A stretch of 64,000 bases of DNA, from assembly GCA_012033055.1 (NCBI GenBank), contig JAAUPR010000003.1:1-64000 (forward strand), written 5' to 3'. Shown in pieces: positions 1-64,000 of this stretch (position 1 is the first letter of the stretch; the number at the start of each line of letters is the position of its first letter). Origin of the DNA: Limnothrix sp. RL_2_0 (GTDB lineage: Bacteria; Cyanobacteriota; Cyanobacteriia; Cyanobacteriales; MRBY01). The notes beneath the pieces are model-generated. The model had not been told where the DNA came from. It ran no database searches and saw nothing but the letters and a program-made list of their open reading frames with translations. The position numbers were made by a program, and so were the translations under genes.

Positions 1-2
1 CA

Positions 3-107
3 CTTTTATCTGACCTTGCGGTTCAATTAATGGCAACCAAGCCCCACAAGTGGCTCTCTTTTCAGAGAGGATTAACTGCTCTATCCCAACTCCAGAGCGT
101 CTTTTAA
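3..107 (+). CDS. C-terminal end of an unidentified protein, cut by the window start
   Basis: An open frame runs from the window edge to a TAA at 105-107 and gives 34 residues ending in SQLQSVF. It contains no recognisable motif. It may be the tail of a real upstream gene or chance. It converges on the truncated gene at 147-695, with 39 bases between the two stops. Confidence 0.25.
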   Translation, partial: LLSDLAVQLMATKPHKWLSFQRGLTALSQLQSVF

Positions 108-146
108 CCCGCTTGTCATCCCTTGAGATTGATGACGGGGACGGAG

Positions 147-695
147 TTACAAAACCGTTTGATAGCCCATAATCGCAATTTCGAGATTATCCCACCGTCT
201 CCCAAGGGGAAAATCAGAGATATCGACCATCAAGTTCTCCACCAAGCCGATGAGTGAATCCTTAGCTTCTGGATTTGCCTGACAAGTTTCAATCAACCGA
301 TTGCAGATAAGTCGCCCAAAATTTTCATCTAAAAGCTGTTGATATTTCGCCAATACCGGAAAAGTAACGCCCATTTGCCCATAATTTTGCAGAGCAACCG
401 TCAAAACCTCTTGTAAAAATGCCCCATAATCCGGATTCTCTCGACTTTCCATGAGGGACGGAGTAATATCAATTCCCAACGCCTCGCCCAATTGCTGCCC
501 TAAATCCACTAAAAATTCAGCAAGATCATCCCGTCCATTCTCTTGTGCCTCCACCGCGACACTCACCATCAACTTCAGAAAATCTTGATCGAGTATTTCT
601 TCTTGGCTCAACAAAATCTCGTTGGTATTCTGGGGGTCATCCAACACCATTTGCAGAAGTTGAATATATTGCTGCTGGCGTTGCTCTTGATTCAT
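147..695 (-). CDS. Truncated N-terminal module of a TPR/CHAT-type protein
   Basis: This 182-residue acidic helical protein starts MNQEQRQQQY and ends IAIMGYQTVL. The pattern, a helical head, then a 'LDENFGRL' segment and a final 'FPLGRRWDNLEIAI.GY' segment, is the one I recall preceding TPR arrays in long cyanobacterial TPR-CHAT proteins. Here the frame stops exactly where the first TPR would begin, and the 146 bases downstream do not continue the TPR pattern in any frame. I infer a 3'-truncated relic or a stand-alone short paralogue. The family link is from memory, not from a search. Confidence 0.6.
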   Translation of the reverse strand: MNQEQRQQQYIQLLQMVLDDPQNTNEILLSQEEILDQDFLKLMVSVAVEAQENGRDDLAEFLVDLGQQLGEALGIDITPSLMESRENPDYGAFLQEVLTVALQNYGQMGVTFPVLAKYQQLLDENFGRLICNRLIETCQANPEAKDSLIGLVENLMVDISDFPLGRRWDNLEIAIMGYQTVL

Positions 696-1070
696 TTCAG
701 TTGGATTCCGACACGAAGATATCTCTTCCCTTATAGCGTCTCAGACCACAATGGCTTATCTCTCCTCAAACAAACGACAAATCTCTAACCTCTTAGAGAA
801 ATTGGAGGTTTAATTTATCGTTATATCGCTATGCTCCAAACACTATGCCTTTGTAGAGTTCTTTCAGAGCCAAATCAAAATCTATCGACAGCAAGAGTAT
901 AAATATTGACGACTTAATCCCTCCGGCGATCGCCACTTCCCTTTGAAAGGGAGGCAAATTGGTAGCGAATATTTTGGGGTTTGGGATAGGATTATGATGG
1001 CGATCGCCTTTTTTTCATGCATAATATTTGATAAGATTTCTAGCTGGTAAAACTCGTTTTTCAAAAAAAT
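696..1070. other. Intergenic region holding one dispersed repeat copy
   Basis: No convincing gene lies here. Short open frames exist, but they cross the repeat at 914-1008. The region separates two divergently transcribed genes, so both promoters should lie in it. I could not identify clear -10 or -35 boxes. Confidence 0.5.
914..1008 (-). repeat. Dispersed repeat family B, copy 1
   Basis: The reverse complement of this stretch matches 20450-20545 almost base for base. Shared blocks are a HIP1 site, 'CATCATAATCC', 'ATCCCAAACCCCAAAATATT' and 'TTTGCCTCCCTTT', ending in 'GGAGGGA'. A weaker copy lies at 20330-20410. It is non-coding. The inverted CTCCCTTT/AAAGGGAG core can fold into a hairpin. 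Confidence 0.8.
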
Positions 1071-1832
1071 ATGAACGACAGACTAAGCCGTTTTAATATT
1101 TTTATTTATGGCATAATTTGTTATGCGATCGCCGGTGGCAGCTTCCTTTATTTCATCGGTTTTGTTGACAATTTATTTGTACCACAATCACTAGATTCTA
1201 CACGGATTGTTAGGTTGTCAAAAGCTCTATTTATTAATGTTCTGCTACTCGGATTGTTTGCTTTACAACATAGCGGCATGGCGAGATCTGGCTTCAAAGA
1301 AAAGATTACTCAGATCATTCCACCATCTATAGAAAGAAGTACTTACGTCTTATGTTCTAGTTTATGTCTAATCACTTTGATCGTTTTGTGGCAACCCATA
1401 GGTATTTCCGTTTGGGCAGTTGAAAATACTGTTTTAATATATTTATTTTACGCTTTGAGCGGTTTGGGTTGGGTCTTAGTTTGTGTCTCTACGTTTCTGA
1501 CCAATCACTTCGATTTATTTGGTCTACGACAAGTGTATTTACACTTTCAGAATAAAGAATATACTCACCTTGAATTTGTCACGCCCAAACTTTATAACTT
1601 CGTGCGGCATCCTTTATACCTTGGATTTTTATCAGGGATATGGTTCACACCAACTATGACAATTTCACATCTGGTTTTGGCTATAGTTTTAACAGTTTAT
1701 ATTTTAGGGGCAATTCAGCTAGAGGAAAAAGATTTGGTTGATATTTATGGGGAAGATTACCGTCAATATAAAAGTCGTGTGCCGATGATTATTCCTAGAT
1801 TATTACCATCTAAAAGGATAAAATCTTCCTAA
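1071..1832 (+). CDS. MddA/NnrU-like membrane methyltransferase
   Basis: This 253-residue protein has about six hydrophobic helices. It belongs to the isoprenylcysteine methyltransferase/NnrU superfamily and most resembles methanethiol S-methyltransferase (MddA), which makes dimethyl sulfide from methanethiol and S-adenosylmethionine. Supporting features are the N-terminal 'IYGIICYAIAGGSFLYFIGF' helix, the 'FVRHPLYLGFL' motif near residue 180 (the conserved RHP of the ICMT fold), and the C-terminal 'EEKDLV..YGEDYRQYKSRVPM' segment. The gene stands alone, and a bidirectional terminator follows it. The substrate is inferred; a general ICMT-fold enzyme is the alternative. Confidence 0.75.
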   Translation: MNDRLSRFNIFIYGIICYAIAGGSFLYFIGFVDNLFVPQSLDSTRIVRLSKALFINVLLLGLFALQHSGMARSGFKEKITQIIPPSIERSTYVLCSSLCLITLIVLWQPIGISVWAVENTVLIYLFYALSGLGWVLVCVSTFLTNHFDLFGLRQVYLHFQNKEYTHLEFVTPKLYNFVRHPLYLGFLSGIWFTPTMTISHLVLAIVLTVYILGAIQLEEKDLVDIYGEDYRQYKSRVPMIIPRLLPSKRIKSS

Positions 1833-1877
1833 CTAACGATAATTTAGCTCACTAATTCTCAACAAATTTGACACAAA

Positions 1878-1927
1878 AAAAAAGCGATCGCCCCTAGATT
1901 ATTTTCCGGGATGGCGATCGCCTTTTT
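1878..1927. terminator. Bidirectional terminator built from two HIP1 sites
   Basis: A run of A leads into GCGATCGCC. After about 20 bases comes GGCGATCGCC followed by five T. The two arms pair over about 14 bases with one bulge, and both strands end in a T run. It lies between two convergent genes, the methyltransferase (+) and the DUF3386 gene (-), so it can serve both. Confidence 0.7.
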
Positions 1928-1948
1928 CATATTCTTGCAATGGTCTAA

Positions 1949-2586
1949 TTAGAACTGAACATCAGAGAAAGTGAACTTCTTTGTCCCGACAAGTTCGTCA
2001 TTCTCATAACTTTGGATCTCACGATCCGTAAGGACGTAGTAGCCACCGATTTTTTCAAAGCCATCTCGGAATAAAGTTTTGCCCGCTTTAGGTTCCTTTG
2101 TCTCCGCATCGAAATACACAGAGTCGTAGCCCAAGGACAAATAACCTTCGTCGGTTTTTAGGGTTTCGAAAGTGTTGATGTTGACAATGACGTTACGGAT
2201 TTTACGATTTACAAAAGCAACAGTATTATCTTTAATCTTGTAAGAATTGCCCATAGAAGCGCCGGTCACTTTAATTTCCTGAGCGCCATCAGCATCCTTT
2301 TCACCAAACTCGAAAGAATTTTTACCGTGGCTTTCCTCGAAAGTACGACGCACCCGGTGAATTGTCATCTCCCAGAGTTGGCCTTCGATTTCTTTTTTGC
2401 AGCCTCGTCTTCAACGCCCGTTACTTCAAAGGACATGTCTGATTTAATCGCGACTTTGCCTGTTACACTCTTCTCGCCATCAGTGAAAGTCACATCTGCC
2501 GTAAAACCGGGAAATTTTTCGTCCCAAGTGTAGCGGTTGTCATAGGCTGCGCGAAAGGCGTCTTGGGCTGTTAATGTTTGCGTCAT
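1949..2586 (-). pseudogene. DUF3386 protein, split by one frame change
   Basis: Two open frames overlap at ATGA (2365-2368). The upstream one (2586 down to 2365) begins MTQTLTAQDAF and contains 'YDNRYTWDEKFPGFTADV'. The downstream one (2368 down to 1949) contains 'RRTFEESHGKNSF' and ends 'FTFSDVQF'. Joined, they give a normal-length DUF3386 protein of about 212 residues, a cyanobacterial family of unknown function. The frame changes at an A-rich run at 2392-2398. One extra A, or a -1 ribosomal slip on A AAA AAG, yields 'AAKKEIEGQLWEMTIHR', which restores the family pattern. It could be a mutation, a sequencing error or programmed frameshifting. Confidence 0.75.
2392..2398 (-). other. A AAA AAG slippery heptamer at the DUF3386 frame change
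   Basis: On the coding strand the codons are GCA AAA AAG AAA, so the heptamer A AAA AAG sits in the zero-frame phase used by the dnaX -1 frameshift site. A -1 slip here leads directly into the long downstream frame. About 45 bases downstream is a small perfect hairpin (CTTTC-GAG-GAAAG). It is too far away and too weak to be a typical stimulator. Confidence 0.4.
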
Positions 2587-2679
2587 TACTTTTTACTCCG
2601 GCATTACTCACAAGTTTTCGATTCCTATCTAGGATAACGATCTGCCCCGCCCTATTCCTAGGGGAAATACCGAACCAAT

Positions 2680-3522
2680 ATGAATCCTATCCTCCAAATT
2701 GCGATCGCCACCATTCTCCTTGGGTCATCTGGGGTATTTATTAAGTTTGCCGAACTGTCACCGATTGTGATGACTTTTTTTCGGGCAGGCATTCCGCTGA
2801 TCTTGGTGTCAGGGATTTTTCTCTATCGCCGAGAATCGCTCTTTCGTGGCGCAAGTCCGCTGCTGCTATTTATCTCGTTTCTGGATGCCATTCGGGGGCT
2901 GTGCTACGTCATTGGGTTTAGCTATGCCGACCTGAGTAGTGCGGTGATCATCCTCTACACTTGGCCGCTGTTTGCCACTTTATTTAGCTGGATTTTCCTC
3001 AAGGAAGCGATTCCCCGCCGTAATCTCTGGCTACTGCCTTGTTTTCTGTTGGGCATCATCGTCATCTATGCCAACGACGAGATTAGTTTATCGAGCCAAA
3101 ATTTTCTGGGCTTAAGCAGTGTGTTGCTCTCCGCGATTCTCGTAGCCTGTACGGTGGTGATGTACAAAACAAAATCTGTAGACTTTTCGCCTTATCGGTT
3201 GATTTTTTACCAAAACTTTTTCGCGGCGGCGATCGCCTTTCCGTTTCTCATCACTGTGCGCCCATTCCCCGACTCTTTCCAAATCACGATGGGCACAATT
3301 TACGGCATGCTGGTGGGTTTTATCGCGTTTATCTTTTTCTTCTCTGCCCTCAGCAAACTAAAAGCATCCACGACCGCTTTGCTCTGCTATTTAGAAGTCT
3401 TGAGCACAATCATTTTTGGCATTGTTTTTTTCAAAGAACAATTATCACCCAATGTCATGGTGGGAGCATCGCTCATTCTGGGGGGCAGCTTTTTCCTACA
3501 AAAAGACACCGCAAAATCGTAG
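2680..3522 (+). CDS. DMT-superfamily (EamA) transporter
   Basis: This 280-residue protein has ten predicted hydrophobic helices in two EamA halves. The first half starts with the 'LLGSSGVFIKFAEL' helix, and the second contains 'YRLIFYQNFFAAAIAFPFLI'. Such proteins are inner-membrane exporters of metabolites or amino acids; the substrate cannot be told. The start ATG at 2680 follows 'AATACCGAACCAAT'. The stop TAG lies inside the left terminal repeat of the 3514-3686 element, so that element is inserted right at, or supplies, the 3' end of this gene. Confidence 0.85.
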   Translation: MNPILQIAIATILLGSSGVFIKFAELSPIVMTFFRAGIPLILVSGIFLYRRESLFRGASPLLLFISFLDAIRGLCYVIGFSYADLSSAVIILYTWPLFATLFSWIFLKEAIPRRNLWLLPCFLLGIIVIYANDEISLSSQNFLGLSSVLLSAILVACTVVMYKTKSVDFSPYRLIFYQNFFAAAIAFPFLITVRPFPDSFQITMGTIYGMLVGFIAFIFFFSALSKLKASTTALLCYLEVLSTIIFGIVFFKEQLSPNVMVGASLILGGSFFLQKDTAKS

Positions 3523-3686
3523 GATGCTGTGGAGACGGCAAAAAAATTCTGGAATTATCGAGAAATAATCTATCCGTCGTAACGCATCTTTTTAAAATGA
3601 TGGACATTAAACCGATGGGTTACGCTTGATCAAAATTGTTTGTTTTTGGCGATGAATCATCACTCGCTTCAACCATCCTACGATTT
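3514..3686 (+). mobile_element. Short non-coding element with 13-bp perfect inverted ends (repeat family A, copy 1)
   Basis: The ends are AAATCGTAGGATG (3514-3526) and CATCCTACGATTT (3674-3686), perfect inverted repeats. The interior contains GAGACGGCAAAAAA ... TATCCGTCGTAACGCATC. The left 70 bases recur inverted at 43463-43533 and, more diverged, at 57130-57196. It has no coding capacity. It fits a MITE-like or palindromic dispersed repeat of the GTAGG(G/A)TGCGTTA type scattered in cyanobacteria. It supplies the stop codon of the DMT gene and ends next to the ParB-like gene's stop. Confidence 0.65.
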
Positions 3687-3687
3687 A

Positions 3688-4455
3688 CTAAAGTTGCTTA
3701 ATATCAATAAAGCGATTCCATGCATCAAGAATTTTCACCATTGTTTTCTCAGTGATAGCCCGTGTTTTATTTTTATTATTCAAACAGACCCTTTCTGAAA
3801 TATCTAAGAAAGAAACGAATTGCCCTTTTTCTCGTTCTTTTTCTAGCGCTAAAGCAATATCAGTACATCTTTTACCTCTAATGCCAGTGGACTGTAATTT
3901 ATCCACTAAGTTCTTGTAGCTACCTGTATTAAAAAAATCTAAATGATCTTGATCGCAAGGTACTAGACTTTTGACATCCAAAAACTTTTTATCGAGATTG
4001 GTTAACAAATCAGACTGCAACCTGGAGATTTCAAACTTTAATTGATCTTGGATATGGGCTAATAAATTTTTCTCTAAAGTGGCGATCGCCTGACCATCAA
4101 TACCTGCACTACTTACTGTTGTATTAGCAGAACTAGTTTCCGTAGAATCATAGAGATTATATTGCTGCTGAAGTAAGGATTGATTATCTTTGTTAGCAAC
4201 AATCCCCCTAATCAATTCAAAATCATCATTTATTTCCCTTGCTCTCACTGCGGCATAATATTCAAGATGCCCAAACACAACCTCAAAACTTTCTAGATCA
4301 ATACGTTGAACTAAGATTGGTTTTACATTACCTCCAGCAGTTAAATAATTATTAGCCAAGCCATCAATCTCCTCTTTAGAAAACTTAGATCGAGGCTCAG
4401 AACTACTCAAAGAAGTAATATCTAATAGTTGAATATCCAGTAAATTTTCTATCAT
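3688..4455 (-). CDS. ParB-like N-domain protein paired with the ParA fusion
   Basis: This is a 255-residue protein. Residues 5-85 follow the ParB/sulfiredoxin fold pattern: an 'LDITSL' strand, an 'EEIDGLANNYL.AGG' helix, then 'VKPILVQRI' and 'FEVVFGHLEYYAAVRA'. The box that reads GERRxxA in classical ParB reads GHLEYYA here (residues 62-68), so the arginines that contact CTP are absent. The middle is coiled-coil-like and the C-terminus (175-255) is helical with 'IRGKRCTDIALALEK'. No classical ParB helix-turn-helix is visible. It starts 3 bases after the ParA-fusion stop, so the two are surely co-translated. The partner role is inferred from this arrangement. Confidence 0.7.
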   Translation of the reverse strand: MIENLLDIQLLDITSLSSSEPRSKFSKEEIDGLANNYLTAGGNVKPILVQRIDLESFEVVFGHLEYYAAVRAREINDDFELIRGIVANKDNQSLLQQQYNLYDSTETSSANTTVSSAGIDGQAIATLEKNLLAHIQDQLKFEISRLQSDLLTNLDKKFLDVKSLVPCDQDHLDFFNTGSYKNLVDKLQSTGIRGKRCTDIALALEKEREKGQFVSFLDISERVCLNNKNKTRAITEKTMVKILDAWNRFIDIKQL

Positions 4456-4458
4456 TAT

Positions 4459-5805
4459 TTAAGCATCCATTTTTTCTAAGATTTCATCTGCCAATTTCTC
4501 GAATTCACTAGCTGAAATAGAATCAGGCTTATAATCAAAAACAGACAACGGATCAGGAATTTCGTCTTCTCCATACTCGATGGTATGTTCCAAAGCTTTT
4601 GCTAAATCTTCTCTTTCAAAAATAGAGGATGAGAGTACAGGGAAACCATAACGTTCCTCCACGAGGACACGACGCTTAGGATAGGTATACTTCACAAATC
4701 TAGAGTTCGTCGAAACTTTAGAGGGTAAAACACCAAGAACTTTGAGAGGCTCTAATCCATACATATCTTTGACTTCATTGGCATCATTAATAATGTCACG
4801 TACATTATTAAGTCCTTCATTAGCAAAAGGTTTGAGGTCAGAAGGAATGATTAAATACCCTGCTGTAATCAAAGCGATTCTGGCATAGAGGTTGAGTGAT
4901 GGGGGAGTATCAATCAAGACAATATCATAATCTTTTTCGACGGCTTTTAATTTTGATAAAAGTCTAAATTTTGAAGCTTCAATAGTCGTAAATTTATTTT
5001 CAACTTCCATCATGCTGATGTGGGCTGGAATAACATCAATAGATGATCCTGCAACGAAAGAGGCAGGGCGGGCAACATCTTTAATCTGGAATTTATCTTT
5101 CGATTCAACTAATTGCCTAATATTATTATTTTTGATATTGTCTTCTGACTCATCAAGGAATTTGGCGAGACCAGTCGCATAGGTCGTATTTGCTTGGCTA
5201 TCAAAATCAACAATCAATACTTTTTTCCCTTTCTGTTGAAAAGCAGCGGCTAAGTTAACAACGGTAGTCGTTTTTCCGACGCCGCCTTTATTATGGTAAA
5301 CAGATATGATCTTCATGGACTTTTTTTCCTGAGGAGTTGTAGAAATATGGATTTCAGGGATTACGAGGGGCGGAGACGCTAGTTGATCTCTACCTACCAG
5401 AGACTTAATTTGCTCTATTTTGGGTTTTATTTCTGTGCCTGTACAGCGAAAGCAAAGCTCAACTATTTTGTTCCGCAACTCATAAATACGAAAATCTTTG
5501 CCATTCGTCAATACGCCATAGGGTGAGCGTAGCTCGAACATGTATTTTCTAATCTGAGCAAAATGATGATCTAGGTTTTTCTTCGGACTCTTTGCCTCAA
5601 TGATCAAACCTAAAGGCCATCTAAAATCACGATCTAGATGTCCCATTCTGGCTGTGAATGCCATGAAATCCAACCGAATTTTGCCAAAAGCGACTTCTTG
5701 GTACCAAGTGTTTGATGTGTAACCAAGGTTTGGCAATAGATACTGGACAATCAGCTTACTTTCAACTTCTGTTTCATTTCGGTAAAGACAACTATTAGAG
5801 ATCAA
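4459..5805 (-). CDS. HsdR-N-like nuclease domain fused to a ParA ATPase
   Basis: This is a 448-residue protein. Residues 10-125 look like the PD-(D/E)XK domain found at the N-terminus of type I restriction HsdR subunits: 'KIRLDFMAF' gives D46, 'LIIEAKSP' gives the E70-x-K72 pair, and 'YGVLTNGKDFRIYEL' is the usual closing strand. Residues 164-448 are a full ParA: deviant Walker A 'NKGGVGKTTT' (172-181), switch 'VDFDSQANTT', 'VLIDTPPSLNLYARIA', and a helical tail. A Met at 164 could start a ParA-only form. The ParB-like gene follows by 3 bases. The combination suggests a DNA-segregation module with a cleavage or DNA-sensing head, possibly from a plasmid or defence element. The domain calls are solid; the function is not known. 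Confidence 0.8.
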   Translation of the reverse strand: MISNSCLYRNETEVESKLIVQYLLPNLGYTSNTWYQEVAFGKIRLDFMAFTARMGHLDRDFRWPLGLIIEAKSPKKNLDHHFAQIRKYMFELRSPYGVLTNGKDFRIYELRNKIVELCFRCTGTEIKPKIEQIKSLVGRDQLASPPLVIPEIHISTTPQEKKSMKIISVYHNKGGVGKTTTVVNLAAAFQQKGKKVLIVDFDSQANTTYATGLAKFLDESEDNIKNNNIRQLVESKDKFQIKDVARPASFVAGSSIDVIPAHISMMEVENKFTTIEASKFRLLSKLKAVEKDYDIVLIDTPPSLNLYARIALITAGYLIIPSDLKPFANEGLNNVRDIINDANEVKDMYGLEPLKVLGVLPSKVSTNSRFVKYTYPKRRVLVEERYGFPVLSSSIFEREDLAKALEHTIEYGEDEIPDPLSVFDYKPDSISASEFEKLADEILEKMDA

Positions 5806-5880
5806 AGTATTTACAAGGTTGATATTCTTTGATCATTATCTAGGAATTTGGTGCAGAAAGTCAGGTGCATTGTTTGAAGT

Positions 5881-6078
5881 TTAGGTAAAGTGAATGCAGA
5901 TCATTTCGTAATCTACAATTTGCTCTTGGAGTAGAGTAATCGGCTTACTAATTATCTTTGCCCTTTCTTTTTTAGGTACGATAATCCGAATCAGATTTTG
6001 GTGGCGATCGCCCCACCCATCCGTGGCTAATCTGCAAACATTTAGCGAACTTTCTAAAATATAGAAATCATCTTTCAT
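5881..6078 (-). CDS. Hypothetical 65-residue protein
   Basis: The open frame starts MKDDFYILESS and has a basic middle with 'IIVPKKERAKIISKPIT'. I recognise no family. It sits between the ParA fusion and the divergent DCC-family gene, 18 bases from the start of the latter. It contains a HIP1 site, which is neutral evidence. It may be chance. Confidence 0.35.
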   Translation of the reverse strand: MKDDFYILESSLNVCRLATDGWGDRHQNLIRIIVPKKERAKIISKPITLLQEQIVDYEMICIHFT

Positions 6079-6096
6079 CCCATTTTTTGACGACTA

Positions 6097-6537
6097 ATGA
6101 CCCAGCAAACCCAGTGGAAAGTCTCATTGCTTTACGACAGCGCCTGCCCCCTCTGCATGCGAGAAGTGAACTTTCTGCAGCGCAAAGATAACGGTCGAGA
6201 TTTAGTAAAATTTGTCGATGTGGCGAGCGACGACTATCGCCCAGAAGATTATGCAGGCATCACTTTTAAAGCCGCAATGGAACGAATTCACGCAGTTTGC
6301 GCCGATGGCACTGTGCTAACAAATGTGGCCGTTTTCCGTTATGTATACGAAGTTTTGGGTATGGGGTGGGTTTATGGGATCACCAAAATCCCTGTTATTG
6401 GCAAAATTGTGGATGCAGTCTATGGCATCTGGGCAAAATACCGCCTCAAAGTGACCGGCAGACCAGATTTAGTTACTTTAATTCAAGAGCGAGAAGCAAG
6501 GTTAAGCTGTGGCGTTGAAAAGCATTGCCAAGTATAG
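6097..6537 (+). CDS. DCC-family thiol-disulfide oxidoreductase-like protein (DUF393)
   Basis: This 146-residue protein has the hallmark 'YDSACPLCMREV' (D-x-x-C-x-x-C, residues 13-24). It is followed by 'FVDVASDDYRPEDYAGITF', the 'HAVCADG.VLTNVAVFRYVYE' core and a hydrophobic segment near 'PVIGKIVDAVYGIWAKYR'. Family members are thioredoxin-like redox proteins of unclear substrate. Length matches the family. The gene is monocistronic as far as can be seen. Confidence 0.85.
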   Translation: MTQQTQWKVSLLYDSACPLCMREVNFLQRKDNGRDLVKFVDVASDDYRPEDYAGITFKAAMERIHAVCADGTVLTNVAVFRYVYEVLGMGWVYGITKIPVIGKIVDAVYGIWAKYRLKVTGRPDLVTLIQEREARLSCGVEKHCQV

Positions 6538-6562
6538 TTTTTGCCAGAATAATCTAAATAAT

Positions 6563-6766
6563 CTATTGGTAAACTGCGATCTGATTAACCGGCACAAAAG
6601 ACTCCCCCGGCAGGACAATCACTTTTTGGCGAAAGCTCACAAACCCTTTGTAGGTCTGTCTATCGATGGCAACACCAGTCACATATTGGGCGCGGGTTGG
6701 GTGGACGTAGGCGTAGTTGTAATAAATCTGCTGGGCGGCTCGCAATAAACTGGGTTCGACTAACAC
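6563..6766 (-). CDS. Hypothetical 67-residue protein with GTG start
   Basis: The frame uses GTG at 6766 and reads LVEPSLLRAAQQ ... QKVIVLPGESFVPVNQIAVY. It is open about 17 codons further upstream but offers no ATG there. Codon use looks coding, with Ala- and Gln-rich helices followed by strands, but I recognise no family. It converges on the DCC gene. It could be the 3' remnant of a longer gene. Confidence 0.4.
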   Translation of the reverse strand: MLVEPSLLRAAQQIYYNYAYVHPTRAQYVTGVAIDRQTYKGFVSFRQKVIVLPGESFVPVNQIAVYQ

Positions 6767-6933
6767 GAGGGGATATCTCAGCGAAGAAGATTGCCTCCCC
6801 AGAATACGCTTAGATTGTCTTGCAGATCAAGAACACAATAAGAAGGATGACAGGGAATTGTCACGGGCGATCGCCAAATGGTTAAAATAATGGAGTACAA
6901 CCCAGTAGCGTGCAGCGTCAGGGAGATCTTGTC

Positions 6934-7146
6934 ATGGCAGTATTAACCAAAACTCCTCAAGAAATTGAGCACATGAGTGCATCAGATGTGGCGGATTTGG
7001 CAACTCGTTTGGAACAGGATGATTATACGAGTCCTTTTGAAGCCCTAAAGGATTGGCACTTGCTACGGGCGATCGCCTTCCAGAGACAGGATTTAGTAGA
7101 GCCTTACCTCCATTTGCTCGACTTCGAAACCTACGACGAATCGTAG
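6934..7146 (+). CDS. DUF2555 small cyanobacterial protein
   Basis: This is a 70-residue protein from the ATG at 6934, preceded by AGGGAG at 8 bases; an in-frame GTG at 6910 is less likely. The core 'ADLATRLEQDDY.SPFEALKDWHLLRAIAFQR' and the tail 'LVEPYLHLLDFE' define the cyanobacterial DUF2555 family, whose function is unknown. The stop is 1 base before the coaBC start, so the two are probably translationally coupled. That conserved-looking arrangement hints at co-regulation, not at a known role. Confidence 0.85.
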   Translation: MAVLTKTPQEIEHMSASDVADLATRLEQDDYTSPFEALKDWHLLRAIAFQRQDLVEPYLHLLDFETYDES

Positions 7147-7147
7147 A

Positions 7148-8359
7148 ATGCTCAAGGGGAAAAAGATTGTTGTCGGCATCAGCGGCGGCATTGCAGCCTA
7201 CAAAGTTTGTGATGTAATTTCTCGCCTATTTCAAGATGGTGCAGAGGTGCGGGTTGTCCTAACAGACTCGGCTCAACGGTTTATCACCCCTTTAACGGTG
7301 GCAACTTTAAGCCGTCACCCCGCTTATACTGACGACGATTTTTGGGATAGTCACCGACCCCGCCCCGTCCACATTGAGCTAGGGGAATGGGCAGATCTAA
7401 TTTTACTCGCTCCCCTCACTGCCAACACCCTTGCCAAATTGAGTCTAGGCTTGGCGGATACTTTGTTGTGCAATATTATTTTGGCTTCCACTTGTCCAGT
7501 GCTTGTTGCTCCGGCGATGAATACTGATATGTGGCAACAGTTTTCGGTGCAAGCGAATTGGCGCAAACTCCAGCAGGATCACCGCTATTATGTGTTGTCT
7601 CCGAATAGTGGGCTTTTGGCTTGCGATCGCCGAGGAAAAGGGCGTATGGCGGAACCCGTCGAAATTGTCCGAGCCACGCAATCATTAATTCACAGTCGCG
7701 GTCGGGCCGATCTCAAGGACATCAAAATTTTGATTAGCGCCGGGGGCACAAGGGAGCATTTCGATTCGGTGCGTTTTATTGGCAATCCTTCTACCGGGAA
7801 AATGGGGTTGGCGATCGCCACAGCATCAGTCTATCGGGGTGCAAGTGTGACCATGGTTCACGCTCCGATTGAATCCCGTCTGCTCGAAAATTTGCCAGAA
7901 ATTGTCCGATTTCCCGTGGTGAGTGCCGCTGAAATGGAAGCCCAAATGCTACAGCAAGCCGCCGATTTCGATTGGATTATTATGTGTGCTGCCGTGGGTG
8001 ATGTGCGTTCTATGACCAGCCACGATTACAAATTGCCCAAGGCTGAGTTACCCCAATTCCTAGAGCTAGAGAGCATTCCAGACATTGCCGCCCAGTTAGG
8101 TCAACAGAAATTATCCCATCAAAAACTAATTGGCTTTGCCGCCCAAACAGGGGAATTAACTGCCCCCGCCGTCGAGAAATTGAAGCGAAAAAAATTAGAT
8201 GCGATCGCCGCTAATTCTATCGATAAACCCGGCACTGGATTTGCCAGCGAAACCAATGAACTGATTTTCATCGACAAACAAGGACGAAAAGCAACCATTC
8301 CTTCCGCAAGTAAATTGGCGATCGCCCATCATCTCCTTGATTTTATTAAGCAGCTTTAG
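7148..8359 (+). CDS. coaBC: Bifunctional phosphopantothenoylcysteine decarboxylase / phosphopantothenate-cysteine ligase
   Basis: This 403-residue protein catalyses two steps of coenzyme A synthesis: joining cysteine to 4'-phosphopantothenate and decarboxylating the product. The N-terminal flavoprotein half (1-185) shows 'VVGISGGIAAYKV' and the PxMNxxMW motif as 'APAMNTDMW'. The C-terminal ligase half (190-403) shows 'ILISAGGTREHFDSVRFIGN' followed by 'PSTGKMG', and 'AAVGDVR'. In the decarboxylase half, 'HIELGEWAD' carries the active-site His. Length is normal. Confidence 0.95.
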   Translation: MLKGKKIVVGISGGIAAYKVCDVISRLFQDGAEVRVVLTDSAQRFITPLTVATLSRHPAYTDDDFWDSHRPRPVHIELGEWADLILLAPLTANTLAKLSLGLADTLLCNIILASTCPVLVAPAMNTDMWQQFSVQANWRKLQQDHRYYVLSPNSGLLACDRRGKGRMAEPVEIVRATQSLIHSRGRADLKDIKILISAGGTREHFDSVRFIGNPSTGKMGLAIATASVYRGASVTMVHAPIESRLLENLPEIVRFPVVSAAEMEAQMLQQAADFDWIIMCAAVGDVRSMTSHDYKLPKAELPQFLELESIPDIAAQLGQQKLSHQKLIGFAAQTGELTAPAVEKLKRKKLDAIAANSIDKPGTGFASETNELIFIDKQGRKATIPSASKLAIAHHLLDFIKQL

Positions 8360-8377
8360 AGCAATACTTTTAGAAAT

Positions 8378-8932
8378 TTACTCGATCCAATATTTAGGAT
8401 CATTCAAAGTATCGGCACAAATCACTTTACCGCTAACTTGTTCACTGATATCGGGTTGTAACGCCTGCACCATCCAAGCCTCAGCATTTTCAGGGGCAAT
8501 AGGATAAGTGGCCTCAAAACCTTGAACACCAGCAGGGGTAAACCCAGATCTCGGGTAGTAGCTGGGATGGCCGAGCACAAAAACGAGTTGTACACCTGCC
8601 GCTTTTAGTTTCTCTAAACCGACTTGAATAAGCCGACCGCCGATGCCTTGTTTCTGATATTCGGGCAGTACCGCTAAAGGTGCGAGAATCGATGCGGCAA
8701 CATTAGGTTGTGGCTTTGGTTCGAAATGAACTTTGGTAAATAAAATGTGGCCGAGCACATTTTTATCTTGCACCGCAACCAGTGACAGTAAAGGTTGAGC
8801 GGTCGGGTCACCTAATAAAGCGTCAATCAACTCCACAATCTCTGAGCTTTCTTCACCAAAGGCGGCGATCGCCAGCGCCGTAATTAACGCCAAATCTGAG
8901 TCCAAGGCTTCACGTATTTCTAAGTTCATCAT
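8378..8932 (-). CDS. GNAT-family N-acetyltransferase
   Basis: I choose the ATG at 8932 (MMNLEIREA), which has GGGG just upstream, rather than the longer frame from 8992 that would overlap the Dabb gene. The 184-residue protein has the acetyl-CoA loop 'EYQKQGIGGRLIQ' (Q/RxxGxG) and a YhbS-like layout with 'FVLGHPSYYPRSGF', a phrase typical of COG3153 acetyltransferases. The substrate is unknown. It lies downstream of pyrG and the Dabb gene on the same strand. Confidence 0.85.
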   Translation of the reverse strand: MMNLEIREALDSDLALITALAIAAFGEESSEIVELIDALLGDPTAQPLLSLVAVQDKNVLGHILFTKVHFEPKPQPNVAASILAPLAVLPEYQKQGIGGRLIQVGLEKLKAAGVQLVFVLGHPSYYPRSGFTPAGVQGFEATYPIAPENAEAWMVQALQPDISEQVSGKVICADTLNDPKYWIE

Positions 8933-8972
8933 CCCCAAAATATTTACTACGAGATCACAGAGGCTAGGCGAC

Positions 8973-9299
8973 TTATTCTCCAGAAAAATCAATCACCTGC
9001 ACCTTCGTCCATTTCGTTTTGTGGCGAGCTAGAAATTCTTGGTGGTTTGGGTGGGGTGAATAAACATCTAAATCCGTATTACTTTCGAGTTTCACATAGA
9101 GACCCAGCTGATAATCTTTCACATGAACTTCACGATCTTGCCGTGCTTTTAATCCCAAATCCACCGTCAAAACGCCGGGAATTTTGCTTAATAATTGAAT
9201 GCCGTCATCAATAATCGCCTGAGTATCAGCCGCCGTAGTTGTGACAGCTAGTTCAAATAAAACGATGTGGTGGATAGCTTGTTCAGTTGTTGGACTCAT
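8973..9299 (-). CDS. Dabb (stress-responsive A/B barrel) domain protein
   Basis: This 108-residue single-domain protein begins with 'IHHIVLFELA', the typical opening beta strand of Dabb ferredoxin-like dimeric barrels. Later comes 'LLSKIPGVLTVDLGL' and the closing 'HQEFLARHKTKWTKVQVIDF'. Family members range from plant stress proteins to polyketide cyclases, and the role here is unknown. It lies 39 bases downstream of pyrG and may be co-transcribed with it. Confidence 0.85.
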   Translation of the reverse strand: MSPTTEQAIHHIVLFELAVTTTAADTQAIIDDGIQLLSKIPGVLTVDLGLKARQDREVHVKDYQLGLYVKLESNTDLDVYSPHPNHQEFLARHKTKWTKVQVIDFSGE

Positions 9300-9338
9300 A
9301 ATTTTTTATTGCTTGAAAATTTCAGAAATTCTAGAATT

Positions 9339-11293
<1,955 letters not shown>

Positions 11294-11413
11294 CGGGCGA
11301 TCGCCTGACGGACTTCACTAACCGAATGTTTACAGCTCACTGCATCAAGCAATTTCTTAGCAGATACTAAGCGTATGATAAGCAATTCGTAATTTTTTGC
11401 GGAGATCTACCCC

Positions 11414-11698
11414 ATGACTGGTTCTATAGACACAATTTTCATGTTTCCTGTGCGATCCATCCAACTGCGAGAACAGGATATTTTACAGCTCGGCGATTTT
11501 GGTTTTTCGGTACAAAAAGTCCAACAAGAATACTTGATTAGGCTAGGGTTCTACGATGGCCCTATTGACGGATATCTATCGCCAGAGACAGAGAACGCCA
11601 TTCGCCTCGCCCAACTTTCTCTCCGCCTCGACGTGACTGGTCAATGTGATTTGATGACAACCCAAGCGTTACAATCCCGTTCTGCTCTCAGTTTTTAG
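11414..11698 (+). CDS. Small peptidoglycan-binding-like protein
   Basis: Of 94 residues, 35-94 form one PG_binding_1 three-helix unit: 'FGFSVQKVQQEYLIRLGFYD', then 'GPIDGYLSPETENAIRLAQ'. No signal peptide is evident; the N-terminus 'MTGSIDTIFMFPVRSIQ' is only weakly hydrophobic. Proteins of this kind bind cell-wall peptidoglycan. The gene stands alone, with GGAG 10 bases before the ATG. Confidence 0.75.
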   Translation: MTGSIDTIFMFPVRSIQLREQDILQLGDFGFSVQKVQQEYLIRLGFYDGPIDGYLSPETENAIRLAQLSLRLDVTGQCDLMTTQALQSRSALSF

Positions 11699-11886
11699 GC
11701 TGCTAGGTTTAATTCATTCGGACACCACCAACATGATCGCTGTTACGTTTAGTCATGGGGCGGCGATCGCCTCTAGTGCGAATAATTTCCAACGAGTCAA
11801 GTCTTCGGTTGAAATCAGAAAAGGTCAATCGTTCTCCCCCAGCGAAAAGTATTGCGGTCAATTATCGATTAAGACTCAAATTATGA

Positions 11887-12714
11887 TTACCAAGGATTGC
11901 CAATAATCGTAAAAGCACTCCAATAATAGGGATGAGTGAGTTGGCGATCGCCCATTTGCTCCAATGTGGCCGGAAGTGGAAAGGTTTGCTCTTCAGTAAT
12001 TAATGCACCATTTTCAAACTGGACGTCACCACGAATCATTGCCAATTGAGTTTGGCGTAATGCTTCTGACTTGATTGGCTGCTTACCCAATTGTTGGTAA
12101 AACTCGGCGATTAGACCCAATGTGCCAATATCAGAAACATACCAGAGACTCCCTAATGCTGACTTGACCCCTGCGAGTACCGCTAATCCCGCAAATCCCA
12201 ACTCCGCTTGGCGATCGCCGAGGGCAGTGTTGCACGCACTTAAGACCATTAATTCCACTGGCGGCTGATGCAGACCGAGTTCTCGAAGTTCATGTAAACC
12301 AAGTTCTTGATCCCCAAAACTAATAAAAGATTGACTGGGGTCACCTGTCTTGAAATCTCCATGGGTGGCCAAATGCACCAAGCGATAAGGCACTTCACTA
12401 CGAATCGCCTTCAAATTCTCGGTGGAAAAACCATCATTTAAATAAGACTTCCCTTCCCACACCACATTACTCACAATCTCTAATTCAACGGGTACAGCAG
12501 GGAGTGGTGATTTCTCCGTAAAGGTATCAGCTCCCATCGCCAACACATCCAAACTTTTAATATCAACATATTCAAGGTTGGTCAGTGCAAGGGAAGGCAT
12601 TAACGAAACACTATATTGTTCAATTAGAAATTCATTGCCGTCGTAGAGTGCCGCAAAAGGCAGCGATCGCAAACCTTGATCTACCGCAAAAGTGAGATGT
12701 TTAATATTATTCAT
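11887..12714 (-). CDS. Isolated CHAT-domain (caspase-like) protein, probably 5'-truncated
   Basis: This 275-residue protein is a nearly complete CHAT peptidase domain. The His is in 'RLVHLATHGDF' and the Cys in 'LMVLSACNTALG', with the typical tail 'HPYYWSAFTIIGNPW'. The first residues 'NIKHLTFAVDQGLRSLPFAA' start partway into the family's usual opening, so 20-40 residues and any TPR or haemagglutinin partner are missing. The broken two-partner-secretion gene lies 93 bases upstream on the same strand, and I infer both were once one protein. The catalytic residues are intact. Confidence 0.8.
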   Translation of the reverse strand: MNNIKHLTFAVDQGLRSLPFAALYDGNEFLIEQYSVSLMPSLALTNLEYVDIKSLDVLAMGADTFTEKSPLPAVPVELEIVSNVVWEGKSYLNDGFSTENLKAIRSEVPYRLVHLATHGDFKTGDPSQSFISFGDQELGLHELRELGLHQPPVELMVLSACNTALGDRQAELGFAGLAVLAGVKSALGSLWYVSDIGTLGLIAEFYQQLGKQPIKSEALRQTQLAMIRGDVQFENGALITEEQTFPLPATLEQMGDRQLTHPYYWSAFTIIGNPW

Positions 12715-12807
12715 CTCCAGATCTGAGAGTGATCAGATTTTTGTGTAAATCAGGCTTTTGGGAACGAAAAATCAGGTATTTCAGGCGATCCCACCGCGGT
12801 TTTCAGA

Positions 12808-14674
12808 TCACTCCCCTTGATTGTCTTCAACCGTACCGCCGCGAGCTGTGCCGTCTAGAAAAATTGAACCATCACCCGTTGTGCTGAGTTCAGTTTGGGA
12901 GCTGATAAAAATTCCACGATTCCTTTCAGTTCCGCCGCCACCAAAACCAGTTATGGCGATATTTCCGCCAGCGGTTGATGTGATTTTTGCTGTGCCGATA
13001 TCAGTATCGTTTTGCCGGTTGATCTCAATGCCATTATTGTTTAGCTCTTCATTGCTCAGTAAAGATGTCCCTCGGATAGCAATATCACCCTGAGTTGTCG
13101 TAATTGCATTGTTATCAACCACATTGCCGGGATCAATTTGTACGCCGCTACCACGACTGCCCTGGCCACTTATACCCTCAAGCGTAATGTTGCCCTTGCC
13201 TCTAGTCGAGATTGTGCCTTCTTGAATGAGAACACCGTGGTTCTGAATACCCGTTGAATTGACATTACCAGTACCAGTTAGAGAAATATCACCATCGACC
13301 GAGGCGATCGCCGCATCAGCTCCGACCAAAATACCGCTATTTTCACGATCACTACCTCTGCCCGCTTGACCTTCTAAAGTGATCGCACCGGAAGTTGATT
13401 CAACTCTTGAGTTTGAGCCAATCTGTAAACCGATATTGTTGCGATCTGTTGTGTTGTCGCTGCCTTGACCCTCGATGGCGATCGCCCCAGTTGTAGAAGT
13501 GACAGTGGCAGAATCTAAAACCACACCTTTATTGGCACTAGAGCCAGAACCACCAAAACCTGTTAATGAAATAGAGCTAGTTGTCGCGGCGATCGCCGAG
13601 TTTTGATCAGCAAAAATACCGTTGTTAAATCTAGCCCCTGAACCACCTGTACCCGTTAAGGAAATTTCTCCCATGCCTTGAGAAGTGATGTCGGAGTTGT
13701 CATGGAGGTAGATGCCGTAGTTGCGATCTTCACCAGTGCCGCCTGTGCCCGTGAGTGTAATATCAGCAGTTTCCGAAGAGATAACCCCTGAATTCTCTTG
13801 AATATAAATACCGTAGTTATCGTCAGTAACACTGAGATTTAAACTGCCGTCTCCAGTCACTGTGATATCGCCAACTCTAGAGCTAATCTCTGAAGCATTT
13901 TCTAGAACAACACCTTTACCCCTAATAAAGTTGGTAAATTATTTGCTGAAAAGCCATCGCCTAATTCTGTTGCATCAATTTCGAGATTTAAAAGAGCACC
14001 GTCCTGAGACAGTTGAATGACATTTTTGTCGGCGATCGCTGAATATTGATTTGTCCAGATCTTGCCTGTAGTGTCCCAGCATTGCGAATACTTCCGGCAA
14101 AAAGATTAAGACTTTGTCCTTCTGTAACCGTTAAATTTCCTTGATTAATAATATTTTGAGGATTATCTAAATCAAACAAAAATTGCGTCGGTTCACCAAC
14201 CAGATTGACATAATCATTCTCCCCAAACGCCGAAAACCAATTGTCTTCAAATTTAATACCTGTCGCTGTTGTCGCCGTAAAATCCCCAGCAATATTAAGA
14301 CGAGCATTTTCTCCGAATATAATTCCTGTCGGATTTAAAAGATAGAGATTCGAGTTGCCGCCCGTGATTTGCAGCAAGCCATTAATAAATGAAGTTTCGC
14401 CGCCACTGACTCGTCCTAAAATATTTTCAATATTCGGTTGTGAGAGAAAATTCGCTATTTGCCCTTGATTTAGTCCAAACCTGTCAAAGTCATGAAATAG
14501 ATTTTTCGCATCCCCAGATAAAGCCCCGCCCCCAATATCAAATTGCTTCCCAGACTGGTTAACCGTTGTGCCTGTGGCATTACTGCTCGAGGTAATTGGT
14601 TGTGCGATGACAGGCAAACTAAAGCCTAAACTAATTAAGAAAATCAACCATCGGAGCATTACCGAGAAATTCAT
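12808..14674 (-). pseudogene. Two-partner-secretion haemagglutinin-like gene, frame-broken and 3'-truncated
   Basis: The N-terminal part (14674 down to 13988) has a signal peptide (LISLGFSLPVIAQP) and the filamentous-haemagglutinin TPS domain, with 'NLYLLNPTGIIFGENARLN'. The second part (13860 down to 12808) has about eight degenerate repeats of the type 'GI...S.I......ISLTG.GG.G'. Two one-base losses explain the breaks: one at the HIP1 site near 14039 (the frame then reads AIADKNVIQLSQDG), and one in a C4 run at 13919-13922 (then GKGVVLENASEISS). After 12808 comes a true stop and an inverted repeat, then the CHAT gene. Such proteins are exported by a TpsB porin; none is visible here. Confidence 0.75.
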
Positions 14675-14871
14675 GGTTTCGGATTTGAAGAATAATCAAC
14701 AACGACATTTATAGGTCTCTTTGTTCCTTCTAAGATAGTAAAAAATAGTCGATTTCCAGCAGAAGAGCCTAGTTTATTTACATGACGTGATTTTATATCT
14801 CAATTTGTCAAACATCGCTATTGTCTTGAAATTTTCAATCCAAGATTACTAAACATACTGAAAGCGATGCA

Positions 14872-17358
14872 ATGGGTGGGAGCATGGCAGGGCGATCGCC
14901 TGAAATGTCTATAATAGAAATCCATCAAGCTTTACCCAAATTATTGCCCTTGACTCAGATCCAAACCGAAACGCTCAACCTACTGGAATGGCCGCGCCTC
15001 TGCCAACATTTATCCACTTTCGCTGCGACAAAATTAGGGGCGATCGCCGCCAAGAATTTAGTCTTTCCCCCATCCCAAATAGAGAGTGAAAAGCTGCTGG
15101 CGCAAACCAGCGAAATCACGGCTCTAGATACCGAAATTGAAGGGGGTATTTCCTTTGAGGGGATTGGTAATATTAGCGAATCACTTGAGCGGGCGACCGT
15201 TGGCGGGATGATCTCTGGGCAGGATTTATTACTCATTGCGACCACCTTGGCAGGGATGCGAAAATTGCGTCGGGTGGTAGAAAATTCGGAATTAGAATTA
15301 CCCCAGTTGACCAACCTTGTGGAGCAGTTACGCACCTATCCAGAGCTGGAAAAAGAGATTCACCATTGCATTGATGATCGGGGGGATGTGACGGATCGCG
15401 CTAGTCCGAAATTGGCTGATATTCGCCAAAAAATAAAAGGGTCACGGGACTATATTTATCAAATGCTCCAGCGCATTATGCAGCGTCATAGTGGCTCGAT
15501 CCAAGAAGCAATTATTACCCAGCGCGGCGATCGCTTTGTGTTGTCAGTGAAGGCGGGGCAAAAGGAACATATTCCCGGCATTGTCCATGATATTTCCAGC
15601 ACAGGTTCGACTTTTTATGTGGAACCAAAAGCCATTATCGACACGGGAAATCGGTTACGCCAAGCGGTAAAACAGGAGCAGCGGGAAATCGAAATTGTGC
15701 TACGGCAACTCACCGAAAAGGTGGCAGAAGTTGTGGAAGATTTGGAACGATTGTTGGCGATCGCCACGACCTTAGATCTAGCAATGGCACGTTCCCGATA
15801 TAGCCAATGGCTCGAAGCAAGTCCCCCTAAATTTATTACCGCCGACAAACCCACCCTGCTGCGTACCCTCCGCCACCCGCTCTTAATTTGGCAGCAAAAA
15901 AATGAAACGGGCATGGAAGTAGTGCCGATCAATGTGCAAATTCGCCCTGATATCCGTGTGGTTGCGATTACTGGCCCTAATACTGGCGGCAAAACGGTGA
16001 CGCTGAAAACCCTTGGTATAGCGACGCTGATGGCAAAAGTGGGCTTATTTATCCCCGCCCAAGCTCCGGTAGAATTGCCGTGGTTTGACCAAGTGTTGGC
16101 GGACATCGGTGATGAGCAATCATTGCAGCAAAGTTTATCGACTTTTTCGGGGCATATCCGCCGAGTCGGTCGCATTATTGAGGCGTTGCAAAGGGAAAAT
16201 CAGACAAATTTAGTGCTGCTCGATGAAGTGGGGGCTGGTACAGATCCGACAGAAGGTAGTGCGTTGGCGATCGCCCTTTTAAAATACTTAGCCAACCATG
16301 CCCGTCTGACCGTTGCCACCACCCACTACGGCGAATTGAAAGCCCTGAAATATGAAGATGATCGCTTTGAAAATGCCTCGGTAGAATTTGATGAATATTC
16401 CCTGCGACCCACCTACAAATTGCTCTGGGGCATTCCCGGTCGGTCAAATGCACTGGCGATCGCCAAACGGTTGGGCTTAGATGAAAACGTGATCGACGCA
16501 GCACAAAGTCTCCTCGGCAACTCAAATACCGACGTGAACGAAGTCATTGCCGCCCTCGAAGCCCAGCGGCGGGAGCAAGAGCAAAAATCCCAAGAAGCCC
16601 AAGCTCTGCTGCAACAAACCGAGCGTTTTTACACCGAAGTTTCCTCCAAGGCGGCGGATCTCCAGCGACGGGAAGACGACCTCAAACGCGCCCAAGATGA
16701 ACAGGTACAAGCGGCGATCGCCGAAGCAAAATCCGAAATTGCCCAAGTGATTCGCACATTACAAAAAGGTAAACCTTCCGCCCAAAAAGCCCAGCAAGCC
16801 ACCAACGCCCTCGGCGAAATTGCCGCGCAAAAAGTTGCCCAACCGAAAAAGAAACAAGCCAGCTATCAGCCAAAATTAGGCGAAAAAATCCGTATTTCCC
16901 GCCTCGGACAAACCGCCGACGTGATCGAATTAGACGAGGGCAGCAAAACCCTTGTAGCCCGTTTTGGCATCATGAAAATGTCATTGGATTGGACGGAAAT
17001 CGAATCTCTGCAGGGGCAAAAGGTCGAGCCGGAACCCAAGAAACAACCCCAAGCGAAAAAGACAAAACAGCAGCCCCTAAAGGAACCCCAGGAAGTAGTC
17101 ACTGTCCGTACCAGCAGTAACACCATCGACATTCGCGGCGAACGTATCCACCAAGCTGAAAGCGCCCTAGAATCGGCGATCGCCACCGCCACCGCTGCAG
17201 GTTCCCAAGTGCTCTGGATTATCCACGGTAAAGGGACAGGCAAACTCCGGGAAGGGGTGCATGATTTTCTGAAACACCACCCTCAAATTAGCAAATATGC
17301 TGTTGCTGAACAAAAAGAAGGCGGAAATGGTGTTACCTTGGCGCATTTTTCCTACTAA
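14872..17358 (+). CDS. mutS2: MutS2 (endonuclease MutS2 / ribosome-rescue factor)
   Basis: This 828-residue protein has the MutS2 order: N-terminal core, ATPase with Walker A 'ITGPNTGGKTVTLKT' near residue 370 and 'LVLLDEVGAGTDPTEGSALA', a coiled-coil 530-640 (QEQKSQEAQALLQQTERF), a KOW-like segment, and a C-terminal Smr domain with 'TIDIRGERIHQAE' and 'WIIHGKGTGKLREGV'. MutS2 suppresses recombination and acts on collided ribosomes in some bacteria. An internal start at MSIIEIHQ (14905) is equally possible. It is unrelated in strand to the FHA locus. Confidence 0.95.
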   Translation: MGGSMAGRSPEMSIIEIHQALPKLLPLTQIQTETLNLLEWPRLCQHLSTFAATKLGAIAAKNLVFPPSQIESEKLLAQTSEITALDTEIEGGISFEGIGNISESLERATVGGMISGQDLLLIATTLAGMRKLRRVVENSELELPQLTNLVEQLRTYPELEKEIHHCIDDRGDVTDRASPKLADIRQKIKGSRDYIYQMLQRIMQRHSGSIQEAIITQRGDRFVLSVKAGQKEHIPGIVHDISSTGSTFYVEPKAIIDTGNRLRQAVKQEQREIEIVLRQLTEKVAEVVEDLERLLAIATTLDLAMARSRYSQWLEASPPKFITADKPTLLRTLRHPLLIWQQKNETGMEVVPINVQIRPDIRVVAITGPNTGGKTVTLKTLGIATLMAKVGLFIPAQAPVELPWFDQVLADIGDEQSLQQSLSTFSGHIRRVGRIIEALQRENQTNLVLLDEVGAGTDPTEGSALAIALLKYLANHARLTVATTHYGELKALKYEDDRFENASVEFDEYSLRPTYKLLWGIPGRSNALAIAKRLGLDENVIDAAQSLLGNSNTDVNEVIAALEAQRREQEQKSQEAQALLQQTERFYTEVSSKAADLQRREDDLKRAQDEQVQAAIAEAKSEIAQVIRTLQKGKPSAQKAQQATNALGEIAAQKVAQPKKKQASYQPKLGEKIRISRLGQTADVIELDEGSKTLVARFGIMKMSLDWTEIESLQGQKVEPEPKKQPQAKKTKQQPLKEPQEVVTVRTSSNTIDIRGERIHQAESALESAIATATAAGSQVLWIIHGKGTGKLREGVHDFLKHHPQISKYAVAEQKEGGNGVTLAHFSY

Positions 17359-17399
17359 AATAAGCCAGCGGAGAATTGTAGCAATGGGTGGGTTGAGTA

Positions 17400-17822
17400 A
17401 TGCTCAAGCTTTTTAAGCAATACGAAAAACTGATGATTCAGCTTTTGATGGCGATGATGTCGATCGCCATTGGTTTAGCGACCTTAGATCTAGGCTGGGT
17501 GATTTTTCAAGATGTGATGGCTCCACCCGTACCGCTCCTTGATGCGGATCAACTGCTCGATATTTTTGGGCTATTTATGCTGGTCATTATCGGCATTGAA
17601 TTGCTGGAAACCATCATGAAAACCTACCTAGTCAAAGGAGAACCCCATTTCGAGGTGGTACTTTCTGTTGCCATTATTGCGATCGCCCGTAAGGTAATCA
17701 TTCTTGACCTCAAAAAAATTGATAGCCTTAGCTTATTTGGCATTGCAGCGATTATTTTATCGTTAACAGTTGGTTACTATTTTATGAAAAGGAGCCACAC
17801 AGAAGAGGGCAACAAAAGCTAA
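17400..17822 (+). CDS. PsiE-like phosphate-starvation-inducible membrane protein
   Basis: This 140-residue protein has four hydrophobic helices and the PsiE-family pattern: 'IFGLFMLVIIGIELLETI', 'YLVKGEPHFEVVLSVAIIAI' and 'ARKVIILD'. The function is not established beyond membrane location. It lies 41 bases after mutS2 on the same strand and may be co-transcribed with it. Confidence 0.85.
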   Translation: MLKLFKQYEKLMIQLLMAMMSIAIGLATLDLGWVIFQDVMAPPVPLLDADQLLDIFGLFMLVIIGIELLETIMKTYLVKGEPHFEVVLSVAIIAIARKVIILDLKKIDSLSLFGIAAIILSLTVGYYFMKRSHTEEGNKS

Positions 17823-17826
17823 CCTC

Positions 17827-17873
17827 AAAACCTTGATCTTTGCAGCAATTGTGTTTGCATTGATCAGTTTTTG
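17827..17873. terminator. Weak terminator-like hairpin between convergent genes
   Basis: AAAAC...TTGATC pairs imperfectly with TGATCAGTTTTT across a 25-base loop region, and T runs end the plus-strand copy. Its place between convergent psiE-like and TPR genes supports a termination role, but the stem has mismatches. Confidence 0.35.
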
Positions 17874-17893
17874 TGGAGGGTTTTAAACAACCA

Positions 17894-18937
17894 TTACAGT
17901 TTGCCATATTGCATTTCAGCAAGTTTTTGTCGCAGGAAAGCAATGCGATCTAAAGCACCGATCTCTGTGGCTAAATCAATGGCTTTTTCTAAAAAGATTT
18001 CTGCCTGGGGGCGATCGCCTAACTCAGCATAAAGATAAGCGGCATGTTCAATGGTTTTAAACTCTTCGGTGATATTGCCTTGCTCCCGTGCAAAGGTTTG
18101 CCAGCGGTTCAGATCCCGAAAGATAAAGCTGGTTCGTGCCATCGCTTTGTTACTGAGAAATTGACCCTCTAGGGCGCGGAATTGATTGTCAAAATCACGG
18201 ATATCTTCGGCGGCGAGGAAGGCATCTTTATAGGCAATAATCGCTTCTTCTGGTGCACCACCGTATAGCAAAGCGTCGGCAAGATTCGTCAAAGTGAGAG
18301 CTTCTCCGGCGGGGTCACGGGCTTCTCGACGGAACAGTAATGCGGTGCTATAACGTTTAACGGCTTCGCTGTATTCGCCCTGTAATGTTGCGGCAAGTCC
18401 AAGATTATTTAAACTAATGCCCGCTGCTAAAGTATTTTCAACGGAACGGGCGATCGCCAATGCATCGGTAAAAACTTCCTCGGCGATGAGGTAATTTGCC
18501 TGTTGTAGAAAAATAGTACCAAGATTATTTAGCGCAAACATTTGAGCTTGGAGATCATCCCGATCCCTTGCTACGGCAAGACGACGACGAAATGCACTTT
18601 CTGCCGCCCGATTATCCCCCGTCGCTACATAGGCTTCCCCAAGATAATCTAGCGTTGTACCTAGCCCTTCTTCGTCACCAAAACGTTGGTAAATATTTTC
18701 TGCTTTGAGCCAATGGAAAATTGCTTTTTCGGTTTGTCCGCGCTGCTGTGCCTGTTGTCCGAGGCGTAACTGAAAATCGGCATCTTCTCGCTGGGTAAAG
18801 TTCTGTTCAGAATCTTGTTTTTTACCCTGAGCAAAAGCGGGGACTGTCCCTAAAACGCCGACACTGCCTAGGCTGAGGAGTAGACAAAGGGTTAGCCAAA
18901 ACGGGAAGGTAGGGCGGAGGGAGGTTTGGGGCAGCAT
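17894..18937 (-). CDS. Exported TPR-repeat protein
   Basis: From the ATG at 18937 the protein has about 347 residues. The signal peptide 'FWLTLCLLLSLGSVGVLGTV' ends at 'PAFAQG'. It is followed by about six TPR units, e.g. 'EEGLGTTLDYLGEAYVATGD', 'AQMFALNNLGTIFLQQANY' and 'AAGISLNNLGLAATLQGEY'. Such proteins scaffold complexes in the periplasm or thylakoid lumen. No catalytic domain is present, and the partner is unknown. Confidence 0.8.
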   Translation of the reverse strand: MLPQTSLRPTFPFWLTLCLLLSLGSVGVLGTVPAFAQGKKQDSEQNFTQREDADFQLRLGQQAQQRGQTEKAIFHWLKAENIYQRFGDEEGLGTTLDYLGEAYVATGDNRAAESAFRRRLAVARDRDDLQAQMFALNNLGTIFLQQANYLIAEEVFTDALAIARSVENTLAAGISLNNLGLAATLQGEYSEAVKRYSTALLFRREARDPAGEALTLTNLADALLYGGAPEEAIIAYKDAFLAAEDIRDFDNQFRALEGQFLSNKAMARTSFIFRDLNRWQTFAREQGNITEEFKTIEHAAYLYAELGDRPQAEIFLEKAIDLATEIGALDRIAFLRQKLAEMQYGKL

Positions 18938-19139
18938 GGAAACTTTCACAAAAAATGTTGGGGGGGACAAGATTTCTTACATCATACCGATGAATCCCGC
19001 CGATCATAACCTATGACAAATCCGATACATTTAAGTTCCTGTGGGGCGGCTGGGTTATGGCGATCGCCCCGTCTTGAAACTAAGGGATTTGCTTGACGTG
19101 AATTTGCATTAAATTCAGCCCATTACCAACGGAATAGAG

Positions 19140-19778
19140 TTAACCTGCGCCCAATTGGAGCTTGACCCAATCCTTGATGATGTCCAAAATGCTTAAGCCG
19201 CCGTTGAAGAAAACGTAGATTACCGAGACCATAATTACGGCAATTAAAAACGCAAAAATCACACCGCCAGCACTGATTAAACCGTCGTCTTCCTGCAACC
19301 CAAAGGCAATCAAAAATATGCTCATCGCAGGCAAGGTATTCGTCCCTGGAATGGGAATCATCATCGATGTAGCCATGATGGCGATCGCCACTCCCATGAC
19401 TAATTTCCCCCCCGTACTCTGGCACACCATCGGGAATCGAGGATGGGCGATCGCCTCAATTTTTTTAAGGATAGGTAATCCCTTCTGGAGCACCCCTTGA
19501 GCCGTCTCCGTTTTAAGCGTTTTCTTTTGCCAAGACAGCGGCAACCACAACTTTTTTCGCCCCATGATGAGCTGCACAGCCACCACAAAAATCAGCACAC
19601 CAAAAGGAGTCGAATAGCCCGGAGCCGGAATCGGCAAAGCGGAAGGAAAGGCTAAGAGTAGTAAAACAATCCCAAAAACCTTTTCCTCTGCCAAAGCAAT
19701 AATCTGAGCCAGACTCACCGTTTCACCACGGTCTTCCTCAAAAAAATAACGTTCCAATTCTTTCGACAGACGAGCCAT
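19140..19778 (-). CDS. exoD: ExoD-family exopolysaccharide synthesis membrane protein
   Basis: I choose MARLSKELERYF at 19778. The 212-residue protein has the ExoD pattern: 'ETVSLAQIIALAEEKVFGIV', 'LLLAFPSALPIPAPGYSTPF' and 'VLIFVVAVQLIMGRKKLWLP'. There are four or five membrane helices in total. ExoD is linked to exopolysaccharide production in rhizobia, and its biochemical function is unknown. The DUF3122 gene ends about 54 bases upstream on the same strand, so the two may form an operon. Confidence 0.85.
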   Translation of the reverse strand: MARLSKELERYFFEEDRGETVSLAQIIALAEEKVFGIVLLLLAFPSALPIPAPGYSTPFGVLIFVVAVQLIMGRKKLWLPLSWQKKTLKTETAQGVLQKGLPILKKIEAIAHPRFPMVCQSTGGKLVMGVAIAIMATSMMIPIPGTNTLPAMSIFLIAFGLQEDDGLISAGGVIFAFLIAVIMVSVIYVFFNGGLSILDIIKDWVKLQLGAG

Positions 19779-19832
19779 GGTTCCATCCAATATCAAGCGA
19801 TCAGCTATTGAGAATAGCGCAATCTTGTACAC

Positions 19833-20315
19833 CTAAGCGATTAATTTCCATTCCAAAACGACCGAAACCGGAATTTTCAAGATCACATTCTGTTTCGTCG
19901 GCAGCTCTAGAACAATCGGTTCATCCGTCGGTAACTGTTCCAAAATATCCGTCACATCGTACTGCCCCACGTTCGGAGTCGGCGCATTTTCTGCAAATTG
20001 GTCAACAGCTTGAAAATCCTGACCAGTTCTTGTGTGAATCAGTAAAGCATCGGGATGATTAAACTCAATTTGATCGGGGAATCCGACTAATCGCAACTCG
20101 ATATTGCTAACTGCTTCGCCCCGCACTTTTTTAAATAAAACCACTTGCCACGGACGGCGATCGATATCCCGCATAGATTGTCGCGATTGGTAGATCATTT
20201 CCCCCGGCACAAATTCATGTTGGCGCACTTCGGCAAAGCTTGGCGGCACAAATATCGTGTTAACGCAAAAAATCAGACTGAAAATCAGGCATAAACGAAA
20301 AAGAATGGTTTTCAT
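19833..20315 (-). CDS. DUF3122 secreted protein
   Basis: This 160-residue protein has a signal peptide (LFRLCLIFSLIFCVNTIF ... SFA) and a single beta-rich domain: 'EFVPGEMIYQSRQSMRD', 'PWQVVLFKK', 'IELRLVGFPDQ', and a closing 'VSVVLEWKL'. It matches the cyanobacterial DUF3122 family; the function is unknown. It is likely periplasmic or lumenal. It precedes exoD, and repeat family B begins 15 bases upstream of its start. Confidence 0.85.
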   Translation of the reverse strand: MKTILFRLCLIFSLIFCVNTIFVPPSFAEVRQHEFVPGEMIYQSRQSMRDIDRRPWQVVLFKKVRGEAVSNIELRLVGFPDQIEFNHPDALLIHTRTGQDFQAVDQFAENAPTPNVGQYDVTDILEQLPTDEPIVLELPTKQNVILKIPVSVVLEWKLIA

Positions 20316-20329
20316 AAATTGCTACCTAC

Positions 20330-20410
20330 AACTCAAACCCAACCGCAAAAATATTCACAACACATTTGCCTCCTTTTCAAAGGGAGGTGCCGAAGGCGGA
20401 GGGATCAAAA
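20330..20410 (+). repeat. Dispersed repeat family B, copy 3 (diverged)
   Basis: It shares 'CAAACCCAACCGCAAAAATATT' (loosely), 'CACATTTGCCTCC', 'AAAGGGAGGTGCCGAAGGCG' and 'GAGGGA' with copy 2. The two copies lie in direct orientation 40 bases apart. Confidence 0.7.
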
Positions 20411-20449
20411 TACCTAAGCCTCCTCGAAATTTCCACAAATAAACAGGGG

Positions 20450-20545
20450 GGCGATCGCCATCATAATCCCATCCCAAACCCCAAAATATTCGCTACCCAT
20501 TTGCCTCCCTTTGAAAAGGAGGTGCCGAAGGCGGAGGGAGCAAAT
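20450..20545 (+). repeat. Dispersed repeat family B, copy 2
   Basis: It begins at a HIP1 site, continues 'ATCATAATCCCATCCCAAAC', 'CCCAAAATATTCGCTACC' and 'TTTGCCTCCCTTTG', and ends 'GGTGCCGAAGGCGGAGGGAG'. It abuts the zds stop codon, so it forms the 3' untranslated region of that gene. The mirror copy is at 914-1008. Confidence 0.8.
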
Positions 20546-20546
20546 C

Positions 20547-22007
20547 TTAGACCGTCGCCGGAACCTTACCGAATTGATCCGCTTTTTTCAAAATTGCCTC
20601 AGCCGCCTGACGACCCGAAATCGTCGCCCCTTCCATACTGTCGATATAGTCCTGCTGCGTATAGCTGCCCGCAAGGAACAAATTAGAAATAGGTGAATCC
20701 TGAGCCGGACGGAAGGGATCCATACCCGGTGCTTCCCGATAGAGAGATTGAGCCAACTTCACCACACTAGACCAAGTCATATTCAGTTCGCGGGAAGAAG
20801 GGAAAAGCTTATGGACTTGCGCCAAAACATGCTCAGTGATCTCTTCGTTGCTCTTCTTGATAAATGGATCACCCGGAGTCAAAACCAGTTGCAACAGCGA
20901 ACCTTCCCCTTCTTTGTAATAGCCACTAGGACTAGACAAAGCGAGATCTGAGAAACAAGAGAAATCAGCTTGGTGGGTGTAGAGCAAATTGTCGATGCCC
21001 TCAGCCTTATCTAATTGCTTACGCTTTTCGGGGTCATTCATTTCCGTTACCCAGCCGTCAAAACGGAGCTGAACGGTCGCGACCGGAACCGCATCAAGCT
21101 TATAAATATTGTCAAATTCAGACCATTTACGCCAATCGTCAGGAATGATCCGCTGGATGCCTGGAATATCTAGGGCAAAAACGTAGGTATCGGCAGTGAC
21201 AGTGTTTTCTGTTTCGCCATTATTAACGACAATGCCATCAATTTTCGCTGTGCCGTCGAGGGTGTAATGAACGTCTTTGACGCGGTGGCGGGTATGAATT
21301 TTTACACCCTTTGCTTCGAGATAATCGGTGATGGGCTTATGCAAATATTCGTGGGGAGACCCTTCAAGCATCCGCAGAACAGAGGCTTCAGTTTTCGCTG
21401 CGAAGAACATAAAAATGGTCAACATACAGCGGGCAGAAATGTTTTCGGTGTCGATAAAACCAAGGGCGTAGGCGATGGGGTTCCACATTTTTTTGAGGCT
21501 GCCATCGTTACCACCGTGGCTCCGGAACCAATCTGCAAAACTCACAGAATCTAGGTTGCGAATAGTTTTCATTGCCCCTTCAAAATCCACTAAACCCCGC
21601 ACAATGGGGCTTGTACCAAGGGCGAGGGAGTTAGCAGCTTTATCAATAGCAGAGAGTTGGGATGAGGTGAAAAATGCTTTTAGGCCATGGAAAGGTGCAC
21701 CGACGGGAAAGCGGAAATCGAGTTCGCCGACTTTGCCACCTTCGTTGATGAATTGGTGAGTGTGTTCTTTTAGTCGGAGATTGTTCCCTGCGCCAACTTT
21801 TTCCATAAGGGCAAAGAGATTGTAGTAGCAGCCGAAGAATACGTGGAGACCCATTTCGATGTGGTTGCCGTCTTTGTCTAGCCAACTGCCGACTTTGCCG
21901 CCGACGAAGGGACGGGCTTCAAAGATTTCGATTTCGTGACCAGCATCTGCCAATTCAACGGCGGTGGATAATCCTGCTAGTCCTGCTCCAACGATTGCTA
22001 CACGCAT
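20547..22007 (-). CDS. zds: Zeta-carotene desaturase (plant type)
   Basis: This 486-residue FAD enzyme opens with the dinucleotide-binding fold '[20 protein letters not shown]' and '[14 protein letters not shown]'. It has the ZDS-specific '[20 protein letters not shown]' and '[19 protein letters not shown]', and ends with '[20 protein letters not shown]'. The enzyme converts zeta-carotene to prolycopene on the thylakoid membrane in the poly-cis carotenoid pathway; the gene is also called crtQ. The stop lies against repeat copy 20450-20545. It is separate from phytoene desaturase, which is not in the window. Confidence 0.95.
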
Positions 22008-22236
22008 TCTGCTTCACCTTATGGTCGTTTCTGAAAAAGTATTAACTATTGTAAACGATTGGGCGGGGCTGTCTGGGGAATCAGGCGATCGCCCTGTCTC
22101 TTGGGATATTCTTCGGACTCGCCATGTTACTAAAATTACCGGAGCTAGACATTTAAAAAATCTTGTCATGGCACAACTGAAGTGCGGTTAAATCTGACGG
22201 CGATCGCCTTTTTCATCATTTATTAATGCAACATTA

Positions 22237-22735
22237 TCAGTCTGACTGCTCCCAAGCATCGAGAACTTGCTGGGCGATCGCCGCGTATTGCTGGAACATT
22301 GGAATTTCGAGAAAAAATTGAATAATTGTTAGGGCTTCGTTGGCAAGGGCTATGGATTTCTGGCGATCAGAAACAGCCTGAAGATAAAAAATACTCAGAT
22401 TTCGTGAAGGTTTCGTATAACTGAAAAACCGCTTCCTTCAGTTGTGCCAGTTGTTTAAGCAGTTGTTGCAGTTCCCCATCCGTCTTGATCGCCCTTTCTG
22501 TTTTCCCGACTTCCTGAAAAATCCTGAGATCTTCTCACTTCTCATCGATCCTTTGTTGAAGATTCTGATAATCCAGCGACTGCACAAAGAAATTCGCCGT
22601 GTCGATATTGCCGATGTTGCAGATTTTCTCTGCCATAACCAAATTATCCAGTGTATCAATCCTTCCTTGGGGAAGGTGCCCGAAGGGCGGAAAGGGCTTC
22701 GATAGACTGCGTAATTCATCGAGAAGAACCCACAT
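22237..22735 (-). pseudogene. Decayed helical regulatory or effector-associated gene with a repeat at its 5' end
   Basis: Reading down the minus strand: the first codons come from a MITE fragment, then 'ICNIGNIDTANFFVQSLDYQ' and 'NLQQRIDEK', an in-frame TGA, 'EDLRIFQEVGKTERAIKT', 'LLKQLAQLKEAVFQLYETF', a frame change near 22400, and 'IFYLQAVSDRQKSIALANEA' to 'QQVLDAWEQSD'. The helical pattern resembles the linker after TIR-like or effector-associated heads in cyanobacterial conflict proteins. It is clearly inactive: one stop, one frameshift and a replaced start. Confidence 0.6.
22655..22732 (+). repeat. Internal fragment of the 152-bp MITE
   Basis: It shares 'ATCCTTCCTTGGGGAAGGTG', then 'CGAAGG', 'GAAAGG' and 'TTCGATAG', with the elements at 23717 and 57210. 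Both terminal repeats are missing. It provides the first codons of the decayed gene 22237-22735, which suggests insertion followed by deletion. Confidence 0.6.
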
Positions 22736-22769
22736 CTAGCCGCTCCGAAGAGAGGAACTTTTTACAACA

Positions 22770-22921
22770 CTAACTGAACACAACATTGTCAATTTTTTCG
22801 ATATTGTAAATTTTGCGATTATCCGTCACCGTACCGCCCCGATAAATAAAAACTTCAAACTGTTCACGATCTTGTTTTAGCTCAGAAGAAGCAGCAAGGA
22901 AAATTTTATTTTTTGCATACT
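22770..22921 (-). pseudogene. Remnant of a TIR-like 'SELKxDRE' effector gene
   Basis: One frame reads 'KNKIFLAASSELKQDREQF' followed by 'EVFIYRGGTVTDNRKIYNIE' and 'KIDNVVFS', then stop. The first half is the opening of a TIR-like head found in conflict and STAND proteins (K-I-F-L-A-S-S-x-E-L-x-x-D-R-x-x-F). The second half resembles the linker in the neighbouring remnant (NIGNIDTANFF). An internal deletion must have joined them. The start also needs one extra base after ATG. Confidence 0.55.
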
Positions 22922-23023
22922 GAGATCACAGAATTGCTCGTTCAACTTTATTATATTCAGATGTTTTTAAGGGAATCCAATTATCAAAAAAAATATTCCA
23001 CCAGAGTATTTGTAAATAGATTT

Positions 23024-23680
23024 TTATTTGGCCGCAAAAAAGGCGATCGTTGCAACATCTCGAATCCCAGTAATGCCTTGCCCAATAAATAGCAAAACAG
23101 CAAAAATATTGAGAGCAATATGAGCCTTCCGCCATTTGTGAGATCGGTCTTTGTAAATTTCTTGCACGATCGCCAAGGAAACCACCATCAAAATAGTTGA
23201 AGTTAAGCCGTAATAATAATGAGATAAATACCATTCACTACTGCGCCGAAAAATCCATTCTTGAGAACCAATAATAATTAATCCCATACTCGTGAGAGTC
23301 GCAAAAATGCCTCGCCAAAGTTTAGTTTTTGCGCGATAAAGGAAAGCTAAAGAGAGAATCGTAAAAATAAAAATTAGAATTATAAAAATTCCAAGAAAAG
23401 GATTTTCTGTCATCAAATGTTGTGTAATAAACCCTTTTGTAATTGTCGGGTGAGCTAATCCAACAAGGCATAAAATCACAACACTGCCTGCCATCCAACG
23501 ACCAAGCTTGACATGTTCCACTCCGACAGCCGGAGGAATCTTACTCTTTTTCCCTGTTGTCGTTTCCAGACGACGTTGGCGGACTTGTAGAGAGAAATAT
23601 GTGACAATTCCAATTAAGGGAAACACCCAAATCACCGCCAAGATGGGATGAATCCAAGTCGTAATCAGTGTGATATCCAT
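23024..23680 (-). CDS. DUF4079 membrane protein
   Basis: This 218-residue protein has about six hydrophobic helices. 'WIHPILAVIWVFPLIGIVTY', 'VEHVKLGRWMAGSVVILCL' and the conserved 'HYYYGL' and 'WRKAHIALNIFAVLLFIGQG' blocks fit the DUF4079 family. That family resembles cytochrome b561-like four-helix folds with conserved histidines. The electron-transfer idea is inference. It stands alone, with a MITE 37 bases upstream. Confidence 0.8.
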   Translation of the reverse strand: MDITLITTWIHPILAVIWVFPLIGIVTYFSLQVRQRRLETTTGKKSKIPPAVGVEHVKLGRWMAGSVVILCLVGLAHPTITKGFITQHLMTENPFLGIFIILIFIFTILSLAFLYRAKTKLWRGIFATLTSMGLIIIGSQEWIFRRSSEWYLSHYYYGLTSTILMVVSLAIVQEIYKDRSHKWRKAHIALNIFAVLLFIGQGITGIRDVATIAFFAAK

Positions 23681-23716
23681 AGTTTGATTGTTTTACGTCA
23701 TCTATTTGTTGTTCAT

Positions 23717-23868
23717 TAGAGTTCTTGCAAAAGCCTATAGATTAATCATAAATATCCTTCCTTGGGGAAGGTGGACGAAGGCTGAAAGGGGTTTCGATAG
23801 GTTTCGCAACTTACTGAGAACCCCCCTAGCTCCCAAGAGGGGAAATTTAGACTTATGCAAGAGGTCTA
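23717..23868 (+). mobile_element. 152-bp MITE, copy 1
   Basis: The ends TAGAGTTCTTGCAAAAGCCTA and (reverse complement of the right end) TAGACCTCTTGCATAAGTCTA are imperfect terminal inverted repeats. The interior shares 'AATATCCTTCCTTGGGGAAG', 'GAAAGGGGTTTCGATAGGT' and 'CCCCCCTAGC' with copy 2 at 57210-57362. It has no coding capacity. The parent transposase is not in the window. Confidence 0.8.
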
Positions 23869-24002
23869 TTTTATGAGCATTTGTAGAGAAACTCGAAATA
23901 TGAGCCTTATTCTTTAACGATGTATTAACAATATTGAAAATAAAAAAGGACATACAATCTGTACGTCCTACTAAATATTACGAGATGCAAATTTATGGAA
24001 AT

Positions 24003-25235
24003 TTACTTAAAAGCGGTTGTAATACGCTTCATTGCTTCATGCACATTGTCGCGGCTATTGAAAGCAGAAATACGGAAATAACCTTCCCCCGCAGCCCCAA
24101 AACCAGAACCCGGTGTCCCCACCACATTGCAATTGATGAGCAGCTTATCGAAGAAATCCCAGCTGGTCAGGCCATCGGGTGTTTTCACCCAAACATAGGG
24201 GGCATTTACGCCGCCATATACATCGAAACCAACTGCTTTTAGTTCTTTACAAATGATCGCTGCATTTTCGAGATAAAAATCAATCAATTCCTTGATTTGT
24301 GCTTGTCCTGCTTCGGAGTAAACTGCTTCTGCACCCCGCTGAACGATGTAAGAAACACCGTTAAACTTAGTGGATTGACGACGATTCCAGAGCGTCCAGA
24401 GTTGTACTTCTTCGCCATTAGAAGTTGTGACTTTCAGGGCTTTGGGCACAACGGTTAAGGCGCAACGGGTACCTGTAAAACCGGCATTTTTTGAGAAGGA
24501 ACGGAATTCAATAGCGCAGGTTTTTGCTCCTTCAATTTCGTAGATAGAGTGGGGTAAATTGTCGTCGGTAATAAATGCTTCGTAGGCTGCGTCAAAGAAA
24601 ATGATAGAGCCGTTGGCGTTGGCATAATCGACCCATGCTTTGAGTTGATCTTTTGTGGCGATCGCCCCAGTCGGATTATTAGGAAAACAGAGATAAATCA
24701 GGTCAACCTTTTCCGTAGGAATCTGTGCAACAAAATCATTATCCGCAGTGATGGGGATGTAGGTTAAACCACCATATTTACCATCATCGTCGGCATCGCC
24801 CGTGTGACCCGCCATCACATTGGTATCCACATAAACCGGATAGACGGGATCCGTAACAGCGATGGTGTTGTCCTTACCGAAAATGTCGAGAATATTACCT
24901 GTGTCGCACTTTGCGCCGTCGGATACAAAAATTTCAGACGCTTCAATATCGCAACCCCGCGATTGAAAATCATGGGCGGCAATTTTTTCTCGTAACCAAC
25001 CGTAACCCTGCTCGGGGCCATAACCTTTAAACGTTTGGCGATCGCCCATATCTTTTACAGCAACAGTCATCGCTTCGCGACAAGCCGCAGGTAAAGGCTC
25101 CGTCACATCACCAATACCAAGCTTAATAATCGGTGCATCGGGATTTTCCGCGATAAACGCATTCACACGACGGGCAATCTCTGGGAACAGATACCCAGCC
25201 TTGAGTTTGAGGTAATTTTCGTTAATTTTGACCAT
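24003..25235 (-). CDS. dapL: LL-diaminopimelate aminotransferase
   Basis: This 410-residue PLP enzyme converts tetrahydrodipicolinate directly to LL-2,6-diaminopimelate for lysine and peptidoglycan synthesis, the route used by cyanobacteria and plants. Family marks are '[20 protein letters not shown]', '[13 protein letters not shown]', '[11 protein letters not shown]' and the PLP lysine in '[16 protein letters not shown]'. Length is normal. It is monocistronic. Confidence 0.95.
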
Positions 25236-25307
25236 AGGACAATGCAGTATAAAAATAAGCCGTAAAACAGATTAACCTATCATCCCATGGTCACGCAGAA
25301 GGGATTT

Positions 25308-25982
25308 TTACATTCCCAATGCTTGCCGCGTTACGCCGCCGACAATTCCATCAATCTTGAGTTTTTTCTGCTCTTGATAAGCCTGCACCGCCACCATTGT
25401 TTTGGGGCCAAAAACACCGTCCACTATTAAAGGCTTTGCCAACAATTGGTAATAGTTCAGCTTCGTTTGCAGAGTCCTCACCCTTTCGCCTTTCATCATG
25501 TTGCCCTTGACGTAGAACAAATTAGGCGAATTCGTTGCGCTAGTGGGAGCAATTACAGTTTTTGGGGTGGTCGTCGTCGCAGGTACAGCCGGAGCAACTT
25601 TGGTCGCTGGTAAAGCCACATATTTCTTTGCTACCCAGTTGCCGCTTTCCAATTCGTACCAGCCATTATCTTCTTTGACGATGCCTTTGAGGGTCTCGCC
25701 GTCATTGATGCAAGTAACCACCGTACCGAAGGGACTGCGCCGGGCATTAAGGCAAGTGGTGTTGGTGTTGACCACTGCGCCCTTAACGGGTGTGGTGAAG
25801 ATCTGTGATGTGGCGATCGCCGGGTTGATCATTGCCGGACTCCCCAAAAACAAAGCCCCTAAATAAGCAAGCCATGCCCCATTGGGAACTAATTTTAACG
25901 CAGAAAAATCTGGTAGCTGGGGTTCAATGCCTTGATTTTTTTCATAATATTCATAAGCATAGGCGATCGCCAAAGTATCCAT
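25308..25982 (-). CDS. SH3-like plus peptidoglycan-binding protein
   Basis: I choose MDTLAIAYAYEYYE at 25982. The 224-residue protein has a membrane or signal segment 'GAWLAYLGALFLGSPAMI', an SH3b-like domain ('TTCLNARRSPFGTVVTCIND' to 'NWVAKKYVA'), a Pro/Thr linker, and a C-terminal PG_binding_1 unit ('RTLQTKLNYYQLLAKPLIVD', then 'GVFGPKTMVAVQAYQ'). It is likely anchored at or exported to the cell wall. It has no catalytic domain. Confidence 0.8.
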   Translation of the reverse strand: MDTLAIAYAYEYYEKNQGIEPQLPDFSALKLVPNGAWLAYLGALFLGSPAMINPAIATSQIFTTPVKGAVVNTNTTCLNARRSPFGTVVTCINDGETLKGIVKEDNGWYELESGNWVAKKYVALPATKVAPAVPATTTTPKTVIAPTSATNSPNLFYVKGNMMKGERVRTLQTKLNYYQLLAKPLIVDGVFGPKTMVAVQAYQEQKKLKIDGIVGGVTRQALGM

Positions 25983-26249
25983 GGTATAGCTCCCTATAAT
26001 CCACAATTAAGATGGATTTTTTAGACAAAGAAATTGGTAGACATATCATCCAAAAGATAATCAAAAAATTATAATTTGAACCATATATTCCTATCCTAGG
26101 TAGTTAAAAGGAAAAGAGCACCCATTGTTTCAATTTTGAAAACAAATTTCTCTCTAAAGTCTCATTTGACATACTGAGAAGGGAATACCCATAGTTTTAA
26201 ATTTCTCCCAGTTCAGTAAGATGGCAATAGACCTTGATGGCACCCGGCA

Positions 26250-27080
26250 ATGAGCGCACAACTCCTCGAAAATCGATATCAAATTTTAAAAGAATTAGGC
26301 CAAGGGGGGTTCGGAGAAACATTTCTCGCAGAAGACCGCCACATGCCTTCCCATCGCCGTTGTGTAATTAAGCAACTCAAGCCCGTTACCAACGATCCAG
26401 CGGTGTACCAAGTTGTAAAAGAGCGTTTCCAGCGGGAAGCCGTCATCCTAGAGCGCATGGGCGAAGGCAACCGCCAAATCCCTAGTTTGTACGCTTATTT
26501 CACCGAGGGCGGCCAATTTTATCTGGTGCAAGAATGGATCGAAGGGGAAACCCTCTCCCAGAGGACTGAGCGGACTGGTCTGTGGTCAAGTACGGAGGTG
26601 ACTAAATTACTGGTGGGTTTACTGCCGGTACTAGATTTCATCCATGATCAAGGCATCGTCCACCGCGATATTAAGCCGGACAATATTATCCTGCGGCAAC
26701 AGGATCAATCCTCTGTTCTGATTGACTTCGGCGCAGTGAAGGAAACAATGGGCACGATGATGAATACGGCGGGACAAACGACGAGTTCGATTGTGATCGG
26801 TACGCCCGGTTTTATGCCCTCGGAGCAGGCGATCGGTCGGCCTGTTTTTAGTAGCGATCTATATAGTTTGGGTTTAACGGCAGTCTATTTACTTACGGGT
26901 AAGTTGCCGAATGAGTTTCATTCTGATCCGGCGACGGGGAAAATTTTGTGGCGATCGCCCAATGTGAACGTCGATAATCACCTAGCCAACGTCCTTGACC
27001 AAGCCATCTGCACCCATCCCCGCGATCGCTTCAGTAATGCCGGAGCCATGTTACGCGCATTACAAGCAGTAATCAATTGA
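26250..27080 (+). CDS. Serine/threonine protein kinase
   Basis: This 276-residue protein is a complete Hanks-type kinase domain: glycine loop 'ELGQGGFGETFLAED', 'CVIKQL' lysine, 'GIVHRDIKPDNIIL' catalytic loop, 'VLIDFGAVKE' (DFG) and 'VIGTPGFMPSEQ' (APE-like). It stops at TGA exactly where the next frame, a Pro-rich linker, TM and IMS-like domain, opens with a TTG. In cyanobacterial relatives these form one polypeptide. One missing base near 27077 would join them, so this is probably the front half of a single gene, 26250-27964. Confidence 0.9.
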   Translation: MSAQLLENRYQILKELGQGGFGETFLAEDRHMPSHRRCVIKQLKPVTNDPAVYQVVKERFQREAVILERMGEGNRQIPSLYAYFTEGGQFYLVQEWIEGETLSQRTERTGLWSSTEVTKLLVGLLPVLDFIHDQGIVHRDIKPDNIILRQQDQSSVLIDFGAVKETMGTMMNTAGQTTSSIVIGTPGFMPSEQAIGRPVFSSDLYSLGLTAVYLLTGKLPNEFHSDPATGKILWRSPNVNVDNHLANVLDQAICTHPRDRFSNAGAMLRALQAVIN

Positions 27081-27964
27081 CTGTGCCCGTCCCCCCCCAT
27101 CCCGATCCCCCATTCCCGAAACAGCCGCCCCCCCCCAAACCCGTACCCGATAGTCAACCCACCGTCGTTTCCGCCCCAGCCCCCAATCCCCAGCCCGTCA
27201 GCGTACCCACTGCAAGCGTTGCCCCAGCAGCCGTTGTTCATTCTCCCCGGCGCGGCATGGCCGATTGGCAAAAAGCAATTCTAACAGGCGGCGTAATTGG
27301 CGTATTTTTACTAGGCGGCGTTGTCCTAAACGATCAGTTATTTGGCAATAACAATAACACCACAGCAGATATTGATAATGGTGGCGATGAAACCACCGAA
27401 GAAGAAGTCAGCAATGTTGCGGGAAATGACTTGCCGACCATCGAAGATCCTCCCATTGAAGAGACGATTCCCCCCATCACCCCCGAACCGCCTGTAACTC
27501 CCCCTATCACCCCGCCTATTCCCACAGAACCCGCGTTACCGATTAATGAATTTGATGCCGAAGCAGTGGTGGTGAAATGGTTGAAATGTAAAAGTGAGCT
27601 ATTTGACTATCCCTATGATGTCTACTGCGGTGAATTGGTTTTGACGGGTAAAGCCTATGATCTCAACATTAAGCGCAGTGATGGGGAGTCGAGTTCTGTG
27701 GAATGGTTGCAAAACAATGGTTCCTACTACATCTTTGAGTCTCAAGCTATCGACGAAATTCGCGATTTCTCGATGGTGGGAGAAAACCAAGCGGTGATTG
27801 AACTAGTGGTCACGGAGTCCCGCACGCTCCATAACGCGCAAGATAAGGTGGACAAAAATGCGAGTGGTTATGACCAAAGGCTGGTGCGTTATAACCTCCG
27901 GTGGGCAGATAATACGTGGAAAATTGCGGATTACGACACTCTTGAGGTGTTGTGGGAAGAGTAG
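27077..27964 (+). CDS. Pro-rich/TM/IMS-like tail of the upstream kinase
   Basis: This 295-residue frame starts at TTG overlapping the kinase stop. A long proline-rich stretch is followed by one membrane helix (ILTGGVIGVFLLGGVVL) and an acidic spacer. The C-terminal domain (about 175-295) has 'AVVVKWLKCKSELF' and ends 'LVRYNLRWADNTWKIADYDT'. It fits the IMS-like (ARC6/DUF4101) domain often fused to cyanobacterial kinases, presumably as sensor. It is either a translationally coupled partner or the kinase's own C-terminal half. Confidence 0.75.
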   Translation: MTVPVPPHPDPPFPKQPPPPKPVPDSQPTVVSAPAPNPQPVSVPTASVAPAAVVHSPRRGMADWQKAILTGGVIGVFLLGGVVLNDQLFGNNNNTTADIDNGGDETTEEEVSNVAGNDLPTIEDPPIEETIPPITPEPPVTPPITPPIPTEPALPINEFDAEAVVVKWLKCKSELFDYPYDVYCGELVLTGKAYDLNIKRSDGESSSVEWLQNNGSYYIFESQAIDEIRDFSMVGENQAVIELVVTESRTLHNAQDKVDKNASGYDQRLVRYNLRWADNTWKIADYDTLEVLWEE

Positions 27965-28014
27965 GCTTCATGCTTGTAAATATTAGCTAAAACTGATTTT
28001 CTGAACGCTTACTA

Positions 28015-29334
28015 TTGATTGTCCTTCTTTCGCTGTCACTCACTGTTTTGACTCAATCTCCACCGCCTTCGCCACCACCATCTAAAGTTTCCCGCCGTCC
28101 AAGGCGACCTGCGCTGATTAATCCTTGGTTGTTTCTTGGGCTAAGTACTGGGATGGCGATCGCCATTTTAGGGGGAGGTCTATGGCTATTGCAGAAGTTT
28201 GCACTGCGATCCGTTGACCAAGCCGAGGGGAATAAGGAATTGGTGGAAGAAGACACTGCTATCGACCCCGAAGAACGCTTTACCCTGCCTGATACCTCCG
28301 CACCGCTGACGACCGAACTCTTGCCGAGTATCGCTGTGGAGGAACCCAATGGAAATGCGGTTATCGAAGTCCAAAAAATCTGGAAATATCGCTACAACGT
28401 CGCTCTCCTCCCGAACTGGACATACAGCATTGAGCTAGATAGTCTAATCGCGGGGGTCAAACAGCAGGCGGAGGATTTAGGGCTGCCTGTCGCCGCCATG
28501 TCTGTGGTGCTGATCGATCTGAATCAGGGGGCGATCGCCTACTATCAACCCGAAGTTCCCCAATATCCCGCCAGCGTCGCCAAACTATTTTGGATGGTCG
28601 CCCTCTATGGACAATTTCAACAGGGACTGCTCAACGAGGCCGATTTTCAAGCCCCACTCCAGCTTATGGTGCAACGCTCCGATAACAACGCTACTAGCAC
28701 GATCATTGATGCCATTACTCGCACCAAATTTCAGGCCAAAGGTAGCCCCGCCGCATATCAAGCATGGTATCTCCAGCGGCAACAACTGAACCAATTTTTT
28801 TCCCTTGCCGGTTACCAAAACCTAAACATCACCCAAAAAACTTACCCCATCCCCGATATTGAGATCGAAGAACCCACCGGTTTTGATCTACAAATGCGCT
28901 ATGACCCCCTCGCCCCAGACCAGCCCATCCGCAATCAAATGTCTGCATGGCACGCCGCCAGAATGATGTACGAAATTGCCACCCAACAGGCGATCGCCCC
29001 AGAAGCCAGCAAAAAAATGTTACAACTCCTCCGACGAGATCTAACCAAAAACTGGCAAACCACTACCAATTACTTCAACCCCGTCCAAGACTTTTTCGGC
29101 GCCGACCTTCCCCCAGAAACCATTCTTTATTCCAAAGCCGGTTGGACAACCCAAGGTCGCCACGAAGTCGCTTATATCGCCTCAGCCGATGGTAAACAGC
29201 AGTATATTCTAAGTATTTTTGCAGATCATAAAGATTATGCTGAAAACCGAACTTTTTTTCCCACCGCTGCCAGTTTTATCCATAAAAGAATTGGCACAAG
29301 TCAGCCAGAAGTAAGACCTTCCTCTCAAAATTAA
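28015..29334 (+). CDS. Membrane-anchored serine hydrolase of the class A beta-lactamase fold
   Basis: This is a protein of up to 439 residues. A Pro-rich head and one membrane helix (LFLGLSTGMAIAILGGGLWL) precede a periplasmic domain with the three active-site motifs: SxxK as 'YPASVAKLFWM', SDN as 'VQRSDNNATS', and KTG-like as 'SKAGW'. This fold includes beta-lactamases and D,D-peptidases. With KAG instead of KTG, a cell-wall role is as likely as lactam hydrolysis. The start is uncertain: TTG at 28015 or TTG at 28051 (MTQSPPPSPPP). It follows the kinase locus in the same direction. Confidence 0.75.
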   Translation: MIVLLSLSLTVLTQSPPPSPPPSKVSRRPRRPALINPWLFLGLSTGMAIAILGGGLWLLQKFALRSVDQAEGNKELVEEDTAIDPEERFTLPDTSAPLTTELLPSIAVEEPNGNAVIEVQKIWKYRYNVALLPNWTYSIELDSLIAGVKQQAEDLGLPVAAMSVVLIDLNQGAIAYYQPEVPQYPASVAKLFWMVALYGQFQQGLLNEADFQAPLQLMVQRSDNNATSTIIDAITRTKFQAKGSPAAYQAWYLQRQQLNQFFSLAGYQNLNITQKTYPIPDIEIEEPTGFDLQMRYDPLAPDQPIRNQMSAWHAARMMYEIATQQAIAPEASKKMLQLLRRDLTKNWQTTTNYFNPVQDFFGADLPPETILYSKAGWTTQGRHEVAYIASADGKQQYILSIFADHKDYAENRTFFPTAASFIHKRIGTSQPEVRPSSQN

Positions 29335-29944
29335 ACTTTAAGTTGTTTTCTCTAAAAATATCCTGAGAAAAAGCTCTTTTTCCCATAATAAAAACCTAAA
29401 TTAGTCACTCTGTCTATGGTAAGAGTTTGGCGAAATAAGCTTGATTTACCCCCTATAGAAAGATATTATATGGACACAACAGCACAAGTGACAGGGAAAT
29501 TATAAAGACTGAAAGTCCTGCAATTAAAGGCTTTTACGAAATCTAGAGTCTTCCAGTGCACCAGTCAATATATTGTGCCTCGGATAATTTGCATTGGTGC
29601 TTGTTATCTGAGATTAAGGTTTTATTAAAAGGCTGGTTCGGTTATTGCTGCCTAGTCCGTACTTCCCAAGCTATTCCTAGGCAAGGCAAGATAGAAGAGT
29701 AAATTTAATTACTAAGTTCTACTTAAAAAGTCAGACAAAAAGAAAAGTATTGAACTTTCCCCTATTGCCGACCGTCTAAATGTATTGAAGCCTTATTTTC
29801 TTTGAGCCAAGAAAAAAAATTAGCTTTACGGAATCGTCGTTATTCCCTTTGAAGCGATCTCTAAACCTCAAAGTTTCGTCGTTGTCAGTTCTCTTAAAAC
29901 TGCACCATATTTGTCCCTTACCAAGGAAGGAGTTGTAACAGTAG
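29335..29944. other. 610-bp leader region of the sigma-factor gene
   Basis: No gene is seen. An A/T-rich hairpin (GAAAAAG-CT-CTTTTTC, 29367-29382) may end the hydrolase transcript. Two clear hairpins lie at 29579-29683. Just before the sigma ATG is 'AAGGAAGGAG', a strong ribosome-binding site about 12 bases upstream. Confidence 0.5.
29579..29683 (+). ncRNA. Structured leader or small RNA upstream of the sigma gene
   Basis: CTCGGATAA (29579-29587) pairs with TTATCTGAG (29604-29612), nine pairs with one G-U, over a 16-base loop. TGCCTAG (29649-29655) pairs perfectly with CTAGGCA (29677-29683). Two hairpins in a long non-coding leader suggest a structured 5' untranslated region or an independent RNA. 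No known RNA family is recognised. Confidence 0.3.
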
Positions 29945-30931
29945 ATGCCTACAGTAAATCTCACACAAGCCCCCAAGAAAACGAAGAGTTCGGCGGATAT
30001 GGTGCGCACCTATCTACGGGAAATTGGCCGTGTGCCTCTACTTACCCATGAGGAAGAAATCGTTTTTGGTAAGCAGGTGCAGCGATTAATGCATTTGCAG
30101 GAGATCCGTGACACCCTCGAAGTGAATCTTGATCGTGAGCCAACGATCGCCGAATGGGCGGAAGCTGCTAGTCTCTCTCCCAAGAAACTCCGCCATGAGC
30201 GTAATTTGGGTGAACGGGCCAAGCGCAAAATGATTGAAGCGAATCTTCGTCTTGTTGTGGCGATCGCCAAGAAATATCAAAAGCGCAATTTAGAATTCCT
30301 CGACTTAATTCAAGAGGGCAGTCTTGGTTTAGAGCGCGGTGTTGAGAAGTTTGACCCTACGAAGGGCTATAAATTTTCGACCTATGCCTATTGGTGGATT
30401 CGTCAGGCTATCACACGGGCGATCGCCCAGCAGGGTCGTACCATTCGTTTACCGATTCATATCACCGAAAAGCTCAACAAAATTAAAAAAACCCAGCGGG
30501 AACTGTCCCAAAATCTAGGCCGAGCAGCCACCATTGCGGAAATAGCTGAAGAGCTAGAATTAGAACCCGAAAAAATTCGTGAGTTCTTCCGCGTGTCTCG
30601 CCATCCTATTTCCCTCGATGTGCGCGTTGGCGACAACAAAGATACGGAGTTAATGGATCTACTCGAAGACGAAGGGGAATCCCCTGACAGCAATGTTACT
30701 TATGAGTCCCTTAAGCAAGATTTGCGGGATTTGATCTCTGATTTGACGACCCAACAGCAAGAGGTGATTATCCTCCGCTTCGGTCTTAATGATGGCAAAG
30801 AATTATCCCTCGCCAAGATCGGTAAGCGCATGAACCTTAGCCGTGAACGGGTTCGTCAACTGGAGCGCCAAGCTTTAACCCATCTCCGCCGTCGCCGTGG
30901 TCAAATTCGTGAGTACCTCGCTGCGAGCTGA
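29945..30931 (+). CDS. Group 2 (RpoD-like, non-essential) sigma factor
   Basis: This 328-residue protein has sigma region 1.2 ('[16 protein letters not shown]'), 2.1-2.4 ('[19 protein letters not shown]' and '[19 protein letters not shown]'), region 3, and 4.2 ('[20 protein letters not shown]'). It lacks the long region 1.1 of primary sigma. In cyanobacteria this architecture is group 2 (SigB, SigD or SigE class); the start [10 protein letters not shown] looks SigB-like to me, but I do not assign a symbol. A terminator follows at 30982. Confidence 0.93.
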
Positions 30932-30981
30932 ACTGAATAAGATTTTTAGCGTTTGAGATCTAATTAAATTTAGGCAGACAG

Positions 30982-31007
30982 GGTGGGCTTCGGCTCACCT
31001 TTTTTTT
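30982..31007 (+). terminator. Rho-independent terminator of the sigma gene
   Basis: GGTGGGC-TTCG-GCTCACC, seven pairs with a UUCG tetraloop, is followed by eight T. It lies 51 bases after the sigma stop. Confidence 0.9.
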
Positions 31008-31091
31008 GCAAATAAATAGAATCATGATGAATTAGTTGGCGGCGATCGCCTGAATTTGAAAGGAACCAATCTTTTTTCCAGCTATCACAAA

Positions 31092-31909
31092 CTATTGCTT
31101 AAGATGAGCTTTTGCCTGTTGCCAAAGTTGATCTAATTCTGCGATTGAATAATCCCCTAGGGAATCCCCCGCAAATTTTTCCATCATCGTAATACGTTGC
31201 ACCATGCGGTCATTTGTTCCTTGCAGCGCTTCACTCGGATCAAGTCCATACCAGCGGGCGAGGTTCACTACTGTAAATAATAAATCGCCTAATTCTGCTT
31301 GTTGATGGGCCTTATCTTCGGTATCTAGGGCTTCATGAAACTCCCCTAATTCTTCATCAAATTTATCCCAGACTTCATTAATATTTTCCCATTCCAAACC
31401 TGCTGCTGCTGCCTTTTTTGACATTTTCATACTGGCCATCAGGGGTGGCAAAGTACTGTTATAGCGATGTAATTTACGACTTAATTTTTTTGTATCATTG
31501 GCTGTTTCCCCTTTTTCCTCGGCTTTGATGGCATCCCAATTTTGACGCACGGCTTCAACGGTTTCGGCTTCGACTTCCCCAAAGACATGGGGGTGACGGC
31601 GAATCAGTTTGGCACTAATACCTTCGGCGACTTCTTGCAAACTGAACTGTCCATATTCGTCTGCGATCTGCGCTTGTAAAACCACTTGCAGGAGTAAATC
31701 ACCCAATTCTTCGGCGATCGCACCTGATCACCCGTCCGCAGGGCATGAACTACTTCATAGGCTTCCTCGATGACGTAGGGAATTAAAGTTTGGGGTGTTT
31801 GTTCAAGATCCCATGGACATCCTCCTTCCGGCGATCGCAACTGGGCGACGACTTCAATGAGATGTTGCAAAGCGGCGAGAATAGCGGCAGTTGATTTTTG
31901 GTGAGTCAT
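31092..31909 (-). pseudogene. mazG: Nucleoside triphosphate pyrophosphohydrolase MazG, split by a one-base loss at a HIP1 site
   Basis: The first frame (31909 down to about 31722) has '[19 protein letters not shown]' and '[15 protein letters not shown]'. The second (to 31092) continues '[20 protein letters not shown]', 'RRHPHVFGE' and a second MazG domain with 'AELGDLLFTVVNLARW'. On the coding strand GTGCGATCGCC stands where GTGGCGATCGCC would keep the frame, giving [11 protein letters not shown]. Joined, the protein has about 272 residues, normal for the two-domain house-cleaning enzyme that hydrolyses NTPs to NMP and pyrophosphate. All catalytic glutamates are present, so I suspect a sequencing error. 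Confidence 0.85.
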
Positions 31910-31946
31910 AACCCTTAATTCAGAATGTCTGCATGGTCAGTGAACA

Positions 31947-31971
31947 GAAAAAAGGCAGCGTTGCCACTGCC
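31947..31971 (-). terminator. Rho-independent terminator of rne
   Basis: On the minus strand GGCAGTG-GCAA-CGCTGCC, seven pairs with a GNRA loop, is followed by six T. It lies about 40 bases after the rne stop. Confidence 0.9.
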
Positions 31972-32008
31972 TCAAATATAAAATTGATCGATCAATATTA
32001 TTGTTGCC

Positions 32009-34147
32009 CTAATCCTCTGATGCAGAAGAACGACGACGGCGACGGCGTACAACTTTTTGTTCTGGTTCAGGCTCCTCTTGAGGGGACTCTTCCACACTCT
32101 CTGCCACGACTTCGGGGACTGGCTCAGTCTCTTCAGGGGGAACTTCTTCTTCTGACAAGAGACGGGAAATAATTTTGACTGTAGGCTTTTCCTTAGTCGT
32201 CTTTACTTCCGGTGCTTCCTCCTTATCCTCAGATGTTTTGGCCGACACTGGATTAGGAATGACCTTTTTAACCGGTGTTTGGGTTTCTGCTTCCGCTTCC
32301 GCTTCCACTGCTGGAGCAGCTTCCATAATGGCGATCGCCTCCCCCGGCCTCACCACCCTAACAATAGTAGAACGTGGATCTTTTTCATCACCACCCGCCA
32401 CTTTCACCAAGGGCGACACGCCAATCAGAGCATAAACACTTTGTTCCTCCTGCGTCATTTCTACCTGAATCGTTTCCGACTTAACCTCATCCCGGCGATA
32501 ACGTCCCCGTTCCCGGCGATCATAGCGAGCTACATTACCATTTCCGCTGGAGCTATCAGACTTATCATTAGTTTCCTCTTTCACTGTAGTACTGCTACTA
32601 GCCGCACTATCAGCCGTCGATACCTCTTCCTTTTCAGTCTCGCTAGCATCCCGCAAAACAGGCTTTGCCGTTACTTCAGGAGTACGACGACGGCGGCGAC
32701 GATTACCGTTATTACTCTGCTCCTGATAATCAGGATGATGTAAAAGATCTAACGAATCCTCCGCAGGGTTAGACTTTGCCTTTGTACTACTAGTACGGCC
32801 ATTAGCAACCGGTGCAATCCGATTAACCAAAGTTGGGCGGCTATCCGACGCAGAACCACTAGATTGAGTCGTCACAGACAGAGAATGGACAGGCAAACCT
32901 ACCGGCTCTTCATCCCCCGGCAAGTGAACCAAATGGCCTAAACCATTACAGTGGGGGCAAGGCGTACCAAAGAGCTCATAAAGATTTTGGCCTTGTCGCT
33001 TACGAGTGAGTTCCACCAAACCCAATTCCGACAGTTGGGCAATCTGCGGTCTTGCCTTATCTGCTTTTAGAACTTGAGTGAAATGCTCCAGCAACCTGAG
33101 TTGATCTCGACGAGCATCCATATCAATGAAGTCAACGACGATCACGCCACCCATATTTCTAAGGCGGAGTTGACGGGCAATTTCTGTAGCAGCCTCAAAG
33201 TTTGTCCAGAGGACTGTTTCCCTCGCGGTGGCAGATTTGGTGAAAGAGCCAGAGTTCACATCAACGACGGTTAGGGCTTCTGTCGGCTCAATGATAATGT
33301 AGCCACCAGATGGAAGATCAACCCTCGGTTTAAGGGCTTCGCGGATAGCTGCATTCACTCGGAAGTAGTCGAGGACTGGTTGCTTTTCACGGTGATGATC
33401 GATCAGGAGACCATCGGGCGCCTTGCCGCCTTCCCAGTTCATCAATTGGCTCTTGACCCGCTTTAAACCTGTGGCAGAGTCCACCACAATCCGATTAACT
33501 TCATCGCTATAAATGTCGCGCAATACCCGCTGAATGAAGTCGTCATCCCGGTCGATGAGCATGGGGGGGCGGCCATAATTTGCCTGTTGCTGAATGGCTT
33601 CCCACTGCTTTTTCAAAGATTCGAGATCTTCGATAATGGCATCTTCATCTGTACCTTCGGCTTCGGTACGGACGAGCAAACCCATACCCGGAGGCTTCAT
33701 CAGTACGGCAAGGGCGCGCAGTCGGCTCCGTTCACCATCGTCTATCACCCGGCGTGAGAGGTTTACACCTTTACCAAAGGGCATCAGTACCACGTAACGA
33801 CCCGGTAAAGTGATGTTGCCCGTTAGTCTAGGGCCTTTGTTGCCGGTGGGTTCTTTCATCACCTGCACTAGGGCTTTTTGTTGGGGCTCTAGGAGTTCGG
33901 TGATGGAGCTAGAATTTCTTCTGAGGCGGACAGGGCCGAGATCGCTGACGTGGATGAAACCGTTCTTTTCTGCGTCGCCGATGTTGATAAAGGCTGCATC
34001 AATGCCGGGGATAACATTTTCAACGATGCCGAGATAGATATCTCCGACTTGTTGGGCTCCGGTGGATACGACGATTTCTTGGATTTGGTCTTCCCAAAAA
34101 ACGGCAGCAATCTGATGCTGCTCCGCAATAATGATTTGCTTTGGCAT
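32009..34147 (-). CDS. rne: Ribonuclease E/G
   Basis: This 712-residue endoribonuclease acts in rRNA processing and mRNA decay. It has the S1 domain 'VGDIYLGIVENVIPGIDAAF', and the catalytic core with 'TVVDVNSGSFTKSATARETV' and 'VVDFIDMDARRDQL'. The zinc-link is 'CPHCNGLGH'. The C-terminal 300 residues are low-complexity and end in an Arg cluster (VVRRRRRRSSASED). That cluster matches the C-terminal arginine-rich tail of cyanobacterial RNase E, which binds polynucleotide phosphorylase. Length is typical for cyanobacteria. Confidence 0.95.
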   Translation of the reverse strand: MPKQIIIAEQHQIAAVFWEDQIQEIVVSTGAQQVGDIYLGIVENVIPGIDAAFINIGDAEKNGFIHVSDLGPVRLRRNSSSITELLEPQQKALVQVMKEPTGNKGPRLTGNITLPGRYVVLMPFGKGVNLSRRVIDDGERSRLRALAVLMKPPGMGLLVRTEAEGTDEDAIIEDLESLKKQWEAIQQQANYGRPPMLIDRDDDFIQRVLRDIYSDEVNRIVVDSATGLKRVKSQLMNWEGGKAPDGLLIDHHREKQPVLDYFRVNAAIREALKPRVDLPSGGYIIIEPTEALTVVDVNSGSFTKSATARETVLWTNFEAATEIARQLRLRNMGGVIVVDFIDMDARRDQLRLLEHFTQVLKADKARPQIAQLSELGLVELTRKRQGQNLYELFGTPCPHCNGLGHLVHLPGDEEPVGLPVHSLSVTTQSSGSASDSRPTLVNRIAPVANGRTSSTKAKSNPAEDSLDLLHHPDYQEQSNNGNRRRRRRTPEVTAKPVLRDASETEKEEVSTADSAASSSTTVKEETNDKSDSSSGNGNVARYDRRERGRYRRDEVKSETIQVEMTQEEQSVYALIGVSPLVKVAGGDEKDPRSTIVRVVRPGEAIAIMEAAPAVEAEAEAETQTPVKKVIPNPVSAKTSEDKEEAPEVKTTKEKPTVKIISRLLSEEEVPPEETEPVPEVVAESVEESPQEEPEPEQKVVRRRRRRSSASED

Positions 34148-34512
34148 TCAAATTCCTCGATTTTTTTCGCTTAATGCTGAAAAACCTGATTGTTGCAAGT
34201 TCTTGTTGTCAAAATGCTTTGAAACTAGTCTGTATATTTCTTGTTTCTCGCAGGATTCACCTTGGACAAGGTTTTAGTATTGCCGGATGAATATTCGATG
34301 GGTGGCGATCGCTGATCTTGCTTCGTTGGGAGAGTCATATATTTATGATTTGAGACCGCAACAAGAGACGAAGATCTGCGGTTTTCTCAGGTACACGCTG
34401 TGCAAGAGAAAAAAGTCTGTGGCTAAATATTGTTGTTGTAATTTTTAGCGGGATGTATGCAATCACCTAACGAACTATATTACTGCCAATTGTTCACTTT
34501 GGATCACTTCGC
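34148..34512. other. 365-bp leader between rne and the cysteine desulfurase gene
   Basis: No gene is seen. It is the 5' region of rne, which in many bacteria is a long autoregulated leader. I found no strong terminator or known RNA. One HIP1 core lies near 34306. Confidence 0.5.
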
Positions 34513-35670
34513 CTAGGTATTGATGCGGATTTGTTGTAGGGATGTAATGATTTGTTGCACGGCTTTCGCGACTTGATCTATGTCTGCAGCGGTGGTAAAT
34601 CTGCCGATACCGAAACGTAGGGATGCGGCGCATTCGGCTTTGGATCGACCGATCGCCTGAAGGACATGGGAGGGTTTGCCGGAGGAACAGGCGGAACCGG
34701 AGGATAGGGCTACGGTAGATCTGAGACCAAGTAGGAGTGCTGCGCCATCGATATTGCGAAAGCTGATATTGAGGTTATGGGGAAGGCGTTGTTCTAGGTC
34801 GCCATTGAGCTGGATGGTTGCAATCTTTTTAAGGTTTTCCCAGAGGCGATCGCGGTGATTTTTGATGCGCTGATTTTCTGTTGCCATTTGGGCTAAACCG
34901 ATTTCAAGGGCTTTACCAAAACCAACAATTTGCGGTGTATATAATGTGCCGGAACGTCTGCCACGCTCTTGACCACCGCCATGGAGTTGAGCTGCGATGT
35001 TAACCCTTGGATTTTTACGTCGCACGTAGAGAGCACCAATTCCTTTTGGTCCGTAGATTTTGTGGGCAGTTAAGGAGAGTAAATCGATATTTTGGGTTTG
35101 GACATTAAGGGGAATTTTGGCGATCGCCTGAGCTGCATCACAGTGAAATAAAACCTTTTTTGCTTTGCATAATTTCCCAATTGCTTCGATGGGTTGTAAC
35201 ACGCCGATTTCATTATTCGCTGCCATCACAGAAACGAGAACCGTATCCTGACGAATTGCTTTTTCTAAAATTTCCAAATCCAGCAAACCATTGGGCTGCA
35301 CTGGCAAGTAGGTCACTGCAAATCCTAAAGTTTCCAAATAAGCGCAAGGATCGAGGACGGCTCGATGTTCGGTTTGTACGGTAACAATATGTTTACCTTC
35401 GGAAAAATAGGCTTCGGCGACTCCTTTGATGGCGAGATTATTGGCCTCCGTCGCGCCACTGGTAAAAATAATTTCTTCGGCGATCGCCCCAATACTATCC
35501 GCAACAATTTCTCGCGCCTGATTTACCGCTGCCGCCGCTTCCCAACCATAACTATGGCCTGCACTCGATGGATTGCCAAATTGCTCCGTGAAATAAGGCA
35601 ACATCATCTCAAGTACCAATGGATCCACTGGCGTTGTGGCGTGATTATCGAGATAAATGGGACGTGCCAT
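34513..35670 (-). CDS. Cysteine desulfurase (IscS/NifS type)
   Basis: This 385-residue PLP enzyme mobilises sulfur from cysteine. Marks are 'YLDNHATTPVDPLVLEMML', 'SGATEANNLAIKGVA', the PLP lysine in 'LLSLTAHKIYGPKGIGALY', and the loop cysteine in 'LSSGSACSSGKPSHVL'. It follows lipA by 22 bases on the same strand. Lipoyl synthase sacrifices an Fe-S cluster, so the pairing with a sulfur donor makes sense. Confidence 0.93.
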   Translation of the reverse strand: MARPIYLDNHATTPVDPLVLEMMLPYFTEQFGNPSSAGHSYGWEAAAAVNQAREIVADSIGAIAEEIIFTSGATEANNLAIKGVAEAYFSEGKHIVTVQTEHRAVLDPCAYLETLGFAVTYLPVQPNGLLDLEILEKAIRQDTVLVSVMAANNEIGVLQPIEAIGKLCKAKKVLFHCDAAQAIAKIPLNVQTQNIDLLSLTAHKIYGPKGIGALYVRRKNPRVNIAAQLHGGGQERGRRSGTLYTPQIVGFGKALEIGLAQMATENQRIKNHRDRLWENLKKIATIQLNGDLEQRLPHNLNISFRNIDGAALLLGLRSTVALSSGSACSSGKPSHVLQAIGRSKAECAASLRFGIGRFTTAADIDQVAKAVQQIITSLQQIRINT

Positions 35671-35692
35671 TTTTTGATTTTGAGTTTTGACT

Positions 35693-36571
35693 TTAAGGTT
35701 TTTGGCGGGGATGGCTTTTCATTAAAGCTCGCACCTGTTCCGCATGGTAGGAACTGCGGGTTAAAGGACTAGAAACGACCTGTAGAAAACCAAGGGATTC
35801 ACCATATTCTCGCCAAGCCGTAAATTGCTCTGGGGTAACAAAATCTTTAACGCCCAAATGTTTCTGGGTGGGCTGGAGATATTGGCCGATGGTAATAATG
35901 TCGCAATCAACTTCCCGTAAATCGCGCATCACTTGGCGTACTTCCTCGTCGGTTTCGCTGAGACCCACCATAATGCCGGATTTTGTATAAAGCCATGGGG
36001 TGATTTCTTTGGTACGCCGTAATAATTCTAGCGATCGCCGATAATCTCCCTGCGGACGAGTTCGTTTATATAGACGGGGAACCGTTTCCGTATTGTGGTT
36101 GAGGACTTCCGGCTCCGCTTTAAGAATGATGGCAAGGGCATTCCAATCGCCACACATGTCAGGAATTAGTACTTCAATGGTCGTATTCGGCGACAAATCA
36201 CGGGTGCGTTGAATACATTTTACAAATTGGCTCGCACCACCATCGGGTAAATCATCGCGGTTAACAGAAGTGATGACAACATGATTTAACTTGAGGCGAC
36301 GGACGGCTTCAGCCAGATTTTCCGGCTCTTGGGGGTCGAGGGCTTGGGGTTTTTTCTCAAAATCGATATCACAGTAAGGACAGGCACGGGTGCAAGCAGG
36401 CCCCATGATCAAAAAAGTGGCTGTCCCGGCATTAAAACATTCGCCAATATTCGGGCAGGATGCTTCTTCACAGACGGTATTTAGGCTGAGGTCTCGCAAA
36501 ATTTCTTTAACGCTACCGACTCTTTGCCATTGGGGGGCCTTCACTCTTAGCCAATCTGGTTTTACCGTCAC
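35693..36571 (-). CDS. lipA: Lipoyl synthase
   Basis: This 292-residue radical-SAM enzyme inserts sulfur into octanoyl groups to make lipoate. It has the auxiliary-cluster '[12 protein letters not shown]' (CxxxxC plus C), the radical-SAM '[10 protein letters not shown]', and the C-terminal '[13 protein letters not shown]' (RSSY motif). Length is normal. It heads an operon with the cysteine desulfurase. Confidence 0.96.
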
Positions 36572-36667
36572 GGCGATCGCTCCTTGATTCTTCAGAATAT
36601 TTTATTGAGAAATGCACAGCTTCGTATCGTAGCAACGTTTGCCCTATGTTAGGATAGAAACGCTTTT

Positions 36668-36741
36668 CGGGATGTAGCGCAGCTTGGTAGCGCACCTCGT
36701 TCGGGACGAGGGGGTCGCAGGTTCAAATCCTGTCATCCCGA
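36668..36741 (+). tRNA. tRNA-Pro (CGG)
   Basis: The acceptor CGGGATG pairs with CATCCCG. The D arm 'GCGCAGCTTGGTAGCGC', anticodon loop TTCGGGA (anticodon CGG) and T arm 'CAGGTTCAAATCCTG' are all canonical. The discriminator base is A; CCA is not encoded. Confidence 0.96.
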
Positions 36742-36752
36742 TACCAAATAAT

Positions 36753-37292
36753 TTAATTCTTGCAATTGAGACTATACCGGGTATCCACACCAGTAATAGC
36801 ATTAGTACCAGACGCTCGCTTACAAAGTTGAGATAGTTGATAGCGATCTAATAATGCTCCTGAGAAATCTGCGCCAGTAATCTCTGCATTGGCAAAATTT
36901 GTCCCCGGTGCAACGGCATCGACAAATAAAGTATTCGTCAAGTTAGCCCCATCCATATTGACTTGATCCATAAAGGCTTCAGATAAATTCGCTCCGGCAA
37001 GGTTAGCGTTCATAAATTTGCCTTCTGTCAAAATCGCGCGGCTTAAATCACTGCCCGAAAAATCGCTACTCCGCACATCGGCACGGGCGAAGCTGGCTGC
37101 TTGTAATTCTTGGTTAGCAAAGTCGTGATTGGGCAATTCTGAATAGGTGAAATTGAGTTTAGAATCTGCGGCGATCGCCGGACGCACATCCATCACAACC
37201 CAGCCCACTGCCATCACGAGGGCTAAAAATCCAAGCAATAGTTTTTTTGCAAAAGTAGAGCGGGATTTTGGGAAAACCATAATTTGATCCAT
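36753..37292 (-). CDS. Exported pentapeptide-repeat protein, probably thylakoid-lumenal
   Basis: From MDQIMVFPKSRS at 37292 the protein has 179 residues. A signal segment (KKLLLGFLALVMAVGWVV ... AIAA) is followed by about 12 pentapeptides A(D/N)LXX, e.g. 'SDLSRAILTEGKFMNANLAG'. The C-terminus 'YQLSQLCKRASG' to 'NCKN' contains two Cys that may form a disulfide. This matches lumenal pentapeptide proteins such as plant TL15/TL17, whose roles are unknown. Confidence 0.8.
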   Translation of the reverse strand: MDQIMVFPKSRSTFAKKLLLGFLALVMAVGWVVMDVRPAIAADSKLNFTYSELPNHDFANQELQAASFARADVRSSDFSGSDLSRAILTEGKFMNANLAGANLSEAFMDQVNMDGANLTNTLFVDAVAPGTNFANAEITGADFSGALLDRYQLSQLCKRASGTNAITGVDTRYSLNCKN

Positions 37293-37514
37293 GTGAAGTG
37301 AAGCTTTTACCTCAGGATAACTTTTCAATGGTTCCTTGTTTATCCGAAAGATCTGTTTTCAAGGTGAGAAAATCGCATCACGCTAGTGCTTTTGTAGTGC
37401 AGGCTACGAAAAGTCCCCGAAAAAATGGCATATTAAGCTTTATAAATTTGCCCATAAATTAAGTTCTGGCGAGTCATTCCAGACTTTTGGGCGTGTGAGG
37501 ACAATTCAAAAATT

Positions 37515-39119
37515 ATGACTTTTATTAAAAATGCATCCGTAGCCTTGGCGGCTGTAGCCACTATAGTTCCCGCAGGTCAGGCGATCGCCCAAGATCTAGC
37601 CAGCGTTGACATCAACAACCTTGGTCAGAGCGAAAGCTCCTCCATGGATCAAGTCAACAGCGTATTCCAACTCCGCGACGTAGCCCCTTCCGATTGGGCA
37701 TTTGACGCACTCCGCAACCTCGTTGAAAAATACAACTGTATCGTTGGTTATCCCGACGGCACATTCCGTGGCAACCGTCCCCTAAGCCGTTACGAATTTG
37801 CTGCAGGTCTTAACTCCTGTATGCAATCCATCGAGCGCCTCATTGTCGGCGGAGAAGGTGTTGATGCCGCTGATATCACCCGCCTCCGTCGTCTCGTAGA
37901 AGAATTTGAAGCAGAACTCGCTACCCTTGGCGCTCGCGTTGACGATATTGAAGGTCGCGTTGAATTCCTCGAAGACAACCAGTTCTCCACCACAACTAAG
38001 CTTGTTGGTGAAGTTGCTTTCGTTCTCGCCGATGCTTTCGGCGACAGCACAAGCGCAGAAACAGTTTTCCACGACAAAGTTCGTTTAACACTCGTTACGA
38101 GCTTCACTGGCAAAGACAAGCTTTACACTCGTCTAACCGCAGGCAATTCTGAAAATTCCTTCGTTGACGAATATGGCGTAGGTACCCAAGAGGGTCGTTT
38201 CTCCTACGATGGCGAAGCTGGCAACAACATCACTATCGACCGACTGCACTATGTCTTCCCCCTAGGCAGCAAAACGACCGTAACAACCATGGCCAGCTTA
38301 GGCGGTCACCACTTCTATGCGGACACCTTTAACTCCGGTTTAGAAGCTGGTGGTGGTGCAAGTGGTGCTCTCTCCCGTTTTGGTGAGCGCAACCCCATCT
38401 ATCGTCTGGGTCTCGGCGGTTCCTCCGCTGGTATTGGTTTCAAGCACGACTTTAATAGTAAGTTCCAGCTTTCTGCGGGCTACCTTGCAAAAAGAGCTTC
38501 TACCCCAACAAGTGGTAATGGTCTCTTTGACGGAGCTTACTCTGCTTTGGCTCAATTGGTTGTTAAGCCTAGTAGCAAGCTTAAGTTCGGCGCGACTTAC
38601 ATCCGTGGTTATGATTTTGTAACTGCTGCGACTGCCACGACTAATCGCAGCTCTACTTTCGCATTTGGCGGAACTGGTACTGGTTTGGCAAATGGTCTCG
38701 GTGTCGCTACTGGTGGCGTTGAAACTGATACTTTCGGCCTCCAAGGCCAATTTGACCTAAGCCCTAAATTTAGCCTACGCGCTTGGGGTGGTTATACCGA
38801 TGCTGACTTTATCAGCAATAGCAGCAATGCTGAAATCTGGACTTATGGTTTGGCTGCTGTCTTCCCTGACCTTGGTAAGAAGGGCAATATGGGTGCGATT
38901 ATTGTTGGTGCAGAGCCTTACGCCGGAAGCATCAAGCTTGCTGGGGTTAATACTGTAGCCAGTAACGATACGCCTTTCCATATTGAAGGTCTTTATAAGT
39001 ATCAACTTACTGACAATATCTCCATCACTCCCGGTGTGATCTGGTTGACTTCTCCTGGTCAAAACAGTGCTAATAGCGACATCGTAATCGGTGCTATTCG
39101 TACTACTTTCAAGTTCTAA
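37515..39119 (+). CDS. SLH-domain iron-uptake-type porin (OprB family)
   Basis: This 534-residue outer-membrane protein has a signal peptide (ASVALAAVATIVPAGQAIA), an SLH domain ('DVAPSDWAFDALRNLVEKYN' and 'GYPDGTFRGNRPLSRYEFA'), a coiled-coil (residues 115-150) that spans to the peptidoglycan, and a 16-strand-type OprB barrel ending in aromatic 'AIRTTFKF', the outer-membrane insertion signal. These are the major cyanobacterial porins (SomA/SomB class) that pass ions and iron. A terminator follows immediately. Confidence 0.93.
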   Translation: MTFIKNASVALAAVATIVPAGQAIAQDLASVDINNLGQSESSSMDQVNSVFQLRDVAPSDWAFDALRNLVEKYNCIVGYPDGTFRGNRPLSRYEFAAGLNSCMQSIERLIVGGEGVDAADITRLRRLVEEFEAELATLGARVDDIEGRVEFLEDNQFSTTTKLVGEVAFVLADAFGDSTSAETVFHDKVRLTLVTSFTGKDKLYTRLTAGNSENSFVDEYGVGTQEGRFSYDGEAGNNITIDRLHYVFPLGSKTTVTTMASLGGHHFYADTFNSGLEAGGGASGALSRFGERNPIYRLGLGGSSAGIGFKHDFNSKFQLSAGYLAKRASTPTSGNGLFDGAYSALAQLVVKPSSKLKFGATYIRGYDFVTAATATTNRSSTFAFGGTGTGLANGLGVATGGVETDTFGLQGQFDLSPKFSLRAWGGYTDADFISNSSNAEIWTYGLAAVFPDLGKKGNMGAIIVGAEPYAGSIKLAGVNTVASNDTPFHIEGLYKYQLTDNISITPGVIWLTSPGQNSANSDIVIGAIRTTFKF

Positions 39120-39149
39120 GTCAAGTTTGACAGCGATTGTTTAATCTAC

Positions 39150-39186
39150 AAAAACCTTCAGTTAATAAGCTGGAGGTTTTTTATTT
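39150..39186 (+). terminator. Rho-independent terminator of the porin gene
   Basis: AAAACCTTCAG pairs with CTGGAGGTTTT around a TTAATAAG loop, followed by a T-rich run. It lies 31 bases after the porin stop. Confidence 0.9.
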
Positions 39187-39206
39187 TTTATGGGTCTGTG
39201 TATAGT

Positions 39207-39533
39207 TCAGTCTGGTGTTGATGTTGATTCTTGGGGATTGAGTAGGGACTTGATACCTAGTAGGAACAGGCTCACGGAAATAATGAGAAACATGCCGGTG
39301 GCTAGGGCGGAAATGCCGATGAGTAGGGTGCGTACTGTGATGGAAATTCTGAGGGCAAGGTTATTACCGGTGGCGGGGTGGTTGGCGAAGGCAAAGGCGA
39401 TTTTTTGGGTGGCAAAGTAGGCGGCGATCGCCATTGATCCAGCGACAGCAGTACCAGTCCAGCAGCGTAGGGGACTGGGGAGAGGTTCATCGGTCTGGAT
39501 TGCAGGTTTAATTTCGGGGGTTTCGTCGCTCAT
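39207..39533 (-). CDS. DUF3082 small membrane protein
   Basis: I choose MSDETPEIKP at 39533. The 108-residue protein has two membrane helices. 'PLRCWTGTAVAGSMAIAAYF' opens with the PLRC motif of cyanobacterial and plastid DUF3082, and 'LLIGISALATGMFLIISVSL' forms the second helix. The function is unknown. Confidence 0.8.
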   Translation of the reverse strand: MSDETPEIKPAIQTDEPLPSPLRCWTGTAVAGSMAIAAYFATQKIAFAFANHPATGNNLALRISITVRTLLIGISALATGMFLIISVSLFLLGIKSLLNPQESTSTPD

Positions 39534-39603
39534 AATTCGTGCCATAGGTACTTGCGGAATGACATTATTCTACGATCTGAACCCCCTTAACTCAGTTTAG
39601 ATT

Positions 39604-40260
39604 TTATCTGAGGTCGCCATTGGTATCCGAATCACGAGGAATACCATAATTTTCTACTGATTCTTCTGTTTCAAAAATTAGGTCGTCTTCTAATATGCCG
39701 AAGCTAAAGGCAAATTCTTCCATGAGCACTTGTTGCTGAATTTCGATCATCGTGGGGGTGACTTGCTGTCCAAATAATTCCATGGATCGTTGGGTCAACT
39801 GGGGGAAGATTTCTGCCGTTTTTTGTCCGGTGGGCGTTTGGTAAAAATCGATTAAATCTTGCAGTTCTGCTTCATTAAAATATTCGTCGTAGAGCTGGAG
39901 ATCAATGTCTCTTTGGAGCGCGACAAAATCAATTTGCTCTTGCATCAACTCGTACATCCGGTCAGTGATGCGGGTAAAGGTCTCGTTAAATACTTCGTTG
40001 AGTTCTGGGGTCGCTTCGTCGCCAAAAAGACTTTGGCTCATGACGTTGGCCTGTTCTTGCATTTGACTGATCATCAGATCGAGGACTTGGATCGCATTTT
40101 CGTCCCGCTTGGTAATGACCCGGAGTTCTTCGATGAGAGCTTGCTTTTCCTCGGACATCGTAGTGACTTGGGGTTCTGGCTCCAATTCGGCAAAGACGAT
40201 CGCCGGACTGAGGCTTAGGGATAGGGCGATCGCCGCTGTGGACAAGAAAGATTTCAGCAT
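39604..40260 (-). CDS. DUF2059 exported protein
   Basis: This 218-residue protein has a signal peptide (LSTAAIALSLSLSPAIVFA) and a helical DUF2059 domain, whose signature is 'YDEYFNEAELQDLIDFYQTP' followed by 'TGQKTAEIFPQLTQRSMEL'. The C-terminal tail is acidic. Function is unknown. It is downstream of the ABC ATPase gene, 29 bases away, and may be co-transcribed. Confidence 0.85.
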   Translation of the reverse strand: MLKSFLSTAAIALSLSLSPAIVFAELEPEPQVTTMSEEKQALIEELRVITKRDENAIQVLDLMISQMQEQANVMSQSLFGDEATPELNEVFNETFTRITDRMYELMQEQIDFVALQRDIDLQLYDEYFNEAELQDLIDFYQTPTGQKTAEIFPQLTQRSMELFGQQVTPTMIEIQQQVLMEEFAFSFGILEDDLIFETEESVENYGIPRDSDTNGDLR

Positions 40261-40289
40261 GATGAAAAAAGTGTGAATTTAATACTGTT

Positions 40290-41213
40290 CTACACGGTTT
40301 TTAGGGGAACTTCTGTGATGCCATGGTTTTTCGTAATCTCGACGTAGATATGTTCGAGTTGAACGCCTTGGCGGGCGATGGAATCGATGGGAATATCGGC
40401 AAAAATCTCTAAAATTTCCTTTAGCTCCAATTGTTTGGGCAACCAAAAGGCTAAATCACCGCCATAGCTACGGTAGGTAAAACCGGCTTTTTTTCCTTGG
40501 GCGATCGCCGCCTCTTTTTCGACTGTTTGCAGAATCACAATTTCCCTAGCGGGAATCATTTTTCGGAGTTCTGCGAGGGTTCCTTCAGCAATAATTTGAC
40601 CGCCCTTGAGAATGCCGATCCGTTGGCACAGCCGCTGGGCTTCATCGAGGAGATGGGTGGTTAACAAAATGGTCATCCCTTCCCCCCGTAGGCGCTGGAT
40701 TAGTTCCCAAATTTCGTAGCGAGTTTCAATATCAAGACCCGTGGTGGGTTCGTCTAAGATTAAAAGCTTTGGTTGGTGGACGAGTGCCACCGCAATATTC
40801 ATCCGCCGCTGCATTCCGCCACTCAGGGTTTCAATGGGAGCATTCCGGCGATCGCCGAGACCCACCGCCTCCAGACAGTAGCCAATTCTCTGCTCACAAG
40901 CTTTACGCGATAAACCGTAAATTTTGGCATAAAACCGTAAATTTTCAGCGCAACTCAGGGTTTTGTATAAAAGATTTTCTTGGGGGGCAACACCGATAAT
41001 TTTTTTTGTCGCTTCAGAAACGGGCTGATTACCGATGCGAATTACGCCACTATCCGACCGCAGCAAGTTACAGAGAATATTAATTGTCGTGGTTTTGCCC
41101 GCACCGTTAGGCCCCAACAACCCATAAATTTCTCCGGCTTCAATATGGAGGGTTAGACCCTGCAATACCTGCCGTTGACCATAGGTTTTTTTTAAGTTAG
41201 TAATCTCTAACAT
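40290..41213 (-). CDS. ABC transporter ATP-binding protein (DrrA/CcmA type)
   Basis: This 307-residue protein has Walker A 'GLLGPNGAGKTTTI', signature 'ETLSGGMQRRMNIAVAL', Walker B 'LLILDEPTTGLD' and the switch His in 'ILLTTHLLDEAQ'. The C-terminal extension fits the DrrA subfamily used for drug or lipid export. No permease gene is adjacent, so the partner is elsewhere. Confidence 0.92.
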   Translation of the reverse strand: MLEITNLKKTYGQRQVLQGLTLHIEAGEIYGLLGPNGAGKTTTINILCNLLRSDSGVIRIGNQPVSEATKKIIGVAPQENLLYKTLSCAENLRFYAKIYGLSRKACEQRIGYCLEAVGLGDRRNAPIETLSGGMQRRMNIAVALVHQPKLLILDEPTTGLDIETRYEIWELIQRLRGEGMTILLTTHLLDEAQRLCQRIGILKGGQIIAEGTLAELRKMIPAREIVILQTVEKEAAIAQGKKAGFTYRSYGGDLAFWLPKQLELKEILEIFADIPIDSIARQGVQLEHIYVEITKNHGITEVPLKTV

Positions 41214-41373
41214 TGGCGATCGCCCATATCATCTTTTGTTTAGTCTACCCGCACTTGCCCGATGCCTCACCCTTATTTTTGATCGTAAAAAATCGCTACT
41301 TTGGCGAAAGATTCATCAAAGATTCCTGTCAGTAAACCATTAGAATCAGGGCACAAGCTTATTAACAACAATT

Positions 41374-42243
41374 ATGGAAATTCGTGGTACGACAAAACTA
41401 TTGGGGGTCATTGGCGATCCGATTGAACATTCTTTTTCTCCGTTGATGCACAATGCGGCGATCGCCGAACTCGGAGCAGATTATGTTTATCTAGCCTTCC
41501 CCATTAGCGCCGAGAATTTACCAGCCGCCCTCGACGGATTTCGCGCCATCGATCTCCAAGGTTTCAGTATCACCATTCCCCACAAACAAGCCATTATTCC
41601 CCACCTAGAGGCGATCGCCCCCGAAGCAAAAATGGTCGGCGCAGTGAACACCGTATGGCGCACAGACACAGGTTGGCAAGGCACAAATACTGACGTTTAT
41701 GGCTTTATCGCGCCCCTGAAAAAACTTGATCAGGATTGGACAAATATTACCCCTTTAATCCTCGGAAATGGCGGTGCAGCAAGGGCTGTAGTGGTGGGGT
41801 GCTATCAACTAGGCTGTCGCGATATCCATGTGGTGGGACGCAATGCCGAAAAATTAGCGCAGTTTGCCGACAGTTGGCAGGGCACACCCATCGAAAACAG
41901 GATCCAAGCCCACCTCTGGGACGAACTTAAAGACTTGGTTCCCGCCACGTCATTTCTGATTAATTCCACCCCTGTCGGCATGTACCCCCACATCGACAAT
42001 TCTCCCGTTGCCCCGGAAATCATGGCGACTTTATCCGCCGATAGTTTAGTTTACGATTTGATCTATACGCCATCGCCGACACGATTTTTACAACTGGCGC
42101 AAGCTCAGGGGGCGACAACCTTTGACGGTTTAGAAATGCTGGTACAACAGGGGGCGATCGCCCTTGAAAAATGGTTAGAAAAACCCGTTCCCATTCCCAC
42201 CATGCGTCAAGCTTTAGTTAATCATTTGGCGAAAAAACATTAA
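41374..42243 (+). CDS. aroE: Shikimate dehydrogenase
   Basis: This 289-residue enzyme reduces 3-dehydroshikimate to shikimate with NADPH. Marks are 'GVIGDPIEHSFSPLMHNAAI', 'GFSITIPHKQAI' (catalytic Lys), 'MVGAVNTVWR', 'LGNGGAARAVV', 'INSTPVGMYP', and 'GLEMLVQQGAIALEKW'. Length is normal. It is divergent from the ABC gene. Confidence 0.95.
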   Translation: MEIRGTTKLLGVIGDPIEHSFSPLMHNAAIAELGADYVYLAFPISAENLPAALDGFRAIDLQGFSITIPHKQAIIPHLEAIAPEAKMVGAVNTVWRTDTGWQGTNTDVYGFIAPLKKLDQDWTNITPLILGNGGAARAVVVGCYQLGCRDIHVVGRNAEKLAQFADSWQGTPIENRIQAHLWDELKDLVPATSFLINSTPVGMYPHIDNSPVAPEIMATLSADSLVYDLIYTPSPTRFLQLAQAQGATTFDGLEMLVQQGAIALEKWLEKPVPIPTMRQALVNHLAKKH

Positions 42244-42411
42244 CCGCTTTCTAGACAGTATTTGTGCGGGAATGAACTGAAGGCGATCGCCTAATGGCCT
42301 TGAATAAAAAATTCTTTAGCTAAAACCTCACTAGCCCCTGAGAATGTTTCTGTAATCAAAAAAATTGGGATTTTTGCTGTCACAGGTTAGCGACGAATTC
42401 ACTGCATAGGA

Positions 42412-42766
42412 CTACTGATGAACAATAATGCCAGTTCGGCTTAGTTCAATATAGCGATGCTGTTCAAAGAGAAAAGCGATTTGTTCAATGTTCTGCGAAA
42501 TAATTTTTTCGAGTTCAGCATTTTTGATATTCCCTGTAACAACAAGCAATAGTTTATAGGGTTTATCTTGCAACAAAAATGACTCAACAAAATCGGCATC
42601 TTTCGTGATCACGATATATTTTTCTCTGATAGAAATATCATTAATGTCTGCATCAGAAGTGGCATTTTTCTGCTCAAGATCAAGAGTGTGCAATGCTTCA
42701 CTATCCAGCCGAATTCAAAAATCTTGCGATTCTTTTTGGTAATTGCGCATCAACAAGAAATTTCAT
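42412..42766 (-). pseudogene. DUF5615 (PIN-like) toxin, frame-broken
   Basis: The ATG at 42766 opens 'MKFLVDAQLPKRIARFLNSA', the classic PIN-like start with its first Asp. The frame then stops within a few codons. From about 42705 another frame continues 'DSEALHTLDLEQKNATSD', 'KYIVITKDADFVESFLL' and the rest of the domain to 42412. One extra G (CC at 42705-42706 on the plus strand) explains the break. The ATG overlaps the DUF433 stop (ATGA), the usual toxin-antitoxin coupling. It is either inactivated or a sequence error. Confidence 0.75.
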
Positions 42767-43002
42767 GAAGCTAGACGAGTGACACTTTTAACTTGACTCA
42801 AACGAGCAGCAAATAAAAGAACAGCTAAGATATCAGCTTCTTCTAAGTCTTCGTAATCTTCTAGTATTTCTGCATGAGTCATACCCGAACTTAATAGCTC
42901 CAGCATAAATGTCACAGGGTAACGTAGCCCACGAATACAAGGTTGACCATGACAAATTTCAGGGTTGATTGATATTCTCTCTAGCAATTTTATTTCTGTC
43001 AT
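42763..43002 (-). CDS. DUF433 antitoxin-like protein
   Basis: This 79-residue protein matches DUF433: 'ISINPEICHGQPCIRGLRYP', 'MLELLSSGMTHAEILEDYED' and 'LEEADILAVLLFAARL'. It has a winged-helix/HTH-type fold. DUF433 genes regularly precede DUF5615 PIN-like toxins and are thought to be antitoxins. The stop overlaps the toxin ATG. An A/T-rich region precedes it. Confidence 0.85.
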   Translation of the reverse strand: MTEIKLLERISINPEICHGQPCIRGLRYPVTFMLELLSSGMTHAEILEDYEDLEEADILAVLLFAARLSQVKSVTRLAS

Positions 43003-43172
43003 GATTTTATTTCCTTTATGAAATTCAAATAAATTTGGCAGATTGCCTCAAAAAAACGTGATTAGTGACTAGGGCGATTAAGAGCTGTAGCAATACAATA
43101 AGAAAAATCGACTTTACCAATTTCACAAAAATCAGCAAATCAAGTTTTAAAAAAGAGATAAAAAAAGAGAGT

Positions 43173-43382
43173 TTATCGATTCACATTATTTTTACTAGTG
43201 GAATCAGGATTACTTCTCACATATTTTGTCCCATCCTTTTCATAAATTCAGTGATGAGGATGTTTTCCTGCTTCGATCTCAGTAACTAGTTTGCGTCGTG
43301 TCACAATCCCTCTCCCAAGAATTGTGTAGGTCTCATTCTGACCATTGTCTCCATCCTGATTTCCTTTAATAACTTTAGCCAT
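43173..43382 (-). pseudogene. DUF3892 protein with an in-frame TGA
   Basis: The frame from ATG at 43382 reads 'MAKVIKGNQDGDNGQNETYT', then 'ILGRGIVTRRKLVTEIEAGK', then 'HPHH', a TGA at 43248-43250, and continues in frame 'IYEKDGTKYVRSNPDSTSKN' to TAA at 43173. Both halves fit the DUF3892 family (short, Lys-rich, unknown function). A single nonsense change is the simplest reading; the 44-residue product would lack the second half. Confidence 0.65.
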
Positions 43383-43462
43383 AACCCCTCTTAAATAAGT
43401 ACAAACATATTGTAGTTTGGCGATGGTATGTAATTTGAATTTTATAGTTCTTCACCCAACAG

Positions 43463-43533
43463 AGATGCGTTACGACGGATAGATTATTTTTCGCCAATTT
43501 CAGATTTTTTTGCCGTCTTCACAGCATCCTACC
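43463..43533 (-). repeat. Dispersed repeat family A, copy 2 (left part only)
   Basis: The reverse complement reads 'TAGGATGCTGTGAAGACGGC', seven A, ..., 'ATAATCTATCCGTCGTAACG', 'CATC', nearly identical to 3520-3590. The right half of the 3514-3686 element, with its second end, is not present. Confidence 0.8.
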
Positions 43534-43624
43534 GATCGCCTGTTTGTACCATGAGAGAGAAAGGCGATCGCCCTCGAATATCGAAAAAACATTAATCACA
43601 TCAATGAAAATCGCCGCCCAGCAC

Positions 43625-43669
43625 AAAGCCACAACTTATGACAAGCAAACAATTGTGGCTTTATTTTTT
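43625..43669. terminator. Terminator-like hairpin after ndhN
   Basis: AAAGCCACAA pairs perfectly with TTGTGGCTTT over an 18-base loop. The plus-strand side is followed by ATTTTTT. It lies 28 bases after the ndhN stop on the minus strand, where the T run is shorter (TTT). It probably ends the ndhN transcript and blocks read-in from the other side. Confidence 0.6.
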
Positions 43670-43696
43670 AATTGAATTTTGGCTGAAAAATCTGGG

Positions 43697-44170
43697 TTAA
43701 GTCAAAATATCCGTCAACGCTTTGAACTGGAACGAGCGATCGCCACCCATTTCCACAACAACCTTAATCTGGGTATTTTCGCGGGTCAGGCTGATGAGAT
43801 ATTCTAACTCTTGCCGAGATAGAACATAGCCTTCAATAATCCAGAGAATAATACCTTTGCTCTTCGCGGGGAGATTTTCGAGCTGATAATTCGCAATGCC
43901 CGGCACATAGTAGCGATAGCCCACCGCTGCGCCAGAACCCGCCACATCTTTTTTGCCGAGGTGAGCAGGCCGTACACCGTGAAATTGGGTGAGATAGGCT
44001 GTGACATCTCCTAGACCCCGTGCCGAGACATTCACGACGCTGTAGCCAGTGCAACGTAAACGCCGGATGTAACGACCTTCAAAACCCCCTTCTAAAGGCG
44101 CATAGATCGCCACAGCCCCCGATTTTTCTACGGTGCGAATAAATCCTTTACCAGTGGTCAAAAGTGCCAT
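43697..44170 (-). CDS. ndhN: NAD(P)H-quinone oxidoreductase subunit N
   Basis: This 157-residue subunit belongs to the cyanobacterial and plastid NDH-1 complex, located in the peripheral part of the thylakoid enzyme. Marks are 'GKGFIRTVEKSGAVAIYAPL', 'EGGFEGRYIRRLRCTGY', 'GLGDVTAYLTQFHGVRPAHL' and 'YVLSRQELEYLI'. Length is normal. It stands alone. Confidence 0.95.
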   Translation of the reverse strand: MALLTTGKGFIRTVEKSGAVAIYAPLEGGFEGRYIRRLRCTGYSVVNVSARGLGDVTAYLTQFHGVRPAHLGKKDVAGSGAAVGYRYYVPGIANYQLENLPAKSKGIILWIIEGYVLSRQELEYLISLTRENTQIKVVVEMGGDRSFQFKALTDILT

Positions 44171-44333
44171 GTCGTTTATCTAGGGAGACGGGTGAACTTG
44201 CCCAAAAATTATATCGGATTGTTCCGGGACATTGGGACAAAAATCCAACTTTTTCCTTCTTGGCTGGAGAGTTTTGGGAATTTTACCCGCTAGAGGCCAG
44301 CCTATCGAGTCTCTTTTTTCGACCTAGCTCAAT

Positions 44334-44834
44334 TTAACGGTTGGCTTCATTCAGGCGATCGCCGAGACGTTTACGCAGATTTTCCTTAGCCTGATTCATA
44401 TGTTGCGCCATCTCTTCCCGTTGGGCGGGGGTCAGCACATCACGAATATCCATCATTTGCTGGAACTGGAGGTCAGCCATTTCGCGGCGGAGGGTTGCCA
44501 CTGTGCGGTGTTGGCTTTCGAGTTGGCTACGGCTGGTGCTGCCATTGGAGATCAGGGTTTTCATCGTGCCATAGGCTTGGCTCATCGCCGTTTTTTTAGT
44601 GGACATTTGCCCTTGGTAGGCTGCGCGAATCGTTTGGATTTCCGCTTTTTGGGTGACACTCAAATTTAAGCTGTTCAATAATGAATCTTTGCCGTTGCCG
44701 CCCCGTGCGATGAGGTTTGGTTGATTGCTAACGGTGGGATTGTCCGCGAGATTGGTCGGTTCAGCGATCGCCATGGAGGCAGAACTGAGGGTAAGAACAG
44801 TGGCGATCGCCAGCAAAAAATTACGTTGAAACAT
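44334..44834 (-). CDS. Spy/CpxP-like periplasmic protein
   Basis: This 166-residue protein has a signal peptide (LLAIATVLTLSSASMAIA) and a helical domain with two LTxxQ-type motifs ('LSVTQKAEIQTIRAAY' and 'LTPAQREEMAQHMNQ'), typical of Spy/CpxP/ZraP periplasmic chaperones and metal sensors. It is the third gene of a probable operon with the ECF sigma and anti-sigma-like genes (49-bp gap), pointing to an envelope-stress or metal-stress regulon. Confidence 0.8.
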   Translation of the reverse strand: MFQRNFLLAIATVLTLSSASMAIAEPTNLADNPTVSNQPNLIARGGNGKDSLLNSLNLSVTQKAEIQTIRAAYQGQMSTKKTAMSQAYGTMKTLISNGSTSRSQLESQHRTVATLRREMADLQFQQMMDIRDVLTPAQREEMAQHMNQAKENLRKRLGDRLNEANR

Positions 44835-44883
44835 AGTGATTTTCCTTCAGTAAATGAATAATCAAAATTGAAAACCAAAACCC

Positions 44884-45294
44884 TTACGGATTAGTCTCAG
44901 CAAACATTTCGGTATAGCCGTAAAATTCAGCCCCGGCATAACTTCTCGGCTCAAAGGCATGGGACCAACTCGTTTTGAGATAAGCCTCTAACCCTTCGTC
45001 GGTCGAAGTTGTCACTTCAATATTCACAAAGGTTGCAGACCCCGCTTCTAGGGCAAACTCTGGAATAGGTATCGAAGGCTTGTATTCATTCCAGAGGAGC
45101 GACACCCCAGCGGCGATCGCCGTCGGCACTAACCAAAGCACCCTACCCACTGACCGTGATTTTGTGGGGGACTGTTGAGGGTGGGTCTCCAATAGCGCCA
45201 TTAATGCCGTTTCCTGATCCTCCCTTGCTGGAGGCGGTTGGGGCTGATGCATTTGGAGAAATTGAATGAAGTGGTCATCCTCAGAAAATTTCAT
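44884..45294 (-). CDS. Anti-sigma-like membrane protein
   Basis: This 136-residue protein begins MKFSEDDHFIQFLQMHQP, has a short N-terminal segment of anti-sigma length, one membrane helix ('VLWLVPTAIAAGVSLLW', residues 49-65) and a periplasmic part. Its start overlaps the sigma gene's stop (ATGA, 45291-45294). Sequence alone does not prove a sigma-binding domain; the call rests on the overlap and topology. Confidence 0.6.
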   Translation of the reverse strand: MKFSEDDHFIQFLQMHQPQPPPAREDQETALMALLETHPQQSPTKSRSVGRVLWLVPTAIAAGVSLLWNEYKPSIPIPEFALEAGSATFVNIEVTTSTDEGLEAYLKTSWSHAFEPRSYAGAEFYGYTEMFAETNP

Positions 45295-45881
45295 CGCTTA
45301 ACTCCTTGGGTTTCTAAAAATTGACGCAGCGATCGCCGAGCATGATGCAACCGAGATTTCACCGTACCTAGCGGCACATCCAGTACCTCAGCCACCTCTT
45401 TTTGGGGCAAATCTTTCAGGTCATGCAACACCAGCACTGCCCGATGATCAAGGCTCAAAGTCTGAAGACCCTGCTGGATCAATTCCTGATAATGGAGAGC
45501 CGTCAAAGCTTCCCCCTCCTGATCTGCCATAAGATGATCCTGCGTTTCGATGTCCACTGGGGTTGTAATCTGTCTCGCAAAACGTCGCCGCTGATCCGTC
45601 GCCACATTCCAGCTAATGCGGTAGAGCCACGTGGCAAAATACTCTGGATTCCGCAGTTTCGGTAGACCTTGCCACACTTTCAAAAAGACATCTTGGACTA
45701 AATCATCCAACACCGCCTTCCCACAAAGTTGGAACAAAGTAGAGCGTACTTTTTGCTGATACCGCTGATAGAGCATCCGAAAACTATGGCGATCGCCGCC
45801 TTGGCACTGACGCACCAGTTCAATGTCCGAAATTTCCGCAGATTGTTCAGCAGACAGATTAAGCATCCCTACCCCAGTCAT
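45291..45881 (-). CDS. ECF (RpoE-like) sigma factor
   Basis: The protein has 196 residues, with region 2 'DLVQDVFLKVWQGLPKL', 'YFATWLYRISWNVATDQRRR', and region 4 'LQTLSLDHRAVLVLHDLKDL' followed by 'PQKEVAEVLDVPLGTVKSRL'. There is no region 1 or 3, as expected for ECF. MLNLSAEQ at 45866 may be the true start. It heads the sigma/anti-sigma/Spy operon. Confidence 0.92.
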   Translation of the reverse strand: MTGVGMLNLSAEQSAEISDIELVRQCQGGDRHSFRMLYQRYQQKVRSTLFQLCGKAVLDDLVQDVFLKVWQGLPKLRNPEYFATWLYRISWNVATDQRRRFARQITTPVDIETQDHLMADQEGEALTALHYQELIQQGLQTLSLDHRAVLVLHDLKDLPQKEVAEVLDVPLGTVKSRLHHARRSLRQFLETQGVKR

Positions 45882-46011
45882 CCCACAACCCTTTAGACCA
45901 ACACCATTACCAGAAGGTTCAAATCAACCAAAATCTTTTTTAGAGAAAGAACTTGCCAAACCAGAATAACCATGGATATAATTGTTAACCGTTGGCGTAA
46001 GCAAACAATAA

Positions 46012-46083
46012 TCCTCAGTAGCTCAGTGGTAGAGCGGTCGACTGTTAATCGATTGGTCGCAAGTTCGAATCTTGCCTGGGGAG
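46012..46083 (+). tRNA. tRNA-Asn (GTT)
   Basis: The acceptor TCCTCAG pairs with CTGGGGA (one G-U). The D arm is 'GCTCAGTGGTAGAGC', the anticodon loop CTGTTAA gives GTT, and the T arm 'CGCAAGTTCGAATCTTGC' is normal. CCA is not encoded. Confidence 0.96.
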
Positions 46084-46278
46084 TTTTAAAAAAGTTCAAT
46101 ACAGTTTGAATGCTGATATCCATACTTTACTTTGCGGATTCCCCATTACAGGCCGCAGTTGAGTGAGTATTAGCTCGTTGTGAAGCAATCTTTCAGTTAT
46201 CAATTGAACATCTATGGGGTTAATCACATAGAATAACTGGAGAGTCGACCTGACATTGAGAGGAAAACCGGCGTTAAC

Positions 46279-47399
46279 GTGGAGTCACTTGTCCAATTTG
46301 TCCAAGAGCAACTACAACAGTCCACCAAAGCATCTGCAGCCCAGTGCCGCGAAGTTGCTGACCGGATTGCCGATGAAGTCACTCGCATTTGCCAAGAAAG
46401 CGATCGCATCCAACGCTCTGGCGAAATAGAAACGTGGGAAAAAAATCTTTCGGAACACCGCATCCGGCAATGTTTAAACTATTACAAACTAGGGTCGCGC
46501 CGGGGACGGATCGAGCTACAGAGCACCCTGAGCGCCATCATTTACCGCTACATTTCCCTCCGTCAGGGGTCATCGAGCTATCAGGCAAAGGTTAATCTCA
46601 TTGAAGATTTTTTGCAGGGCTTTTACGCTGAGACATTAAATGCTTTCCGCCGGGAAACAAAATCAGCACCCACCTATAGTCCCCATACGCTAATCGAACT
46701 GGCTGAATATATGGCCTTTTCGGAACGGTACGCTAAACGCCGCATTACTTTTTCCCGTGGGCGATCGCAGCAACTCATTATTCTACGCGCCCAAACTTTT
46801 TCCCAACAGCAACCCCTCGAAGCGTCCGTCGATATGACTGCCGCTGAAAGCTCCTTTAGCCGAGATGACCAAGAATGGGAAGGGATTGCCATGCAGCAGC
46901 TCCGTTCCTACATGGTCGAACAGGGCAGTGATACCGAACTCACCGACAGCAATCTCCGGGAAACCGTAACCTATGCCCTTGTGCAATATTTAGAAGAAAA
47001 GCAGCAGAGTGATTGCATCGATTATTTTGTGCTGCGTTTACGGGACTGTGCCACCTCCGAAATTGAATCCATCCTAAATCTCACCCCCCGCCAGCGAGAC
47101 TACCTCCAACAGCGATTTAAATATCATTTGATTCGCTTTGCCCTTTCCCACAATTGGGAGATTGTTCATCAGTGGCTAGGGGCAACTTTGGAGCAAAATC
47201 TTGGCCTTACCCTGAGTCAATGGGATGATCTGCACAAAGCACTCACGGAACCTCAGCAAAAACTTTTGGCGCTCAAAAACAAGGTCTGGAGCATGCGGCG
47301 ATCGCCCAAGAGCTATCCCTCACCGCTTCACAAACCGATAAACTGTGGGTTAAATTGCTGGAGATTGCTTGGGATATCCGTAACCAATCCACTGCCTAG
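46279..47399 (+). CDS. hetZ: HetZ-family protein with a 3' frame break
   Basis: The start is GTG at 46279. About 335 residues match HetZ, a regulator of heterocyst differentiation: 'LGSRRGRIELQSTLSAIIYR', 'AYHQ-like' linker, 'SPHTLIELAEYMAFSERYAK', 'SQQLIILRAQTFSQQQP' and 'LNLTPRQRDYLQQRFKYHLI'. At 47276 an A5 run shifts the frame. With one more A the end becomes 'KQGLEHAAIAQELSLTASQT' and 'WVKLLEIAWDIRNQSTA', stop at 47397-47399, a HetZ-like HTH tail. As sequenced the frame runs to 47403 with an unrelated tail. A PatU-like gene follows 76 bases later, as in the hetZ-patU clusters of Anabaena. Confidence 0.8.
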
Positions 47400-47475
47400 T
47401 TAGATTCACTGGATCTCGCTAAAAGAAATTTTCAAAAATTACGTACGTAACTGTCCTGATCGGGAAAATAAACCC

Positions 47476-48486
47476 ATGAATAGTGACATGGACAACAACA
47501 AAATGTCCTCTCAAAACGCGGCTGATCAACTTCCTCTTACGGAACACGATCCTGGCCTTTCCGGGGAGCAAACACAACTTTGGGAAGACAATTATCCTGA
47601 TCAGGCTTTAGAAACTGAGATGGATCCAATACTGGTCGAAGATTTTTTACTCGAACTTTCGCCAGATGCCATTATCGACGAGGAATTATCCACAAATATG
47701 AATAATATGAATGCAATTGAAGCGCGTTTTCAAAGTTTGCTGAAAGACCGCTTACTCCAAGAAATCGCCAGCCACCCCCCTCGCTTCCCTTGGGAAACTG
47801 GATCGGAAGTCTATTTGACAGACGGACAGCCAGAACAGGAGCCAGTAGTAACACCGCTATGGCAACCCCAGTTGGCAGCTTTCAATATTCCGTTCAAAAT
47901 GCCTGAGCCAATGTTGAGTAATCTCATGCGGTCTTGTTCTGAGGCGATGCAATCCTTAGAACCGCAAGGGGCAAAGTTAGTGCAGGCGGTGCAGGAGCTA
48001 TTCCCTGTGGAGCAGTTGATGTTACATCAGATGGCTCAGTGGGTTATGGCTACACCAGATCGTTCTGGCCCGGCGGCTGTCTTAACTGGAGATTTCCAAA
48101 CGGCTAGTGATCAGCAACAGATTGCGATGTCGATGATCGCAGCAAAGACTATTTTGGAACAGTTGACCATCAATGTCTCGGCCAAGGCTCCGGCTAAGTT
48201 TGAGTGGGAAACGGCTGTGGGGGCGATCGCCATCAAGGCTAGCCATGTCAGCAATCAAACCTCAGAATTGGGTCACAAAGTACATCTCTCCGTTTATCTG
48301 CCCCAAGGTGGTCAGGTGACATGGGAAACAGCTCAGGGTTCAGCTAGTGCGTCGCGGCTCTATCCCGGGGAACTAGGTTTAACTCTTGTGGACTGTCAAA
48401 AAGGCGGCATCTACCCAGTGACAATCACATTTAATCAGGCAAATCAAGAACCCCTCACCGTGGCGATCGCCTTAGATCCAGCATAG
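47476..48486 (+). CDS. PatU-like protein
   Basis: The protein has 336 residues, with an acidic, disordered first 90. 'EARFQSLLKDRLLQEIASHP' followed by 'PRFPWETGSE' is the PatU signature I recall. The middle is helical, and the end is a beta sandwich with 'HKVHLSVYLPQGGQVTWETA'. PatU3/PatU5 are heterocyst-pattern proteins encoded next to hetZ in Anabaena, and in non-heterocystous species a single patU follows hetZ. The role outside heterocysts is unknown. Confidence 0.65.
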   Translation: MNSDMDNNKMSSQNAADQLPLTEHDPGLSGEQTQLWEDNYPDQALETEMDPILVEDFLLELSPDAIIDEELSTNMNNMNAIEARFQSLLKDRLLQEIASHPPRFPWETGSEVYLTDGQPEQEPVVTPLWQPQLAAFNIPFKMPEPMLSNLMRSCSEAMQSLEPQGAKLVQAVQELFPVEQLMLHQMAQWVMATPDRSGPAAVLTGDFQTASDQQQIAMSMIAAKTILEQLTINVSAKAPAKFEWETAVGAIAIKASHVSNQTSELGHKVHLSVYLPQGGQVTWETAQGSASASRLYPGELGLTLVDCQKGGIYPVTITFNQANQEPLTVAIALDPA

Positions 48487-48628
48487 ATAGGTTAATACAA
48501 CCCAGACCTTTTGGGTGCTTCTCGTTTTCAGGGTGCAGATGATGCTGGGAAACTCCGGACATTAATCAGAATTGAAGGTTAGGCTAGTAAAGAGTGTTTT
48601 GCCCTAGCCCGGGATCCGAATAGCGACA

Positions 48629-51036
48629 ATGACGATTAATCCGACACCACCACAGCATAAGCAGTTGCTGCCAGACTTTATGGCTCGCCTGCGAAATCTA
48701 CCGAAACCGATCACAGAAGAATCTCTTATTCTCAGGGCTTTGGTGCAGATCCTTGTGATCATCGGTATTATCGCGACGGACATCGCCTCCGATGGCTCCC
48801 TGCTCTGGTTTAATTTGCCGGTTAGTATTTTTGCTGTGCCCCTCACGATTCTGGCTGGATTGTGGAGTTGGCGGAGCCGCAAAGATTCGAATATTGGGGT
48901 CAAATTTCTCATTGCGATCGGCATGTTAGCCATGTTGCTGTTGTTCTTTCGCAATATCTACGCAAATCTCAACGACACTCGTCTTGTCCTCGCAGAATTA
49001 CTGATTCAGCTACAAATTCTCCACGGCTTCGATATGCCCCGGCGGAAGGATTTGGGTTATTCAATGGTGATTGGCTTGATCTTGATTGGGGTAGCTGGCA
49101 CGGTGTCTCAAACCCTTGCGTTTGCGCCTTGGCTATTCCTTTTTCTGGCGATCGCCTTACCTGTTTTGGTGCTGGATTATCGATCCCGCTTAGGCTTAGA
49201 AAGTCTGGATCAGCTCCTGCGCCGCAGACGAGAGACAAAAAAAATGTGCGTCAAGATTTACTCCAATATTCCCCCCTGTCACCGAAACGCCTTGGCATAA
49301 TTCTTTGCATCGTCCTCACATTGGGCATGGGGATTTTCACTGTGATGCCCCGCTTTCCCGGCTACCAACTGAGTACATTGCCCGTCAGTTTGCCCAGTGA
49401 TGCCCCAGAAAATCAAAAATTTAACGAAGGCAATCGCAGTCTAGCCAATCCCGGTTACGAAAATCGCGGTCGGAATAATGGCGGCACTGGCGGCGATACC
49501 TTTAGTGATGGTAATGCGGGTGGAGGTGAAGGGGGAGATGCTTCCGGCGATCGCAATGGTGGCAGTCCCCTAGAAGGACAGGGCGAAATTAACGACACCG
49601 AATATTACGGCTTTAATACCAAAATCAACCAAAACCTACGCGGCAAGATGGATAAAATCCTTGTCATGCGGGTGCGATCGCAGGCTCCCGGCTATTGGCG
49701 AGTGATGTCCTTTGATCACTACACCGGTCAAGGTTGGGAAGTAACCGATGCTGATAATTTGAGCTTAACAGAGCGTTCCCGCTGGGGTGGTCGATTCTTT
49801 CTATACCCTTTTATTTCACCGCAAGTTAGAACCAGAAAAGTTATTCAGAGCTATACGGCCGTCAAAGCTTTACCCAATATTGTGCCAGCGATGACCTACC
49901 CATCCGAGCTGTACTTTCCCACCAGTGAAATTGGTCAGGATCCCCTCGGTAATCTGCGATCGCCCCTCGGTATTTTGGAAGGATTAACCTATACCGTCGT
50001 GTCCGCAGTCCCTTACCGAGAACGGGGCAAACTCGCTATCTCTGGCACCGATTATCCAGCCCCAATTACTGATAAATATTTAGACGTACCGCCGGAAATC
50101 AAAGAAAAGGTTAAAGAATTAGCAGAAGACATTCTGTCCCGTTCTAATAGCGAAATTACGTCCCCCTATGAAAAAGCCCTATACCTAACCCAAGGCCTCA
50201 AACAGCGATTCCCCCAAGCCCAAGAAGTGCCATTTTTTGAAGATGGTGAGGATTTAGTTGATGCTTTTCTGTTCAAATATAAAGGGGGTTATGCAGATCA
50301 TTACGCGACAGTTTTGACCATCATGCTGCGCTCCATCGGCATTCCTGCCCGTTTTACCACAGGTTTTGGACAGGGAGAATTCAACCCTTTTACTGGCTAT
50401 TATTTGGTACACAACACTGATGCCCATGCGGTCACTGAGGCTTATTTCCCCGGACAGGGCTGGTTCGCATTTGATCCTTTGCCGGGTCATGAATTAGTGC
50501 CGCCATCTTTTGAAGAATCGGGTGCTTTTAGTGTAGTGAAATGGATTTGGGAATGGGTCGCTAGCTGGGTTCCATCGCCGATATTGGGCTTTTTTGAAGG
50601 ACTCTGGAAAACGGGTCTACAAATTTTGGGCGTGGTTATTCTACGACTGTGGGGTTTTGTATCGGGCAATCTTGTCGGGGCTGTAGTGGGGGCGATCGCC
50701 GTCTCTTTTGCTGGGATGGGAAGCTGGTTTTTGTTCCGACAAATTCGGGGATGGCTAGGCCGTCGTCGCTTTGCCCGTCTGCCCCAAATGGAACAGCTTT
50801 ATCAACAGATGCTGGCGCAGCTCAGATTACAAGGACACCAAAAGGATATCTCCCAAACACCGAAGGAATTTCTCCAAGGACTTCAACAAAAATATAAACC
50901 TGAAGCTGTGGGCATTATGACCGAATTAACAGAAGCCTATGTGGGTTGGCGTTATGGCGGGCAAGCAGCCAATACAGACTATCTTCAGACCCAGCTAAAA
51001 CTGCTCCAAAAATATCTAAAACGCATCAAAAGCTAA
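48629..51036 (+). pseudogene. TgpA/DUF3488-type transglutaminase-like membrane protein, split by one base
   Basis: The first frame has five or six N-terminal helices ('ALVQILVIIGIIATDIASDG', 'GYSMVIGLILIGVAGTVSQT') and breaks at an A8 run near 49237. One more A joins it to 'NVRQDLLQYSPLSPKRLG', and the rest runs to 51036, about 800 residues in all. The soluble part has the transglutaminase core 'YKGGYADHYATVLTIMLRSI' and 'DAHAVTEAYFPGQGWFAFDP'. The usual catalytic Cys (YCEHFA pattern) is Ala-Asp here, so it is probably non-catalytic, as I recall for cyanobacterial homologues. A last membrane helix and a DUF4129-like tail follow. Likely intact in the organism. Confidence 0.8.
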
Positions 51037-51040
51037 AATA

Positions 51041-51127
51041 CGGAGAGGGGGGGATTCGAACCCCCGACTGAGTTGCCCCAGTAATAGTTTTCGAGACTAC
51101 CGCATTCAACCGCTCTGCCACCTCTCC
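51041..51127 (-). tRNA. tRNA-Ser (CGA)
   Basis: It reads on the minus strand: acceptor GGAGAGG with CCTCTCC, long variable arm typical of class II tRNA, anticodon CGA in 'AGTCTCGAAAACT', and T arm 'GGGGGTTCGAATCCCCC'. It starts a few bases after the transglutaminase-like gene, converging on it. Confidence 0.95.
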
Positions 51128-51192
51128 ACGGTTCAATTATTCTATGAAAAAACAGCAGACTTAGCTAGTCTAGATTCATAAACAATCGGCGA

Positions 51193-51263
51193 AGCGGGTG
51201 AGGGGAATCGAACCCCTATCATCAGCTTGGAAGGCTGAGGTTTTACCACTAAACTACACCCGC
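51193..51263 (-). tRNA. tRNA-Gly (TCC)
   Basis: It reads on the minus strand: acceptor GCGGGTG with CACCCGC, anticodon loop CTTCCAA (TCC), T arm 'AGGGGTTCGATTCCCCT', discriminator T. It forms a pair with tRNA-Ser, 65 bases apart. Confidence 0.96.
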
Positions 51264-51634
51264 AAGTGTTTTAGACACTCTCACGAGAATAACATCTTTT
51301 TTTGTTAATGCCTAGTCTTCCTATCCAAAAAATATTTTTAAATTTTTGACGATTGGTCACTATAACAGAGGGCTCACACGCCTTTTGATTGCTCTGGATC
51401 AAGGATTTGGGGAGTGTAGGGAATGGGTATGGTCAAAATATAGGGTCGTCGATATTTTTATTGGGCAACTAATTTCTAGGGTGGCGATCGCCGCGAACCC
51501 ATCCCCCACAATATTTCCCATTAAGTTTACTTTTCTTAAGATTTCTTGGCGATCGCAGCAGGCTGAATTCCTTGTGAGACAATAGTCTAAGCTATTAAAC
51601 TAGACAAGAATCCATTTATTAAAACTTCAATAAT
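51264..51634. other. 371-bp leader of apcD
   Basis: I see no convincing gene. An 79-codon frame at 51346-51585 has poor composition and no family. Two HIP1 cores lie near 51483 and 51551. The apcD promoter should be here. Confidence 0.45.
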
Positions 51635-52120
51635 ATGAGCGTCGTTAGTCAAGTAATCCTCAAAGCCGATGACGAACTCCGCTACCCCAGCAGCGGTGAA
51701 CTGACAGGCATCAAAAGCTTTTTAGAGACTGGAGCTATGCGGTTACGTATCGCCGAGACTCTAGCGGATAATGAAAAGAAAATCGTCGATGAAGCCCAGA
51801 AAAAGCTCTTCGCGGTACACCCGGAATATCGCACAGCTGGCGGTAATGCTTCCACTACTAAGCGGTATAACCAATGTCTCCGGGACTATGGTTGGTATTT
51901 GCGCCTCGTGACCTACGGTGTCCTTGCTGGAGATAAATCTCCTGTGGAGAGCATTGGTCTAGTCGGTGTGAAGGAAATGTACAATTCCCTCGATGTACCC
52001 GTCACTGGCATGATCGATGCGATTCGTTGCCTGAAGGATGCTGCCCTTGGTGTCCTCGACAGAGAAGAAGCCCAGACGGCTGGCCCTTATTTTGACTACA
52101 TTACCCAAGCAATGTCTTAG
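51635..52120 (+). CDS. apcD: Allophycocyanin-B alpha chain
   Basis: This 161-residue phycobiliprotein is a terminal emitter in the phycobilisome core that passes energy mainly to photosystem I. It opens '[20 protein letters not shown]' and has the bilin-binding Cys in '[20 protein letters not shown]'. It ends '[12 protein letters not shown]'. The N-terminal ADDELRYPS and overall match favour ApcD over ApcA. Length is exact. It is monocistronic with its own terminator. Confidence 0.95.
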
Positions 52121-52163
52121 GTTGATTGATGTATTGAAACAAAACATTAATAACTTTTTGAAG

Positions 52164-52202
52164 GGTTCAGGATTGTCTGCGGAGATATCCTGAATTTTTT
52201 TT
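52164..52202 (+). terminator. Rho-independent terminator of apcD
   Basis: TTCAGGAT pairs perfectly with ATCCTGAA around a 13-base loop, followed by eight T. It lies 44 bases after the apcD stop. Confidence 0.92.
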
Positions 52203-52260
52203 GTGGCGATCGCCGATCTCGTTATCCTAGTTAGCAGCAGGTTGAGGAGAAAAAAAAGAG

Positions 52261-52815
52261 ATGTCTTCTGGCTTTACCTTGGTGAAGATACGTGAATTTC
52301 CTTGGGTTTCCCTAAGTTTATTTTGTTTGACGTATGGCGTATTTGGTTGGATCGCCGCCGTAACATTCCCCACTTGGCAGGATTGGATTATAGAACACTC
52401 AGCCTGGTTTCCATGGGAGATTAATCCGGCGATCGCCCATCAGATGAGTTGGGGTTTTGGCTTATTCCTCGTGATATCCATCATGATTCTCCTTGCTGCC
52501 CCTCTTAAGATGATTAATCTCCTCTTCGGTAGTTGGATTCGTCAAGATGCTAAAGCCTTTCTATCCCTCTTGGGCTGGGCATTCGCAGCAGTAGTGATTG
52601 TGTGTTGGTTTGCGCAGTTTGTCCGTTTTTTCGTACTAATTTCTGCCGGTATACTAGGTCACATTGACCTCCAACTCTGCCATTGCCGCTTGTGGCAAGT
52701 TTTCGTGATCCTCAGTGTTTTGAGCATTGGTAGCTACGCCATTGGAACCTATCTATTTTTTTTGTGGGGAACAGAAGAACTAATTCATCCTATGGCCACC
52801 CTAGGTTTCAGCTAA
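52261..52815 (+). CDS. Hypothetical membrane protein with four helices
   Basis: This 184-residue protein has clear hydrophobic helices: 'SLFCLTYGVFGWIAAVTF', 'MSWGFGLFLVISIMILLAA', 'AFAAVVIVCWFAQFVRFFVL' and 'VFVILSVLSIGSYAIGTYLF'. It has one Cys pair (CHC, near 140). I recognise no named family but it looks like a conserved cyanobacterial membrane protein. AGGAGA precedes the ATG. Confidence 0.75.
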   Translation: MSSGFTLVKIREFPWVSLSLFCLTYGVFGWIAAVTFPTWQDWIIEHSAWFPWEINPAIAHQMSWGFGLFLVISIMILLAAPLKMINLLFGSWIRQDAKAFLSLLGWAFAAVVIVCWFAQFVRFFVLISAGILGHIDLQLCHCRLWQVFVILSVLSIGSYAIGTYLFFLWGTEELIHPMATLGFS

Positions 52816-52918
52816 AGCGACTGGGACTGTAACCAAACCTTTTTGATCGGTTTTTGGCAAAACTCTAATCAGAAAAATATCGAAGGAGCAACAACAAGAC
52901 CAATCCTTTCTTTTGTGC

Positions 52919-53514
52919 TTAGCTTGCCTGTGCCAAAATCGGTGGTTCAATCATTATGCCTGTCGGAATAGAGGCTGAAACTTGAGGATATGCGGCGGCA
53001 AATTTAATATTCGTGGCGAGGATCGGCGGTTCAAATCCTTTGTAGAAAGGAGTGGTCGGGATTGGAGCTGTTTGGGCTAAGATTGGCGGCTCAATCGTTT
53101 TTCCTGTTGGCGCGGCGACTGGTGTTTTGGGATAATCGGCGGCAAATTTAATATTTGTGGCAAGGATCGGCGGTTCAAATCCTGTAGAAGCTTGGATCTC
53201 TGGTGAGGCGATCGCCTTGGTTTCAGTGGGAGTAGAAGAAGACAATTGTGCTTTAAGTAGACGAATTTTTTCCTCGTACTCAGCCTTGAGATTTAGGGCA
53301 CGACGATCATTTTTCTGTTGATAATCTTCCTGTAGGGTGGCGATCGCTCCTTAAGACGTTGCTCATGTTCAATTTCCGCATCAGCGACAGCCTGTCGTGC
53401 CTTTTTCAGTTCCTTATCAGCCTGATCCAAACGGTCAAGATCCTTCATCTGTAACAAATAAAGCACCCCTGCACCGAGGATAAAACCAATCACTAAAAAT
53501 AAAACGATCTTCAT
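52919..53514 (-). pseudogene. Membrane-anchored coiled-coil protein, split at a HIP1 site
   Basis: From MKIVLFLVIGFILGAGVLYL at 53514 there is an N-terminal membrane helix, then a coiled-coil ('RLDQADKELKKARQAVADAE'). At 53347 the plus strand has GGCGATCGC followed by TCC where GGCGATCGCC TCC would keep the frame. With that base the protein continues 'LKEAIATLQEDYQQKNDRRA' and 'EYEEKIRLLKAQLSSSTPTE'. The last part has three near-repeats of 'FEPPILATNIKFAADYP' or 'IEPPILAQ'. Total about 197 residues; the function is unknown. Confidence 0.7.
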
Positions 53515-53633
53515 ACAATCAGGCTCCGCGTACCGCCACAAAACAGCTTAATCTCGATCAACATTAAATCAACCGATCCCGGTCAATTAGCCTTTGATTG
53601 TAAATGAATTTTCGGTGACTTTAGTGACAAAGC

Positions 53634-54455
53634 CTAGGAATTACCTTGAAGCGCTTGCATCAGAGCCTGTTGACTGGCGGCATTATACACCTGCTGTAAA
53701 TAAGCTTGAAAGGCTTGGCTGTCCTCATAGCTGAGGTTCATGTCGCCCAAAATATCTAAGGTTGTTTTGCCATCAGTTGGCGGGGTTAAAACCACAAGAC
53801 TGGGATCAAGGGGTTGTTCATATTGCCAGAAGGTTTCCACATTGATGTCTGCTTTTTTCGACGTTTTTTTGCGGGTTGTTTTGGTGTTGACAGATTTCTG
53901 GGAGGTTGTTGTCGCGTCGGATTGTTTCAGACGGTATTCCTTGAGGGCATCGAGAATCTGCTGTTTTGTTCTACCCCGTAATTGGAAAATGACAAAGGGA
54001 TCTTCGCTAAAGCGATCGCCGAGTTGGTAGTACACTGCGCCAATATGTTTGCAGGGGTTGGCTTTGTCCGGGCAGCTACATTTCGACTTCACGTCGCCGA
54101 GGGTAAAAGGAAATAGATTTAGACCGTTCTGGGTAAAGACTTGCTCGATGGATTCGGGCATTTCCCCCGCGAGGAGCTGCGCCGAAAAAATGGCTTTTTG
54201 TCCAAGGGTTTCGATCACATATCCCCAATCTTCGTCGGTGAATGGCGCAAGGTTTAGGGATACTTTGTAGGGTTCCACTTCGCTGCCCTGCACCAAGGCG
54301 ATCGCCTTCGCTTTGATGAAATTAATACTGAGGACATTCCCCTCTTTTGCGTAAATCCTTGCCCGTTCGAGACGCTTTTTAAAACGGTAAGAATCGAGAA
54401 GTTCGAGCCAACGTTGTACCCACCATTGGGGTTGATTATTCGATGGGGTCATCAT
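53634..54455 (-). CDS. SWIM zinc-finger protein
   Basis: This 273-residue protein has the SWIM motif CxCx(n)CxH as 'SKCSCPDKANPCKHIGAVYY' near residue 128. The N-terminus 'NQPQWWVQRWLELLDSYRFK' is typical of bacterial SWIM proteins often encoded near SNF2 helicases; none is adjacent here. The ATG overlaps the vanY-like stop (ATGA), so the two are co-translated. Confidence 0.88.
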   Translation of the reverse strand: MMTPSNNQPQWWVQRWLELLDSYRFKKRLERARIYAKEGNVLSINFIKAKAIALVQGSEVEPYKVSLNLAPFTDEDWGYVIETLGQKAIFSAQLLAGEMPESIEQVFTQNGLNLFPFTLGDVKSKCSCPDKANPCKHIGAVYYQLGDRFSEDPFVIFQLRGRTKQQILDALKEYRLKQSDATTTSQKSVNTKTTRKKTSKKADINVETFWQYEQPLDPSLVVLTPPTDGKTTLDILGDMNLSYEDSQAFQAYLQQVYNAASQQALMQALQGNS

Positions 54456-55282
54456 GGTGTTTCTGGGGCGATCGCTTCCGTCGGTGTGTCGTTAAAATTA
54501 CGGGATTTATAAAAGGTTTCTAAACTGTCTTGGTCACCCACAAAACGCCAATGCCAAGGCTCATAGGCAATCCCTTGAGGATTATCACGGGGGAAAGACA
54601 ACTCAAAACTGTACCGAGCCGCATTATTTTGCAACCAACGAAAGGCTGCCGTATTTTCGAAATTTTCGCTGAGATTCGTGGCAGGGACATTGCCATCACC
54701 TAGATCAATGGCATAGCCGGTGTGGTGTTCACTGTGACGGGGGGGCGCACTCACTTCGGCCCGTTTGGTGGTGTCCTGTGCCCGTTGCTCTTTAACTTCA
54801 AAAAATAAATACTGTTGCTCTTCGATCGAACGAAACCCGGAAATCAACGTGAGATTAATACCATCACGGCGGGCGGCATCCCACATCTGTTGGTATTTAT
54901 CATTAGCGCTGGGGCGTAGCTTAATACGACCATCGGCAGTTGCATTAACGAGTTCGTCTGCGGAAGCTTCTTTGTAGGCGAAATGTCCGAGGAGTTGATC
55001 CGTCTCTGGCTCGGTGGCTTCTGCTAGTGGCGGGACAACTTCTGTGACGGATTCTTCTGATGCTGCTGGGTCTCCGGTAAGGGCCTCATTCTGGGTACGT
55101 TGGAGCATAATTTGCCAAGTGGCGATCGCCCCGATAGTTAACAAAACAAAAGCACCAATGCCCACAAATAATCCAGTCTTACCCTGACCCTTGTTGGGGG
55201 GCAAATCGGGTTGACTATCCCTGACCATTTCAGGAATATCCATTTCATCCAATACCGACAGATCGTCTAGTTCTTCAGACAC
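54452..55282 (-). CDS. VanY-type D-alanyl-D-alanine carboxypeptidase (M15)
   Basis: This 276-residue protein has an N-terminal membrane anchor ('GLFVGIGAFVLLTIGAIATW') and a periplasmic M15 zinc peptidase domain: 'LISGFRSIEEQQYLFF', the zinc ligands in 'HSEHHTGYAIDLGDGN' (His-x6-Asp) and 'EPWHWRFVGD'. It trims peptidoglycan stem peptides. It is coupled by overlap to the SWIM gene. Confidence 0.92.
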   Translation of the reverse strand: MSEELDDLSVLDEMDIPEMVRDSQPDLPPNKGQGKTGLFVGIGAFVLLTIGAIATWQIMLQRTQNEALTGDPAASEESVTEVVPPLAEATEPETDQLLGHFAYKEASADELVNATADGRIKLRPSANDKYQQMWDAARRDGINLTLISGFRSIEEQQYLFFEVKEQRAQDTTKRAEVSAPPRHSEHHTGYAIDLGDGNVPATNLSENFENTAAFRWLQNNAARYSFELSFPRDNPQGIAYEPWHWRFVGDQDSLETFYKSRNFNDTPTEAIAPETP

Positions 55283-55368
55283 GCTTCCCCTAAACCAATG
55301 CTCCCTTTATTTTGTGGTTCTATCTTATGCTGCTTTATCCGCAAAAAAAACTCCCTATATAAAAAACA

Positions 55369-55989
55369 CTACGCAGTGGGAAAATTCTCTGGGCGATCGC
55401 CGCGAGCTTTCAACAAAAGTCCACCCACAATAGGCAAGATCATCACAGGGGTTGGCACTGGGGTCGGCAATGGCTTATCCGGCAATGGCGCTTGGTAGTA
55501 GGTGGTTAAAATTGATTGCAGAGAATAGTTATAAGTCCCGTTGTTGCTGCCCGTGAAGAGGGTCTCGATGAGCAGTGAACCGTCGGCGATCGCCCCCAAG
55601 AAATCCTGATTTTGCCCTTGGAAAATCGAACCGAGGGAGGACAGCGTCATATCAAAATCGCAGCCCGCATTTGCATGCAGGACACCATTTAAATTAGTGA
55701 TATTGTCGGCGCTGTAGCAAGCGTATTTCCCGAGGCTAACTTTTTCAACGAACAACTCAAAGAACTCCCCTTCATCGTCGAGATTAAAAGGATTTTTAAA
55801 TTGTGAATTGACAAAATCTGGATCGCCCCCCGACATCAATCGCAAATCGGCATCAAACAAATTTTCGGTGTCGATATCGGTGTAGAGGATGGAGAAGGCT
55901 AGCGCTTGGGCAGGTTTTGCCGTTATAAAACTAGTCACCCCCACCGCACCGGCTAGTATCAAACTTTGTTGTAATACATTCATCGTCAT
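55369..55989 (-). CDS. Exported protein with a PTPA-CTERM-like sorting tail
   Basis: From the ATG at 55989 the protein has 206 residues. It has a signal peptide ('LILAGAVGVTSFITAKPAQA'), a Cys-containing beta-rich body ('YACYSADN ... HANAGCDFDM') and the C-terminal 'PTPVPTPVMILPIVGGLLLK', then a basic end. That is the PTPA-CTERM/PEP-CTERM-type motif, hydrophobic helix and basic tail used for exosortase-like surface sorting. Body function unknown. Confidence 0.75.
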   Translation of the reverse strand: MTMNVLQQSLILAGAVGVTSFITAKPAQALAFSILYTDIDTENLFDADLRLMSGGDPDFVNSQFKNPFNLDDEGEFFELFVEKVSLGKYACYSADNITNLNGVLHANAGCDFDMTLSSLGSIFQGQNQDFLGAIADGSLLIETLFTGSNNGTYNYSLQSILTTYYQAPLPDKPLPTPVPTPVMILPIVGGLLLKARGDRPENFPTA

Positions 55990-56142
55990 TAGTTTGCCGC
56001 GCTTTATCAATGCTTCTGTGGCTTCGTTCTAGATCCAGAATGCCCTGCTAGCTCTGTGATACATCATTTTTTCTGCGAGGATGGGGGCGATCGCCGCTGC
56101 TTTGAGTATCGTTTTTTCTTTATTCACCCTAATTAATATTGT

Positions 56143-57072
56143 ATGAATCTATTGCTCATCCAGCTGGTCACTATTTATCTGAAACTCGGCATTGGCATTG
56201 GGGGCGGCTGGGCGTTGGGAAAAATCACACCGGAGGCGATCGCCGGACAGATCGGCAAATGGTTGTTTTGGGTGGGTGTGCCGATTAGTGTATTTGGGTT
56301 TGTGCGGCAAATTGAATTGACTGGTTCCGTGGGGTTGGCTCCGGTGGTAGCGTGGCTCGCGATGGGGTTAAGTCTGGGCTTGGCTTGGCTATGGTTGCGC
56401 TTTTCAGCCCACGGTTTACTGAAGCCGTCCCAAGGTAGTTTTCTACTGGCCTCCACCGTCGGCAATACGGGCTATTTAGGCTTTCCCATTAGTTTGGCGA
56501 TCGCCGGACAAGAAGCTTTTGCCTGGGCGTTATTTTACGATTTGCTCGGCAGTTTGCTGTGGGGTTACGGCATCGGCGTGATGATTGCGGCCTATTACGG
56601 TCAGACGGATCAGCACAGTCCCCCATACCAAAAAATGTTCACCCAAGTGGCCATTAATCCGGCCCTGTGGAGTTTAGTGTTGGGCTTAATCTGTCGGGCG
56701 ATCGCCTTTCCCCCATTAGTCGAAAAAAGTTTGGCGGCGATCGCTTGGGGCGTAATTATGCTGGCTATTGTGTTGATCGGGATGCGTCTCAGTCGGTTAA
56801 AAATCAGTCAAAAAATCCAACATATCCGCAGCAGTTTATTGATCAAAATGCTCATTGTGCCACTGTTTTTTAGTTTGTTATTGACCCTCTGGAACGCCCC
56901 AAAATTGATTAGCCTTGCCTTGATTTTGCAAATTGGGATGCCCCCAGCCTTTGCCACCCTCATCGTCAGCGAAACCTACGAACTGGATCAAGAATTAGCA
57001 GTCAGTGCCCTCGCGGCGGGAACCTGTTTGCTGTTGGCGACGTTGCCAATTTGGGTAATCTTGTTTCACTAA
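56143..57072 (+). CDS. AEC (auxin efflux carrier)-family transporter
   Basis: This 309-residue protein has ten membrane helices and the AEC layout: 'LGIGIGGGWALGKITPEAIA', 'FLLASTVGNTGYLGFPISLA' (the TxxGNxGxxGxP motif), and near the end 'LALILQIGMPPAFATLIVSE' followed by 'TYELDQELAVSALAAGTCLL'. It probably exports a small organic anion; the substrate is unknown. Confidence 0.9.
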   Translation: MNLLLIQLVTIYLKLGIGIGGGWALGKITPEAIAGQIGKWLFWVGVPISVFGFVRQIELTGSVGLAPVVAWLAMGLSLGLAWLWLRFSAHGLLKPSQGSFLLASTVGNTGYLGFPISLAIAGQEAFAWALFYDLLGSLLWGYGIGVMIAAYYGQTDQHSPPYQKMFTQVAINPALWSLVLGLICRAIAFPPLVEKSLAAIAWGVIMLAIVLIGMRLSRLKISQKIQHIRSSLLIKMLIVPLFFSLLLTLWNAPKLISLALILQIGMPPAFATLIVSETYELDQELAVSALAAGTCLLLATLPIWVILFH

Positions 57073-57129
57073 AATAGACAAAAAAATCGATTCTCAAAAG
57101 ACTGAAAGAAAATGTGTCGCATCAAATAG

Positions 57130-57196
57130 AGTGAGTGGAGACGGCAAAGCTATTTTTGTTCATGTTTTAAAATTTGTTGTCCGTCGTAACACACCA
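57130..57196 (+). repeat. Dispersed repeat family A, copy 3 (diverged)
   Basis: It keeps 'GTGGAGACGGCAAA' at the left and 'TTGTCCGTCGTAACACACCA' at the right, with a different AT-rich middle. Spacing is the same as in 3527-3590. The MITE copy begins 14 bases later. Confidence 0.65.
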
Positions 57197-57209
57197 TTTT
57201 TTAACTCAT

Positions 57210-57362
57210 TAGAGTTCTTGCAAAAGCCCATAGACTAGCAATAAATATCCTTCCTTGGGGAAGATGACCGGAGGCCGAAAGGGGTTTCGATAGGTATCGC
57301 CACTGACTGAGCCCCCCTAGCCCCTCCCAAGAGAGAAAATTTAGACTTATGCACGAAGTCTA
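57210..57362 (+). mobile_element. 152-bp MITE, copy 2
   Basis: It has the same terminal repeats as 23717-23868 (TAGAGTTCTTGCAAAAGCCCA; right end TAGACTTATGCACGAAGTCTA), with about 80-85 percent identity by eye across the interior. Both copies are preceded by CAT. Confidence 0.8.
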
Positions 57363-57692
57363 TTCATCACAAAAAAACAGTGAGTTTTGATGGAGCGCGA
57401 TATTTCTGTCAGGCCATCAATTTTATTATCACCGACACCGCACCCTGTAAATTATCTGCACCTCCACCTCAACAAAAATAAAACCGATGATGAAGATATC
57501 CTGTGTGAGTATCCCCCACGTTAATTCCCAGCTCCCCGACTTCTCTGGCTAGATTGATAATTGTGTCGCTTCGCAGCAAAAGTAGTCGGAGATCTAAAAA
57601 CCTTTGCGATGACTTCAGGACAGTGATCTAAATTCACCAAGCTATGATGTTTCTATCGAGCTAAATTCTCACCGAACTAGAGGTCAGCCATT

Positions 57693-58256
57693 ATGGTGCA
57701 GTCCCCTGTTAAGACCCTCACCCTAGAAGAATTTTTAATACTCCCCGACACCAAACCCGCCAGCGAATATATCAACGGTCAGATTATCCAGAAACCTATG
57801 CCGAAAGGAGCACATAGCCTCATCCAGACTGACTTGGCTGCTCAGATCAATCTCGCTGTCAAACCCAAGAAAATCGCTAGAGTCTTTACTGAACTTCGTT
57901 GTCATTTTGCCGAACGCGCCATCGTACCTGACATCTCTGTTTTCACTTGGGAACGCATCCCCCGCCGAGAAAATGGACGCATTGCCGATAGCTTTCCCCT
58001 TGCCCCAGATTGGATTATCGAAATTCTTTCCCCCGGACAAAGCCAAACCAAAGTCACTCAAAAGATGCTTAACGCTTTGGAACATGGCACAGAAATCGGC
58101 TGGCTCATCGATCCTGAAGCAAAAGCCGTTATTGTGTATTTTCAGGAAGGCAAAATTGCCCTGTTCACAGAGGAAGGTAAGCCGTTACCTGTACCCAACT
58201 TTATTGAAAACTGGCACCTGACAGCCCCAGAAATTTTTGATTGGCTCACTGTTTAA
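57693..58256 (+). CDS. Uma2-family PD-(D/E)XK protein
   Basis: This 187-residue protein matches the Uma2/DUF820 family: 'LTLEEFLILPDTKPASEYIN', then 'IVPDISVFTWERIP', 'PDWIIEILSPGQSQTKV' (the D...E catalytic pattern) and 'WLIDPEAKAVIVYFQEGK'. Uma2 proteins expand in cyanobacteria and have a restriction-endonuclease-like fold; their role is unknown. It sits just after a MITE-bearing non-coding stretch. Confidence 0.88.
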   Translation: MVQSPVKTLTLEEFLILPDTKPASEYINGQIIQKPMPKGAHSLIQTDLAAQINLAVKPKKIARVFTELRCHFAERAIVPDISVFTWERIPRRENGRIADSFPLAPDWIIEILSPGQSQTKVTQKMLNALEHGTEIGWLIDPEAKAVIVYFQEGKIALFTEEGKPLPVPNFIENWHLTAPEIFDWLTV

Positions 58257-58352
58257 AAGTTAAATATTGTTGAATATTTTGGACTTTGGCAAACTCTTTT
58301 TGAGGAATTTTAGGAGGACGATCGCCAAACTCCAGCACCCTATAATTTACTG

Positions 58353-59138
58353 CTATTTCTGACTCTGAAGCCAATCATTAATCACGGCGATCGCCTCGGT
58401 TTCAGTCTCCACACTTTTCGTTTCCGACTGCTGGAGAAGTTGCCCATAGGTCTGTACCTGACTCAATTGCACCGCCGAATCATCGGCCATTGAGAGAATG
58501 AGCGTCGGCATCTGGAGCTGCGGCAACTGGTAATTCAAATATTCACTGCGCATCTGTCCCCCCCTCCGGCGAAACAGCAACCGACAACTACCCGGCGATC
58601 GCCGCAACAACTTGCGATGTTCAAATGCCCGCGCAATTCTTTTGCCCTGCCCAAATAACGCCGCAATCGGTGTAATCAGCCTCAGCACCCACGGCACAAT
58701 CGGCAGCGGTGAAGTTAAACATTTTTCCCAAAAATAACTTGGCGTATTTTCCGTGTCTAAACCCAACGGCGATCGCAGCACCAACCCCACCACCCGCTCA
58801 GGATGATTCAGCGCATACCGTGCCGCTACCCATGCCCCCAGCGAATCCCCCACCAAATAAATCTTTTTTAGGCGTAAATTTTCAAATAATTCCTCAAGGA
58901 TTTCGCATTCCCACTGGATCGAATAGGGCACTTTTGGCCGCTCCGAATCCCCAAACCCCATCAAATCCGGCGCAAAACAGTGATATTTACGACTCAGGGT
59001 TTCAAAAAAATCTGACCACTGTGACCCATTGCGACATTCCCCATGGATCAAAACCACCGCCTCGCCTTGACCGGCTTCCCGCCAAAAAATCTGTCCTTGG
59101 CTTAGTTTTAAACGAGAATTGCGAACAACGGACACCAT
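58353..59138 (-). CDS. Alpha/beta hydrolase lacking a visible catalytic histidine
   Basis: This 261-residue protein has the fold opening 'EAVVLIHGE', 'FAPDLMGFGDSERPKVPYSI' and nucleophile elbow 'YLVGDSLGAWVAARYAL'. 'LILSMADDSAV' gives the usual acid position. The closing GxGH that normally carries the catalytic His is absent; the end reads 'SETKSVETETEAIAVINDWL'. It may be non-catalytic or use another residue. Confidence 0.8.
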   Translation of the reverse strand: MVSVVRNSRLKLSQGQIFWREAGQGEAVVLIHGECRNGSQWSDFFETLSRKYHCFAPDLMGFGDSERPKVPYSIQWECEILEELFENLRLKKIYLVGDSLGAWVAARYALNHPERVVGLVLRSPLGLDTENTPSYFWEKCLTSPLPIVPWVLRLITPIAALFGQGKRIARAFEHRKLLRRSPGSCRLLFRRRGGQMRSEYLNYQLPQLQMPTLILSMADDSAVQLSQVQTYGQLLQQSETKSVETETEAIAVINDWLQSQK

Positions 59139-59171
59139 AAGGCTTTCGAGAAAATGAACTAGAAGTATAAA

Positions 59172-59627
59172 TTAGGCAACGACGGTCAACCCAGCGAAAT
59201 AATCTTGTAACTGTCGAGCATGGTCATGGCTCAGATCATCATAGGGAATCTGGGACGACTCAAACGATTTGACAGCCAAAATTTCGTCGGTGTCAGTCAT
59301 TGCTTTTTTGGATGGCTGCACTTCTGCGGCGATCGCCACCGTCACAGCATGAAAGCGCGGATCACGCTCCAAACTAGAATACACTCCCACGAGCCGCGAA
59401 ACTTTTACCAGCTTAAAACCGGTTTCCTCCAACAATTCCCGCCGCGCGCATTGGGTCAAATCTTCCCCCCAGTCCAGAATGCCTCCCGGCAAACTCCACT
59501 GGTTCGTATCCCGACGCTGTGCCAACAGAATCTGACCATCCGACAACACCCCAATCACACTCGTACCCACCAGTGGACGGCGAAAGAGCAACTTAAACCC
59601 TGTTGAAAGATAACGCCAAATGTTCAT
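59172..59627 (-). CDS. Nudix hydrolase
   Basis: I choose MNIWRYLSTG at 59627. The 151-residue protein has the Nudix box 'GGILDWGEDLTQCARRELLE' followed by 'ETGF' (GX5EX7REUXEEXGU). The hydrophobic N-terminus is short. The preceding 'SVIGVLSDGQILLAQR' and 'WSLPGGILDWGE' resemble nucleotide- or ADP-ribose-type Nudix enzymes. The substrate is unknown. Confidence 0.9.
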   Translation of the reverse strand: MNIWRYLSTGFKLLFRRPLVGTSVIGVLSDGQILLAQRRDTNQWSLPGGILDWGEDLTQCARRELLEETGFKLVKVSRLVGVYSSLERDPRFHAVTVAIAAEVQPSKKAMTDTDEILAVKSFESSQIPYDDLSHDHARQLQDYFAGLTVVA

Positions 59628-59754
59628 GCAATAATTTGCTGCGAATAAACTGTAAATAAAAACCAAGTCTTACATTTTATCGGGCATTTTCCCTGTCTCA
59701 CCCCGACCCCGCACCTTGGTATGATGGTGGCTCGACAAATTATGGATTAGACCC

Positions 59755-59928
59755 ATGACGACCCATTTCATCACCGCAGAGATCGATCTTCAGGAAAACC
59801 CTGCCGAGTTACAACAGGAAATCGAAAAGGAATTGGATAAGCGTGGTGAAACCCTCCGTTGGGCGATCGCCGAAGTCAAAGACGACAAAGTAAAAGTCGA
59901 AGCCATTACCCTCACAGCAGACAAATAA
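59755..59928 (+). CDS. Small conserved protein upstream of glcE
   Basis: The frame from ATG at 59755 gives 57 residues: 'MTTHFITAEIDLQENPAELQ', 'QEIEKELDKRGETLRWAIAE', 'VKDDKVKVEAITLTADK'. It has good coding composition and a HIP1 in frame. I recall similar short proteins upstream of glcolate-oxidase-type genes in cyanobacteria. The stop is 9 bases before the glcE ATG, so they are likely co-translated. The function is unknown. Confidence 0.8.
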   Translation: MTTHFITAEIDLQENPAELQQEIEKELDKRGETLRWAIAEVKDDKVKVEAITLTADK

Positions 59929-59937
59929 GCCACACCC

Positions 59938-61202
59938 ATGACCTTGGTTGCCGACTCCAATACCGACATCAAAGCATGGCAATTTTGTCATCCCCGCTGG
60001 CAAGAAACTGTCCGGCGAGTTTGTCGTACTGAACCGGAGGCTTTGGTCATCCCCCACCATCGGGCGGCACTGAGTGAAATTGTTAAAACTGCCCAGCATG
60101 ACAAAAAGACGATTATTCCCTGTGGCAATGGCTCAAAATTAGCGTGGGGTGGCGTAACCTCTGGTGTGGATTGGCTCGTCAGCACCCAAAAACTAAACGG
60201 CATTCTAGAGCACGCGGTTAATGACCTCACCATCACTGTCGAAGCCGGTTTAACCCTCGCGGCATTACAAAAACATCTCGCGGAATACAATCAATTTTTG
60301 CCCCTCGATCCGAGCTTTCCAGCGGATGCCACTTTGGGCGGGATTGTAGCCACGGCGGATGCAGGCAGTTGGCGGCAGAGATATGGCGGTGTAAGGGATT
60401 TATTGCTGGGCATCACCGTTATCCGCGCCGATGGGGAATGTGCAAAAGCAGGTGGCAAAGTGGTAAAAAATGTGGCGGGTTACGACCTGATGAAATTATT
60501 CACGGGTTCCTACGGGAGTTTGGCGATCGCCACCGAGTTAACCTTTCGACTCTATCCACTGCAAGAATTATCCCAAACGATTTTATTGACAGGCACAAAC
60601 GCAGACATTGCCCAAGCTTGCCAAAAATTAGTTGATTCTGTGCTCACCCCGACAGGTGCAGATCTCCTCTCCCCAGCCCTGATGCAGCAGCTCGATCTCG
60701 GCAATACTTTTGGGCTACTCGTACGGTTTGAAGCAATCCAAGAAAGTATCACTGTCCAGACAAGAGAATTAGAGGCGATCGCCGCCGCATTATCCCTACA
60801 AACCCAATCCCAACCCGAAACCATCTGGGGCAAAATTAGCGCAACCATACACCAATCCCCCATGTATTGCAAAGTCGGGGTTTTACCGACCCGCGCCACC
60901 GAACTTTTGACCCTGTGTGAAACTCTCACCGAAGCCCAAGGTAGCGGCAGGATCCACCTCAGAAGCGGCCTAGGTTTACTCCATTTTCCCCACGACAAAT
61001 TTTTGCGGCAGTTCCAACAATTACGGCAATTTTGCCAAACTAACCAAGGCTTTTTAACAGTTTTAGACGCGCCCTATTCCCTGAAAACGCAATTTGAACC
61101 ATGGGGTTACCATGGCAACGCTTTACCCCTCATGAAAAAATAAAGCAGCAATTTGACCCCAATAATCGACTCAGCCCCGGACGTTTTGTCGGCAAAATTT
61201 AG
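59938..61202 (+). CDS. glcE: Glycolate oxidase subunit GlcE (FAD-binding), with a 3' frame break
   Basis: It has the FAD_binding_4 domain: 'KTIIPCGNGSKLAWGGVTSG', 'ITVEAGLTLAALQKHLAEYN', 'DATLGGIVATADAGSWRQRY' and 'KVVKNVAGYDLMKLFTGSYG'. The frame as sequenced stops at 61141-61143 after 'ALPLMKK'. One more A in the A6 run near 61135 gives 'KIKQQFDPNNRLSPGRFVGK', the conserved C-terminus of the family, ending at 61202. GlcE works with GlcD and GlcF to oxidise photorespiratory glycolate; the partners are not in the window. Confidence 0.85.
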
Positions 61203-61213
61203 TGGGCAAACCT

Positions 61214-61708
61214 TCAACGCGATAGAATCCGTGTCACAAATTCCTCTGGTTTTTCAGGACTAACCATAATGGTTTTCTTACCCAACTTCAGTACTACAGC
61301 TAATCTTGGCGCAGTGACATAGGCATCATAAACCCCTAATTTTGCGGTACGAAATTTTCCCACAAATGAGAAAAACCCACCATTCCCAAAAATGCGTAAT
61401 GACTTATCCATCGCCGTCGGATCGTACACTGCACTTTCTAAATTATTGAGCGCAATTTCTGTGGTCCAACCCAGTCGCGAAATCAGGAGGCGATCGCCCG
61501 CAATCTCATAACCCCGCACCATAAATACTGCCGACACCACCGCTATCAAAACGATAAGTATCGAGAACAAACCCACCGACACATTGCCCATTTGTTTACT
61601 GACAAAAATCAAAGCCCCAATGCCAAGGATCAATGTCAAACAAGTCGCCACCGTAATATAAGTAAGCGATTGACTCCACGGCGCTTTAAAAACCAAAGTT
61701 TGATCCAT
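61214..61708 (-). CDS. PH-domain-like membrane protein
   Basis: The protein has 164 residues: two membrane helices near the N-terminus ('SLTYITVATCLTLILGIGAL', 'VGLFSILIVLIAVVSAVFMV'), then a small beta domain ('YEIAGDRLLISRLGWTTEIA', 'SLRIFGNGGFFSFVGKFR'). This matches bacterial PH-like (DUF304-type) membrane proteins. The function is unknown. It ends 11 bases from the restored glcE stop, convergent. Confidence 0.75.
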   Translation of the reverse strand: MDQTLVFKAPWSQSLTYITVATCLTLILGIGALIFVSKQMGNVSVGLFSILIVLIAVVSAVFMVRGYEIAGDRLLISRLGWTTEIALNNLESAVYDPTAMDKSLRIFGNGGFFSFVGKFRTAKLGVYDAYVTAPRLAVVLKLGKKTIMVSPEKPEEFVTRILSR

Positions 61709-61859
61709 CGATTTATACCAAAAACTACCTCAACAGTAGCGAAGCTCTATGGTCAAAACTTGAAAAACCTTATCGTATTTAATAATTAGTTAAAGAGGAG
61801 CTACACTCTAAATCTTTGGACATATAATTCAAAGCGGAACATCAACGGCATGGGTCTTG

Positions 61860-62219
61860 ATGAGTGACAATACTGAGCTATTTGGGCAGGCTTCCCTCAA
61901 AAATGCATTCATTTCCTACGGCCGTGCAGATAGCCTAGGGTTTGCAAAATGGCTTAATGAAAAGCTCGTCGATCAAGGCTACCAAATATGGTTTGACTTT
62001 AATGATATTCCCCAAGGTGTGGACTATCAAAAACAGATTAATGCGGGGATTGAGGATGCGGATAATTTTATTTTTGTGATTGCACCCCACGCCACAAATT
62101 CTCCCTATTGTCGTAAAGAAGTTGAGTTGGCGATCGCCCACACATCAGAAATCCCACACATCTGTACTAGGGGATTCGCCCAAAGAAATGCTAGTCTTGA
62201 TTTCCCGCAAACTGCGTAG
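61860..62219 (+). CDS. TIR-domain protein, 3'-truncated
   Basis: From ATG at 61860 the protein has 119 residues. It is most of a bacterial TIR domain: 'NAFISYGRADSLGFAKWLNE', 'YQIWFDFNDIPQGVDYQKQI', 'FIFVIAPHATNSPYCRKEVE'. The Glu in YCRKE is the position used as the NADase catalytic residue in active TIRs. The last 30 residues leave the family pattern, and the usual effector (WD40, NACHT or TPR) is absent. It is probably a fragment, possibly still a small TIR. typA follows. Confidence 0.75.
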   Translation: MSDNTELFGQASLKNAFISYGRADSLGFAKWLNEKLVDQGYQIWFDFNDIPQGVDYQKQINAGIEDADNFIFVIAPHATNSPYCRKEVELAIAHTSEIPHICTRGFAQRNASLDFPQTA

Positions 62220-62323
62220 CCTAGATCCCAGAATCCACATATTAAGAAAGATGCTAGTTAGGCTACAATTATGTAGAAATTGTCAAAAAAATTTACAGGT
62301 TTTAGGAACCATCCGCAAAATTT

Positions 62324-64000
62324 ATGTCTCTCCCCATTCGTAACGTAGCGATTATTGCCCACGTTGACCACGGTAAAACTACTTTGGTTGATGCACTTTT
62401 GCACCAGTCCGGCATTTTCCGAGAAGGCGAAGACATCCCCGATTGCGTGATGGACTCCAACGACCTTGAGCGGGAACGCGGCATTACTATCCTTTCAAAA
62501 AATACTGCCGTCCGTTACCAAGACATCCATATCAATATCGTTGACACCCCTGGGCACGCCGACTTTGGTGGTGAAGTAGAACGCGTTCTCGGCATGGTAG
62601 ACGGTTGTATCCTGATCGTCGATGCCAACGAAGGTCCGATGCCCCAAACCCGTTTCGTCCTCAAAAAAGCCCTAGAAAAAGGGTTGCGTCCCATCGTTGT
62701 TGTCAATAAAATTGACCGCCCGAACGTTCACCCCGAAACCGCCGTTGATAAGGTATTTGACCTATTCGTAGAACTCGGCGCAGATGATGACCAGTGCGAC
62801 TTCACCACTTTGTACGCTTCCGGTCTTTCTGGTTTTGCGCGGGAATCTCTCGAAGATACCAACGAAGATATGGAGCCTTTATTCCAAGCGATTCTCCATC
62901 ACGTTCCGCCCCCAGCCGGCAACCCCGAGAAGCCTATCCAGCTTCAAGTAACGACCCTCGACTATTCAGATTATCTCGGACGTATTGTGATTGGTCGTAT
63001 CCACAACGGTACGATTTTGGCTGGTCAGCAGGCTGCACTCATTAAAGAAGATGGCAGCATTACCAAAGCAAGAGTTGCTAAATTAATGGGCTTCTCCGGT
63101 CTGGCTCGTGTAGAACTAAAAGAAGCATCTGCGGGTCAAATCGTCGCTGTTTCCGGTTTTGCTGATGCGAATATCGGTGAAACGATTACTTGCCCCAATG
63201 AGCCTCAAGCATTGCCTTTGATCAAGGTGGATGAGCCAACGTTGCAGATGACTTTTTCTGTAAACAACTCCCCTTTTGCCGGTCAAGAAGGTAAGTTTGT
63301 CACTTCTCGTCAAATCCGCGATCGCCTAGAGCGGGAGCTAGAAACCAACGTTGCATTGCGCGTTGAAGACGGCGACACGACTGATAGCTTTGCAGTTTCC
63401 GGTCGTGGTGAATTGCACCTCGGTATTCTGATCGAGACCATGCGTCGCGAAGGGTTTGAGTTCCAAGTTGCTCAGCCTAAGGTGATTTACCGTGAAGTGA
63501 ATGGCAAGCCCTGTGAGCCTTTTGAGTACCTTGTGCTTGATGTGCCTGAAGAGGCTGTGGGTGGCTGTATTGAGCGACTCGGCCAACGTAAAGGTGAAAT
63601 GCAGGATATGCAAGCCGGAGCTGGTGGTCGTTCCCAACTAGAGTTCATCGTTCCTGCCCGTGGTTTACTCGGTTTCCGAGGTGAATTTATCCGCATCACT
63701 CGCGGCGCTGGCATCATGAACCATAGCTTCCTCGAATATCGTCCCCTCTGTGGTGAGTTTGAAACGCGCTACAACGGGATCATTACCGCTTTTGAAGAAG
63801 GCACAGCGACATTCTATGCTCTGAAAAATGCTGAGGATCGCGGTCAATTCTTCATCACGCCGGGAACAAAGGTTTACAAAGGCATGATTGTCGGTGAGCA
63901 GAACCGTCCCCAAGATATGGCCCTGAATGTTTGCAAAGCAAAGCAACTCACAAACCACCGTGCCGCCAGCGGCGACGAACTTGTTCAATTGCAGGCTCCT
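62324..64000 (+). CDS. typA: Translational GTPase TypA/BipA, cut by the window end
   Basis: The start ATG at 62324 opens [20 protein letters not shown], with Walker A in '[15 protein letters not shown]'. G2 is '[17 protein letters not shown]', G3 '[16 protein letters not shown]', G4 'VVNKIDRPN', and the BipA-specific '[20 protein letters not shown]' and '[20 protein letters not shown]' follow. About 559 of roughly 597 residues are present; the C-terminus is beyond the window. TypA is a ribosome-binding GTPase linked to stress and low-temperature growth. Confidence 0.95.

Follow-up and report, generated by a model that had tools for sequence, protein, structure and literature searches.

ParA ATPases move plasmids, chromosomes, and carboxysomes; to our knowledge, none is known for cutting DNA. 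In the stretch of DNA analyzed here (the window, 64,000 nucleotides from the cyanobacterium Limnothrix sp. RL_2_0), a ParA is fused to a restriction-type nuclease head and followed by a ParB-like gene, which raises the question of what such a pair does for the cell. A first interpretation made from the letters alone (the sequence-only reading) had offered three answers: a plasmid-derived segregation module, an anti-phage or anti-plasmid system that uses ParA to place a nuclease, or a DNA-recognition head that does not cleave. Comparison with other cyanobacteria, plasmids, and viruses suggests that cyanobacteria and their viruses are engaged in an arms race that has not been described before. 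Each of the domains is already known; what is new is their combination and the role that we infer for it. No account of an HsdR-N/ParA fusion turned up in open-licence PMC articles, and one may exist elsewhere.

Architecture of the Fusion Protein

The fusion gene (4459..5805, minus strand, as are all window features given below) has a TTG start and encodes 448 aa comprising an HsdR-N/PD-(D/E)XK head and a ParA ATPase, as delimited by its open reading frame and Pfam. The nuclease-type head covers residues ~8–122 (5440..5784, with the HSDR_N_2 core at 5470-5754), an assignment based on Pfam and residue invariance; residues 18–112 match HSDR_N_2 with E 4e-7 and 30.5 bits, relative to a Pfam cut-off of 25 bits, and the same family was matched by all 40 aligned fusions. 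D46 (5668-5670) and the E70-x-K72 pair (5596-5598 and 5590-5592) are placed as the sequence-only reading had them, and Q84 (5554-5556) and Y88 (5542-5544) make the QxxxY motif of the window protein complete. The ParA/MinD-type domain occupies residues 164–446 (4468..5316; Pfam, AlphaFold, and Foldseek) and includes the deviant Walker A motif KGGVGKTT (5266-5289). Residues 164–344 match AAA_31/ParA (E 9e-51), and the best structure matches of the domain are Soj/ParA proteins (E to 1e-16), which bears out the claim of a full ParA ATPase in the same polypeptide. Within it, residues ~231–355 (4741..5115) are the counterpart of a segment whose allelic variation was measured in relatives.

AlphaFold modeled the whole protein with a mean pLDDT of 80. 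The nuclease fold proposed for the head came through this check only in part: the head was modeled as alpha/beta, but confidence was low at residues ~40–66, around D46, and the Foldseek matches listed for the model were to the ParA domain only, none of them to a nuclease fold. Because of this, the putative PD-(D/E)XK fold rests on profile matches and invariant motifs rather than on confirmation by the model. The head resembles the N-terminal nuclease domain of HsdR from type I restriction systems (HSDR_N/HSDR_N_2) in its conserved D, E-x-K, and Y. Unlike those systems, the fusion has a ParA ATPase in place of a helicase/translocase and comes with no methylase or specificity subunit; SF2 translocase, HsdM, and HsdS were found neither in the polypeptide nor among the neighboring genes read.

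The ParB-Like Partner

The partner gene (3688..4455) begins 3 nt after the fusion stop and encodes 255 aa; the ParB fold and 3-base spacing claimed for it were both recovered. Its ParB_N/Srx-fold domain spans residues 8–90 (4186..4434; Pfam, alignment, and Foldseek). In the window protein the ParB_N match (residues 16–72, E 8.9e-6) falls just below the Pfam cut-off, the family is matched by 40 of 40 partners of the aligned fusions, and the domain aligns with ParB/Noc structures over 84 columns at 2.1 Å (Foldseek). Where ParB has the CTP motif GERR-x-R-A, the partner has a conserved G-x-x-E-Y-Y-A-A (4252-4272).

Residues 121–164 (3964..4095) were modeled by AlphaFold as one long, confident helix, which is probably a coiled coil. 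Beyond it, residues 169–248 (3712..3951) are predicted from Foldseek and Pfam to form a helix-hairpin-helix (HhH)-like DNA-binding domain, with structure matches to AF1531 (8e-6) and ComEA (0.46) and, in relatives, Pfam matches to HHH_3, HHH_6, and DUF655. Some other partners carry a SAP/Rho_N-like C-terminal domain instead. No HTH family was matched in the partners, the coiled coil and the HhH- or SAP/Rho_N-like C-terminus standing in its place.

Distribution and Conservation

Our survey of cyanobacterial genomes found relatives of the fusion (E <= 1e-30) in 62 of 386 genomes, representing 36 of 142 genera. Most are full-length fusions with 44–67% identity; a few belong to a second subfamily. 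The fusion is thus widespread in cyanobacteria, and the sequence-only reading's concern that it might be unique to one assembly did not hold. An exact-peptide search of genome contigs recovered it only from Picosynechococcus sp. PCC 7117. In all 42 loci inspected, including a broken copy in the window genome, the fusion is followed immediately by a ParB-like gene in the same orientation. That second copy (L041, G000:C194:1-3651) has stops in both head and ParA, an intact partner gene (245 aa), and a Uma2/DUF820-like ORF alongside. Subfamily II, found with the G074 protein, adds about 16 further genomes, some of which harbor both subfamilies. It has the same architecture, and the partner adjoins in 15 of 16 loci, yet the two subfamilies align with each other at only about one-third identity.

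No substitution of D46, E70, K72, or Y88 occurs among 40 subfamily I and 16 distinct subfamily II fusions. The window protein and every subfamily II head retain the glutamine of QxxxY, whereas the remaining subfamily I heads have R or K at this position. These patterns bear on the possibility that the head has no catalytic activity and serves in DNA recognition or regulation, in a position like that of the N-terminal HTH of type Ia plasmid ParA, with the operon being an autoregulated partition relic. N-terminal DNA-binding extensions (HTH) are indeed known in type Ia plasmid ParA, most subfamily I members have R or K in place of the glutamine, and head-less ParA-partner pairs exist (L109-L111, L114, L115), so the nuclease is not always needed. 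An inactive head would nonetheless have to account for four residues held invariant in 56 fusions across subfamilies so distant from one another; for that reason the recognition-only head is disfavored, and we consider this explanation quite unlikely.

Genomic Setting

The window pair is flanked by ordinary genes, as the sequence-only reading had described, and housekeeping genes also neighbor other family loci (ileS, a PAS/HAMP histidine kinase gene, threonine synthase, and clpB). That reading had further taken the pair for an acquired cassette beside an inverted-end element. The element itself is real: 173 bp, MITE-like, at 3514-3686, with 13-bp perfect inverted ends (3514-3526/3674-3686). 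The cassette argument fails, as the element is an unrelated dispersed repeat and does not mark an edge of the pair. About a dozen more matches to it, partial or full, occur elsewhere in the window genome, and several were found in two congeners. In Picosynechococcus sp. PCC 7117, of the same genus, the pair lies at a different site, between clpB and an M3 oligopeptidase gene; either the pair has therefore moved or the genome has been rearranged. The DCC gene downstream of the pair is conserved in six of six genomes of the window genus, and since no DMT gene lies beside DCC in the compared stretches, no clean empty site could be defined. Rfam gave no match in the pair region, where promoter-like sites were no more frequent than in shuffled sequence.

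In 22 complete or near-complete genomes the fusion is on the main chromosome; with dnaN taken as the origin marker, its positions are uniformly distributed (KS p 0.94; 2 of 22 within 10%). When 72,556 plasmids were searched by tblastn with the fusion, the head, and the partner, only generic ParA, ParB, or HsdR-N matches were returned and no fusion, nor was the fusion found in 50,697 phage records or IMG/VR. Given the lack of plasmid or phage records with the fusion, the main-chromosome copies, and the lack of origin bias, a plasmid-derived segregation module is unsupported as the present role. No parS-like repeat array was found in the window or in three of four relatives, a search that a distant or degenerate parS could escape; relative L067 has only a CTC-rich repeat, which is coding.

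Like ParABS systems (Soj/Spo0J and plasmid types Ia/Ib), the pair couples a deviant Walker ParA to a ParB_N/CTPase-fold partner encoded immediately downstream. Unlike them, its ParA carries a nuclease head, its partner combines a coiled coil with an HhH or SAP/Rho_N-like C-terminus and has neither HTH nor GERR, there is no ori bias, and alleles are swapped rapidly in cassette-like fashion (see below). The pair fits neither plasmid partition nor ori-proximal ParABS. A broader role in segregating or positioning the polyploid cyanobacterial chromosome, with ParA gradients moving partner-bound loci and the head nicking or decatenating DNA, would suit the complete ATPase, the ParB-fold partner, the strict operon, and the head-less pairs, along with the operon's stable presence in the chromosome and its fixation in one genus. 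We nevertheless regard it as unlikely, because the partner lacks an HTH and reads G-x-x-E-Y-Y for GERR, no iterated centromere-like repeats were seen beside the operon, the dnaN-relative position is uniform, the distribution is patchy, and the fusion is on none of the plasmids searched.

Among 134 neighbors of 24 loci, no PADLOC family recurred beyond generic matches, and no PADLOC family covers the fusion; defense islands were not found around the pair.

Allele Swapping in Two Genera

Within two genera the head is 86–99% identical, and the later part of ParA and the partner form divergent alleles that are inherited together. The first genus (that of G095) is probably Microcystis; a phage contig with a stand-alone partner N-domain, described below, shares intergenic elements with Microcystis phages. 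The operon is present in all 12 genomes of this genus, at the same site in the six with aligned flanks; upstream DNA is 94–98% identical (nine genomes) and the head 93–99%. In those six, DNA identity is ~90% or more upstream and through the head and P-loop, drops between allele types to 59–83% in the middle of ParA and 47–70% in stretches of the partner, and exceeds 90% again immediately downstream in genomes with a shared context there. Across the 12 genomes, ParA residues ~231–355 and the partner N-domain sort into the same three groups (seven, four, and one genomes), with a Mantel correlation of 0.97 between ParA middle and N-domain (p 0.0002), as opposed to an independent head and partner (r 0.18, p 0.13). 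Variation is freer in the C-terminal domain of the partner, which recombines further.

The second genus (that of G125) has 39 positive genomes, 28 of which were analyzed. Median identities are 93% for the head, 67% for ParA2, 53% for ParA3, 59% for the partner N-domain, and 34% for its C-terminal domain; ParA2 covaries with ParB_N (Mantel r 0.92, p 0.0005) and the head does not (r -0.06). Sliding windows show upstream coding DNA and the head mostly at ~90% or more, followed by a variable ParA/partner block. Linkage between ParA and partner N-domain is strong and not absolute, since L048 and L050 have the partner N-domain in common at ~90% despite differing ParA; L061 and L063 differ by exchange of the partner C-terminus alone. 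Strains exchange the recognition parts in matched combinations and retain the head. Under chromosome segregation, such diversity of alleles would stem from ParA/ParB pairs being incompatible when they reside in the same cell.

Phage-Encoded N-Domains

Searching IMG/VR with the family profile, we identified four viral contigs, from about two lineages, that encode the partner N-domain as a stand-alone protein (E ~1e-33 to 1e-35). The proteins have 117 aa (L164/L166), 119 aa (L167 and L168, identical), and 100 aa (L165/L169), and the genes are at L166:10001-10354, L167:1290-1649, L168:10001-10360, and L169:10001-10303. All lack the coiled coil and the DNA-binding tail, have no ParA nearby, and read G-x-x-E-Y-Y like the host partners. 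The L166 and L168 contigs contain terminase and anti-repressor genes, the L165 contig tail-assembly and DNA polymerase processivity genes.

The N-domains of L166, L167, and L168 match one host allele, and one phage N-domain is 90% identical to a specific host allele. The DNA of the L166 gene shows 93% identity to host allele 3 across exactly the first 302 nt, vs. 66–72% for alleles 1 and 2, and in the 12 host genomes the L166 N-domain matches full-length partners only. No viral copies were found using the window partner or two other host alleles as query. A weaker case is ORF27L of Anabaena podophage A-4L (L163:4975-10128, PDB 9k3a), a 1717-aa virion "tail protein" in which residues 1337–1402 form a ParB-like domain resembling the host partner (E 5.7e-9, and E 5e-12 over 62 residues); it is possibly an injected mimic. 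ParB/Srx-fold domains of the DdrB-like type are also phage-carried, some of them in virion proteins; these polyvalent, virion-delivered domains retain a conserved arginine and are regarded as probable enzymes (PMC5512222). The phage N-domains described here are similarly phage-borne and perhaps virion-located (A-4L), but differ in reading G-x-x-E-Y-Y and in copying a host ParA-partner allele.

An N-domain that comes without ParA or a DNA-binding tail is a further difficulty for chromosome segregation. Instead of inhibiting the host system, the phage N-domain could activate the ParA-nuclease against the host chromosome or serve in superinfection exclusion. The N-domain is the expected regulator of ParA, host DNA breakdown benefits phages, and allele matching fits activation as well as inhibition; taken alone, activation leaves the intact head and the diversifying interface unexplained unless the system has some other benefit, and we find it distinctly improbable.

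A Possible Host–Virus Conflict

We consider host–virus conflict the best explanation, because the head stays tied to the genomic backbone, ParA and ParB_N are co-inherited and exchanged, and the phage copies are allele-matched. That the pair is a two-protein, nucleoid-bound nuclease system directed against invaders and countered by allele-matched phage mimics seems to us somewhat probable. Like other ParAs, the ATPase of the fusion would bind DNA non-specifically as an ATP dimer, and the partner would dimerize through its coiled coil and bind DNA through its C-terminal HhH domain (SAP/Rho_N-like in others). Docking of the partner ParB_N on ParA would then concentrate and activate the nuclease on partner-marked DNA, which it would cleave. 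A phage stand-alone ParB_N, having no DNA-binding tail, would occupy the matching ParA surface as a dominant-negative mimic, to which hosts may respond by exchanging the ParA segment and ParB_N as a cassette while keeping the head. The fuller proposal, a new chromosomal immunity in which ParA carries a nuclease over the nucleoid under non-canonical ParB control and phage counter-defense drives the cassette swapping, is offered tentatively, at a likelihood a little short of even.

The strict pairing of fusion and partner in many genera and in the distant subfamily II also favors conflict. Counting against it are the lack of a defense-gene neighborhood, the single-copy state of the operon and its fixation in one genus, which set it apart from most defense systems, the head-less pairs, a mimic found in four viral contigs only (about two lineages), and co-inheritance of ParA segment and ParB_N that is not strict everywhere (L048/L050). 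The anti-phage or anti-plasmid answer of the sequence-only reading accordingly gains from the allele swapping and the phage N-domains and loses from the genomic neighborhood; the allele-matched phage N-domains would support protection against phage or plasmids indirectly. If the pair does provide immunity, the mechanism is undescribed, common among cyanobacteria of ecological importance, and visibly countered by phages. If it serves segregation, it would be a partition-like system of the chromosome in which a nuclease is combined with an unusually polymorphic ParA/ParB interface, and this would be equally unexplained.

Related ParA- and ParB-Like Proteins

McdB, the partner of the cyanobacterial ParA ATPase McdA, is not known to have a ParB fold. 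McdA/McdB is the carboxysome-positioning pair of cyanobacteria (eLife 2018, PMC6328274) and is similar to the pair described here in joining a cyanobacterial ParA ATPase to a partner, with use of the nucleoid to be expected. It differs in that the present ParA has a nuclease head, and McdA structures were weaker Foldseek matches than Soj/ParA.

Several loci contain additional proteins of these families. A stand-alone ParA of ~294 aa is encoded divergently beside the operon at L046:7836-8720, with equivalents in about a dozen Nostocales-type loci; this type adjoins ileS in several loci, and both fusion subfamilies occur beside it. At L122:5774-8974 (G121), one polypeptide links a ParA of the family to the C-terminal half of an SF1 helicase (AAA_12); the ORF just upstream combines a DUF559/MTES_1575-like nuclease with the N-terminal half of the helicase, and a broken subfamily II pair adjoins. 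ParA/ParB relatives labeled "Enterococcus phage" were rejected as canonical Soj/Spo0J beside rsmG; the record (L170, OR846609.1) has rsmG, soj, and spo0J in a row and is probably bacterial chromosome. Finally, the L168 phage contig also encodes a separate ParB-like protein related to partition proteins and methyltransferases (phrog_620), at L168:4158-4811.
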